Source: a virus. Taken from it: a stretch of DNA of 37,530 nucleotides. Positions 1-37,530 of this stretch are shown here, piece after piece; the first letter of the stretch is position 1, and each line of letters opens with the position of its first letter. The DNA is taken from the IMG/VR virus record IMGVR_UViG_3300009139_000003, positions 1 to 37,530 of that record; one strand, 5' to 3'. The notes under the pieces were generated by a model that was given only the letters and a program-made list of their open reading frames with translations, was not told where the DNA came from and did not search any database. Position numbers and translations under genes: made by a program.

Positions 1-134
1 AGTACTGGGTCGGTAGCAAATTGCTCGTCAGTAATCTCGTCAGAAGTGTGAGGTTCAAATTCGAAGTCAATCTTTACATTGGCTCCGTCTACCGGAGTAA
101 TAATTATCATCGCCTTTTCACATCTCTTGCTCAT
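1..134 (-). CDS. hypothetical protein, N-terminal part (runs off window)
   Basis: This is the last visible gene of the minus-strand replication operon and is cut by the window edge. The 44 visible residues begin MSKRCEKAMIIITPVDGANV and turn acidic after that. Its ATG (134-132) overlaps the stop of the 131-367 gene as ATGA, the usual sign of translational coupling. No family is recognised. The open frame, the coupling and the consistent strand are the only support. Confidence 0.6.
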   Translation of the reverse strand, partial: MSKRCEKAMIIITPVDGANVKIDFEFEPHTSDEITDEQFATDPV

Positions 135-367
135 AAATCCCCCAACTCATCTTCTAATTGATTGTTTACTTTTGCGGGCTCTTCCTTAACGAAGTCTCCC
201 ATACCACCATCGGCAAAATGCCTGAGAACTTGCCTCATCTTCTCTTGGACTGTGATGTTTTGCGGATGCATCTCTTCGAATACTCCCACAATATCTACGT
301 CAATCCAAAGCATGAGCTTTTTCTTTTTCTGCTTGCTGCGTTTAATCAGCTTGAACCCTTCATCCAC
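131..367 (-). CDS. small hypothetical protein (78 aa), GTG start
   Basis: The start is taken as GTG at 367-365 because AAGGAG lies six bases upstream. An internal ATG lies at a later position in another frame and is not used. The protein is strongly basic near residues 8-17 (a run of Lys) and acidic at the end (QLEDELGDL). It overlaps the upstream gene by 8 bases and the downstream gene by 4 bases, so it belongs to the replication operon. No domain is recognised; a small DNA- or protein-binding accessory factor is possible but only inferred. Confidence 0.65.
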   Translation of the reverse strand: MDEGFKLIKRSKQKKKKLMLWIDVDIVGVFEEMHPQNITVQEKMRQVLRHFADGGMGDFVKEEPAKVNNQLEDELGDL

Positions 368-560
368 ACTCTACTCCTTTTAAGATTGGTCTACCTCTAT
401 CATCAAATTCAATTTCACATAGAGGCGCTAGAATTAATCCGCCGTCGGTGCTTTTATATAGATTGAAATCTATTGAATTACGTCCGTATGCGTCAGCTAA
501 TAGGAGGTCTGTATATCCGTCTTCGTTCAGTAGGGCGTCTACTATAGTTTTAACTTTCAT
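360..560 (-). CDS. small hypothetical protein (66 aa)
   Basis: ATG at 560-558 is preceded by AAGGAAG at good spacing and overlaps the helicase stop codon as ATGA. The 66-residue product is mixed charged with no membrane segment and no motif that I recognise. It sits in the replication operon between the SNF2-type helicase and another small gene, overlapping both. Function unknown. Confidence 0.65.
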   Translation of the reverse strand: MKVKTIVDALLNEDGYTDLLLADAYGRNSIDFNLYKSTDGGLILAPLCEIEFDDRGRPILKGVECG

Positions 561-1825
561 AAGACTTCCTTAAGGTTTTTGCCTTTATCTTTTACGCGCT
601 TTAGAATTCTTTTATCTATCTCTCCACCCAAGATGTAGTTGATCACACATCTTTTATCCTGACCTACCCTATGAATTCTTTTCCTTGCTTGACTAAGGTC
701 TACAAAGCTCCAAGGGATATCATTGAAGATAATATTGGAGGCTGCAGTTAGTGTGAATCCGGTAGAAGCTGAGCCTATAGTTGCAACGATACAATCAAGG
801 TCACCTGTCTGGAATAGGGAAACTATTTTGTCTCTATCCTCATGGGATACATCGCCTGTGATTACTCTAGTCTTCCAGCCTTTCGTCTCCAGCTGTGAGG
901 CAATCACACTACATGGAAGAACGTGATCGCTGAAGATAACTATTTGCTCGCCCTCAGTGATGAGGTCGTCGGCCAGAGTAACGGTGGCTTTTACTTTCCT
1001 GAGCGAGAATTCTTTCTTGAACGTCGCAAAGTTTTCATCTTTAGATTTCTTTCCGGCTTCATGGGCTAGGTAACATTTCTCCAGACCTGCAGCCAAGCCC
1101 TTAGGGATATTGTCTAGATAGATCTCTCTGTCGATTATCTCCGGAAGACTCAATACATTTTTAGATAGCCGGCGAAGATATTTACCCTTCAAATATTTTT
1201 TAAGTTGAGGTACATTCCTCGAACCATGATACTCCCTGACCTCAATCTCTCGTCCTCCTGGACGGTAAACCGTTTTTATCCTAGGGTTTGAGAATCTAGT
1301 CGAGAACCCGTACTGCGAGACCTCTTTGATCTTGTCTCCATTAGTACCAAAAGGGCAATAGGACAACATGCGTAGAGGAGAGTAAAACTCTGTGAGTGAG
1401 TTCTTGATCGGAGTACCACTAAGTAAAATGCAGAACTCTGGGAAGGTATTCATCACCAAGTTATGTGCTCGTTGTGTCCTCTTAGCGTCCATATTTTTGA
1501 GGTAATGGCACTCGTCGAATACAACTGCTTGCGGGATGATCCGGTATTTATGTATGAAATCATAGCTCATGATTACCCAACCGGTATCGGGCAGAATCAT
1601 CTTGGTCTTGCTCACAATTAGAGCTTCGTCACCTGTAAACTTTTCGATCTCTCGCTGCCAAGTTCCTCTGAGAAAAGCAGGACACACGATTAGTCGAATA
1701 CCTTTAACGGATTCGACAGCCTTTATCGCTTGCATTGTTTTACCGAGACCTTGCTCATCCGCAAGTAATCCGTATTTTGCTTTTTTTAGAAAATCTATGC
1801 CAACCTTTTGGTGGTCGTAAATCAT
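557..1825 (-). CDS. SNF2-type superfamily 2 DNA helicase/translocase
   Basis: An ATP-dependent DNA translocase of the SNF2/SF2 class, probably acting in phage replication, recombination or fork remodelling. Visible motifs in order: HQKVGIDFL near the N-terminus, Walker A ADEQGLGKT (about residues 22-30), DECH box (about 104-107), LLSGTPIKN (motif III), and in the second RecA lobe GSASTGFTL and QARKRIHRVGQ (motif VI), which is characteristic of SNF2 proteins. About 422 residues, a compact form without extra domains. The frame is open eight codons further upstream to a TTG, but the ATG at 1825 has GAGGTG six bases upstream and is preferred. It is flanked by nuclease and polymerase genes on the same strand. 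Confidence 0.93.
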   Translation of the reverse strand: MIYDHQKVGIDFLKKAKYGLLADEQGLGKTMQAIKAVESVKGIRLIVCPAFLRGTWQREIEKFTGDEALIVSKTKMILPDTGWVIMSYDFIHKYRIIPQAVVFDECHYLKNMDAKRTQRAHNLVMNTFPEFCILLSGTPIKNSLTEFYSPLRMLSYCPFGTNGDKIKEVSQYGFSTRFSNPRIKTVYRPGGREIEVREYHGSRNVPQLKKYLKGKYLRRLSKNVLSLPEIIDREIYLDNIPKGLAAGLEKCYLAHEAGKKSKDENFATFKKEFSLRKVKATVTLADDLITEGEQIVIFSDHVLPCSVIASQLETKGWKTRVITGDVSHEDRDKIVSLFQTGDLDCIVATIGSASTGFTLTAASNIIFNDIPWSFVDLSQARKRIHRVGQDKRCVINYILGGEIDKRILKRVKDKGKNLKEVL

Positions 1826-1835
1826 TATCACCTCG

Positions 1836-1858
1836 AAAAAGGGAGACAAGCTCCCCCT
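1836..1858 (-). terminator. probable intrinsic terminator before the helicase gene
   Basis: On the minus strand GGGAG-CTTGT-CTCCC forms a 5-bp GC-rich stem (extendable by G-U and A-U pairs) followed directly by TTTTT. It lies between the stop of the 1868-2581 gene and the helicase start and partly overlaps the helicase leader, so it may work as a partial terminator that lowers expression of the four downstream genes. Confidence 0.55.
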
Positions 1859-1867
1859 AAATTTTTA

Positions 1868-2581
1868 CTAGCTTAGTGCTTTAGTAATCTTCTGCTCTAA
1901 CTTCGCGATGTCCGCTTTGCCGTGCAGAGCTACAAGTAGCTTGCTTACCTTAAGCTTGTTCGCATCGTCACTCTTCCAATCATCGCCAAGTACTTTCACT
2001 AGGATTGGAGAAACTTTAGCTCTGTGAGTTCTATCGCCCTTGTCGAATAGTACTACTACCGGAGCCTCTTCAACTACTGGCTCGTCAAGGTCTAGATCTA
2101 AATCGATTTCCTCTTCGACTTCTGGAGCCGGCTCTGCTTTTTTTACAGCTTTCTTAGCTACAGCTTTTTTAGCGGCTCTCTTCTTAACAGTCTTGGCCTT
2201 AGGCTTAGCTGGAGCCTCTTCAACTACTGGCTCTTCTACTACTGCTTTCTCCGGAGCTGGAGCTGGAGTTGGAGTTGGAGTTGGAGCGGCTGGCACTGCA
2301 ATTGTATTGCCGTCGTAAGTTAGTCCTATAAACATAGCTGTTGCTGCATCTCTAGACTTAACTAGAAGTTCGTTGACGTTCACCGAATCATTGTCAGGAA
2401 AGAAGAAATAGTAAGTCTCTTCTCTGATCACTTCATTTACTTTTGTGTCAGCCTTCTCGTGAACACCGTACTGAGAGATAGTCTCAGTGATGATAATTTG
2501 ATTTCTACCCTTATCTCTAGAGACGGAGTTAGTTTTTCTTGAAAGTAATCTGTCGGCTGCTATTGCATTAAAATTCATCAT
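1868..2581 (-). CDS. hypothetical protein with Pro/Ala/Lys-rich histone-like linker
   Basis: 237 residues with three parts: an N-terminal folded domain (about 1-95), a low-complexity middle (about 96-180), and a C-terminal domain (about 180-237) beginning near LFDKGDRTHRAK. The middle has a PTPTPTPAPAP stretch, two copies of EPVVEEAP, a Lys/Ala run (AKKAVAKKAVKKA) like histone H1 tails, and an acidic EEEIDLDLDLDEP. The Lys/Ala run suggests nucleic-acid contact; this is inference. The start codons ATGATG overlap the stop of the nuclease gene (TAATG), with GAGG upstream. A terminator follows. It may be an accessory to the neighbouring nuclease and helicase, but no family is recognised. Confidence 0.8.
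   Translation of the reverse strand: MMNFNAIAADRLLSRKTNSVSRDKGRNQIIITETISQYGVHEKADTKVNEVIREETYYFFFPDNDSVNVNELLVKSRDAATAMFIGLTYDGNTIAVPAAPTPTPTPAPAPEKAVVEEPVVEEAPAKPKAKTVKKRAAKKAVAKKAVKKAEPAPEVEEEIDLDLDLDEPVVEEAPVVVLFDKGDRTHRAKVSPILVKVLGDDWKSDDANKLKVSKLLVALHGKADIAKLEQKITKALS
2061..2233. repeat. 23-base direct repeat pair inside the Lys/Pro-rich gene
   Basis: Two identical 23-base copies lie at 2061-2083 and 2211-2233, exactly 150 bases apart, each encoding EPVVEEAP on the minus strand. A hexamer tract (GGAGCT/GGAGTT units, about 2253-2286 on the plus strand) encoding the Pro-Thr/Pro-Ala run follows. Both could expand or contract by slippage or recombination without breaking the frame. Confidence 0.85.
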
Positions 2582-3516
2582 TACAAATCCTCTAAATCGT
2601 CAAAGTTTAAATCATCCAAATCGTCAGTCTGTTCAGCCATTTCTAATGACTTGATATTTTGACTGTCGAATATCTTATACTTGTCTGCCGCTGCGGTAAA
2701 CGTAGCGCCGTAACACTTGCTCCAATATGGACACGGTCTGAAGTAGCTTTCACAGTTAGAGAAGTTCTGAGTAATCTCTGACTCCTCTTTCCCGTCAAGC
2801 TTTCTAGCTCTGTCCAATAAACCCATTAGCCTCTTGTAGGCACCCTTGGGGTTTAAGTCCTTAGCTGGGATTCCAATGTCATAGCTCTCGACGCGCTCTA
2901 CCACGCGATCGATGAATTCTACTATCGTTTCTTTCTTGTTCCGCTTGATCTTTGCTTTAGTAGTAACTCGGTATCTAACTCCAGAAAATTTTGCTGGGTC
3001 TAGAGACTTGTACTCTTTGCAAAGCTGATCTACGAAATTACTGTACAGGTTTAGCTGTGGGTCATTGCAGAGTCTAGATAGTAGTGAACCGCTCAACTGT
3101 GCTGCGGTCTTTAAATCTACAATCCACCAATTACCGTTAGCATCTCCCATCACTGCATCAATGTAACCAATGTAGTCTGTACCATTACCAACTTCGGTTT
3201 CAATTGCGATACATTTCAGTTTCGCCTTCTCGTGAAGCGGTATATATTTCTTAACCATACCGATGATAAGTCCGACGTCGGTGTCCGAGTCGATATCATT
3301 GTCTGCCATAGCCTTGTTTATTATCTGCTTTGTACAAGGCTGCTCTCCATGATTACACTCTTCTAGGATTTGATGGAAAGCCTTCCCAACGCGCAAGGCG
3401 TGGGAATTTTCTGTGTAGTCAGGGTCGTTGTCAACTTTTTTGACTTTCTCGTAGTAAAACTTTCTCTCGCACCCTAAGAGCGTATTTGAACCACTATAAC
3501 TTATTCGCAAGCTCAT
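2581..3516 (-). CDS. PD-(D/E)XK nuclease, Cas4/RecB-like
   Basis: A RecB/Cas4-type nuclease, expected to cut or resect DNA in phage recombination. Within the 311 residues one sees an N-terminal CERKFYYE motif, a conserved AFHQILEE helix, the catalytic pair in GYIDAVMGD and WWIVDLKTA (D...D-x-K), and a C-terminal Cys cluster (NCESYFRPC then YWSKC). With the N-terminal Cys this can form the 4Fe-4S cluster seen in Cas4/AddB nucleases. The C-terminus is a highly acidic tail (DDLDDLNFDDLEDL). The frame extends upstream to 3573, but ATG at 3516 has TAAGGAAG seven bases before it and matches the expected protein start. It overlaps the 66-aa gene upstream by 23 bases. Confidence 0.88.
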   Translation of the reverse strand: MSLRISYSGSNTLLGCERKFYYEKVKKVDNDPDYTENSHALRVGKAFHQILEECNHGEQPCTKQIINKAMADNDIDSDTDVGLIIGMVKKYIPLHEKAKLKCIAIETEVGNGTDYIGYIDAVMGDANGNWWIVDLKTAAQLSGSLLSRLCNDPQLNLYSNFVDQLCKEYKSLDPAKFSGVRYRVTTKAKIKRNKKETIVEFIDRVVERVESYDIGIPAKDLNPKGAYKRLMGLLDRARKLDGKEESEITQNFSNCESYFRPCPYWSKCYGATFTAAADKYKIFDSQNIKSLEMAEQTDDLDDLNFDDLEDL

Positions 3517-3694
3517 TAAGTTCTTCCTTAATCTTGTCTTCGTCTTCGAATGGGGTGTAAAGATACGCCCCAATTTCTAACCAGTGATAGAAGGGCACGT
3601 GAACATATGGGGTTCCAGCTAGTCGGGACTGTCTAAGGCGCAACTTACAGTACCCCTTATATTCCTCTACGAGTTGTTCCCTTATTGTCCCCAT
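3494..3694 (-). CDS. small hypothetical protein (66 aa)
   Basis: A 66-residue, Arg/Lys/Tyr-rich protein coupled to its neighbours: its ATG shares a base with the upstream stop codon (TAATG at 3696-3692) and its 3' end overlaps the nuclease gene. Amphipathic helices are likely at both ends (EQLVEEYKGYC, EDKIKEELNELANKL). No family is recognised. Its place between an SSB-like protein and a nuclease suggests a small replication accessory factor. Confidence 0.7.
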   Translation of the reverse strand: MGTIREQLVEEYKGYCKLRLRQSRLAGTPYVHVPFYHWLEIGAYLYTPFEDEDKIKEELNELANKL

Positions 3695-4095
3695 TAAATA
3701 TCTAGATCGTCTAGGTCTAGTTCGCCCTCTTCTTCACCTGCTTCAAAGTCCGGTAGACCTTCGTCTTCAGTTCCGATCTCTCCGTCAAAAGCAGTATCTT
3801 TTAGTACCTTGAACTGGTGAGAGCTTTTGCCTTTCATTAGGCCCTTATCTAGAACTACAGTTCCTTCGTAAATGATCTTCAGCTTTGTACCTGGTTTTAT
3901 GAAATCCATCTTGTAGTTAAGCTGGCCCGCTGAGTTTAGTACTACGATCTTTCCGCACATGGCTTCAAATTCGTACTGGACTCCAAACTTGCCTTGGTAC
4001 TCTCTGCGAAAAACTCCTTCAACTAGAACGTCTCCGGCTTCGCAATCCTTGTACTTGATGAACTCTTTACTTCCACCCACTTCTTGATAAGCCAC
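3694..4095 (-). CDS. OB-fold/SSB-like protein with acidic C-terminal tail, GTG start
   Basis: About 133 residues, beta-rich (GDVLVEGVF, KFGVQYEFEA, GTKLKIIYEGTVVL), then a flexible acidic tail ending GELDLDDLDI. Size, beta-strand pattern, acidic tail and position directly after the DNA polymerase gene fit a phage single-stranded DNA-binding protein; this is an inference from architecture, since no SSB signature is certain. The GTG at 4095-4093 is preferred because AAGGAG lies seven bases upstream. An in-frame ATG at 4119 has no such site. The gene overlaps the following gene by one base. Confidence 0.7.
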   Translation of the reverse strand: MAYQEVGGSKEFIKYKDCEAGDVLVEGVFRREYQGKFGVQYEFEAMCGKIVVLNSAGQLNYKMDFIKPGTKLKIIYEGTVVLDKGLMKGKSSHQFKVLKDTAFDGEIGTEDEGLPDFEAGEEEGELDLDDLDI

Positions 4096-4135
4096 AATAA
4101 CTCTCCTTGTAATTGACATGACTCGTGATCGAGCC

Positions 4136-6151
4136 TTAGATGTATTCAGCCAGATCATCTGGCACAAAATAAGCACTGAACTTCTCTATATCTTTAGCCG
4201 TTCGGCTGGATATATATCTCGGTTGTACTGGCATTGGACCTATGTCCGTTTCCATCTCCTGTCCCTCCTTGAAGCCGTAGCCCCAAGCCTGAGGGTCCAT
4301 TCTACACTCTGCGTATTGCTCCATCGCTGTACCCGTGAAGTAGTGCTTCACTGCTTCACCCATACACTGGGCCAATAAATTAATAGAAGTGACGGTTTTA
4401 TTGAAGTCACACTCAACGTATATTGCATCGTGTAAAGTCATGATCACGTCGAGTCCCATTTCGTGGCAGTTCCAAACACCTCTACGCATGATTACTGCGC
4501 CCCTACCTTGTATAGGGAAGTTGAGAACCGAACGGTGGTTGTCGTTGTCGCCCCAAATAGTCCAGCCGTCTGGGAGCTTCAAGTATCCTCGAGTCGTATA
4601 CTCGTCGATAGTATTGTCTCGCCACAGATCGAATGAGCTATAGGTCTCAAAGAACATGTCGATCAGAAACTGTGCTTCGTCTTGAGAGCAATGGACTCCT
4701 GTGTCTTTAGTAATCTTGCTCGCTAGACCTTTAGCTCCCATACCGAATTGAATACCTAGAACTGTAGATTTAAACTTGTCTCTAATCTCTGGGTACTCGG
4801 CTTTAGTTCCCTCCCAAGGAATCGCTCCAGCCTGCTTTGCAAAGTATAAATAAGGGTCTCCGGAGTGATATGCCTCGACCATATTTTTATCTTGTGAAAC
4901 TAGACCTGCTAGTAAAAATTCTTGCTGGGAGTAATCTATCGCGATAATAACTCGGCCTCTCTTAGGCTGAATCAAATACCTCATCCATGAGGATTTTAAA
5001 GGGATATAGGCTGTAGCTTTAGGCTGACTTCTAGAAGTTTGAGCCCCGTAGATTCCCATGTATGGGCGAACTCTACCGTCACTGCCTGTGGAATCCCAAA
5101 TGGTTTTCTTCTTAGAGTTATCTGTGAAACCATTTAGAGCCTGCTTCTCTCTCATGTACTTTAGGAACTTATTGCCGAAGTTAGAAAGATCTCCTCGGTG
5201 ATCATACTTTGCCTCGAACGCATCTAGAGATAAAGCCGGCGAACCTTTGGCTGTCTTTAACCAGTAGGAGTGGCCTTGTGCCTTAACCCAATTAATGAGT
5301 TTGTCTTTCTTCTGTATGAATCTAGTGCCTGACTTACTTTCTTCGAAAGCTTCAACTTCAGGAAAACATCTATTGATATCTCGCTGCATGCTAGTCTTTA
5401 TCTCACCGACGGAAGCTGCGAAGTTTTTCATCTCTTCAAAAGCTACAGGGTAGCCTCGGGATTCCATTAGTGCTGAGAGAGCTGCATATTGCCCTCTAAG
5501 CTGCATTTCTGGAACGATGAGTTTCTTGTCTTGGCCTTTGTATAGAGACCATAGGGTCTTGATCATCACGGTTGCAAGTCTAGGTAAGTAAACTACGTCA
5601 GACGCACAGTACTTCATGATCTTATCTTGCTCGTCCTCAGTCCACTCGGTGTTATCGAGTATGAGGTCTCGCATCTCGTCTTTGTGGTCTGTGTCTATTT
5701 GGATACCTAGAAACCTGTACAGGCATGAGGCTAGGCTATGTTGTACCTTTCCTCCGGTAGTATAGCCTTCTGGCTTATCCCAAGAATTTAGTGGCGGCTT
5801 CAAAGTGACGACCTTGCCGTCAATAAGATGCTTACCTACTCGAACCTTGTTATTATTGCTCGATAGTAGTCGGTACTCTAACTGAAGGTCTATCCACTTG
5901 ATTCTAGTGGGGTCTATACCGATTGAGTGTAATGCCCGTGCTTCAGCGGTTACAGCGAAAGCAAAGAAAGTGTGTCCTTCAGATATAAAAGACTCGACAA
6001 GAGCTTTCATCTCTCCTATACCGTCCTCACTCATCCACAAGTCGTGGGTGGTGGTAGTTCCATCATGATCTACTAAAACTGAAAAGCAGAGTACATTAAG
6101 GTATTCTTCATTTGAAGAATTGAATTCTGCATCCAAAAAAACTCGTCCCAT
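4136..6151 (-). CDS. polA-like: family A DNA polymerase with 3'-5' exonuclease domain
   Basis: The phage replicative polymerase, 671 residues. The N-terminal DnaQ-like 3'-5' exonuclease shows D7-A-E9 (Exo I) and Y181-CAS-D185 (Exo III). The family A palm/fingers follow: motif A around D406 (IAIDYSQQEF), motif B with R457, K461 and F469-G470 (Phe replaces the usual Tyr of Pol I), an NFPIQGRGA segment near 544-552, and motif C with H574-D575-A576. The third residue of motif C is Ala where Pol I has Glu. No 5'-3' exonuclease domain is present, as in T7-like polymerases. The gene follows a 250-base structured gap with a candidate promoter and starts the lower half of the replication operon. Confidence 0.96.
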   Translation of the reverse strand: MGRVFLDAEFNSSNEEYLNVLCFSVLVDHDGTTTTHDLWMSEDGIGEMKALVESFISEGHTFFAFAVTAEARALHSIGIDPTRIKWIDLQLEYRLLSSNNNKVRVGKHLIDGKVVTLKPPLNSWDKPEGYTTGGKVQHSLASCLYRFLGIQIDTDHKDEMRDLILDNTEWTEDEQDKIMKYCASDVVYLPRLATVMIKTLWSLYKGQDKKLIVPEMQLRGQYAALSALMESRGYPVAFEEMKNFAASVGEIKTSMQRDINRCFPEVEAFEESKSGTRFIQKKDKLINWVKAQGHSYWLKTAKGSPALSLDAFEAKYDHRGDLSNFGNKFLKYMREKQALNGFTDNSKKKTIWDSTGSDGRVRPYMGIYGAQTSRSQPKATAYIPLKSSWMRYLIQPKRGRVIIAIDYSQQEFLLAGLVSQDKNMVEAYHSGDPYLYFAKQAGAIPWEGTKAEYPEIRDKFKSTVLGIQFGMGAKGLASKITKDTGVHCSQDEAQFLIDMFFETYSSFDLWRDNTIDEYTTRGYLKLPDGWTIWGDNDNHRSVLNFPIQGRGAVIMRRGVWNCHEMGLDVIMTLHDAIYVECDFNKTVTSINLLAQCMGEAVKHYFTGTAMEQYAECRMDPQAWGYGFKEGQEMETDIGPMPVQPRYISSRTAKDIEKFSAYFVPDDLAEYI

Positions 6152-6219
6152 AATTTCCGTGTCCTTGGAGTAGTGGGTAACTTATTTTATTACTAGATGT
6201 ATATAGCTTTCGATGGAGT

Positions 6220-6249
6220 GATATAAACATTTACTAAGTAAAAAATCAA
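6220..6249 (-). promoter_or_regulatory. candidate sigma70-like promoter of the polymerase gene
   Basis: On the minus strand TTGATT (6249-6244) and TATATC (6225-6220) are separated by 18 bases, about 70 bases before the polymerase start. Each box matches consensus only partly. The spacer holds the 13-base inverted repeat listed separately. Confidence 0.35.
6230..6242. promoter_or_regulatory. inverted repeat, candidate operator
   Basis: TTTACT-A-AGTAAA is a perfect 6-bp inverted repeat with one central base, placed between the two boxes of the candidate polymerase promoter. A dimeric regulator bound here would block the promoter; no regulator gene is visible in the window. Confidence 0.35.
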
Positions 6250-6276
6250 GTGAAGTTTTGAGGTTACGCTATAATT

Positions 6277-6359
6277 CCTTGTAAGCCTTTTAGTGCAAGG
6301 GATACAGGATTCAGGGGTCTTTCTAATTGCCCCGTAAAACGGGTCAATCCCCTGAGTCC
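6277..6359. other. structured intergenic element with nested hairpins, possible small RNA
   Basis: The gap between the primase-helicase stop and the polymerase promoter can fold extensively. The outer arms GGATTCAGGGG (6307-6317) and CCCCTGAGTCC (6349-6359) pair over 11 bp with one G-U. They enclose a hairpin CCCGT-AAA-ACGGG (6331-6343). A 6-bp hairpin with arms CCTTGT/GCAAGG lies before it (6277-6300), directly after a plus-strand TATAAT (6270-6275). A further short hairpin (AGACT/AGTCT) follows before 6400. It could be a plus-strand small RNA, an mRNA processing structure on the minus strand, or an origin-like structure; no U-tract marks it as a simple terminator. Confidence 0.4.
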
Positions 6360-6402
6360 TCACCTCTTAAGACTTGCTGAATGAGTCTAGGTTATGTATT
6401 AG

Positions 6403-8046
6403 TTAAAACATATCGTCTATATCGACGTCATAGGTCTCTTCTCCGATATCTGTGTTTACAAGGTCGTCAAGGTTATCCTCCTTGGCGGCCTTATCTTTTT
6501 CCCTATATCCAAACGGATCTTGGCAATAGATAAGATCATCCATATCAGTAACCAACCTAATCACACTCTCGCCCTCAATCTTTGCAATACGAATACCGGC
6601 TTGGAGCCATGAGTTTATTACCAGTTGTATATCCTGCAAGGAAGCTTTCTTGTTGTTTGATACCTTGATACCGGAAATCAGGACCTCTTCGCGTGCCATG
6701 ATCTGATTTACGATAGTCATGTGCTTGGAGTCTTCGAATTGGCTTGTAGTTATCAACTTGAAAAACTCTGGAGTCTTGAAGTCGATAGCGGATGTCATAT
6801 ATTTACAGCATCCGGTTGGCTCCCAGATTTCAGTCAGCCACTTGTGGAAATTACCGACCTCCTCCGGACTAGTGATATCATCCCAATGGCCTTGGTCCTT
6901 ACCGAACCTATTGTCGAATGTGGTTTGTGTAAGTCTGAATGCAACGAACCTTCTCTCGTTAGGCTCACCGGCTAGAGTAAATGTGTCGGGATTTGCAAGT
7001 ACCCAATTCTGAGCGTGTTGGGTTACTTTTTCAGATTCTTGGTACATTCCTCTTCGACTACCCTTTTGGTTAGTCATTCGCTTGAAGAACTCTACTGCAT
7101 TAAAACCAGCACTTGATTCCTCGTATAGGTTCAGAGACTTGTTCATTAGAGAGGAGTTGAACTTATCGGAGGTAGCCGATTTGGTATCCGCTGTATGGAC
7201 GTTAGATTCGCCCAGCAAGTTCGTTGCAATGAATTCTAATGTAGATTTACCGATCGCACCTTTACCTACGAACAGAGCCACGTTCTCGACTCTCTCACCA
7301 CGACATGCTTTGCGGAGGAGCCATAGAAACATTTCGATCTGATTTTCATCGTCGTCAAATAGGTGACCTAGGAAGTCTTGATACTTTTGAGGATAGTAAG
7401 GCTCTAGATCGTGCCTAGTGTGCCACCACAGAGGAGGGTGCCAAGTGTTAACGAACTCTATCTCTTTTTCCTGGCTGAGGTCGTGCAGTCTAACCTTAGC
7501 GGTTTTACCACTGGTAGGGAACGGCTCATAGTCTACCTTGGCAATTCTAGGCTTCAGTAGTTGCGCTTTTAAATCTTTATCGCCTTGAGTATATTCATCC
7601 ACTTCTAGGGAATACACACCGAAGCCCATCTCTAGTGGTCCGTTCGGTGTAGCGATAGTAATAGACTCGGGCTTGATGAGCTTAGTTCTGTAATCGACCA
7701 CGGGGTAGAGACTTTCACCCAATGCGGCCCGTCCGGATTCTTTCCATGCAGCTTGAGATTTCTCCCGCTTCTCTCTTATCTCTCGATCTCTCTTTAGCTT
7801 CAGCGCGTCGAGTATGAGTCCATGTAATAGATTCCTGTGAGTTTTATGGTTCATTATTAGCAACCACTGATCTGCAGCAATGTCGCCCCGAAAACACTCG
7901 TCGGAGAGGAGTATATCCGGAGATCTCGCGATCGCACCGTCAAACTCCCAACTTGCTCCGCTGCTACTTAACTTACACCGACCTGACCTAAGGCCGTTCA
8001 TCACAACTGCCTTTTTTGTAGACAGAGATAGGGCGTCTTTCGACAT
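6403..8046 (-). CDS. SF3-type primase-helicase ATPase (D5/P4-like)
   Basis: A replicative helicase of the phage/plasmid P4-D5 (superfamily 3) type, 547 residues, probably loading on and unwinding the phage origin. The N-terminal half (1-200) has no clear TOPRIM or AEP motif, so priming activity cannot be confirmed. The ATPase domain shows Walker A GKGAIGKST (261-269), a Walker B-like LNLYEE (305-310), a sensor-1 LANPDTF with N352, and an Arg finger in NERRFVAF (365-366). The C-terminus is acidic (DVDIDDMF). The ATG at 8046 has TAGGAG at good spacing. It is divergent from the resolvase gene and is the first gene of the minus-strand replication operon visible here. Confidence 0.88.
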   Translation of the reverse strand: MSKDALSLSTKKAVVMNGLRSGRCKLSSSGASWEFDGAIARSPDILLSDECFRGDIAADQWLLIMNHKTHRNLLHGLILDALKLKRDREIREKREKSQAAWKESGRAALGESLYPVVDYRTKLIKPESITIATPNGPLEMGFGVYSLEVDEYTQGDKDLKAQLLKPRIAKVDYEPFPTSGKTAKVRLHDLSQEKEIEFVNTWHPPLWWHTRHDLEPYYPQKYQDFLGHLFDDDENQIEMFLWLLRKACRGERVENVALFVGKGAIGKSTLEFIATNLLGESNVHTADTKSATSDKFNSSLMNKSLNLYEESSAGFNAVEFFKRMTNQKGSRRGMYQESEKVTQHAQNWVLANPDTFTLAGEPNERRFVAFRLTQTTFDNRFGKDQGHWDDITSPEEVGNFHKWLTEIWEPTGCCKYMTSAIDFKTPEFFKLITTSQFEDSKHMTIVNQIMAREEVLISGIKVSNNKKASLQDIQLVINSWLQAGIRIAKIEGESVIRLVTDMDDLIYCQDPFGYREKDKAAKEDNLDDLVNTDIGEETYDVDIDDMF

Positions 8047-8119
8047 AGGAACTCCTAATTATAAAATGTGTGGGTTTCCGGTAGTATGCTCGAAACGAGA
8101 TTTTTACAAGGGATTTTTT

Positions 8120-8614
8120 ATGTCATACGTAACGATGGACACAGGATTAAAGGGCGCAATGATCTTATGGGATTACTATCTGCCCATTGATTCCCTGTGC
8201 TTTGAGAGGATGGGTTCCGGTATCGACTCCTTCAAAGTTGCGGAGAAATTAAAAGAGTGGAATCCTGACAGAATGTATGTGGAGCAGATATCCCCAAGGC
8301 CCAATCAATCTGCAAAGGCTACATTCACTCAAGCGTTTGTCGTTGGGCAATGCCACACCCTCTCCCAGCTCCATTGTGAATACGTCGAGTACATTTACCC
8401 TCAAACATGGACTGCATTCACTAAGAGGTTATCTGAGACACCCACAGCTAAGAGTAAAGTCATAGCTCAGGAACTCGCTCCAAAGTTCTTCCCTGAAATG
8501 GCAGAAAGCTATAGATCTAAGAGAGGCCACAAGATTGTTCACGATGGTATCGCTGACGCTCTTTGTCTGAACCTTTATGTTCAACGAGACCTTTACCTAG
8601 AGCACTTGAAGTAG
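8120..8614 (+). CDS. RuvC-like Holliday junction resolvase
   Basis: A 164-residue RNase H-fold endonuclease expected to resolve branched DNA before packaging. Conserved acidic positions are visible: D in MDTGLKGAMI near the start, E in MYVEQISPRPNQSAKATF, and the C-terminal HDGIADALCLNLY, the usual ending of RuvC proteins. The frame is open back to 7880, but that part overlaps the primase gene. The ATG at 8120 gives the family's normal N-terminus and length, although its upstream AAGGGA is only a moderate ribosome site. It is transcribed away from the replication operon, with only 73 bases between the two starts. Confidence 0.88.
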   Translation: MSYVTMDTGLKGAMILWDYYLPIDSLCFERMGSGIDSFKVAEKLKEWNPDRMYVEQISPRPNQSAKATFTQAFVVGQCHTLSQLHCEYVEYIYPQTWTAFTKRLSETPTAKSKVIAQELAPKFFPEMAESYRSKRGHKIVHDGIADALCLNLYVQRDLYLEHLK

Positions 8615-9046
8615 ATTCAAACCTGCCAAGCTGTCCCGTTGACCAATCTTAAAATATAGTATAATATAAGAGTTAGACACCTGAAAGGAGTCCGAGGAAA
8701 ATAAATAAAGGAAATGGGGGGGGGTGTATATGTGTTTTCTCTCGCGAGATTTTTTCTGCTTGGAGAAATCCTCTCTTTTTCTCCAAAAGTAAAATGTATA
8801 TACAATCGGGTATATTGTAATTCCAGCCACTTATAATTATATACACTTGTATAGCCTAAATTTTAGTGCCTCTCCTGTATAATTTTTGTGCAGCACCTCA
8901 TGGCATAGTAAGGTGTGTCATTTCTGTAAATCGCAGATTATTTTGTGTGTCTCAGGAAAAAAAATTTCAACTTTTTTTAAGTGTGGAATTGTTGTTGGAG
9001 GTGGTGCAGTATTGATCTTAATCCCACTACTGTCGAGGTATTCAAA
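8615..9046. other. non-coding stretch with G9 tract, palindromes and hairpins
   Basis: No convincing gene is found in these 430 bases; the open frames lack ribosome sites. The stretch is AT-rich and holds a run of nine G (8716-8724), the palindrome TCTCGCGAGA (8740-8749) followed by a T run, a 9-bp hairpin with arms TTGGAGAAA/TTTCTCCAA (8760-8786), an inverted repeat TACAAT/ATTGTA (8801-8819), and two further TATAAT boxes (8832-8837, 8878-8883). It looks regulatory or origin-like rather than coding. Confidence 0.5.
8639..8665 (+). promoter_or_regulatory. candidate plus-strand promoter
   Basis: TTGACC (8639-8644) and TATAAT (8660-8665) are separated by a short 15-base spacer, just after the resolvase gene. 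It points into the non-coding stretch and the small membrane protein gene at 9047. The spacer is below the optimum, so strength is uncertain. Confidence 0.4.
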
Positions 9047-9196
9047 ATGATCACATTGATATTGTTTCTTCTCTATGTGTTTGGGCCGGCGGGAGGGAAG
9101 AGTCGTTCTTCCATCCTCGCTTCGACCTTGTTGCTGGTTGCGTTTATGGACTGTCTCACGATATTGATTGCTCAGTATATTGCCCGTACATTCTAG
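9047..9196 (+). CDS. small hydrophobic membrane protein (49 aa)
   Basis: The ATG at 9047 follows GAGG eight bases upstream. The product has two hydrophobic segments, LILFLLYVFG and ILASTLLLVAFMDCLTILIA, separated by a short basic loop (GKSRSS), so it probably spans the inner membrane twice. The frame continues upstream to a GTG at 8981, but that extension is Trp/Cys-rich and less likely. Its stop overlaps the zinc-ribbon gene on the other strand by three bases. A holin-like or superinfection-exclusion role is possible; no family is recognised. Confidence 0.5.
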   Translation: MITLILFLLYVFGPAGGKSRSSILASTLLLVAFMDCLTILIAQYIARTF

Positions 9197-9366
9197 CTGT
9201 ATTCGAAGGTATCCGCCTTTAAGACGAAGATATATGTATTCCCGCATAGGTGACACCTGTCCGCTAGGAATTCCTCATTTTCAGAGTAGTCCTCGTAGTC
9301 TCTTAAATTTAATATGTTCTCTTCGTAGCAGTATGGGCATTCACAGGTGAAGTCTAGATTTGGCAT
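9193..9366 (-). CDS. small zinc-ribbon protein (57 aa)
   Basis: This short gene has a clear ribosome site (AGGAG, eight bases before the ATG at 9366). The product contains two Cys knuckles, C8-x-C10-xx-C13 (CECPYC) and C38-xx-C41 (CHLC), typical of zinc-ribbon folds, with an acidic middle (LRDYEDYSENEE). Such small phage proteins often bind nucleic acid or host transcription/translation proteins; the target here is unknown. A candidate promoter with an overlapping palindrome lies upstream, so it probably has its own control. Confidence 0.7.
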   Translation of the reverse strand: MPNLDFTCECPYCYEENILNLRDYEDYSENEEFLADRCHLCGNTYIFVLKADTFEYS

Positions 9367-9387
9367 ATGAAAGCTCCTGCAAAATTT

Positions 9388-9429
9388 TTCGTATAGTTAA
9401 TTATACGAGCATTTGACAGAGCGAGACAA
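9388..9429 (-). promoter_or_regulatory. promoter with palindromic operator for the zinc-ribbon gene
   Basis: On the minus strand TTGTCT (9429-9424) and a perfect TATAAT (9405-9400) are 18 bases apart. The -10 box sits inside an inverted repeat with 7-bp arms, TCGTATA (9389-9395) and TATACGA (9402-9408). Overlap of a palindrome with the -10 box suggests repression by a dimeric protein. Confidence 0.5.
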
Positions 9430-9450
9430 TTTATTTTTTTGGGATAGTGT

Positions 9451-9524
9451 CCGGTAAGGCTGGACTTGCACCAGCGACTTTCAAAGTTCTAGGTTTGACG
9501 CTCTACTACCTGAGCTACCCACCG
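9451..9524 (-). tRNA. tRNA-like gene with an 8-base anticodon loop
   Basis: The cloverleaf is clear. The acceptor stem is CGGTGGG with CTTACCG (7 bp, two G-U), the D stem GCTC/GAGC, the anticodon stem TCAAA/TTTGA, the variable loop AAGTC and the T stem GCTGG/CCAGC. The anticodon loop is CCTAGAAC, eight bases instead of seven (9493-9486). Aligned from the 3' side the anticodon would be AGA with T33; from the 5' side it would be TAG. The T loop TGCAAGT lacks the usual TTC start, and ACA rather than CCA follows the discriminator. It is either a functional non-standard tRNA (frameshift-type or decoy) or a decaying one. Confidence 0.65.
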
Positions 9525-9533
9525 GATAAGAAA

Positions 9534-9612
9534 TGGCCGGTGAGGCTGGATTCGAACCAGCGACCACATGAGGCGGTTCGCCTTGGTGCTCTACCTACTG
9601 AGCTACCCACCG
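9534..9612 (-). tRNA. tRNA-like gene with disturbed anticodon arm, CCA encoded
   Basis: The acceptor stem CGGTGGG/CTCACCG, D stem GCTC/GAGC, T stem GCTGG/CCAGC with the canonical loop TTCGAAT, discriminator G and an encoded CCA are all present. The 25 bases between D and T stems do not form a normal 5-bp, 7-base-loop anticodon arm. The best fold is AGGCG-AAC-CGCCT, or CCA+AGG paired to CCT+TGG with an unpaired CATG insert that leaves the 7-base loop CGAACCG. The identity is therefore undetermined. Acceptor, D and T stems match the neighbouring tRNA-like gene, so the two look like duplicates with different anticodon arms. Confidence 0.7.
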
Positions 9613-9613
9613 G

Positions 9614-9656
9614 AGGTGTAGCCCCGAACTTGCTACCTGCGTCGTACTGGGCTACC
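9614..9656 (-). other. short tRNA-like hairpin beside the tRNA genes
   Basis: On the minus strand GTAGCCC (9655-9649) and GGGCTAC (9624-9618) form a perfect 7-bp stem, followed by A and CC as in a tRNA acceptor end. Only 24 bases lie between the arms, including a GTTCG resembling a T loop. It may be a tRNA remnant with internal deletion or a leader processing hairpin of the tRNA transcript. Confidence 0.4.
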
Positions 9657-9744
9657 TAATAACTATAAAAAAAGGAGTTCCGCCAATTTGTGATAGCTAC
9701 TAGACAGTCAATATACAGATCCCATAGATAAAATCAAGAAAACT

Positions 9745-10296
9745 TTAGCAGGCTATCTCATCGTACCAAAGTTGAGTGGCAAACATTTTCTTGCCTGTAA
9801 AATGAACACCTACCCCTAACGTCAAATGGTCTGGCCTTACGATGTTCGCCCTGTGTCCAGGACTATTCATCCACGCTGACATCAAGGACTTGATAACATC
9901 ATCAAGAGTCGAGACGTTTTCGACTATAAAAGGAGCAACGCTGTTGTCTAGGGTGATACTGACAACATTATCACTCTTAAAATCTAGAACCGCCACGTTC
10001 TCACCTCTAGCGAAAATGCAGTTGTGTTCAGGGAATAAAAACTTGTACCTAGCCTCTCTCTTGTCAGGAAATCCATCGTGACTAATAGTGTTTCGTCTCG
10101 CCATTTCTTCCGACCACTTGCGAGCCACTATGCTAACCATCTCGTCTCGAACCATCGGCTCATCCCTGTGGTCGTTTGAATACTCGACAATTAAACGCTC
10201 GGCCTCGTGGACCTTGTCTGCTATGCCCTCGCTAGAAAACGATATTGCTAGAAAAACACCTACCAAATAAGACACAAGAAAATTAGTTGCGATCAT
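9745..10296 (-). CDS. secreted CAP-domain (SCP/PR-1-like) protein
   Basis: 183 residues. A hydrophobic N-terminus (FLVSYLVGVFLAISFS) acts as signal peptide or membrane anchor, and a CAP domain follows. CAP signatures are visible: a helix with ARKWSEEMARRN followed by ISHDGF (His), RGENVAV (Glu), and AWMNSPGHRANIV (second His). Length fits a single CAP domain. The ATG at 10296 has AGAGGAG upstream. CAP proteins are common in bacterial envelopes but unusual in phages. Its position beside the endolysin suggests action in the periplasm or outside the host cell; substrate unknown. Confidence 0.85.
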   Translation of the reverse strand: MIATNFLVSYLVGVFLAISFSSEGIADKVHEAERLIVEYSNDHRDEPMVRDEMVSIVARKWSEEMARRNTISHDGFPDKREARYKFLFPEHNCIFARGENVAVLDFKSDNVVSITLDNSVAPFIVENVSTLDDVIKSLMSAWMNSPGHRANIVRPDHLTLGVGVHFTGKKMFATQLWYDEIAC

Positions 10297-10354
10297 ACGA
10301 CGCTCCTCTAGAATAAAATATATACATCAAACATACAGCAAAATGGGGTTAATC

Positions 10355-10744
10355 ATGGGCCAAATTTATCCATCTGATAAAGCATCTGAGAATTTTAGAT
10401 ACTATGAATTCGCTTGCAAGTGTGGCGTCTGTGCATTTACAGGAATTCACATCGACCAAAGGGTTATAGCTCTAGCCCAGAAGATTAGAACCGCCCTTGG
10501 CAGGTCACTAAAAGTCAACAGCGCGTGCCGTTGTAAAGTGCATAATATGGCAGAAGGCGGCTCACCCTATTCAAAACACCTTAAGGCAAGCGGATTTGTG
10601 GCAATTGATTTGGATATCACCAAATCAACGGAAAGAGCGATTGCAACCGAGATAGCTTTGGCAATGGGAGCTTCGGTTATACCGTACAAGACGTTCATGC
10701 ATTTTGATTTTAGAGACGGACCAAAGAAACTCATCATGCTTTAG
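10355..10744 (+). CDS. M15-family peptidase endolysin
   Basis: A zinc peptidase of the M15 (D-Ala-D-Ala carboxypeptidase / L-Ala-D-Glu endopeptidase) type that cuts the peptide bridges of peptidoglycan at lysis. The 129 residues show YYEFACKCG, a VNSACRCKVHN segment, and zinc ligands H75 (SKHL), D85 (VAIDLDI) and H116 (MHFDF). No signal peptide is present, so a holin is needed to reach the cell wall. Two in-frame ATGs compete. The second (10355) has GGGG seven bases upstream and is preferred; the first (10343, four residues more) has no ribosome site. A terminator follows directly. Confidence 0.88.
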   Translation: MGQIYPSDKASENFRYYEFACKCGVCAFTGIHIDQRVIALAQKIRTALGRSLKVNSACRCKVHNMAEGGSPYSKHLKASGFVAIDLDITKSTERAIATEIALAMGASVIPYKTFMHFDFRDGPKKLIML

Positions 10745-10748
10745 GCGC

Positions 10749-10778
10749 AAAAAAGCCCAGATAAAACTGGGCTTTTAA
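10749..10778. terminator. bidirectional intrinsic terminator
   Basis: AAAAGCCCAG (10751-10760) pairs with CTGGGCTTTT (10767-10776) around a 6-base loop. The A run before and T run after make it work in both directions, ending the endolysin gene (plus) and the holin-like gene (minus). Confidence 0.9.
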
Positions 10779-10782
10779 AAAC

Positions 10783-11094
10783 TTAAGCTTCTGCTTCTGG
10801 CTTTGCTTCTTCTTCTGGCTCCTCTGCAAGAACTGCATCGGCCATAGTCTTCGGAGCTTTGTCCTTGAAAAATACAGATACAAATTCAAGCATGTCGAAG
10901 AACTTCTCGTAGAACTCATCGTCAACTTCTGTTTCTGTTTCTGCCGCTCTCTCCATCGCTCTCTTTTCCATCTCAGCTAGGATCTGGTCTCTGTGAACCA
11001 TTAGGTACTTTGCGAACATAGGAACAAGTAAGCCAGTGAATGACTTCAAAAGAGCAACTAACGCTTCCAACACAAGTAAAAATGCTTGTTTCAT
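10783..11094 (-). CDS. holin-like membrane protein with acidic tail
   Basis: 103 residues from the ATG at 11094, which has GGAG five bases upstream. A longer frame from 11136 lacks a ribosome site. The N-terminal 35 residues are hydrophobic (AFLLVLEALVALL, FTGLLVPMFAKYL) and can form one or two membrane helices. The middle is charged and helical, and the end is a very acidic Glu/Ala tail (EEPEEEAKPEAEA). Convergent position against the endolysin and the membrane helix suggest a holin or anti-holin; no family was recognised, so this is inference. Confidence 0.65.
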   Translation of the reverse strand: MKQAFLLVLEALVALLKSFTGLLVPMFAKYLMVHRDQILAEMEKRAMERAAETETEVDDEFYEKFFDMLEFVSVFFKDKAPKTMADAVLAEEPEEEAKPEAEA

Positions 11095-11185
11095 CTCGTC
11101 TCCAAAAAATAATAAAAGAATTAAGAGGTCAATCATGCCACAATACGTTCAAACTTAAAAATATTTTTCAACCCTAGGAGTGCTT

Positions 11186-11893
11186 ATGAAGATTCTCATG
11201 CTCATGCTTTTGCTTGTGGCCGAACACGCCATTGGCTTTACAATCGACTGGCCTGAAGATGGTAGGCATAGACCCGAGTTGGTGGCCTGTGATGATGTCA
11301 AGCAAGTGAGTTATTCTGGCTTTACTATCAAAGGCTGCTATGACTCGAATAGAATTTTTATTTTGCTAAATGGGACGAACGCGCCTTGTGCATTTTACAA
11401 GGACGCTCAATTAGCGGCTGCAAAAAGAGGGTATCTAACTATTTGTCCAGAACGAAGAAATGTAGGCAATGGTCTTGCTGCTCAGAAAGCTTTTGAGTAT
11501 CTACGTGGCAAAGGAAGTAAAGCTACAACAATATTGCTATCGGGTCATAGTCAGGGCAGTCATGGTAGCGTAGTTGGAGCATACAGACTTCAGCAAGCCT
11601 ATCCCGAATTGACTATAGATATGCTGCCAATCTTCCCTTATTTTTGGGATTTCTATAATCGTGATCGGCGCGGTGACTTCTGGGATGAACACCCAAAAAA
11701 AACCTCGGAGCTATTCCCCTTAGTCAAAGGGCGCAAGATAATCCTTCGAGGAACTAGAGATCCCACAGCGGACATTGATAAAGTTATGAGAGGATATAAG
11801 CACCTTTCTGAGCCTAAGCACCTGTTTGAAGCCAATGCAAACCACTATGAGTTCGATCCCCATTGGGAAAACCTACTCCCACTTTTTGATTAG
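11186..11893 (+). CDS. secreted alpha/beta hydrolase (lipase/esterase-like), copy 1
   Basis: About 235 residues from an ATG with AGGAG five bases upstream. The N-terminus MKILMLMLLLVAEHAIG is a signal peptide. The nucleophile elbow is GHSQG with S122. A likely acid is D192 (GTRDPTAD) and the base H220 (ANANHYEF), in the classical Ser-Asp-His order. The segment LLNGT...C...TICPE..N.G.G is shared with the next gene, showing tandem paralogy. The enzyme should work in the periplasm or outside the cell on lipid or ester substrates. Its place between endolysin and other lysis-type genes suggests a role in envelope disruption. Confidence 0.85.
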   Translation: MKILMLMLLLVAEHAIGFTIDWPEDGRHRPELVACDDVKQVSYSGFTIKGCYDSNRIFILLNGTNAPCAFYKDAQLAAAKRGYLTICPERRNVGNGLAAQKAFEYLRGKGSKATTILLSGHSQGSHGSVVGAYRLQQAYPELTIDMLPIFPYFWDFYNRDRRGDFWDEHPKKTSELFPLVKGRKIILRGTRDPTADIDKVMRGYKHLSEPKHLFEANANHYEFDPHWENLLPLFD

Positions 11894-11901
11894 GAGAAGT
11901 T

Positions 11902-12621
11902 ATGAAGTTTTTATTGCTGGCAGTGCTTTTTATTACTGGTTGTGGTGTAGAGGCTGACGATCATGACCACGGTGATCCGGTTCACGACCACCCAGAATGC
12001 GGACATCCGCATAGTGAAGAAGTTGAATGTCCGGAGACAGATAATCCTGGAGGTGGGGTAAGTATTCCTATCGAAGATCAGCTACCACCAAATCCTACCA
12101 AAGAGATTTCATCTTTAATCGTGTTGAACGGTACTACTGCTAAATGTTGGCATTACCAACCTGTCATTAACTATGCTACGGGTGTTAAAATTAAAGTCAC
12201 TTGCCCAGAGTCACCAAACACTGGTTCTGGATATGATGGACTAAACGCTTTCAAGAAATTGTATAAACAGCATCCGAACATAGTGCATGTAGTCGTGTCT
12301 GGGCACTCACAGGGAGGAGTTGGCGCAGTAGCTACGGCGTATCTAATTCAACAGGAGTTCCCAAAGCTCAGAGTTGACACGCTAGCAATACAGCCAGCAT
12401 TCTCGATGAATCCTAAGTTTTACGAATACGCTAAAAATTTGAAAGGGAAGAAAGTTGTAATGTGCGGTACCTTAGATAGTATAGTTCCGTGTTCAGGCGT
12501 TTGGGCTGGTTATGCCCATATAAAAGAGCCAAAAGAGTTTGTAACAACCGTAACTGGGCATTTCAATCCTCATAGACAGTGGATAAAATTGCTCGGAAGA
12601 TTTGATTGGGGGAAGGGATGA
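11902..12621 (+). CDS. alpha/beta hydrolase lipoprotein with His-rich segment, copy 2
   Basis: 239 residues. The signal peptide ends in a lipobox ITGC (C14), so the mature protein should be lipid-anchored. Directly after it comes a His/Asp/Cys-rich stretch (residues 19-37, DDHDHGDPVHDHPEC and further His) that looks metal-binding, then a Pro/Gly linker to about 65. The catalytic domain has GHSQG (S136), D192 (GTLDS) and H220 (TGHFNPH). Several Cys may form disulfides. It starts 8 bases after the first hydrolase with TAGGAG upstream, so both are made together. The substrate is unknown; membrane phospholipid or lipopolysaccharide esters are candidates. Confidence 0.85.
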   Translation: MKFLLLAVLFITGCGVEADDHDHGDPVHDHPECGHPHSEEVECPETDNPGGGVSIPIEDQLPPNPTKEISSLIVLNGTTAKCWHYQPVINYATGVKIKVTCPESPNTGSGYDGLNAFKKLYKQHPNIVHVVVSGHSQGGVGAVATAYLIQQEFPKLRVDTLAIQPAFSMNPKFYEYAKNLKGKKVVMCGTLDSIVPCSGVWAGYAHIKEPKEFVTTVTGHFNPHRQWIKLLGRFDWGKG

Positions 12622-12764
12622 AAACAGAAAAACATGTAGCAGCAATTATAGCATCGGGGGCTTTATGCCTCTTTATGCCTATAGCTCCTCTAGCTCTATT
12701 CTTTTGGGGATTTATAGTATTTTTTTGGGTGCTGTACCTGATAATGAGGAAAGATCCTAAGTAA
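12618..12764 (+). CDS. small two-helix membrane protein (48 aa), holin-like
   Basis: The ATG overlaps the lipoprotein stop codon as ATGA, with a G/A-rich ribosome site just before it. The product has two hydrophobic helices (VAAIIASGALCLFM and PLALFFWGFIVFFWVLYLIM) and a short basic C-terminus (RKDPK). It is too short to show homology but is translationally coupled to the two hydrolases and followed at once by a terminator. A small holin or a membrane partner of the hydrolases is plausible. Confidence 0.65.
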   Translation: MKTEKHVAAIIASGALCLFMPIAPLALFFWGFIVFFWVLYLIMRKDPK

Positions 12765-12793
12765 AAAAAGAAGCGACTTCGGTCGCTTTCTTT
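12764..12793. terminator. bidirectional terminator with TTCG tetraloop
   Basis: AGCGAC (12772-12777), loop TTCG, GTCGCT (12782-12787), with AAAGA before and TTCTTT after. It ends both the plus-strand hydrolase operon and the minus-strand spanin-like gene, whose stop codon is at 12794-12792. Confidence 0.9.
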
Positions 12794-13094
12794 ATCTTCT
12801 TATTCTACCAGCATTTGCCATTTGCTTTAACTGACCTTCTATGTTTGCCAACGACTGCACCATTTTACTGATATCTTCGCCAAGTCCATTTTGTTTGTGC
12901 TCCAAATCTCTTAACTTCTCTTTAAGCTCTGCATTCTTTTCTTCTATGACTGCGACTTGAATGCTCAAGGTCTGAATACTATCTAGCCTAGGGCTTACAA
13001 AGACTTGATAAAAAGAAATCAATCCGAGAATACAACAGCCAATCATAGCCAATGGTATCCTCGTGTCCTTGCTTACTACATTTTTAACTTCCAT
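12792..13094 (-). CDS. membrane-anchored coiled-coil protein, i-spanin-like
   Basis: 100 residues: a short basic N-terminus, one membrane helix (about 14-33, LAMIGCCILGLISFYQVFV), then a long coiled coil (about 38-95) rich in Leu/Glu/Lys/Gln. This N-in, single-helix, periplasmic coiled-coil design matches inner-membrane spanins (Rz type), and the gene lies beside the lysis genes. No outer-membrane partner is embedded in it; the lipoprotein hydrolase is the only lipoprotein seen nearby. A structural alternative is a holin-associated or XhlA-like protein. The ribosome site is weak. Confidence 0.6.
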   Translation of the reverse strand: MEVKNVVSKDTRIPLAMIGCCILGLISFYQVFVSPRLDSIQTLSIQVAVIEEKNAELKEKLRDLEHKQNGLGEDISKMVQSLANIEGQLKQMANAGRIRR

Positions 13095-13205
13095 GAGTCA
13101 AAGACCTCTCTTCTCTATTTTTATGTAAAATTTTATCATACCGAGAATTGGATTAGATGGTTAGGTTTTCTTAACCGAAATTGAATAAAATTAGGTAGGT
13201 CATAA

Positions 13206-13243
13206 TAACAAAGCCCCCGAAACTATGGCGGTTCGGAGGCTTT
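13206..13243 (-). terminator. terminator downstream of the virion operon
   Basis: On the minus strand AAAGCCTCCGAA pairs with TTCGGGGGCTTT over 12 bp with one G-U (arms 13243-13232 and 13221-13210), followed by TGTTATTATG. With the hairpin at 13346-13371 it forms a double stop after the structural genes. The 280-base gap 13095-13373 holds these two hairpins and no gene that I can support. Confidence 0.6.
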
Positions 13244-13345
13244 GCAGAGAGTAACGATAAATCTGGAAAAAATCGTCAGTATTCCCTCGTTCGAAGCTGA
13301 AGGGAAACGTCTTAATGAAAACCAAACAGCCTCTATCCAGGATAT

Positions 13346-13371
13346 TGAAGAAAACTTGACGTTCTGTCAAG
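13346..13371 (-). terminator. terminator directly after the last structural gene
   Basis: On the minus strand CTTGAC-AGAAC-GTCAAG (13371-13355) is followed by TTTTCTTC, only three bases after the stop of the 13374-13718 gene. A classical intrinsic terminator layout. Confidence 0.7.
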
Positions 13372-13373
13372 GG

Positions 13374-13718
13374 TTAATAAGTTTCAGTACAAGAAAGTAT
13401 ATTCATATCACCATCAGAAACAGTCTTGCAAGATTTGAATGGAGGTAGTGTTAGCTGATCTTTAGTAGTAGCGGCTAGAAGGGTATCAATATATGAACTA
13501 CCCACATCTGACTCCCAAATAGCTTTAGGCATATCCTTGAGTGTGACCCCCTTGTAAAGTGTGCTGCTATCATTCGTCTTCCGGTAGCGATTAGTGATAT
13601 AGACGGTGCCACGATATGATTCATCTTCACTGTCTAAGATTCTGTAACCAACATGATTGACGGTAGCTGTTGCTGAAGTGTCTGAAAACTTTGCTTCAAA
13701 AATCTCGGCTGAAAACAT
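13374..13718 (-). CDS. hypothetical protein after the tail fibre (114 aa)
   Basis: The last gene of the virion operon. The ATG at 13718 has AAAGGAG upstream. The product is beta-rich and polar, with two Cys near the end (FKSCKT, ILSCTETY) and no signal peptide. A fibre chaperone, fibre tip or fibre-assembly protein would fit the position behind the fibre gene, but no motif supports a specific choice. Confidence 0.75.
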   Translation of the reverse strand: MFSAEIFEAKFSDTSATATVNHVGYRILDSEDESYRGTVYITNRYRKTNDSSTLYKGVTLKDMPKAIWESDVGSSYIDTLLAATTKDQLTLPPFKSCKTVSDGDMNILSCTETY

Positions 13719-13762
13719 AAATATCTCCTTTAAATCAAATTACTGTCGTTCGTCCTTCAAAT

Positions 13763-16700
13763 TTAAACATCAACCTTACTGTCAAGTATCTCTTTCAAGT
13801 TATCAAAATCGTTATTGTATAGAACGCCTTCTGGAATAGGAATATTGACAGTATCTAAAAGATTAGTTTCATCTCTTAATCCTGACCAATTCGCATTCAC
13901 AAAATTAACAACAGCTCCTGTAGCTATAAAAACATCAACAGAACCGCTATCGGGAACAAGGGTAGACCCATCATCAAAAGATGGACCGCTTGCGGCTGCT
14001 ACGTTGCTTAAAGCATCAGCATAAAATCCTGTCTCGCGGCCAAGCAATTTACTGTTACTCAGGACCATTTGAGACTCATCGCAAGATGCAGCTCTGCCGT
14101 TAGATCCCAGTATCCAAGTATTTGATAGCCTTACTGTCGAATAGGCTCTGGCGCGAATAGCAACATCGTTAGGACCGCCACCGGTCGCATAAGTTGCGTT
14201 TCTTATCACAAAAGCGTTTGTCGTATTATTTTGCGAAACGACTCTACCGACCGCCCCTTCATAACTTATGAATCTTCGCGTTCGATTACTAAGATCTAAA
14301 TCCATTGACTGATTTCTGCCATCGAACACTGGTGCGAAACAATTAGTGAACTGAAACAATGTCCCTGTGAAAATTGTTGCAGCCGTATTACAAACTTGAG
14401 TACCCGGAAAAAATATAGTTACATGCGACCATGCACCTGACAAAACTTCGAGTCTCATATCCTCCATATCTGTTATCGAGGCACAGTTTATTATTGTGAT
14501 AGTCACAATAAAAGTTTGTGCAGAATCTGGCTTAAACTGAGCTTGATAATCCCATGCTGCTTGTGTTGTCAGATAAGTTACTCCAGGTACTTCAGCACCA
14601 GCCGCGAAATTTACAGTCAAATTAAGATCCGCTGTTAGGTCTGACTGAACTTTTCTGTATTCAAGTGCTGTTTCAGCTCCATTAACAAACGGGGCGGAGT
14701 ATGCAAAACCCGTTTTGCTGGCAGGAGTATCAGTCAATGAGTCGAAAGTGCTAGCACCACCACCACTACCATCCTGCCAACTAACATCTGTCCCATTTGA
14801 AGTTAAGACTTGATTGTTATTTCCAATCGGCAATCTAGCTGTAGCGTTTGCAGCATCACGAACAAGTAAATCACCCCTTGTTGTTAGCGGGAGCGTTGGT
14901 TCTTTACCATCGAGAGCGCCTTGTAAGTCGGTTTGATTCGCCAGCGTTCCCGATATGTTCCCCCAGACCGCAGTCTGATCTGTTAGCTCAACATAGACAG
15001 AAGTCGCCCAACGGTAGGTTCTATTTGTATCAAGAGTTATGTAGATCTTACCGTCTTGTCCCGTAGGAGGAAATGCACCAAGCGTTGCGTACTCTTCAAC
15101 ACTATCCACATAGCTTGGAAGCTGTGCAGCCGGTACATTTCCTAGAGCATCCAGTGAAGCTACCCCGTTGGCCATGCCCTTATCAGAGTTAGGGACTTTC
15201 GCATCCAACTGAGTCTGTACGTTTGAGGAAGTTCCACTAAGAAACCCAAGCTCTGAAGCGGTCGTAGCACTCGCAACCACTTTGCTACTGCCGTCGGAAG
15301 CCAAAGCCCTATTGGCTGCAACATCGTTTATTGTCAGAGCCTTTGCTGTTACGCCATTTGCTGTAACTTCAAGGAAGATTTCAGTGACGTCATTGTTCGC
15401 CCATCTATAAAGGAATGAACCGATTGGAGTCGCTGCATCTCTGTTATCAAGACCGCCTTCCCCACTAACGATAAGCTGTGGCGCGAAAGAAACATTGTAA
15501 GACTCTTGTATAGTCGTCGCGTCTGGCCCAGTACCGCCCGATGAAACTGCGTTGGTTGGAAGTATTCTAAACCTAGCATCATTGCTGGTATCACTCGCGT
15601 CTTTACGCATAACCAAACGGCACAATAATATTGCACCCTTTAGGATAGGCGGAACTATAACAGTCTCAGAGCCAGCGGCTGAAAGCGCGGCAGATAAGTT
15701 AACAAAAAATTCTTGCCCTGTAAGTATGCCTATTGAGTTGTCAGCAAATAGATATAGATATTGAATCGTCGCATCGTTGCTTCCCGGAACAGTAGTTAGC
15801 GTTCCGCCATCGTCATATTGATCCGGGTTAATAGTATCGCCCTGATAGTAGATAACTCCATCCTGCTTAACTTGGAAGAACAGCAAGGGGTTAAGTGCTG
15901 GCAGCACTGTATTGTTAGGGTCTTTCGGGTCCGTTGCAGTATTTATACCGGAAGAAAAACCAGTACCCTCAGCCTTTTGAAGCTGCATCTCTCCCGCTAC
16001 CGAGCCGATTTCATTGCCACCGGTTAGGAAGAATCCTAGAGCATTCATGAGATCTAAGAGTTGCGCGGCTGTATCGTAGGTAGGACTATATGCGTTGATT
16101 GCGAGATCTATATCAATATTATCAGAGTGAACTATTGTACCAACATCAAAGGTATCTCTTCTTTGTGCGGGGGTTGACCCAGTCGCCCTTTGAACTATAT
16201 TTCCATTCTTATCGTTTGATATAAGCGTAAGCGTTTGGGTACCAATGTTTTGGAGTACAACGCCTATTCTTTCAGGGATATCGACCCGAGTGATAACGGG
16301 ATTGCCAGGGTCTGTGGTGTTATCGACGTGTATGCCTAGGCCGGCCTCTTGATCGAACAGGGAGCTATTACCGGCATTGATTGAAAGACCACCACCCTTA
16401 AGAAGAGAGGTGCTTAAACTCATAAGAGCATTCTTGTTAATCTCTACTTGCGGTGTTGGGTCGTCAGAGAACTCTAACCCAGTTTCATCCGTCTTCACTT
16501 TGACAAGCTTACTGCCTTGACCTGAGTAGGTCGAAGGAGTATCAAGAAGCCCTAACCAAGTATCAGAACCACCACCGCCACCACCGCCACTACCGCCAAT
16601 AGCTCCTATCGTAGTAGTAATGTAATCCCAATCCTCGGACTGTATCCATGAGTGACCTGACACATCTATACCGTAGGCATTGTCATTCAGGGTAGGAACT

Positions 16701-17950
16701 TCATCCCAAGCTGTAACCACATAACCATTTACAGTTGCGCCTTTTACGGGAGGATTATTTGTCCACCAGTTGTCGAGATGAACGTAAGGCGCTGGGAGCT
16801 GCCCTGCTAGTATAGTAGCTCTGCCTTCTGCTAAGTTACCTATGCGAACGTCCTTACCGTCTTCTATGCGAATAACAGGAACGTCTAGCACCGTTTCCCC
16901 AACATTATAGGTAGGCGTATCCTCAACAATATAGGTATTGAATCTAGCCGAGTCATTAGCCTCAACCATTACAATCTCGTCACCCACCTTTAGATCATCA
17001 AGGTCGGACTTAACGTCTACAGCGCCATCGGCTAAGATCGAAAGCCTTAATAAGTCATGATCCCCGTTGTTGGTGTAGGTGCCCGATGCAGGAAGTCCGC
17101 CACCGACATCTTGCAGTGTCCATGTATGCAGCCAAGCGCTAGAGTTAGTGCTTACCTGAGTCGAAAACTTGATATCTATTATTTGACCCTCTTGAAAGAA
17201 AGATCCTTCAAGGTTCACTTCAACCCAACCCACGGGGCCGCCCGGAATAAAGCCAGACCCTAAAGTAGTCTTCTTAGTTGGGTCTGTTATATCTTGAATC
17301 GTATACGCATACGTCTCATTACCAGTGTTTTGTGACCTCCAAAAACGAAACCCATCAATAGTCGCAAGCTCTGAGCCAACTGTAAATCTCAGTCCTTGAA
17401 TAGCGAGGGGATTAGCGACATCGCCTTGCCATGTAGGGTTATCAGATAACGACCAACTACTGTCACCATCTGATTGAGGTGCCGCCCGTTCTGTAGTTTC
17501 CTTGTTCGCGATCATCGTCCAACCTTGGTCATTAACTACTTGGTTGGACTTATATGAACCTGCTTGCCATGGGCCTTTCCAATCCATGCGATACTGAGGA
17601 AAAAACTTCTTATCATCGAAGCTGTAAACAAACAGTTCATTGTCAGTTAGGTCTGTCACGTCTACATCGGAAAGATTGACTAAGGATTGACCGCCAAATT
17701 CCAGCGCATTTTCAGCATCATTAACTATAGGAACTAAACCTTTGTTACCTGAATAACTCGCTGGAGTATCTAGCAATGCAAGAAAATTTGTAAATGCTGA
17801 AGCACTACCGCCTTGAAGCACCCATTGTGTAGGGCTATCCGTACCAACGGATAGATAAGTGTTCTCGCTATCGACATCAATATAGTGAACGCCGGTTGCA
17901 GGGGGTACGATACCTTGAGGGGCACCACTACCTTTTATTATGTGTATCAT
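13763..17950 (-). CDS. large tail fibre / receptor-binding protein with repeats
   Basis: 1395 residues, the longest gene in the window. Three copies of a fibre repeat, L.DTP.SYSG followed by V...E..LEF, occur at about residues 55-87, 462-495 and 1066-1097; this repeat is common in phage tail fibres. A Gly-rich hinge (GGSGGGGGGGSDTW, about 450) precedes the second. A segment KGMANGVASLDALGNVPAAQLP (near 930-950) is also typical of fibres. The last 300 residues resemble a beta-helix/beta-sandwich head with NTTNAFVIRNATY and similar turns. It should bind the host surface. The ribosome site and 12-base gap place it in one operon with the baseplate genes. Confidence 0.9.
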   Translation of the reverse strand: MIHIIKGSGAPQGIVPPATGVHYIDVDSENTYLSVGTDSPTQWVLQGGSASAFTNFLALLDTPASYSGNKGLVPIVNDAENALEFGGQSLVNLSDVDVTDLTDNELFVYSFDDKKFFPQYRMDWKGPWQAGSYKSNQVVNDQGWTMIANKETTERAAPQSDGDSSWSLSDNPTWQGDVANPLAIQGLRFTVGSELATIDGFRFWRSQNTGNETYAYTIQDITDPTKKTTLGSGFIPGGPVGWVEVNLEGSFFQEGQIIDIKFSTQVSTNSSAWLHTWTLQDVGGGLPASGTYTNNGDHDLLRLSILADGAVDVKSDLDDLKVGDEIVMVEANDSARFNTYIVEDTPTYNVGETVLDVPVIRIEDGKDVRIGNLAEGRATILAGQLPAPYVHLDNWWTNNPPVKGATVNGYVVTAWDEVPTLNDNAYGIDVSGHSWIQSEDWDYITTTIGAIGGSGGGGGGGSDTWLGLLDTPSTYSGQGSKLVKVKTDETGLEFSDDPTPQVEINKNALMSLSTSLLKGGGLSINAGNSSLFDQEAGLGIHVDNTTDPGNPVITRVDIPERIGVVLQNIGTQTLTLISNDKNGNIVQRATGSTPAQRRDTFDVGTIVHSDNIDIDLAINAYSPTYDTAAQLLDLMNALGFFLTGGNEIGSVAGEMQLQKAEGTGFSSGINTATDPKDPNNTVLPALNPLLFFQVKQDGVIYYQGDTINPDQYDDGGTLTTVPGSNDATIQYLYLFADNSIGILTGQEFFVNLSAALSAAGSETVIVPPILKGAILLCRLVMRKDASDTSNDARFRILPTNAVSSGGTGPDATTIQESYNVSFAPQLIVSGEGGLDNRDAATPIGSFLYRWANNDVTEIFLEVTANGVTAKALTINDVAANRALASDGSSKVVASATTASELGFLSGTSSNVQTQLDAKVPNSDKGMANGVASLDALGNVPAAQLPSYVDSVEEYATLGAFPPTGQDGKIYITLDTNRTYRWATSVYVELTDQTAVWGNISGTLANQTDLQGALDGKEPTLPLTTRGDLLVRDAANATARLPIGNNNQVLTSNGTDVSWQDGSGGGASTFDSLTDTPASKTGFAYSAPFVNGAETALEYRKVQSDLTADLNLTVNFAAGAEVPGVTYLTTQAAWDYQAQFKPDSAQTFIVTITIINCASITDMEDMRLEVLSGAWSHVTIFFPGTQVCNTAATIFTGTLFQFTNCFAPVFDGRNQSMDLDLSNRTRRFISYEGAVGRVVSQNNTTNAFVIRNATYATGGGPNDVAIRARAYSTVRLSNTWILGSNGRAASCDESQMVLSNSKLLGRETGFYADALSNVAAASGPSFDDGSTLVPDSGSVDVFIATGAVVNFVNANWSGLRDETNLLDTVNIPIPEGVLYNNDFDNLKEILDSKVDV

Positions 17951-17962
17951 GTTTCGCCTTTC

Positions 17963-18199
17963 TTATTCTTCGACTTCAAATCCTTGTGTTAGAACTCGGC
18001 CTTTCCAATCGGTTAAGACACCAAAATCTTGATCAACTTGGATGATTCTAGGGCTAGCAATGCCATCATCTTTCCCGAACTCTACAGGATAAACTGAAGT
18101 CATAGGCTGAGCCGTTGCTGATACCAGCATTAGATCAACGAGATTTCCGAATTGCTCAGGGCCAATGTTTCCGCAATTAGTTGAGTCAAATATTTTCAT
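17963..18199 (-). CDS. small virion-operon protein (78 aa), unknown
   Basis: A 78-residue protein between the fibre gene and another small gene, all on one strand with short gaps. Its sequence (MKIFDSTNCGNIGPEQFGN...) has no membrane helix and no known motif. A fibre-attachment or baseplate-adaptor role is possible from position only. Confidence 0.65.
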   Translation of the reverse strand: MKIFDSTNCGNIGPEQFGNLVDLMLVSATAQPMTSVYPVEFGKDDGIASPRIIQVDQDFGVLTDWKGRVLTQGFEVEE

Positions 18200-18208
18200 A
18201 GTATTACC

Positions 18209-18568
18209 TTAAATAGGAACTATTCTAATTACACAATCGATCGTACCCGCAGACCCCTCAGATGGTGTGAAAACAAACTTAAGATATTCAACTTGCCTCC
18301 AGTAGTCTGGAATGACAATAATGCTACTCTGTCCAGAAACTTGAGCTGTATCTAGCTCGATCTTTTCGTCACAAGAAATAGCATCTTCCCACACCTTAGG
18401 ATCAAATATGGAAGCCTTCCAGGAGAATACACCAATAACTCCAGACTCCCATTTTATCTGGTACGAAAGTGATGAGGTTGGAGTACTTAACTCCACGACA
18501 GGTGATTCGAAACTAACCGAACCATCTTGCCCTGATATATAGTTTTGATTAACTAATGCTTTACTCAT
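18209..18568 (-). CDS. hypothetical virion-operon protein (119 aa), beta-rich
   Basis: 119 residues with alternating hydrophobic strands (SLSYQIKWESGVIGVFSW, SSIIVIPDYW, EYLKFVFTP, TIDCVIRIVPI), probably a beta-sandwich. It starts with GGGG as a ribosome site and lies between the propeller protein and the fibre region. Likely a structural component of the tail tip; not recognised. Confidence 0.7.
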   Translation of the reverse strand: MSKALVNQNYISGQDGSVSFESPVVELSTPTSSLSYQIKWESGVIGVFSWKASIFDPKVWEDAISCDEKIELDTAQVSGQSSIIVIPDYWRQVEYLKFVFTPSEGSAGTIDCVIRIVPI

Positions 18569-18615
18569 CTTGACCCCAATAGTAAGGAGCGATTAGGTAA
18601 TTCTAGAATCATAGA

Positions 18616-19812
18616 TTAAAGACTCCTAGTAAATCTGTCACTGCCAGAGGTACAAGCAATGCTAAAAAGCCCGCGAGATTCTGCATAACATACAGATTTT
18701 TGAGAATTACCATTTAAAGGCCCGACTAAGGCCCAATCAATCCCATCAACACTAGTCAAGCAAACCCCTTGAGTGCCGACCGCTAAAAATCTTCTTATGT
18801 TGGCTGCCCAAACTATATTCTCCATATCAGCAGAGGTGCCTTGATCGTCCCATGGCGTATCAATAAACTCGGATAAATCGCTGCCTCTATAAATTTTGTC
18901 ATTAGCTGTGTAAACTATTAACCCAGTATCCTCATCGACTGCTACCCCAGTTAGATCTGCCGCAACCCCTCTTAGGTATGGAGTCCAAGTAATCCCGTCG
19001 GGACTGGTCCAAGTGTTAGTGTTATCAGCGAAGGCTCGTCCTACTGCGATAAATAATTGATAAAACTCACTCCACACTATATCAAATACTTCAATGTTAG
19101 CTGTCGGGGTATTGGCTCCGGTCCAAGTAAGGCCATCTGTGCTATGTTGGATTTGGTATGTATCATCTTGTGCATATAACGCTACAGATACAAATTTGCC
19201 GTTTCCATAAGCTGCCGAGCCCCAACCTTCTGCACTTGCTGGAGTCCTAGAAGTCCAACTAATACCATCTGTAGACGTGGCAATTGCATTATCCCCAGAC
19301 GCTACTAGCACGGAATCACTTTCGGCAAGACCCTCCCAGAACCCTACAGGCATAGTTCGTGCTGTCCAGTTAGCGCCATTGAATGAGGTGGCGCATGGCT
19401 GGGCATTGTTACTTGATGAGAGGTTTATATATAGCTTAAGTCTTTCGCTAAAAAAAGCTATGCTCCACTGAAGGGCATCATTGGTTGAACTTATTGTAGT
19501 CCAGCTCCTAGTCATAGTCGCACCAAGCACCACCAGAGACTCATCTACTACTTCAGCGTTATCGATTATTGATTGCCCATTGCTACTTATTGCTGCGATG
19601 TTGTCATCTGTAGTTTCTTCTATGTAGTCCAGCCAATCGTGGACGTTTTTTTGCCAAGCATTTTGATTCTGTAGGTTAGGTTTTACAGGAACCCCGCTTA
19701 CAGTATTATCACTTGTAGACCATCCGAACTCCCTTTGTGCTTCCGATGGTTGAATCGCAAGGGCTTCGCTATCGCTTGCCCATTCGGTACTGGTAGTTGG
19801 TTTTATGGCCAT
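18616..19812 (-). CDS. beta-propeller tail protein (sialidase-type repeats)
   Basis: 398 residues. After an N-terminal attachment part (1-115, with helix NAWQKNVHDWLDYIEE) come five repeats with the pattern TS-x-DG-x-x-W-T, at about 143-150 (NGANWTAR), 180-187, 224-231, 269-277 and 357-364. This is the turn motif of Asp-box-like beta-propellers. Such a domain suggests a carbohydrate-binding tail protein; no catalytic residues of a true sialidase can be assigned. It lies between baseplate and fibre genes, so a receptor-binding or fibre-adaptor role is likely. Confidence 0.8.
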   Translation of the reverse strand: MAIKPTTSTEWASDSEALAIQPSEAQREFGWSTSDNTVSGVPVKPNLQNQNAWQKNVHDWLDYIEETTDDNIAAISSNGQSIIDNAEVVDESLVVLGATMTRSWTTISSTNDALQWSIAFFSERLKLYINLSSSNNAQPCATSFNGANWTARTMPVGFWEGLAESDSVLVASGDNAIATSTDGISWTSRTPASAEGWGSAAYGNGKFVSVALYAQDDTYQIQHSTDGLTWTGANTPTANIEVFDIVWSEFYQLFIAVGRAFADNTNTWTSPDGITWTPYLRGVAADLTGVAVDEDTGLIVYTANDKIYRGSDLSEFIDTPWDDQGTSADMENIVWAANIRRFLAVGTQGVCLTSVDGIDWALVGPLNGNSQKSVCYAESRGLFSIACTSGSDRFTRSL

Positions 19813-19820
19813 GATGTTTC

Positions 19821-20930
19821 CTATTCGTTAGGTTCAATTGATAGAGAATAATGTCCGCCCACACCGCGATCGACATATGAGCCCCCTGTCTTTAGAATAC
19901 CATCGGGGTTTTCTGATTCCCATATGGCTTTTTCTGTATCTGTATACCACCACAGGACGCCTTGCTGTGCAAAGGTCTGCTTGTCTTGCTCTATGCCGTT
20001 AAGCTTAACCGATGTATCATCATCGTCGAACGGGATGGTTACTTGCGACCTCGATTTACTCGCATCAACGGTATATAAATAAGTACAAGCCAGAGAGCAA
20101 GACACCCTAATCACTGACCCATTCTTTGCTACATAGCTCCATGCTGCTCCTGGAATACTTCCATTAAAGTAATTCTTCAATTCAGCATCCATATTTGGGC
20201 CATTAGCTACGGTATTAAAGAACTGAAAGACAATGTCTGTTCCTGAATTTAAAACCTGAATCCTAGCGGTGAAAATCCCCGTTTCTCCTGGATCTGGGAA
20301 CTCATAATCGTAGTAGGCAGGAATCGGCAAAAGAATCTCAAACGGTCGAGCATCGGGGGATGGGTCCGAATCGAATGCGAATACCTCTAGTTCTGGAGAC
20401 CATACATAGCCCTCAAACCCTACACCTGCGACTTTCGCGGCTTTGATTACAGGAGTCATCTCGTTAGGGTCACTAACTGGAGAGCCCTGACCTTGGAACT
20501 CTAAATAAAATTTCGCTGGAAATTGCTCATCAAACCTCACGGGGACGTTAGGTCCAGCGAGAACCCTGAAAATTCCGAGTATGTTATCGGCAGTACCGTC
20601 AGAGTTATTCGCTGCGATTTGTGCGAGAATTAGTACTAGATATTCCTCATCCGTAGCACCACCTCTATCCGCCCCGACGATCTGTCCAATCCTATCAAGG
20701 TTAACGCCCTCGGCAGTATCGAGAGATCTACCATTGAGCATATCGATCATGGTATTTTCCATGTCTTGTGCTTCAAGGGTGAACGCGTGGATTAAAGCCT
20801 CCCATCCGGAGACCGGCTCCGGAGACCAAGAGACATCTATAGTCTTTGGTGCATCCTTCATTATCTGAGGGAGACGAGCTATCGCCTGAGCGTAATGATC
20901 TTCTATTTTTTGTATTTCATTTACAGCCAT
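19821..20930 (-). CDS. baseplate protein, DUF2612-like
   Basis: 369 residues. The N-terminal part contains the pattern GRSLDTAEGVNLDRIGQIVG followed by GATDEEYLVLILAQIAANNSDGT, characteristic of DUF2612 baseplate proteins of contractile phages, which act at the baseplate edge like Mu gp48/P2 gpI. The C-terminal part is beta-rich and less conserved, perhaps anchoring the fibre or propeller protein. It starts three bases after the baseplate J-like gene. Confidence 0.85.
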   Translation of the reverse strand: MAVNEIQKIEDHYAQAIARLPQIMKDAPKTIDVSWSPEPVSGWEALIHAFTLEAQDMENTMIDMLNGRSLDTAEGVNLDRIGQIVGADRGGATDEEYLVLILAQIAANNSDGTADNILGIFRVLAGPNVPVRFDEQFPAKFYLEFQGQGSPVSDPNEMTPVIKAAKVAGVGFEGYVWSPELEVFAFDSDPSPDARPFEILLPIPAYYDYEFPDPGETGIFTARIQVLNSGTDIVFQFFNTVANGPNMDAELKNYFNGSIPGAAWSYVAKNGSVIRVSCSLACTYLYTVDASKSRSQVTIPFDDDDTSVKLNGIEQDKQTFAQQGVLWWYTDTEKAIWESENPDGILKTGGSYVDRGVGGHYSLSIEPNE

Positions 20931-20933
20931 AAA

Positions 20934-22421
20934 TCACACATAGATAAAGGTTACATTGTTGGACTCTACAAGGGCCAGCTCCGAGGGACCTATAACCACC
21001 TCGTCAATGAAAGAACCCCCTCCAGCAACACGAATGCCACAGGAGAGAGTTCTAATGCCACTAGCGCCCACATCGCTGGCAGCACATAACAGTTTATAGC
21101 TTAACACATCGACACCTGGAGTAAGGTTATTTTGACCATAATCGACAGCTGCTTTCTTGAAAGCAGCCTCTGTATTGGATAGGTCGTAGGTAGCATCGAC
21201 ACTCAGTGTGTACTGGACTTCAATGTCTATATTATCCACAGTAGAGAAATACTGGAGGTGTTGCGCTCCCTCCGTATCTATAGCTATTCCGTAGATTTCT
21301 CCATAGGTCTGAATACCGCCACCCTTAGAGTCCCAAAGACTTTGAGCGACTTCATTTAGATTGTCGCCCACAAAGGTTTGAGTGACCGCTGCGAAAGGTC
21401 CACCACCACCACTAACGGTTAGAGCTAGAACGACCTCGCCTCCGGAGCCCCCGTCTACATCTATTTTATCTGAGCCGTTTCTAGTTGCAGTATTGACGTC
21501 CGATTCCGCTTCGATAGCTGTAGCGATATTGTCCAGAGTCGTATCATTATCCGTATCGAAAGCCACTGGAGAGCCTGCGATTGCGACACCGTTTAAGAGT
21601 ATTGCAATACTCTGACCCGTAGTTAGAGGTAGAGAGAAAACTAGCTCACTATCCTGCTTATAGCTAGAGCCGGTCTCTGCCGAAACATATGCCGCTATAG
21701 AGTGAGGAGCCTGACCATCGACTTCGACGTCAGTATCATTTAGCACTACCTGTGCAGATCTCACCGAATCTAGAAGGTTTAGAGCCGACCTGATTCCGGA
21801 CTCAGTAGCAGTTCCAGGTCTTGCTATCTGCTCTTTCCTTCGAGCTTTCAATTCTGCATCGGATTCTTGCTCTCTCCCTACAGTAGCGTCAGAGGGATTG
21901 GTGACCGACCCCACTTGTCCAGGAGTCGAAACCATATTGACTAGAGTTCCTGCTAGGGCCACCGAAGGTCCAGTCTCGTTTGCTGTCGCCTGCACGGAGA
22001 CAGTATCTTCACCGTCTAGGATTGTAGCCTCTACGTCAGTCTCCCAGAGCAAGGTCGATCCTGTAGCAAAAACTTGAGTAGTTGCATCGATAGTAACGTC
22101 TCCGCTCGACCCATCCACCCTAGAGAATTCTAGATTTACTACGGAGGATGTAGCTGACTCTCGCACCACACCGTTAAACGCTGATAGTTGATCTAGATAC
22201 ACACCAAAGGAACTATCGGGATAAGACGCATCGTTTACGGCCTCTAGGAGCTCGTAAAGTTTCGCATACCTTTCGGACATAACTCCCACTAAGACTCCGA
22301 AAGGGCCTCTCTCGTCGAGGTCGATACCGCTTCCGAATGAATCTTTTAGGTCGTCTTGCATACCTGTTTTAATATCCGCAAGTCGATCTATGACTAGACC
22401 ATTTCCGTCAAATGAACTCAT
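20934..22421 (-). CDS. baseplate J-like (Mu gp47/P2 gpJ family) wedge protein
   Basis: 495 residues of the baseplate wedge. The N-terminus has the typical ending of the first domain (YLDQLSAFNGVVRESATSS), and DATVGREQESDAELKARRKEQ followed by GTATESGIRSALN is the hallmark of baseplate_J proteins. A middle insertion (about 240-340, with SVAFDTDNDTTLDNIATAIE-like text) resembles a segment also present in the sheath protein of this phage. It is directly followed by DUF2612 and preceded by the gp25-like gene, the usual wedge order. Confidence 0.92.
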   Translation of the reverse strand: MSSFDGNGLVIDRLADIKTGMQDDLKDSFGSGIDLDERGPFGVLVGVMSERYAKLYELLEAVNDASYPDSSFGVYLDQLSAFNGVVRESATSSVVNLEFSRVDGSSGDVTIDATTQVFATGSTLLWETDVEATILDGEDTVSVQATANETGPSVALAGTLVNMVSTPGQVGSVTNPSDATVGREQESDAELKARRKEQIARPGTATESGIRSALNLLDSVRSAQVVLNDTDVEVDGQAPHSIAAYVSAETGSSYKQDSELVFSLPLTTGQSIAILLNGVAIAGSPVAFDTDNDTTLDNIATAIEAESDVNTATRNGSDKIDVDGGSGGEVVLALTVSGGGGPFAAVTQTFVGDNLNEVAQSLWDSKGGGIQTYGEIYGIAIDTEGAQHLQYFSTVDNIDIEVQYTLSVDATYDLSNTEAAFKKAAVDYGQNNLTPGVDVLSYKLLCAASDVGASGIRTLSCGIRVAGGGSFIDEVVIGPSELALVESNNVTFIYV

Positions 22422-22772
22422 TTATACCTCCGTACTAAAGTCTAGTACACCGTCAGTAGTTAGTGCCGAAAACTCAACAGTCAGAGTCCTAGTTTCAGGA
22501 GCTAAAGACAAGTTGAAGCTTTTAACGTCGATGATTCCAGGAATATCCCCGATTTCGTTTAGGAAGATAGTTTCAATTTCCGTCACCGATGTCGCTTTCT
22601 GGAAAATCACTTCAAAGTAAGGCATTCCAAGGTCTAAGTCTAGAAACCAGTCACCTTGAAAGGATTGAAACCTAAGCTCGGATATTTGAGTCAGCTCGTC
22701 GATACCCTCGACCAAGGGAAGATTGCCGTCAATTACCTGAATGTCTTTATCATTAGACAGTAGGAGATTCAT
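22422..22772 (-). CDS. baseplate wedge protein, gp25/GPW-like (Mu gp46-like)
   Basis: 116 residues. The pattern ELRFQSFQGDWFLDLDLGMPYFEVIF and IFLNEIGDIPGIIDV fits the lysozyme-like fold of gp25/GPW wedge proteins. It lies immediately before the baseplate J-like gene, as in P2, Mu and T4-type baseplates, and overlaps the upstream gene by four bases. Confidence 0.85.
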   Translation of the reverse strand: MNLLLSNDKDIQVIDGNLPLVEGIDELTQISELRFQSFQGDWFLDLDLGMPYFEVIFQKATSVTEIETIFLNEIGDIPGIIDVKSFNLSLAPETRTLTVEFSALTTDGVLDFSTEV

Positions 22773-23296
22773 ATTACAGACCTCGCTGCGTCCACAAGTG
22801 GCGCGGGAGTAGGTGATACCGAATTTGTTCCAGAGACAGTATATGTCAATAAGAGGAAAGCCTCTCGAAGTTTTACCGGAAATTCTGATTCCGCTGCGTT
22901 AGAGGTCTTCGGAGACGAGACCAATTCAGCTATCTCTGCAGCTCCAGCCCCGATAGATGCAGGGTCCGGAACCACCGAGGAGACAACCGAAAATGTAGTT
23001 GCTGGAGTACTGACTCCGATATATGTACCGGCAGCAACATTCATTGTACTCGTCAGGATAGCCGCACTAAAAGCATTTGCCAGAGATGTAACCCCTGTAC
23101 CAGGTGCGTCACTCAAATTATTGGCAAAGGTACTACGATCAAAAGTAAAGGAGGGTGCTGGATTATATGTACTCAAAGTCATATCATCCACAAGGTCTCC
23201 AATAAAATCGGCTAAAGTCGTCTTCCATTCCGGACCGCTAGTGAGAGGAATCTCAACGTAGTCGTCTATCCATGCACTTAAACTCGGCATTGTCAT
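22769..23296 (-). CDS. hypothetical baseplate-region protein (175 aa)
   Basis: 175 residues rich in Ala/Ser/Thr, with no recognised motif. It overlaps its neighbours on both sides by four bases (ATGA), between the spike and the wedge gene, so it is made with the baseplate set. It could be a baseplate assembly factor or a spike-associated protein. Confidence 0.7.
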   Translation of the reverse strand: MTMPSLSAWIDDYVEIPLTSGPEWKTTLADFIGDLVDDMTLSTYNPAPSFTFDRSTFANNLSDAPGTGVTSLANAFSAAILTSTMNVAAGTYIGVSTPATTFSVVSSVVPDPASIGAGAAEIAELVSSPKTSNAAESEFPVKLREAFLLLTYTVSGTNSVSPTPAPLVDAARSVI

Positions 23297-23937
23297 GGTA
23301 TTAGGGCCTCCAGTGCATCCTTCATTTCCGCGAGTATTGCTGCGACTGCCGGATCAAAAGTAACCGGACCCATCGAGGATTGTAGAGGTGTTTCAAGCTG
23401 CTCTAGTGTTTTGGCGACAATAGCTACGAGCTCTGTATTCTCCAAACCCGATAAAGGTAGAGGGTCACTCTCTTTATCGCCAATCCAAATTTTATCATGA
23501 GTTATCTGGAATGCATCTTTAGACTCAATGGAGTCGGAAGGTGCACTGATTCCTGGAATACAGAAAGCATCACTTATATCGTGAAGCCTCGTGTCTTGGA
23601 CTTCGGTCTCGACCTTATCCTTGACCCAGTCGTCGATCGATCTCTGGGAGAAGACTAGAAGACACGGAGTGTCGGGCTCTAGAGGAAAGGTAATGCCCTT
23701 GCTCCCATTGTAGGGAAACACGACAGGGACCTCTACTAGGCTAGGTCTAGATTTTACCTTATTGTTCATGAATGTAATCTTGAAAGCCGGCTGCACGGTA
23801 GCAGTTCTGGTGGCCGCGTCGTAGGATTTAACGACAGCTGGCATACAGGTATTGATCTCCAAGAGCGACATACGCATGTGTGAGTTCAATATATCGAGTT
23901 CGTCCGGCTCTTCTTTGCCGATAGGATTCGGTAGCAT
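23293..23937 (-). CDS. tail spike / baseplate puncturing protein (Gp138-like N-terminus)
   Basis: 214 residues. The N-terminal OB-like domain has AVVKSYDAATRTATVQPAF and VPVVFPY, and RLHDISDAFCIPGI matches the Gp138/gpV-type central spike proteins that pierce the outer membrane. The C-terminal part is shorter than in P2 gpV and helical. It follows the hub gene and precedes the wedge genes, as expected. A trimeric needle at the tail tip is the expected role. Confidence 0.82.
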   Translation of the reverse strand: MLPNPIGKEEPDELDILNSHMRMSLLEINTCMPAVVKSYDAATRTATVQPAFKITFMNNKVKSRPSLVEVPVVFPYNGSKGITFPLEPDTPCLLVFSQRSIDDWVKDKVETEVQDTRLHDISDAFCIPGISAPSDSIESKDAFQITHDKIWIGDKESDPLPLSGLENTELVAIVAKTLEQLETPLQSSMGPVTFDPAVAAILAEMKDALEALIP

Positions 23938-24813
23938 TTACTTCTCCTTGAAGTATTCTGCAAAATTCTCTGGACCTGGACCGTCTTTAGATAGCTCTAA
24001 GTTCATCGACCACTCGCCGCCCCAAGTATCTCCGCTAGATGAATATTTCTTAACCGTGTACTTACCTTTTAAGTCTGGCCTCTCGATGGATTCTAGCAGG
24101 ATTGCGCTGCCTCCTTCAATGGCCGGATTAACTAGACATTTCACTTTTATTATGTCGCCCATCTTTGCAGGCTTGCCTAGAAGTCCTGTAGAGGCATTCA
24201 ATAGGGTCGTGCTTATTGCAGTCACCTCTGAAGAACCGCCTTGAACTTTCGTGTTCCCGTTCTGTACGGTGAACTGAAACCCGTATTTTCCTTGCAGATC
24301 TTCGATCGTACTTTTCACAGCTCCGGAGAAAGCCCTACCTCTCGGGAGAGTCCCTTTTATTGCATTCTCGCCTAGACTTATCGGTGCTCCGGATTTCTTG
24401 GCCATATCTTGTAGGACAGTGATGATTGGGGTACCTGCGGGGTAGGTCTTCTCGAATTCGAAAGACATGTACTCCTTCTTACCCTCGACTCCCTTAAGTG
24501 TAGTGACCCAATCGGAACCAACGAATTCACTGGTAGCGAAGCAGAATCCTTTAAATATAGTGTCTGCTCCGGACCCAGCATATCCGGCCTTAAGATCGAC
24601 ATATATTTGCCCATTGTCCTCAGCATCTTTAGGCTCCTCGAGGAGGCCCCTAGATGAAGGAGAAAGGTTATATATTTTTATGGTGCCCGAATTTTCGTCT
24701 AGTTTTTCTTTCTTCTGTATGCTCCAAGTAATCCGGAGACCAGAGATTGTTATCTCTTGACTAGCTGCAGTGTTTATGGCTTTTATTTCTGCCACTCTTC
24801 CGAATTGTGTCAT
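23938..24813 (-). CDS. baseplate hub protein (gp27/gpD-like)
   Basis: 291 residues. The beginning (RVAEIKAINTAASQEITISGLRI) and GTIKIYNLSPSSRGLL are typical of hub proteins of contractile phages, and the middle part (FKGFCFATSEFVGSDWVTTLKG) matches the ring-forming domain. It sits between the plug protein and the spike. The hub joins tail tube and spike and closes the tail end. It starts with a four-base overlap to the upstream gene. Confidence 0.82.
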   Translation of the reverse strand: MTQFGRVAEIKAINTAASQEITISGLRITWSIQKKEKLDENSGTIKIYNLSPSSRGLLEEPKDAEDNGQIYVDLKAGYAGSGADTIFKGFCFATSEFVGSDWVTTLKGVEGKKEYMSFEFEKTYPAGTPIITVLQDMAKKSGAPISLGENAIKGTLPRGRAFSGAVKSTIEDLQGKYGFQFTVQNGNTKVQGGSSEVTAISTTLLNASTGLLGKPAKMGDIIKVKCLVNPAIEGGSAILLESIERPDLKGKYTVKKYSSSGDTWGGEWSMNLELSKDGPGPENFAEYFKEK

Positions 24814-25154
24814 GCTGCAGCCTGCAATTCTTCGATATCCTCTTCGGTCAGATATACGAATTTCACATCGGTTCCGATATTGAATCTAGTCGCGTCAACA
24901 AATTCATTTTTCTGATTTACTGCCACGAAATATCCTGGAGGCGCCTCAGACGAAACTTGATTTATGATCGGAATGACTCCGGAGAAAAAACTCACGCCAT
25001 TAAATATTGGGTCGTCGGAGGAGGTCTTTATGTTGTACTTCCACACCCCTATTCTCTCGTTAAGTCTGAACTCGAAACGGTAGTTTACTCCTTCAAGGTC
25101 AGTGTCGAAGGAGAATGCAGGGTCTAGATTATCTACGGGTATTATTAGTGCCAT
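24810..25154 (-). CDS. baseplate plug protein (Pam3 gp18-like domain)
   Basis: 114 residues, beta-rich (GVNYRFEFRLNERIGVWKYNI, FNGVSFFSGVIPII). Size, position between Dit-like and hub proteins and this strand pattern fit the small plug proteins (DUF6983-type) that fill the baseplate of contractile tails. Family assignment is from pattern memory and moderate. Confidence 0.7.
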   Translation of the reverse strand: MALIIPVDNLDPAFSFDTDLEGVNYRFEFRLNERIGVWKYNIKTSSDDPIFNGVSFFSGVIPIINQVSSEAPPGYFVAVNQKNEFVDATRFNIGTDVKFVYLTEEDIEELQAAA

Positions 25155-25936
25155 TAGAATGTACTCCCGAGTATTTTTGACAGGGAGCTACCGGCTTTGA
25201 ATAGAGCTGAGCTTTCTGCTTTATCCGCTGCTTTCTTCCCTTTATTGACTTGATCCGTCGTTGACGCGCTGACCTCGTCAGATATTCGAAACTCGTTTTT
25301 CGATCTACTGAAAGCCTTGACCGTTTTGATCTGCTTTACCTGCATTGTGAACTCTAAGGAATCGCCTATCTTCGCAACCTGAGGGAACCGTATCGACTCG
25401 ATCACCATATTGTCATACATATCTGTCCCGAAAAACGACCTGATTCGGAAAGGAACTCCAGCCGCGTGGAGTTTCGCCAGACCTAGCATCGCTCGCTTGG
25501 GGAACTCTTGATCATTGGTTCCACGCTTACTCAGCAACTCATTGAATTTTGCCGACTGATATTTACCCTCACCTCCACTGGAGGCGGCATATGCCGCTGC
25601 GGCTGACGTTGCTGCGGCTGCATATGTGGAGCTAAGCCCTTTAAATCGACCTCCGACCACTGTCGATGCAATATTGCTCGCAATAGTTAGGACCGCTTGA
25701 CTCGGAGACTCGGATACGAATCCTTTGATCTCTGCAGTCATTGGATTAGCTTGAAAGTGATCGCTTATTTTTGTCCCATCTTCCACAGGGAATTCGGTAG
25801 TCTTTCCCGTCAGGCTCGTCACGAAGCTGCTAGTCACGTCGATAGCGAACTTAGCCTCGCCCGTTAATCCAGGTATGGAATCCTTGAACGAGAAAACTGT
25901 GTGTCGAGACTGAAACCCATCAAACAATGAAGCCAT
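25154..25936 (-). CDS. Dit-like baseplate/tail protein
   Basis: 260 residues. The N-terminal domain contains TTEFPVEDGTKISDHFQANPMTAEIKGFVS, the pattern of Dit-like N-terminal domains (position, 'DH' and following strands). The middle has an Ala-rich segment (about 103-120), and the rest is beta-rich with a charged C-terminus. It follows the tape measure gene, the usual place for a tube-to-baseplate adaptor. Confidence 0.8.
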   Translation of the reverse strand: MASLFDGFQSRHTVFSFKDSIPGLTGEAKFAIDVTSSFVTSLTGKTTEFPVEDGTKISDHFQANPMTAEIKGFVSESPSQAVLTIASNIASTVVGGRFKGLSSTYAAAATSAAAAYAASSGGEGKYQSAKFNELLSKRGTNDQEFPKRAMLGLAKLHAAGVPFRIRSFFGTDMYDNMVIESIRFPQVAKIGDSLEFTMQVKQIKTVKAFSRSKNEFRISDEVSASTTDQVNKGKKAADKAESSALFKAGSSLSKILGSTF

Positions 25937-25944
25937 ATTTACTC

Positions 25945-27507
25945 CTAGTTCTTAACTTGCGGTGAGCCAATGGCAGCCGCCTTGACCAAGCCCTGCATGT
26001 TACCCATAGCCTCATTCACGACTGTACCTAGATCTTGAGGGGTTGTGTTTATGGTCAAGTTCTGCTCTGCACTCACGTTACTGACCGATCTACCTATATC
26101 CTGAGGAGGTATTACGCCCTCACCCTGTTCACCTTCGCCAAATCCCATCATTAGCTCTGCCCTACTAACGGGACTAAAGTCTGCCGACTTGATTTCCCTA
26201 TTATCTTTCCCGTACCTGCGACCCATGGCCAGACCGATTACGGATTTTCTGCCGTCGAGGAATGCACCGTAATCTTCTAGTAGTAATAGGAGTCCGCTAA
26301 CTAGAGTTGTTATAGGCATCATCGCGGCAAGGACAAGACCCGCAGCCACTCCCATAATCTTGAATGATTTATCCATAACTGCAGCTAGGGATGGAAACTC
26401 TTTCTTGAAAGTTTCTATAGTCTCAAACCCTGCAGTAAAGAGGGCTCCGAAACTTTCTGTCGCTCCATCTAGAGCCTTTGTGATCACTTGAATGGACTTA
26501 GTTAGAGGGGCCAAGAACGGACCGCCTATCTTTTCACCGATCTCAACTATCGTATCGCCAAAGTTGGATAGAGATTGGTTAAATGTACCCATTTGCTTTT
26601 TCATGGCGTCTTTGAATCTACCACTTCGGAGCAATTCGATAGCTTTAACTATATCCTTGAAGCCAACCGCGCCTTTGGTGATCAACTTATCTAGAGCCTC
26701 ACCGGAGATAGCCTTTCCGTTTTTACCGAAGACCTGCTTCAGTGCATCGAATACAGGAATACCGGCTCGACCGAACTGACGGATATCTCGCGTAAAGGCT
26801 TTGCCAACGTTTTTGATTTCGATCATGTTTGTCAACATTCGACCGAATTCCACACTATTGCCTTGAGTCACATCACCTAGCTGTTCGAATAGAGGGACGA
26901 TTGCGCCCTCATCAAATCCACCACCGAGTGCTTGAGTTGACAATTTTCTTAATTGAGTAATGGCAAACGGAGTTCTCTTGGCAAAGTCCGTCAAGGTATC
27001 TAGATGCTCTTTAGCCTTCTCAGGGTTACCGAGGAGACCTTCGAACCTTTTTTCCATAGTCTCTCGATCGCCTGCAACCTTAACGGCTGCACCTACTGCG
27101 AAACCACCGGCTAGACCGGCACCTCCAAGTAGAGCGGATGTAAGTGCAGTACTGCCGAGAGCCCTACCTGCAAGGAATGCAGCCGAATTCCCCAAACTCA
27201 CACCGCCACGTCCCCCACCGCCACCGCCGCTACGTCCACCGCCTCCACCGCCTTGCCTGCGAGCGGTGGCCATGGCTGCAGCGTTTTGGGTTCGGTATCG
27301 CTTGACTTGATCGTTGAGTCTTTTCCAACTGTCCTTGATTCCTCCAATTCTATTCCGCTCGGCTTTCGCGAAAGCGATAGAGGATTTTTTCACTGCCGAA
27401 AAGGATTTACCTAGAGACTCGACGGATTTTTTCGCTGCCTTTACCTGCTTGGTATCGACCTCATATTTCCATCTAGTGACTAAGGTTTTTACTATCTTTT
27501 TCGACAT
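25945..27507 (-). CDS. tail tape measure protein
   Basis: 520 residues, short for this family; at about 1.5 angstrom per residue the tail would be near 80 nm. The N-terminus is basic and helical (about 1-75), followed by a Gly/Arg linker (QGGGGGGRSGGGGGGRGG), a hydrophobic stretch (ALLGGAGLAGGFAVGAAV) and a conserved tape measure domain with TDFAKRTPFAITQLRKLSTQ and DIRQFGRAGIPVFDALKQVFG. A second hydrophobic region lies near 385-420. Its first 17 bases are duplicated at the start of the HNH gene upstream, whose stop overlaps this start codon (TAATG). Confidence 0.92.
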   Translation of the reverse strand: MSKKIVKTLVTRWKYEVDTKQVKAAKKSVESLGKSFSAVKKSSIAFAKAERNRIGGIKDSWKRLNDQVKRYRTQNAAAMATARRQGGGGGGRSGGGGGGRGGVSLGNSAAFLAGRALGSTALTSALLGGAGLAGGFAVGAAVKVAGDRETMEKRFEGLLGNPEKAKEHLDTLTDFAKRTPFAITQLRKLSTQALGGGFDEGAIVPLFEQLGDVTQGNSVEFGRMLTNMIEIKNVGKAFTRDIRQFGRAGIPVFDALKQVFGKNGKAISGEALDKLITKGAVGFKDIVKAIELLRSGRFKDAMKKQMGTFNQSLSNFGDTIVEIGEKIGGPFLAPLTKSIQVITKALDGATESFGALFTAGFETIETFKKEFPSLAAVMDKSFKIMGVAAGLVLAAMMPITTLVSGLLLLLEDYGAFLDGRKSVIGLAMGRRYGKDNREIKSADFSPVSRAELMMGFGEGEQGEGVIPPQDIGRSVSNVSAEQNLTINTTPQDLGTVVNEAMGNMQGLVKAAAIGSPQVKN

Positions 27508-27989
27508 TAGATTACCCTCCCATAGGTTTTACCTTTTAGGAGCTGATTGATTGTCTGCTTTGAAACATTGTACCTCTTAGCTATGGAGATTTGTGTCTCG
27601 TCTTTCGACGCCCTCCGAATTTCTCGCACTTGAGGGTCCGTAAATTTGGAGTTGTACAGCTTCTCTCCGTGGCCTTTTAGTCCAATATCTACCGCGTGAG
27701 CTTGGTTCTCTCTGGGTGTAACCCACTCTAAGTTAGACAACCTATTATCGCCCTTGTCTCCATTTTTGTGGTTGACTTGGGTGAGTCCTAGGGGATTGGG
27801 GATATATGCGTCAGCTAGAAGTCGGTGCACCAAAAAAGTTTTAGTTTTTGGTTTTTGATATAGTGTGACCTTAGGATATCCGGCAGTGGTTTTGCTATTG
27901 GTAAGCAAACCTCCCCTGAATCCCAGTCGCTCTACGCTGCCATCCCTGTGGATGACATACTTCTCAAATCCGACTATCTTTTTCGACAT
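27491..27989. repeat. 17-base direct repeat flanking the HNH insertion
   Basis: ATGTCGAAAAAGATAGT occurs on the minus strand at 27989-27973 (HNH start) and at 27507-27491 (tape measure start). The ribosome sites just before (GAGGGAAAT and GAGGGTAATCTA) are also alike. The repeat spans exactly the HNH gene, as expected if the mobile gene entered at the tape measure start. Confidence 0.85.
27507..27989 (-). CDS. HNH homing endonuclease with C-terminal HTH
   Basis: 160 residues. The HNH core is visible in HRLLADAYIPNP, QVNHKNGDKGDNRLSNLEWVT and PRENQAHA, and a helix-turn-helix (SIAKRYNVSKQTINQLLKG) follows for DNA recognition. It lies on the same strand inside the tail operon, between the tail chaperone and the tape measure. 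Its first codons (MSKKIV) copy those of the tape measure protein, and its end supplies a new ribosome site for that gene. This is a free-standing mobile gene, not a virion component. Confidence 0.92.
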   Translation of the reverse strand: MSKKIVGFEKYVIHRDGSVERLGFRGGLLTNSKTTAGYPKVTLYQKPKTKTFLVHRLLADAYIPNPLGLTQVNHKNGDKGDNRLSNLEWVTPRENQAHAVDIGLKGHGEKLYNSKFTDPQVREIRRASKDETQISIAKRYNVSKQTINQLLKGKTYGRVI

Positions 27990-28003
27990 ATTTCCCTCAA
28001 TCG

Positions 28004-28623
28004 CTATCTGTTAGCCTGCTTGGAATAGAATTTCTCTGCGTCTTCCTTGACATCCATGGCCTCGTTGGCGTCAGCAAGGTCACATAAGTTCCAATAAGTT
28101 TCGACCTCATGTAGCGTGGCAATACCAGCTAAAATCGGTCTCCACTTAAAGTAATTTATGTTGAGTTTACCTGGTTTGTAAGGCTTGTAAGCCCTACCTC
28201 CAGTTACCCTTCGCCTCCGCCTCCTGGCAAAAAATCGCTGTACTGGTGTCTTAGGATGTTGAACATAAGTTTATGCAACTCTCCTATTTTGCCAATAAAG
28301 TGAAATTTGAAATCGATAGCTTCTCCGTCGCATCGAGCACCGTCCACTATGATTCTAGAGTACTTTGCATACTCCTTGGGATCTAGGTTCATCAAGATTT
28401 TACGGGCGAACTCAAGCATGTGCTTTTCATCCTCCTCTTCTATCTCTCCAGTCATTAACTTTTCAGCATTATCAAGTCCTTCCTTGGACATGAAAAGGCT
28501 CATAAAGCCTTCGCCAAAAGTTTTAACTAACCACACCATGGTCTCTAGGGATTTGTCTACATCCCAGTCACCAATAATGTAAGTTGATCCGCCAATCTGT
28601 AGAGTTGTGGGTTCTCTCTTCAT
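28004..28623 (-). CDS. tail assembly chaperone fusion GT made by -1 frameshift
   Basis: The product of a -1 ribosomal shift at 28234-28228: 132 residues of the short chaperone followed by 74 residues from the overlapping frame, ending at the TAG at 28006-28004 (206 in total). The extension starts with an Arg-rich stretch, then KPGKLNINYFKWRP and ETYWNLCDLADANEAMD, and has no start codon or ribosome site of its own, which argues for translation by frameshift. This matches the gpG-gpGT pair of lambda-like and many contractile phages, in which the fusion helps load tube protein onto the tape measure. The next gene was the tape measure before the HNH gene entered. Confidence 0.85.
28204..28623 (-). 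CDS. tail assembly chaperone (short form, G-like)
   Basis: 139 residues, the zero-frame product. Helical and acidic in the middle (TGEIEEEDEKHMLEFARKIL), ending LPGGGGEG. It follows the tube gene by two bases and precedes the tape measure, the position of the G chaperone. Most ribosomes should make this form; a fraction shift at the slippery site six codons before the end to make the longer fusion. Confidence 0.85.
   Translation of the reverse strand: MKREPTTLQIGGSTYIIGDWDVDKSLETMVWLVKTFGEGFMSLFMSKEGLDNAEKLMTGEIEEEDEKHMLEFARKILMNLDPKEYAKYSRIIVDGARCDGEAIDFKFHFIGKIGELHKLMFNILRHQYSDFLPGGGGEG
28228..28234 (-). promoter_or_regulatory. -1 frameshift slippery site T TTT TTG
   Basis: On the minus strand the codons GAT TTT TTG contain the heptamer T-TTT-TTG in the correct phase (X XXY YYZ). 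After the slip both tRNAs still read TTT TTT. A GC-rich purine stretch (CCAGGAGGCGGAGGCG) follows and may slow the ribosome. Confidence 0.85.
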
Positions 28624-28625
28624 AA

Positions 28626-29051
28626 TTAAGCTGTACCTCCGACGAACATTTCTAGATCGCCTGTTTCAAGCATCCAAGTACGATCAGATAGCTCCTTAGC
28701 TAGCTCCATACTTGGCTGTTGTTTCACCCATAGTTCTACCGCGCCTACGAGTGTGGTTCCATTTGCATCCATTAGACCTGCAGCAAATTTTCCGCCGTTT
28801 AGGTCGCTCTCGTCAAGAGCTGCCTTCGAGGCCAGATAATCGTTAGTGATAGAGGTCTGCATCAAGGTAACCTCAATAGTCCCAGATCTATCATTGCTTT
28901 TACTCCTGGCTGTCTCGCCTGAAGCCCCGCTTTGAAGGGTCCACATGTCATTATTTCTTGCTACCGTAATGAAAGTACCCTCAGCAAAACCCTGAGCGAT
29001 ATGTCCGCCTAGATTAAGGGTTACTTTTTTAGGATCATAATCTTTAGCCAT
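28626..29051 (-). CDS. tail tube protein, DUF3277-like
   Basis: 141 residues. VTLNLGGHIAQGFAEGTFITVARNND and DRSGTIEVTLMQTSITNDYLA are typical of the DUF3277 tube proteins, which stack as rings inside the sheath. It sits directly after the sheath gene and before the chaperone, the standard tail order. The ATG at 29051 has GGAGG upstream. Confidence 0.9.
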   Translation of the reverse strand: MAKDYDPKKVTLNLGGHIAQGFAEGTFITVARNNDMWTLQSGASGETARSKSNDRSGTIEVTLMQTSITNDYLASKAALDESDLNGGKFAAGLMDANGTTLVGAVELWVKQQPSMELAKELSDRTWMLETGDLEMFVGGTA

Positions 29052-29064
29052 GAGCTTCGCCTCC

Positions 29065-30408
29065 TTATAGGGTTACTACACCATTTACGTTAATTTTTTG
29101 AATTGCTCCTGCTAAAACTGCAGAGAAGTCTAGATCGTTTAGTAGCCTATTGGCTTTGTCTGCCGCTGGAACATCTACGATGTCGGGAGCAGTTACTACA
29201 GGTTCACTATCCGTGCTCAAAATACCCATGTTTTGTGCCGTCTTTAGAGTATTTCTCACAGTCAGGACACAAATCCCGATACCGTTTGAAGTGTACGGAA
29301 TTTTCGGATTCTGTACGATAAGGGCGAACAAGTCAGCCTGCACGTTTACAGTTATCCAATCCACACCGCGAATTATGTCGATGTACTCGCCACTAGGCCC
29401 GTCGAGGACTTTACCCTCTTCAGTAATGTTAGTACTAGCAACCACGTCGTAGGTGTTGCAGTTTTTGCCGTGTGCGGCCTCTTTTTCTCCTGCAGCAAAG
29501 TCTGTTGGAGTAGATAGAGAGATCTGCTTGTAGGCCCAAGTACTTGATCCAGGATCCTTCGGCAATTGCTCGCCCATCCATCCGCAATCTGAAAACTCGG
29601 TAGAGTCTGCATTGTATATAATCGCTGTACGGAAAGCCGATTTAGCGCCTAGCACTGAAACAATGTCCGTATCTACTGCAGGGTCTAGGATTCCAACATC
29701 CGCACTCTGGCCAACGAATAATTTAGGGTTAGCGCTTCCTATCCCCTGAATCCAATCGGAAACCTCTTCGATAGCAGCGAAGGTGCGGGCGTAGATAGCT
29801 AGGCCATACCAATCGTTGGTCTCGTTTAGAGAGTTGACGAGAGAGCCAGTAAGTCCACCAGCTTGAACTATAATTTGAGTTATTGAATTCGGCTGACTAA
29901 GTCCACCACTTACAGCGGAGGACAAGCTAAACGCTACATCTACAGTATCATTGTCTACTGTGATGCTTGTGCCAGCACTTGCAGATACGGTGAAACCAGA
30001 TACAGCGTCGATCACAGCTACCACAGCCGCTAGAGTTGTCGCCTGATCCGTATCGAAAGGTACTGCAGTCAAAGGGGTTCCATCTAGAGTAACGATGATA
30101 GAATTATCCGCTACAAAGTCTGAATCCCAAGTTATCTTGGATTGCTGAGCAACCCCCGAAACTTCCTTGATTACTGTGAACTTAGGTGCGGAAAAATTCT
30201 GCCCGAAATACGATGCACCTGCGCCCAAAGCATCGGAGCCGGTCAATTCCGTATCCTCTTGCATTTGAGCAAGGCTTGTGTACACCTTAGTCAAGTTAGT
30301 GAGAGTGGTATCATTCGCAAGGAATGCACCTGTTCCAAAACCGGCCCGAGAGGGGGTCTTGGTTTGCCTTGAGACGTTTACATTAACGATACTGCCTACA
30401 GAACCCAT
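29065..30408 (-). CDS. contractile tail sheath protein, DUF3383-like
   Basis: 447 residues from the ATG at 30408, which has AAGGGGG six bases upstream. A longer frame to 30480 overlaps the upstream gene and is rejected. The start MGSVGSIVNVNVSRQTKTPS, the segment FGTGAFLAND, and VFIVQNPKIPYTSNGIG-like text near the C-terminus (here LFALIVQNPKIPYTSNGI) are characteristic of DUF3383 sheaths. An inserted domain (about 110-195, with TVSASAGTSITVDND) resembles a segment of the baseplate J-like protein. The sheath contracts to drive the tube into the cell, which identifies the phage as a myophage. Confidence 0.93.
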   Translation of the reverse strand: MGSVGSIVNVNVSRQTKTPSRAGFGTGAFLANDTTLTNLTKVYTSLAQMQEDTELTGSDALGAGASYFGQNFSAPKFTVIKEVSGVAQQSKITWDSDFVADNSIIVTLDGTPLTAVPFDTDQATTLAAVVAVIDAVSGFTVSASAGTSITVDNDTVDVAFSLSSAVSGGLSQPNSITQIIVQAGGLTGSLVNSLNETNDWYGLAIYARTFAAIEEVSDWIQGIGSANPKLFVGQSADVGILDPAVDTDIVSVLGAKSAFRTAIIYNADSTEFSDCGWMGEQLPKDPGSSTWAYKQISLSTPTDFAAGEKEAAHGKNCNTYDVVASTNITEEGKVLDGPSGEYIDIIRGVDWITVNVQADLFALIVQNPKIPYTSNGIGICVLTVRNTLKTAQNMGILSTDSEPVVTAPDIVDVPAADKANRLLNDLDFSAVLAGAIQKINVNGVVTL

Positions 30409-30418
30409 TGGTTCCCCC

Positions 30419-30988
30419 TTATGGTTTTGAAACTGAATAATTTGAATCGAATTCCTCAGTGCTACCTTGTAGAGTAACACTTCCTTCGATATTTTCTATA
30501 ACTCCACTGTCAATAGACTGAATTATCACCGTACTCAGCATAAACTGGAGCACAGCCCTCGGTTCGTTCGTGGTGTTTAGAGTCTGACTCACGTTCGACA
30601 CCGTACCCTCGTCCAATATCCGGCAATTCACAGAGCCGAACCGTTCTACTACTTCGGGAAAACCCAGCGAGAACCGTAAGGCTTGAAGCATATCCCACGC
30701 GGTAATCTCCCCGTCGAATCTGGTGGCCGAATCTGAAAAACCGTATAAATCGCAAGTGATAGTCCTTTGACCTCTTAGGACCTCGTTTCCGTCTATTACC
30801 CGACGCTCATCATGTCCCACGAAATCGACAGAGACGATGGGATTATATGCAACGCAGGGATTCGGTATTTTAGCTGTAGACTGACCAACTAAAAAAGTGT
30901 TGGCGTCAGGAACATAGGCTGGAATCCACCAGTTAAATAATTCGACTAGTTCAGCGTATTTCGCCTGTATCGGGTCTAGTACTGCCAT
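30419..30988 (-). CDS. tail terminator / neck protein (gp12-like)
   Basis: 189 residues; GQRTITCDLYGFSDSATRFDGEI and AWDMLQALRFSLGFPE match neck terminator proteins of contractile phages, which cap the tail before joining to the head. The gene lies between the connector genes and the sheath, as expected. Confidence 0.75.
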   Translation of the reverse strand: MAVLDPIQAKYAELVELFNWWIPAYVPDANTFLVGQSTAKIPNPCVAYNPIVSVDFVGHDERRVIDGNEVLRGQRTITCDLYGFSDSATRFDGEITAWDMLQALRFSLGFPEVVERFGSVNCRILDEGTVSNVSQTLNTTNEPRAVLQFMLSTVIIQSIDSGVIENIEGSVTLQGSTEEFDSNYSVSKP

Positions 30989-30990
30989 AC

Positions 30991-31359
30991 CTAATCTCCG
31001 TCGTATCTTTGTAGCAACACTTTATAGTGCTCATTATTCAAGTGGAGCCATTTCTGTACTCGAATAGGTTCGTACTCGACTCCGTCAGCAACTATTATAT
31101 CAGCGTCAGGGTGGAGGTCAGAACTATTATCTTGATAGATTACTTGGTCGATATACATGATATATTTTTCTTCTACCCACCTACCGACCTCTGGCTCGAA
31201 TCTACTCGATGGGTCTACAGTATCATAGGGCTGTACACTAGCCCAAGCCTGTAGAGTTTCGTCCAAAGTCTTCTGGACTATCCCATCCACCAAAGTACTT
31301 GAGTATCTTTGGATTTGGATCTGCGTTTTATTTAGGGAGAACCTTCTTAGATCAATCAT
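30991..31359 (-). CDS. head-tail connector protein (head closure type)
   Basis: 122 residues. WASVQPYD and VEYEPIRVQKWLHLNNEHYKVLLQRYD fit small head-closure proteins (beta barrel, ending with W..N..Y.V.L). It overlaps the gene before it by four bases and is two bases from the terminator gene, consistent with the neck module. Exact family not certain. Confidence 0.65.
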   Translation of the reverse strand: MIDLRRFSLNKTQIQIQRYSSTLVDGIVQKTLDETLQAWASVQPYDTVDPSSRFEPEVGRWVEEKYIMYIDQVIYQDNSSDLHPDADIIVADGVEYEPIRVQKWLHLNNEHYKVLLQRYDGD

Positions 31360-31937
31360 AGCTTGATTTTCTCCACTTTTTTCTCCGTTTTCTTGAACAG
31401 AGAGATCAAATGATTTCTCTTTGGCCTAGATTTCCCGAACACCATAGACGATACCGCCTTAAGCATAGAGCCGGAGGCTATTAGAGGACTAGATCCCTGC
31501 CCTTTCTTCTCTTTTTGCTTCAAGGTTATGGGCGAGTTCATAGGAGAATCAAATTTCCTGATCGACTGTTTGGTCCAAGATTTTTGACTCTTTGCGTTCG
31601 CGTCAAGCATTAAGTTTATTCCTCCACCACCATTATAGATGGATCGCATTCCGGCCATGGTTTTCTTCTCATACTTTTTCAAGTTGAGAGTCATACCTTG
31701 AGCAAATGCAGGTCTTGGAGGGATAGTTTTAGTACCCACCTCATTCCACCACGCGTATTGGGCGATCGGGGCGTCTCTCTGCACTTCGCCTTTCCACATC
31801 GGGAGCTGCGAGCCTTGCGGTTGCAGGATTCCAGTATCCACCCATACTCCGGAGCCGATTTTATCGATTTCCGCTAGTATGTGCTTAGCTCCCTTATCTT
31901 TCGATGTGGTCACTAGGGTAGTTTTAGTCTTTAGCAA
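31356..31937 (-). CDS. neck / minor tail protein, HK97 gp10-like, TTG start
   Basis: 193 residues. WWNEVGTKTIPPRPAFAQGM is the well-known signature of HK97 gp10-like proteins (head-tail joining or tail completion). The first possible codon is TTG at 31937-31935, eight bases behind the preceding stop and with AGGGGG before it; the next ATG would remove 46 residues including conserved parts, so TTG is taken as start. The ribosome site is covered by a hairpin. The C-terminus is very basic (KKTEKKVEKIKL). Confidence 0.82.
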   Translation of the reverse strand: MLKTKTTLVTTSKDKGAKHILAEIDKIGSGVWVDTGILQPQGSQLPMWKGEVQRDAPIAQYAWWNEVGTKTIPPRPAFAQGMTLNLKKYEKKTMAGMRSIYNGGGGINLMLDANAKSQKSWTKQSIRKFDSPMNSPITLKQKEKKGQGSSPLIASGSMLKAVSSMVFGKSRPKRNHLISLFKKTEKKVEKIKL

Positions 31938-31943
31938 GGTGCC

Positions 31944-31961
31944 CCCTATAGAACTATAGGG
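31944..31961 (-). promoter_or_regulatory. hairpin covering the ribosome site of the TTG-initiated gene
   Basis: CCCTATAG-TT-CTATAGGG is a perfect 8-bp inverted repeat (18 bases). On the mRNA it can form a 7-bp stem with a 4-base loop that binds the GGG of the AGGGGG ribosome site and contains the stop codon of the preceding gene. Ribosomes finishing that gene would open it, coupling the two genes. Confidence 0.6.
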
Positions 31962-32356
31962 TTATTTTTGAATGTTTTAAGTAGTGCGATGAATTCTACC
32001 CCATACTTCGACTGCAAAAAGTAGGTTTTCCAACCTTCAATTTGCCCGATGTATGGTTGGAGTCCTCTAACTTGAGTAAGATCACCCACTCTTTCGGTAG
32101 TGATATTTCCGAACTCTGTATCGGGTGCTCCAGCTTCAGGACTCTGGGTGTCGTCCATAGCATAGTAGTGACACACCAGAAGGGCGAGCCCTCTAGTGTA
32201 TTTTTTGTCTGGCATTGCAGTTGTAGCTGGATTCAAATACGCGTCAGCCTGCATAGTTTTGATCGTCTCAAACTCTGAAGTCATTGCCGTCCTGCTCGCA
32301 TATTTACCGTATGAGAGTAGGTCAACGTATTCTTTTGTTACATCCGCAAAAGCCAT
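31946..32356 (-). CDS. DUF4054-like head-tail connector
   Basis: 136 residues; KYTRGLALLVCHYYAMDD, GNITTERVGDLTQVRG and a C-terminal KSKYGVEFIALLK-like helix (here LQSKYGVEFIALLKTF) match DUF4054 adaptor proteins found after the capsid gene in this phage group. It most likely forms the first ring below the portal. ATG at 32356. Confidence 0.88.
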   Translation of the reverse strand: MAFADVTKEYVDLLSYGKYASRTAMTSEFETIKTMQADAYLNPATTAMPDKKYTRGLALLVCHYYAMDDTQSPEAGAPDTEFGNITTERVGDLTQVRGLQPYIGQIEGWKTYFLQSKYGVEFIALLKTFKNNPIVL

Positions 32357-32358
32357 TC

Positions 32359-32679
32359 TTAATCCTCATCACTTACTAACTCTAGAGCCTCGATTTGAGT
32401 CTTGATAGCCCCTCTTAGAGGTCCTTTATGTGCAGGATTCGCAAGCCACTCAGACAGAAGATTCTCATCTACTGTATTTTTAACCATTTCAATGGTTAAT
32501 TTCTTGCGATCGTCCATAACCTTGATTTGTTCGTCCTTGATCAATCCTTTGATCGGTTTGGCCCAAGATTTGGACGCAAGAGTTGTATCCCAAAGGCCGT
32601 CGTCCACTGAATTAATTCCAGGAACTAGAAGAATGGAGCCAATGGAAACAGTTGTAGGTCTTTTATTATCAATTAACAT
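32359..32679 (-). CDS. hypothetical head-module protein (106 aa)
   Basis: 106 residues between capsid and connector genes. The start (RPTTVSIGSILLVPGINSVDD) resembles capsid-associated small proteins; the rest is helical. No certain family. Position suggests a head-completion factor or decoration/tail-joining role. Confidence 0.7.
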   Translation of the reverse strand: MLIDNKRPTTVSIGSILLVPGINSVDDGLWDTTLASKSWAKPIKGLIKDEQIKVMDDRKKLTIEMVKNTVDENLLSEWLANPAHKGPLRGAIKTQIEALELVSDED

Positions 32680-32698
32680 ACTTCACCTGTGGGTAGTG

Positions 32699-32734
32699 TT
32701 TGTGTCCGAGATTCGTTAAAATCTCGGACACAAA
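32699..32734. other. 15-bp perfect hairpin after the capsid gene
   Basis: TTTGTGTCCGAGATT (32699-32713) pairs perfectly with AATCTCGGACACAAA (32720-32734) around a six-base loop. It lies 12 bases after the major capsid stop on the minus strand. No T run follows on that strand, so it is not a classical terminator; an mRNA-stabilising or RNase III-processed structure that sets capsid apart from the genes downstream is more likely. Confidence 0.8.
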
Positions 32735-32745
32735 TAATGTTTAAA

Positions 32746-33699
32746 TTAAATTCCGTTACCTTGAGCGATACTTTTCGGGTAGTAAATGATTACTCCCGCA
32801 GTTCTTGCGTGAACAGGAACTTTATAGTAAAGACCATTTTCCTGAGGTGGGAAGAATTCCACATCCTGAGGAATCTCTAGAGTCAACTTCTCCGGACTAC
32901 GATCGTACAAGATCATGCAATCTTGAGAATCGTAAGAATTACTAGCTGGTGCCGCATCTCTTAGCTCATAAACTGGGATAACTTCCGTAATCCAAGCGTT
33001 AGAGGCTAGTAGGAATGAAAGGATAGTTGTATCGCTTACAGAACTACGAGGAGTTGAAGAGATGTACGCATACTGCCTAGGAGGCAATAGTAGCGTGTTG
33101 GGATTTTCGATTCCTCTAGTGAAATCCATAACAGTTGACACCATGTTCTGGACGTCATCTAGAATTTCGTCAGGAGTTTTAGAATCCCAGTCAGTAGTAC
33201 CACCCGCACCGTCAGCGATAGTAACAACGTTGACCATTGAGTTGTTGATGAAACCTTCAAAATCAACACCTGGAACACCCTTAGTTGCGTCGTTTCCGTA
33301 GAAAGCCAGCTTGTTTTCTAGAGATAGCATTTGGCGACGAGTAGCTGCAGCTTTTCGGTCGTTCAAAGGCTTGCCAGCCATTTGAGCGTTTCGTACGTCT
33401 TGAACAGAATATCCGAAGGAAAGACCTTCACCATAAACCATTCTAGAGCTACGCTTAACTTTTACTTCTACGTTCGGTAGGTCAACTGCATAGCTGTGAA
33501 GCAATTGAGCCTGGCCGACCATATCCCAGGTATCGTAACCTATGGATTCCGCGCCCGCAGGAGCAGAAGAATCTACTGGGAACAATCTACGAGCCATAAG
33601 CTCAGTATATTGGACATTATATTGACGGGATTTTAGGTGCTCTAGTTCTTCTAGGAAGAATGAGCCTTCACCTGCATCCAAGTTTACAAAAATTCTCAT
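32746..33699 (-). CDS. major capsid protein, DUF2184-like
   Basis: 317 residues of the HK97 fold. Typical features are RQYNVQYTELMARRLFPVDS, ESIGYDTWDMVGQAQLL and NKLAFYGNDATKGVPG, which are characteristic for DUF2184 capsid proteins, and a C-terminal YYKVPVHARTAGVIIYYP strand pattern. The ATG at 33699 has GGAGG nine bases upstream. A long hairpin follows its stop codon. It lies between the decoration protein and neck genes, the usual head order. Confidence 0.93.
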   Translation of the reverse strand: MRIFVNLDAGEGSFFLEELEHLKSRQYNVQYTELMARRLFPVDSSAPAGAESIGYDTWDMVGQAQLLHSYAVDLPNVEVKVKRSSRMVYGEGLSFGYSVQDVRNAQMAGKPLNDRKAAATRRQMLSLENKLAFYGNDATKGVPGVDFEGFINNSMVNVVTIADGAGGTTDWDSKTPDEILDDVQNMVSTVMDFTRGIENPNTLLLPPRQYAYISSTPRSSVSDTTILSFLLASNAWITEVIPVYELRDAAPASNSYDSQDCMILYDRSPEKLTLEIPQDVEFFPPQENGLYYKVPVHARTAGVIIYYPKSIAQGNGI

Positions 33700-33701
33700 T
33701 C

Positions 33702-34184
33702 TTAAGCCTCCGTATCTAGTACTTGAGTTGACAATTCGATTTCAATAAGGTCACCGTCGACAGCCGCTGCAGTTAGTGCAACCGCTCTAACTTTACAAGT
33801 GATAGCACCTGAAAGTTCGATAAACTTAGTATCAGCACCTGCTACAGGTACAAGTTGAGCACCTTTTGTGATAGCTGCGCCTGCGATAGCGAAAACGCGA
33901 CCTCGACTCATTACCGCAAGCTGCTTACCGTCATCAAGTTCCAGCTCTGTGGCTCCAACTTCTTTCTCGATACCTGCGAAGTAAACTGCAACGCCTGCGA
34001 AGTTCGCAGCGTCAGCTAGTGTTATATATTGACCAGCCGCGGTTCCTGGCTCAACGCCATTACCTACGAGGATAGCACCTTCAGCGAGGCCGGAATCGAT
34101 CTGCCTAGGGCTAGTGAAATTTTGTGAAATCATACCCTTGAAGCCGATCGCTGGGTCTTTCTCATATGTTAGCTGTGCAACCAT
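33702..34184 (-). CDS. capsid decoration / cement protein
   Basis: 160 residues; AIGFKGMISQNFTSPRQIDSG, GTAAGQYITLADAANFAGVAVY and MSRGRVFAIAGAAITKGAQL fit small beta-rich cement proteins (structural cement protein Gp24/DUF2190-like). The ATG at 34184 overlaps the preceding stop (TAATG) and has GGGAGG upstream, so the longer frame to 34202 is rejected. It probably trimerises on the capsid surface. Confidence 0.8.
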   Translation of the reverse strand: MVAQLTYEKDPAIGFKGMISQNFTSPRQIDSGLAEGAILVGNGVEPGTAAGQYITLADAANFAGVAVYFAGIEKEVGATELELDDGKQLAVMSRGRVFAIAGAAITKGAQLVPVAGADTKFIELSGAITCKVRAVALTAAAVDGDLIEIELSTQVLDTEA

Positions 34185-35365
34185 TACTTGCCTCCCTTCC
34201 AAAGATTTCTATCTCGTTCCCACGCGTCTGCGCGAGCTTTTTCTGCTTTGCTTACTGCACTGTCGGCCCCATCCTTGTTGAGGATGTTATTGCCAAGATT
34301 CTTAGCGTCGTCGGAGTCAGTGTTTGTGCTAGAAGTATGATCTTCTATGCTCATTTCAAATCTTCCGTCAACGTAGTCGTCGTTTCTGCCGTCAAGATTA
34401 ACACCTGGACGAAGTTTACAAACGACTTTCTCTTTGATTTCACGGTCAGAGAGTCCATCAAGAGCTACTTCTTTCCCAAGAACTTCAGTAGCTTTAGATT
34501 CTAGAGATACGCGTGCGCGAACCTTTTCACTAAATGCCGCTGTGTCGTCAGAATCTTTTTGAACTTTGATTTGAGACTTTAAATCGTCACAAACGCCAGT
34601 TAGTTTTTCCAACTCTTTAGACTTAGAGTCTAGTTGAGTTCCAGCCGTCACGTTTTCACTTTGGAGGTTTGTCAAGAGAGCATGAACGTCGTCCTCGACT
34701 TTATACTCTTTGCCTCCGTGAGTAAAAATTTTCAAATTACACTCCCTTGTATTATTTTTCTTATCCTCAACGATAATTCCGTCAAGATTCACCACTTGTT
34801 CTTGCCCATCGAGTAGAACCTTGCAATTCTGTCCGCCTCGGGCTCTCGGCACCAAAGAACCATGATTGATTCTAATGTTTCTCTGAATGCAGTTGTAAGG
34901 AATACCGTTGTATAGGCCGTCCTTCATCTCTAGTTCGCAGGTATAGCCTAGACTCAATTCTTTCTTATCCCCGCTAAGAATAAGGTCGATGATTCCGGCG
35001 TCCATGAACGTCAACTTTTGCTGTACATAATCTTCGTCGTCACCTTGAACTGGTACTTTCACCCTCTTTGGATTGTCAGACGCCATGCCTACAATATAGT
35101 CAGCGGCGTTTTCGGGATTCAAAAGTTCTTCAGGGTGATTGTTAGTTAAGGGCATTCCAGACATGGAAGCTAAGGTTTCTTCAGAGAACACTTCGTCGGG
35201 GAGCCTCAGCTGCCGAAGCACATGGACTGTCCCGTCGGGATCGATTTTTTGATAATTGAATACACCGGTCCGAGTCAGTAGAGCCATTATAGAGAGAAAA
35301 CCATTCGGCATGATCTCATAATTGTCCGCTGCATCATTTAGAGGTATATAGTCAATATTTCGCAT
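34184..35365 (-). CDS. prohead protease-scaffold fusion, DUF2213-like
   Basis: 393 residues. The N-terminal half is a DUF2213 protease: MPLTNNHPEELL contributes a His, KKELSLGYTCELE the Ser nucleophile, and RINHGSLVPRARGG a second His. This Ser-His-His arrangement is that of herpesvirus assemblin-like prohead proteases. The C-terminal half (about 215-390) is charged with a coiled coil (SKSKELEKLTGVCDDLKSQI) and works as internal scaffold that is later cut. It is located between portal and capsid genes. Confidence 0.88.
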   Translation of the reverse strand: MRNIDYIPLNDAADNYEIMPNGFLSIMALLTRTGVFNYQKIDPDGTVHVLRQLRLPDEVFSEETLASMSGMPLTNNHPEELLNPENAADYIVGMASDNPKRVKVPVQGDDEDYVQQKLTFMDAGIIDLILSGDKKELSLGYTCELEMKDGLYNGIPYNCIQRNIRINHGSLVPRARGGQNCKVLLDGQEQVVNLDGIIVEDKKNNTRECNLKIFTHGGKEYKVEDDVHALLTNLQSENVTAGTQLDSKSKELEKLTGVCDDLKSQIKVQKDSDDTAAFSEKVRARVSLESKATEVLGKEVALDGLSDREIKEKVVCKLRPGVNLDGRNDDYVDGRFEMSIEDHTSSTNTDSDDAKNLGNNILNKDGADSAVSKAEKARADAWERDRNLWKGGK

Positions 35366-35478
35366 AATTTCCCTTATTGCAATATTAACGTATTAGATTC
35401 TACACGACTATGCCCAGTTTACCAACTAAAACACTCACTCACTGCCCTAGTGAGATACTAGAACAGTGAGAAATGGGC
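35366..35478. other. intergenic region with competing hairpins
   Basis: After the portal stop the arm CTCACTG (35438-35444) can pair either with AGTGAG (35449-35454) or with CAGTGAG (35464-35470), two exclusive folds. On the minus strand GAGTGTTTTAG follows, so one fold could act as a weak terminator or processing site between portal and protease. No gene is visible in these 113 bases. Confidence 0.45.
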
Positions 35479-36897
35479 CTATAAATCAGATATATCTTCG
35501 TCAGGGTCCTCTCCCGAATCTCCCTCGGACTCTTCAGCCGCAAGACTTGTAGCCTTTGTAGTCTCCACCTGCAAATCGAAACTAGAAATTCTATTAGTAT
35601 TGGCTTCAATTACTGTCTCAAAGCTATATTTTCCTGTCGCAAATCTGGAATCTGCTACCTCTTGAGCAGTAATCACTCCCCTTTCTATATAAAGACCGTC
35701 GATTTCAGCTTGAAGTTTACGAGTCTTAATCTCGATTTCTAGATCTTGCTGGAATAGAGGATTGAATTGGAAGGTCAGATCTTCCGGTCTCTCAATGGAG
35801 TCACTCTGGGCGAAGATCAAATCAGTAAGTCTCTGTAGGGGGTCTCGCAGTGTCGTGTTCTGCATAGATTTTACGGAATCATAATAATTGATCAGTTCCG
35901 ATTTGCCAGTCGCGCCAAGTCCAGTCGGACTATTCCCAAGAAGCCGAGTGTGAGGTATATCACTACCAGCAACCAATCTCTGGACGGTAAGATCAATAAG
36001 TTCTTTACCGCCAGCCACATTCGTCGAAACGTTCTCAAATTCATCCTCTTTATCTAGTACAATTGCCCGAGCCGTGGACCTCATTAGGTCTACAATCTGT
36101 AGCTTTTTGGTGATCAAGTTCTCTTCGTCCATGGCAATAGCTTCGGACAGACCTTGAATACGATAGACCGGCTGATTAAAGTCAGAAATTATCGTTGCAA
36201 TTGCATCATGGGTTATCGAGTAATTCCTGATCGACTGAGATAAGGCTCCATAGATACTATCGTGCCAGTAGGAATTCCTGATCAAAAGATTTTCTGGGAG
36301 GTGAACTCCGTCGAGCCTGATCAATCGACTGTGGTGAATGCGAATATTCTCGCCACCCTTACCGGCTACCATCTTAGATTGGTAGGTATAGAAGTTGGGC
36401 TCGCCAAATCTAGGAGAGGAGAGATCACTTTCAAGGTCAGAGTTCTGAATATCCAAACTGAACCTATCAAAAACTCTCAGAGATTCCACTTGCTGAATGC
36501 TCTCTAGCTTTAGTGGAGTCTCTAGCTTCTGGCTGCCACCCTTGACATTGATCAGGATACATGCACCACCGTATGTACGGGCTACAGTCCATCCCCATGC
36601 CAGTGTTGACCATATTTTAAGTCGAGTATACTCCTGCTCGAGGTATTTCATGACTTTTTTCTGGTCGGAAGACTCGTCCATGTTCCAGGATATCCCCTCA
36701 CGGGTTCCGTCGTATGGGATAATTTTAGCTACTTTTTGGGCCATTTCATCGCCCGCGTAGAGATTTTCGCAATAGACTTGTGTGAGTGGCGCCCAGGAGA
36801 CTTCGCTATACGTGTTCTTATCCTTGCGAGTCCCTATGCCAGTCACCACGTTCATCCATCCGTCAGATTGACGTACCTTACTTTTTTTCTTAGTCAT
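35479..36897 (-). CDS. portal protein, DUF1073-like
   Basis: 472 residues. The text YAGDEMAQKVAKIIPYDGTREGISW, a GGACILINV strand, IRIHHSRLIRLDG and the long helix ending TRLLGNSPTGLGATGKSELINYYD are hallmarks of DUF1073 portals, the dodecameric DNA gate at one capsid vertex. The C-terminus is acidic (SGEDPDEDISDL). The ATG at 36897 has AAGGA about ten bases upstream. As the first structural gene after the (unseen) terminase, it opens the virion operon; the HNH gene lies divergent just in front of it. Confidence 0.93.
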   Translation of the reverse strand: MTKKKSKVRQSDGWMNVVTGIGTRKDKNTYSEVSWAPLTQVYCENLYAGDEMAQKVAKIIPYDGTREGISWNMDESSDQKKVMKYLEQEYTRLKIWSTLAWGWTVARTYGGACILINVKGGSQKLETPLKLESIQQVESLRVFDRFSLDIQNSDLESDLSSPRFGEPNFYTYQSKMVAGKGGENIRIHHSRLIRLDGVHLPENLLIRNSYWHDSIYGALSQSIRNYSITHDAIATIISDFNQPVYRIQGLSEAIAMDEENLITKKLQIVDLMRSTARAIVLDKEDEFENVSTNVAGGKELIDLTVQRLVAGSDIPHTRLLGNSPTGLGATGKSELINYYDSVKSMQNTTLRDPLQRLTDLIFAQSDSIERPEDLTFQFNPLFQQDLEIEIKTRKLQAEIDGLYIERGVITAQEVADSRFATGKYSFETVIEANTNRISSFDLQVETTKATSLAAEESEGDSGEDPDEDISDL

Positions 36898-36938
36898 GCT
36901 ATAAGTCCTTTCCCATAAGGGTTTTGAGGAGTTCTGTT

Positions 36939-37511
36939 ATGAAAAAATGCACTAAATGCGGTGTCGAAAAGTCTATCGATTCTTTCTCTAAGGATTGTAC
37001 GCGCAAAGACGGACATATCTCGTATTGTAAGGTCTGTAAAAACCTTCAAGCAAAGAGTTACAGGCAAAACAATAAAGAGAAAATTAAGTCCAGTCATGGG
37101 AAGTGGAGGCAGAATAACATCCAACACATAAAAAAGAAGTCCGCTGAATACAGCAAGAGGCCTCACGTTAAAGAGCTGCGTAGGGCGCATTCGTTGAAGC
37201 ATAAGGAGGCGAGACGCCCGATACACAGAGACAGAATGTCGATCTATAGAGCCACTAGAAACGGATACACTGAGAGACATAGAGCGTATAAGCTCCTCGG
37301 TGCCGACTATGAAACAGTCTGGAAGCACCTTAGAAAAACTTGGCGTGAAAGATATGGTAGGGAGCTTCGCCCCTCCGATACATTCGAGATAGATCACATC
37401 ATCCCTACTTCTTATATTGTCGATCACCATTATACTAATCTCCAACTCCTCACACCTAAAGATAATTCTGAAAAAGGTGTATCTTTCGACATTGGCGACC
37501 TCTTTCCCTAG
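36939..37511 (+). CDS. HNH endonuclease with N-terminal zinc knuckles
   Basis: 190 residues from the ATG at 36939, with GAGGAG upstream; the frame reaches 36924 but that start has no ribosome site. The N-terminus carries two Cys pairs, C-xx-C (KKCTKCG) and C-xx-C (YCKVCK), which bind zinc. The middle is long, basic and helical (about 50-115). The C-terminal HNH core is FEIDHIIPTSYIVDHHYTNLQLLT with PKDNSEKG. It is on the opposite strand to all structural genes and lies between portal and the region where terminase is expected, so it is most likely a mobile homing-type endonuclease. Confidence 0.9.
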   Translation: MKKCTKCGVEKSIDSFSKDCTRKDGHISYCKVCKNLQAKSYRQNNKEKIKSSHGKWRQNNIQHIKKKSAEYSKRPHVKELRRAHSLKHKEARRPIHRDRMSIYRATRNGYTERHRAYKLLGADYETVWKHLRKTWRERYGRELRPSDTFEIDHIIPTSYIVDHHYTNLQLLTPKDNSEKGVSFDIGDLFP

Positions 37512-37530
37512 AGCTTGGTGCCACCCTGCA

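What the first reader, a model, noticed from the sequence alone, without database searches (positions are those of the whole stretch)
9451..9656. Two tRNA-like genes with abnormal anticodon arms, plus a tRNA-like mini hairpin
Both genes keep complete acceptor, D and T stems, which would not survive if they were merely decaying, yet the anticodon arms are off. One has a perfect 5-bp stem with an 8-base loop (CCTAGAAC), the geometry of +1 frameshift suppressor tRNAs. The other cannot form a normal arm and appears to carry an extra CATG. A neighbouring hairpin keeps only an acceptor-like stem and A-CC end. A phage might use such molecules for recoding, as substrates or decoys for host anticodon nucleases, or they may be degenerate duplicates.
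Basis: partly seen in the sequence, partly recalled or inferred. Interest (0 to 1): 0.72.

Follow-up and report, generated by a model that had tools for sequence, protein, structure and literature searches.

The report
Phage tRNA bodies without usable anticodons
A phage carries two tRNA-shaped genes whose codon-reading arm is malformed; two related phages and many other viruses carry similar ones while sampled bacterial genomes do not, so these may be tRNA-shaped RNAs kept for something other than reading codons, although decay of these two copies is not excluded.

Summary
The observation largely holds. On the minus strand, 9451-9524 (A) and 9534-9612 (B) are tRNA bodies (Rfam tRNA 46.8 and 47.2 bits) with full acceptor, D and T stems. 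Neither has a canonical 5-bp/7-nt anticodon arm, and deleting the surplus bases does not restore one. The mini-hairpin is not distinguishable from chance. A also has tertiary and 3'-end defects; B is clean and encodes CCA. A and B are paralogues: stems differ at 1 of 32 bases, anticodon arms do not align.

Of 31 viral relatives found through the portal protein, two (L015, L017) have a tRNA body, directly after the portal gene, with 15- and 18-nt anticodon loops and some compensatory stem changes; none has a detectable normal tRNA. Intact bodies with wrong-length anticodon regions recur in IMG/VR (6 of 114 in one sample) and were absent from 367 bacterial genomes by the same pattern. The KVP40 phage group has conserved 110-125-nt examples filed as pseudogenes.

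Best reading: non-decoding tRNA mimics, kept for the acceptor/T half. A role as decoy or processing signal is inference. Plain decay of A and B remains nearly as likely. Frameshift-suppressor, intron and Y-RNA readings are not supported for the window.

The parts
9451..9524 (-). tRNA-like element A: 7-bp acceptor stem (9 bp if the flanking bases are counted), D and T stems, 8-nt anticodon loop; followed by ACA (9448-9450)
   Evidence: Rfam tRNA 46.8 bits, E 4.9e-8; ARAGORN tRNA-???; MFE -26.7, z -1.9
9481..9498 (-). A anticodon arm TCAAA-CCTAGAAC-TTTGA; loop at 9486-9493
9534..9612 (-). tRNA-like element B, body canonical, G73 and encoded CCA (9534-9536); an eighth acceptor pair C(-1):G73 is possible with 9613
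   Evidence: Rfam tRNA 47.2 bits, E 3.7e-8; ARAGORN tRNA-Val(aac); MFE -34.5, z -3.1
9562..9587 (-). B anticodon/variable region, 26 nt instead of 23: ACCAAGGCGAACCGCCTCATGTGGTC; CATG bulge at 9567-9570
   Evidence: no deletion of 3 nt restores a canonical arm
9618..9655 (-). mini-hairpin, 7-bp stem GTAGCCC/GGGCTAC; not shown to be tRNA-derived
   Evidence: 11 of 200 shuffles fold as well; similarity to B p about 0.06
9710..9737 (-). promoter-like site TTGATT-16-TATATT upstream of the mini-hairpin, B and A
   Evidence: consensus match only, 9 of 12; 7 sites found in the region against 3.0 in shuffles
9745..10296 (-). upstream gene on the same strand, CAP-domain protein (context, not part of the element)
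   Evidence: Pfam CAP, E 4e-9

Best explanation
The elements belong to a scattered set of phage tRNA mimics that do not decode. They are genes for tRNA-shaped RNAs whose acceptor/T half (and in B the elbow and CCA end) is kept while the anticodon arm is free to change in length and sequence. Shown: intact stems, no assignable canonical anticodon arm, paralogues that share stems but not arms, relatives with enlarged loops and some compensatory stem changes, an excess in viral contigs. Inferred: they are transcribed, trimmed by the host tRNA-processing enzymes, and act through proteins that recognise the acceptor/T half, either as decoys for tRNA-targeting defences or other tRNA-binding factors, or as processing signals in phage transcripts.
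For: Rfam tRNA hits with full stems. A and B differ at 1 of 32 stem bases and 6 of 18 other body bases, while their anticodon regions align no better than shuffled sequence (body versus arm p 0.004; stems versus rest p 0.006). Neither arm becomes canonical on deleting the surplus bases. Among 31 viral records linked by the portal protein, the RF00005 search found hits over the cut-off in two only, L015 and L017, and these have 15- and 18-nt anticodon loops, intact 5-bp anticodon stems and a body directly 3' of the portal gene. L015/L017 show three double compensatory pair changes (acceptor, anticodon stem, T stem) and three one-sided ones, against two acceptor pairs that are broken in one or the other. 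In IMG/VR, 57 of 84 abnormal bodies have 7/7 acceptor pairs against 1.6% when 3' strands are shuffled. Wrong-length arms: 6 of 114 viral bodies; 0 of 249 Pseudomonadota and 0 of 118 Bacteroidota genomes, with 52 normal matches in 60 of the former; Fisher p 0.0016 using the extrapolated cellular count.
Against: No expression data. No orthologue of A or B themselves was found. A carries tertiary and CCA defects typical of decay. L015 and L017 acceptors each contain one mismatch. The viral excess could come from relaxed selection on phage tRNAs; some of the six long-core bodies may be class II-like tRNAs. The pattern search fixes D and T motifs, so only the acceptor stem is an independent test. 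Using only the directly counted cellular matches (0 of 52), the contrast is not significant (p 0.18).
Confidence: 0.4

Rival explanations
1. Degenerate duplicates: one acquired phage tRNA gene was duplicated and both copies lost decoding; the stems look intact because the decay is recent.
For: A has lost G18, T55 and CCA; Rfam scores are below those of most ordinary phage tRNAs seen here, which run from 48 to 72 bits; presence is sporadic among relatives.
Against: Differences between A and B are concentrated outside stems and in the anticodon arm; B's body and CCA are intact; the relatives L015/L017 show compensatory changes.
Confidence: 0.36
2. Processing punctuation: tRNA bodies mark RNase P/RNase Z cuts in phage polycistronic transcripts, so the anticodon arm is unconstrained.
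For: L015 and L017 carry the body directly 3' of the portal gene on its strand, followed by a T-run and a TATAAT-containing stretch. RNase P recognition through the acceptor/T half is established knowledge.
Against: D stems are kept although RNase P does not need them. In the window the elements follow a CAP gene and are not inside a clear operon. Most relatives lack a body after the portal gene.
Confidence: 0.12
3. Decoding tRNAs with unusual arms, for example a +1 frameshift suppressor (A, 8-nt loop) or an intron-containing tRNA.
For: A has the 8-nt loop geometry; L015 gives a canonical Asp(GUC) loop if 8 nt are removed.
Against: Only 8 of 76 abnormal bodies tested, and neither A nor B, become canonical on deleting the surplus. 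B has no U33 in the ARAGORN or the folded reading. A lost G18 and T55.
Confidence: 0.06
4. Y-RNA-like molecule: the T arm of B, the paired acceptor halves and the D arm of A form the permuted tRNA module of YrlA.
For: Rfam YrlA match over 9499-9566, 31.6 bits, E 4e-4; the joint fold pairs B's 3' acceptor with A's 5' acceptor (-64.2 against -61.3 kcal/mol for two separate cloverleaves).
Against: Far below the gathering score of 69; the same kind of match appears over tandem tRNA bodies in KVP40 (29.8 bits); no TROVE/Ro protein among the window ORFs scanned with Pfam (not every ORF was scanned).
Confidence: 0.03

Closest known systems
tRNA-Other of Bacillus cereus (PMC3399842)
   Same: Predicted pseudo-tRNA that does not function in translation yet has a biological effect when deleted.
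   Different: It has a Trp anticodon and is chromosomal; the window elements are viral and have no usable anticodon arm.
Annotated tRNA pseudogenes of phage KVP40 (tRNA-Pseudo-3, -4, -5) and 'tRNA-OTHER' genes of related phages
   Same: Full acceptor, D and T stems with a non-canonical anticodon region.
   Different: They carry 39-47 extra nt with a shared hairpin; the window elements carry 1 and 3 extra nt and no such hairpin.
Phage tRNAs with anticodon-loop mutations that evade tRNA nucleases (PMC10264068)
   Same: Phage-encoded, altered anticodon loops.
   Different: Those are substituted tRNAs proposed to decode; these have wrong-sized arms and no assignable anticodon.
+1 frameshift suppressor tRNA such as SufB2 (PMC7803779)
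   Same: Extra nucleotide in the anticodon loop, as in A.
   Different: SufB2 is an otherwise functional tRNA; A has other defects, and B is unlike it.

Membership tests
tRNA (body) | 7-bp acceptor, 4-bp D, 5-bp T stems | tested here: met
decoding tRNA | 5-bp anticodon stem with 7-nt loop, U33, purine 37 | tested here: not met
   A has an 8-nt loop, B a 26-nt region; deletion of the surplus does not restore it
decoding tRNA | G18-G19 and T54-T55-C56 elbow bases, CCA end | tested here: inconclusive
   B meets all; A has A18, G55 and ACA (sequence)
+1 frameshift suppressor tRNA | 8-nt anticodon loop on an otherwise functional tRNA | tested here: inconclusive
   loop size met by A only; the rest of A is damaged; function not testable here
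intron-containing tRNA | removal of one contiguous insert gives a canonical anticodon arm | tested here: not met
   A and B fail; L015 and several KVP40-type genes pass
Y RNA (YrlA) | Rfam YrlA gathering score and a TROVE-domain partner | tested here: not met
   31.6 bits against 69; no TROVE domain in the ORFs scanned
tRNA pseudogene (plain decay) | substitutions spread without regard to structure | tested here: inconclusive
   1 of 32 stem bases against 6 of 18 other body bases between A and B speaks against it, but this is one pair of paralogues and A has lost conserved elbow bases
non-decoding pseudo-tRNA (tRNA-Other-like) | transcribed, matured, not used in translation | not testable with these tools
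   needs RNA from infected cells

The most novel reading that the evidence does not exclude
Phages use tRNA bodies as scaffolds for a widespread, undescribed class of non-decoding RNAs, with the anticodon arm replaced by variable or structured payloads, maintained by selection on the tRNA fold.
Probability: 0.25. Interest if true: 0.8.

Novelty: new variant of a known kind. Interest (0 to 1): 0.5.

Why it matters
Annotation tools label such genes as pseudogenes or miss them (ARAGORN finds neither L015 nor L017 nor the KVP40-group element of phage QD01). If they are selected tRNA mimics, a share of phage 'tRNA pseudogenes' would be functional RNAs, directly testable in isolated phages such as the KVP40 group, and relevant to how phages meet tRNA-targeting defences.

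Tried and rejected
Close DNA relatives of the window: none in the phage collection. PolA, exact arm patterns and a body-specific pattern in IMG/VR: no relatives. The nearest isolate by PolA, the Silvanigrella phage CP017838 (30%), has no tRNA. Homologues of the tRNA neighbourhood in portal-relatives: none beyond weak lysis-region hits in L296. Excision of an insert to restore A or B: fails. YrlA: below threshold. The 70-aa plus-strand ORF 9447-9659 reads as the usual antisense translation of tRNA sequence and was not pursued. Integration site: no integrase among the ORFs scanned, but not every ORF was scanned. Some phage matches without annotation (Dinoroseobacter DFL12phi1, Aeromonas ZPAH1, MW202545) turned out to be ordinary tRNAs.

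Full report
What is there. Two tRNA bodies lie in tandem on the minus strand, B (9534-9612) upstream of A (9451-9524). Rfam scores them 47.2 and 46.8 bits; ARAGORN calls one Val(aac) and cannot assign the other. Acceptor, D and T stems are complete in both. A has the 5-bp anticodon stem TCAAA/TTTGA with the 8-nt loop CCTAGAAC. B's 26-nt region folds as ACCA-AGGCG-AAC-CGCCT-CATG-TGGT, with CATG bulged. B has the normal elbow bases, G73 and an encoded CCA. A has lost G18, has G at position 55 and ends in ACA. For the hairpin at 9618-9655, 11 of 200 shuffles fold at least as well and its resemblance to B has p about 0.06, so I set it aside. A promoter-like site stands upstream at 9737-9710, but the scan finds such sites freely.

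Paralogues. A and B are copies of one body. Their stems differ at 1 of 32 bases and the rest of the body at 6 of 18, while the anticodon regions align no better than shuffled sequence. Uniform decay of both copies would not give this pattern; either the stems are constrained or the arms were replaced. This is one pair only, so the statistical weight is modest.

Relatives. The window is a 37.5-kb IMG/VR record of a tailed phage with portal, major capsid and DUF2213 genes; no close DNA relative is in the phage collection. Portal-based scans gave 31 viral records and two bacterial MAGs. Among the viral records a search with the tRNA family found hits over the cut-off in two only, L015 and L017. 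In both the body lies directly after the portal gene, on its strand, and is followed by a T-run. Their anticodon loops are 15 and 18 nt. L015 and L017 are 81% identical over 2.8 kb; their stems show three double compensatory changes, three one-sided changes, and two acceptor pairs that are broken in one or the other. Eleven other relatives in which the same next gene follows the portal gene lack a body there. So tRNA bodies are sporadic in this group, and all four that were found have abnormal anticodon arms. Most of these records are fragments, so absence elsewhere in them proves little.

How general. Of 124 bodies held (the window and L015, L017 included), 40 are near-normal tRNAs with a long variable loop and 84 are abnormal; 57 of the 84 pair 7 of 7 in the acceptor, which the pattern does not impose beyond its last base, against 1.6% in shuffles. 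Among 72 with at least six acceptor pairs, 35 keep a perfect 5-bp anticodon stem, against 5% in shuffled cores. With a pattern open to normal lengths, 6 of 114 viral bodies had cores of 31-41 nt and the rest 22-23. The same lengthened pattern gave nothing in 249 Pseudomonadota and 118 Bacteroidota genomes, while 60 of the former held 52 normal matches. Fisher p is 0.0016 with the cellular count extrapolated to 249 genomes and 0.18 with the directly counted 52. Some of the six may be class II-like, and IMG/VR rows are not a random sample. Divergent contig pairs (L065/L164, L083/L087) share non-canonical arms while acceptor and T stems change on both sides; L083/L087 may be an Ile tRNA with a bulged stem.

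KVP40-type genes. BLAST with the window bodies led to Vibrio phage QD01, where a 113-nt body is missed by ARAGORN. It is the gene annotated in KVP40 as tRNA-Pseudo-3, present at 95-100% identity in 30 records and in a diverged form in phages 6E35.1a and D482. Between KVP40 and D482 five of seven acceptor pairs changed on both sides, none broke, and the insert was kept. KVP40 Pseudo-4 and -5, D479 and Cronobacter phage S13 carry further genes of 113-124 nt whose inserts share a hairpin followed by GCA. In several, removing the insert at position 28/29 leaves a canonical arm: Asn(GUU), Arg(UCU), and one reading AGG. These look like intron-like insertions or scaffolded payloads, and they are conserved, not decaying. 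They show that the label 'pseudo' can be wrong for such genes; they do not prove anything about A and B, which lack the insert.

Mechanism. I favour non-decoding tRNA mimics kept for the acceptor/T half (0.40). Whether they act as decoys or as processing signals is inference. Cas12a3, for instance, contacts the acceptor stem, T arm and CCA tail of tRNAs and tolerates loss of the loops (PMC12851939), which shows that defences able to see such molecules exist, not that this phage meets one. Plain degeneration is nearly as likely for A and B (0.36), because A has real defects and no orthologue exists to test selection directly. A precedent for a functional non-translating pseudo-tRNA is tRNA-Other of Bacillus cereus (PMC3399842).

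Verdict. The frameshift idea is not supported. The finding opens onto a broader and testable pattern in phages, which is where its interest lies.

Noticed in passing
KVP40 AY283928 179301-179416, 180967-181090, 181101-181213 (L318 11302-11417, 12968-13091, 13102-13214); D482 (L314 694-803, L321 206-461), D479 (L322 4-409), Cronobacter phage S13 (L319 306-548): tRNA-like genes of 110-124 nt with conserved inserts in the anticodon arm that share a hairpin followed by GCA; four distinct genes carry the insert at position 28/29 and several become canonical when it is removed. Annotated as pseudogenes or tRNA-OTHER; possibly an undescribed intron-like element.
   Followed up: partly
L065 1596-1669 and L164 7671-7744: Nearly identical non-canonical anticodon arms (23 of 25) on bodies whose acceptor and T stems differ by compensatory changes.
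   Followed up: partly
Rhizobium phage RHph_Y65 MN988525 139117-139176 (L308 701-760): An unannotated tRNA-like match beside a TROVE-domain (Ro-type) protein gene, a possible phage Y RNA.
   Followed up: no
window 27507-27989 (-) and 36924-37511 (+): Two HNH endonuclease genes, HNH_3 and HNH_4, one beside the portal gene.
   Followed up: no
window 35366-35478 (-): The gap after the window's own portal gene holds a strong 14-bp hairpin (z -3.3) where L015 and L017 carry a tRNA body.
   Followed up: no

Follow-up and report, generated by a model that had tools for sequence, protein, structure and literature searches.

Paired lipase/PETase-like hydrolases beside the endolysin of a contractile-tailed phage: candidates for a role at the outer membrane

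Organization of the hydrolase locus

The window analysed here comprises an entire IMG/VR record (37,530 bases) from a contractile-tailed phage (myovirus), whose marker genes include a portal (phrog_146), a major head protein (phrog_264), a baseplate J-like protein, a tape measure, a DNA polymerase and a helicase. Three plus-strand genes are found in the interval that separates the endolysin from the tail fibre genes: P1 (11186–11893), which encodes a 235-residue lipase/PETase-like α/β hydrolase predicted to be exported; P2 (11902–12621), which encodes a paralogous 239-residue α/β hydrolase predicted to be a lipoprotein; and ORF48 (12618–12764), which encodes a hydrophobic protein of 48 residues. 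The P1 start is assigned to the ATG at 11186, positioned behind an AGGAG; the called GTG start at 11180 is judged less likely. P2 also begins with an ATG preceded by AGGAG, and the ATG of ORF48 overlaps the TGA of P2 (ATGA). The sequence and hydropathy of ORF48 make a two-helix hairpin likely, and the protein may be holin-like or an accessory membrane protein; it has no Pfam family and no significant PHROG. A bidirectional intrinsic-terminator-like hairpin, found at the same place on both strands (12770–12789), closes the operon and the minus-strand gene that faces it. A promoter scan gave a result no better than shuffled sequences.

The operon is confined to P1, P2 and ORF48. Upstream, the same strand carries the endolysin (10343–10744, plus), an M15_3 peptidase without a signal peptide. 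Its assignment is solid, with a PF08291 score of 43.6 bits against a cut-off of 23.2 (3.5e-11) and a match to phrog_894 at E = 2.2e-21. The gene between endolysin and operon (10783–11136, minus) encodes a 117-residue protein with a hydrophobic to amphipathic N-terminus and an acidic C-terminus that has no family in Pfam or PHROG and is holin-like only in position and topology. The gene facing the operon (12792–13094, minus) encodes a 100-residue protein with an N-terminal transmembrane helix and a coiled coil, an i-spanin-like topology. Its matches are weak: the top PHROG is an Rz-like spanin (E = 0.007) amid many coiled-coil matches, and it resembles XhlA-type proteins too. A sequence-only reading of this DNA had described an operon with a 48-residue protein next to an endolysin, a holin-like and a spanin-like gene. 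The operon and the endolysin are confirmed, and the other two labels describe topology only.

A secreted CAP-domain protein (9745–10296, minus; PF00188 at 4e-9, phrog_16914) adjoins the endolysin and bears a remote likeness to CAP-type genes of the Bacillus phages Slash and Staley. Two neighbouring tRNA-like genes, one of them tRNA-Val(aac), are located at 9449–9612 (minus). Bdellovibrio was considered as a host but is not supported; phage phi1422 is only remotely similar, with 23–25% identity at three proteins.

Fold and family of the two hydrolases

P1 and P2 align end to end with 30% identity (E = 8e-29). The catalytic triad is S122–D192–H220 in P1 and S136–D192–H220 in P2, the Asp and His numbers coinciding, and both nucleophiles sit within a GHSQG motif. 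D192 and H220 are invariant in a three-way alignment that includes a homologue from a related phage (G012, described below), and are in register with the Asp and His of HaloPETase. The sequence-only reading, which had proposed two paralogous Ser-Asp-His hydrolases, is upheld by this alignment. All three family members also contain an invariant cysteine pair (C68/C87 in P1, C82/C101 in P2), which would fit a disulfide formed outside the cytoplasm.

By itself, P2 clears the Pfam cut-off for Lipase_3 (27.8 versus 22 bits). P1 alone has no significant Pfam match, and neither protein matched PHROGs at E up to 1. A two-sequence profile of P1 and P2 retrieves HaloPETase (9hl5) at 5e-5 and the Pseudomonas mendocina lipase (2fx5) at 0.024; with the G012 homologue added, the three-sequence profile reaches them at 1.3e-10 and 2.9e-8, respectively; the triad residues line up and an NGT(x)A motif is shared. 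The G012 homologue alone retrieves 2fx5 at 5e-12.

AF2 models of both proteins (mean pLDDT 70 for P1 and 61 for P2, with blocks of the P2 core at about 67–92) show the α/β hydrolase order. In VIA-align comparisons the P1 model superposes on 2fx5 with Z = 18.4 and an rmsd of 2.9 over 186 residues, and on 9hl5 with Z = 18.3; the P2 model superposes on 2fx5 with Z = 15.9 and an rmsd of 3.3 over 177 residues. For both models 2fx5 comes first, tied with other PETases, lipases and esterases. A structure comparison, proposed as a check alongside the sequence-only reading, thus returned lipase/PETase-like α/β hydrolases in both cases. Because sequence profiles and modelled structures agree, with both a profile match and an in-register triad, we assign P1 and P2 to the secreted P. 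mendocina lipase/PETase (cutinase-like) branch, an assignment that does not fix the substrate.

Together with 2fx5, HaloPETase1 (9hl5) and dsPETase05 (9k0h), the phage hydrolases share the α/β fold, the NGT(x)A motif, the GHSQGG elbow, the Asp and the SHFxP His in register, and secretion, predicted in the case of P1 and P2. They differ from these enzymes in being phage-encoded and duplicated, in their low identity (about 20%), shorter core and invariant cysteine pair, and in having a predicted lipoprotein anchor and a His/Cys-rich or Pro/Cys-rich stalk. A GDSL/SGNH lipase identity was rejected: the elbow is GHSQG instead, and the models align best with classical α/β hydrolases.

Predicted export and lipidation

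P1 begins with a hydrophobic segment of the Sec signal peptide type that contains no cysteine and no lipobox. P2 has the lipobox FITG/C14 with Gly at the +2 position, followed by a His/Asp/Cys-rich linker at about residues 16–66, in which His, Asp, Glu and Cys are abundant over residues 16–43 approximately. The earlier description of a plain signal peptide on one protein, and of a lipoprotein with a His/Asp/Cys-rich segment in the other, therefore agrees with the sequences. By the E. coli rule, Gly at +2 directs a lipoprotein to the outer membrane, and P2 is predicted by this rule to be an outer-membrane lipoprotein.

We scanned every possible start with a simple lipobox rule, and the island with a relaxed rule as well; the window and G012 records to which the scan was applied may be incomplete. 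Across the 37.5-kb window the scan picked out P2 alone. Among the G012 candidates only the hydrolase homologue is preceded by a ribosome-binding site, and no other is convincing. As a positive control, the same scan recovers Rz1, which is nested within Rz, from the more remote relative G060, where the cassette consists of an endolysin, a holin-like ORF and Rz/Rz1. The lipobox scan found no separate o-spanin in the window, though an i-spanin-like ORF lies nearby.

What is known of the outer-membrane step in lysis by phages of Gram-negative bacteria comes from spanins and a small number of disruptins. As with Rz/Rz1, the island combines an i-spanin-like protein with a predicted outer-membrane lipoprotein; unlike Rz1, P2 is not nested in the i-spanin-like gene and is encoded on the opposite strand. 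P2 was rejected as an Rz1-like o-spanin: it has the lipoprotein signal, but is a 239-residue hydrolase rather than a short non-enzymatic domain. Because P2 is the only lipobox ORF recovered by the scan and an i-spanin-like ORF is present, an anchored lipase could in principle replace the o-spanin, the lipoprotein hydrolase breaching the outer membrane from its inner leaflet with no spanin-driven fusion. We consider such a replacement quite unlikely.

Conserved pairing with the endolysin in a distant relative

Searches with the major head protein found no phage relatives. A four-sequence portal profile retrieved 80 loci, 15 of them at 46–67% identity to the window portal. Hydrolase profiles run against these 80 portal-related records, many of which are fragments, gave a single match, in the 45.3-kb record G012. 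This phage is well diverged from that of the window, with 49% identity in the portal, 48% in the major head protein and about 33–51% across the matched head proteins. Its hydrolase is a single-copy protein of 342 residues with the lipobox IIS/C16, a Cys/Pro-rich stalk and the motifs GNGTGARC and GHSQGG.

In both phages the hydrolase gene follows the M15 endolysin gene on the same strand: the G012 hydrolase starts 491 nt 3′ of its M15_3 endolysin, and P1 starts 442 nt 3′ of the endolysin in the window. The two endolysins are homologous (E = 1.9e-12), and among 50 portal-related records M15_3 occurs only in G012, G047 and G060. Endolysin and hydrolase are the only two of ten island proteins with counterparts in G012: the related loci contain no homologue of ORF48, the 117-residue protein or the i-spanin-like protein, and a 74-residue G012 protein does not align with the 117-residue protein. 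That these two genes have stayed together among differing neighbours speaks for a joint role, on evidence from two phages only. This linkage is the only new evidence that the hydrolases belong to the lysis programme. Because a distant relative keeps the pairing, P1 and P2 probably contribute to breaching or modifying the outer membrane at about the time of lysis. Since P2 and the G012 homologue are both predicted lipoproteins, the ancestral form was probably a lipoprotein, and P1 would have lost its lipobox after duplication.

The same adjacency could be inherited synteny without functional meaning, the hydrolases having been captured without any role in lysis. It is seen in two phages only and the hydrolase family was not recovered elsewhere, as such an origin would allow. 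We nevertheless regard this as distinctly improbable, given that the pair stayed while the window and G012 share none of the other island genes, and that, at about 30% identity, the triad and both cysteines remain invariant.

G012 also encodes a 238-residue protein with a signal-peptide-like start (L088, 18143–18859, minus) that adjoins the tail fibre and whose weak resemblance to phytase-like and strictosidine-synthase-like domains stays below threshold.

A possible role in lysis

The reading that we favour, with a probability of roughly 0.4, is that P1 and P2 act as an exported, partly outer-membrane-anchored lipase/esterase of the lysis programme. Sec would export both proteins in late infection. 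After lipidation, the Lol system would place P2 in the outer membrane's inner leaflet, where a flexible acidic linker could let its catalytic domain reach ester bonds, and P1 would be a soluble periplasmic partner. Once holin and endolysin had opened the inner membrane and the wall, P1 and P2 would cleave ester linkages in lipids of the outer membrane or in polymers attached to it, weakening or clearing the last barrier. Several points weigh against this proposal. The linkage is known from two phages only, and in the window an opposite-strand gene parts P1-P2-ORF48 from the endolysin. The presence of a putative i-spanin makes an undetected normal spanin pair possible. PETase/cutinase-type enzymes are not known to attack phospholipids or LPS.

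An anchored hydrolase could instead strip acyl or acetyl groups from an LPS, O-antigen or capsule receptor, and so block re-infection or keep progeny off debris. The same end is reached in a different way by T5 Llp and other small phage lipoproteins. The esterase fold of the models, the predicted topology of both P2 and the G012 homologue as outer-membrane lipoproteins, and the location of P1 and P2 in the window, with the endolysin on one side and tail-fibre genes on the other, would all suit receptor inactivation or superinfection exclusion. We consider this function unlikely: the nearest families are polyester and lipid hydrolases rather than carbohydrate O-deacetylases, the conserved link, with order and spacing kept, goes to the endolysin, and P1 has no anchor.

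Lipolytic enzymes with a role in lysis have precedents. LysB of mycobacteriophages is a cutinase-like lipolytic enzyme that parts the outer membrane from the wall (PMC6116114). Like LysB of D29 and Ms6, which has a cutinase-like fold and serves lysis (PMC6116114), P1 and P2 are phage Ser-Asp-His lipolytic-type enzymes, and they are GxSxG serine hydrolases encoded beside an endolysin. They differ from LysB in their predicted export by a signal peptide or lipobox, and no mycolyl-arabinogalactan substrate is expected if the host is Gram-negative. No LysB-type match was obtained in PHROG or in the sequence-profile PDB results at E up to 1; the best 50 structure-alignment matches include cutinases and no LysB, an absence that does not speak for a different fold. 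The proposed LysB counterpart thus stands as an analogy, a lipolytic enzyme beside an endolysin, and not as family membership.

Another parallel comes from a Pseudomonas syringae phage, in which a GDSL lipase is encoded upstream of holin and endolysin; the enzyme is esterase-active in a fusion, and the authors of that study suggest that it acts on the outer membrane (PMC12173070). As with P1 and P2, a lipase gene lies by an endolysin. That enzyme is GDSL-type with a carbohydrate-binding domain, and no lipoprotein is described in the parts of that report available to us, whereas P1 and P2 are of the GHSQG α/β type. The suggestion that the hydrolases represent a new type of lysis step must accordingly be narrowed: the step is not wholly new, given this earlier proposal (PMC12173070), and P1 and P2 differ from that enzyme in sequence, type, export and predicted anchoring. 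If the lysis reading is correct, a conserved, endolysin-linked and membrane-anchored lipase would constitute a distinct enzymatic route across the outer membrane. P1 and P2 provide a named gene pair for testing this and a possible source of enzymes acting on bacterial outer membranes.

Distribution and gene content of related phages

tblastn searches found no P1 or P2 homologues in 50,697 phage records, and nothing beyond one chance-level match in 72,556 plasmid records. When P1, P2 and the alignments A1, A2, A4, A6 and A9 were used to scan IMG/VR and GTDB genomes for degenerate motifs, G012 alone was recovered, through A9, which was itself built from G012. These scans catch only relatives that keep the motif, so absence from them is weak evidence.

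Two further relatives, G009 and G011, lack a hydrolase homologue. Near the tail fibre they encode a 247-residue lipoprotein with the metzincin-like motif HEVGHLMGLAD and a weak matrixin/Peptidase_M10 match (G011, L091, 2662–3405, plus; G009, L094, 6822–7565, minus). This matrixin-like lipoprotein counts against the lysis reading, since it fits equally well a slot for assorted secreted enzymes. It belongs with the possibility that P1 and P2 are a moron cargo of secreted enzymes that have digestive or host-modifying functions and either benefit the host cell or become a public good when freed at lysis. The secreted CAP-domain protein of the island and the top matches of P1 and P2, which are secreted degradative enzymes, point the same way. 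We find cargo of this kind rather unlikely in view of the conserved tie to the endolysin; moreover, no integrase or repressor was noted among the window genes checked, which are part of the total, so that any benefit to the host would be brief.

G011 also carries a row of genes (L092, 8902–12046, plus) for QueC, QueD, QueE, GTP cyclohydrolase and a queuine tRNA-ribosyltransferase-like protein, a probable pathway for 7-deazaguanine modification of DNA or tRNA.
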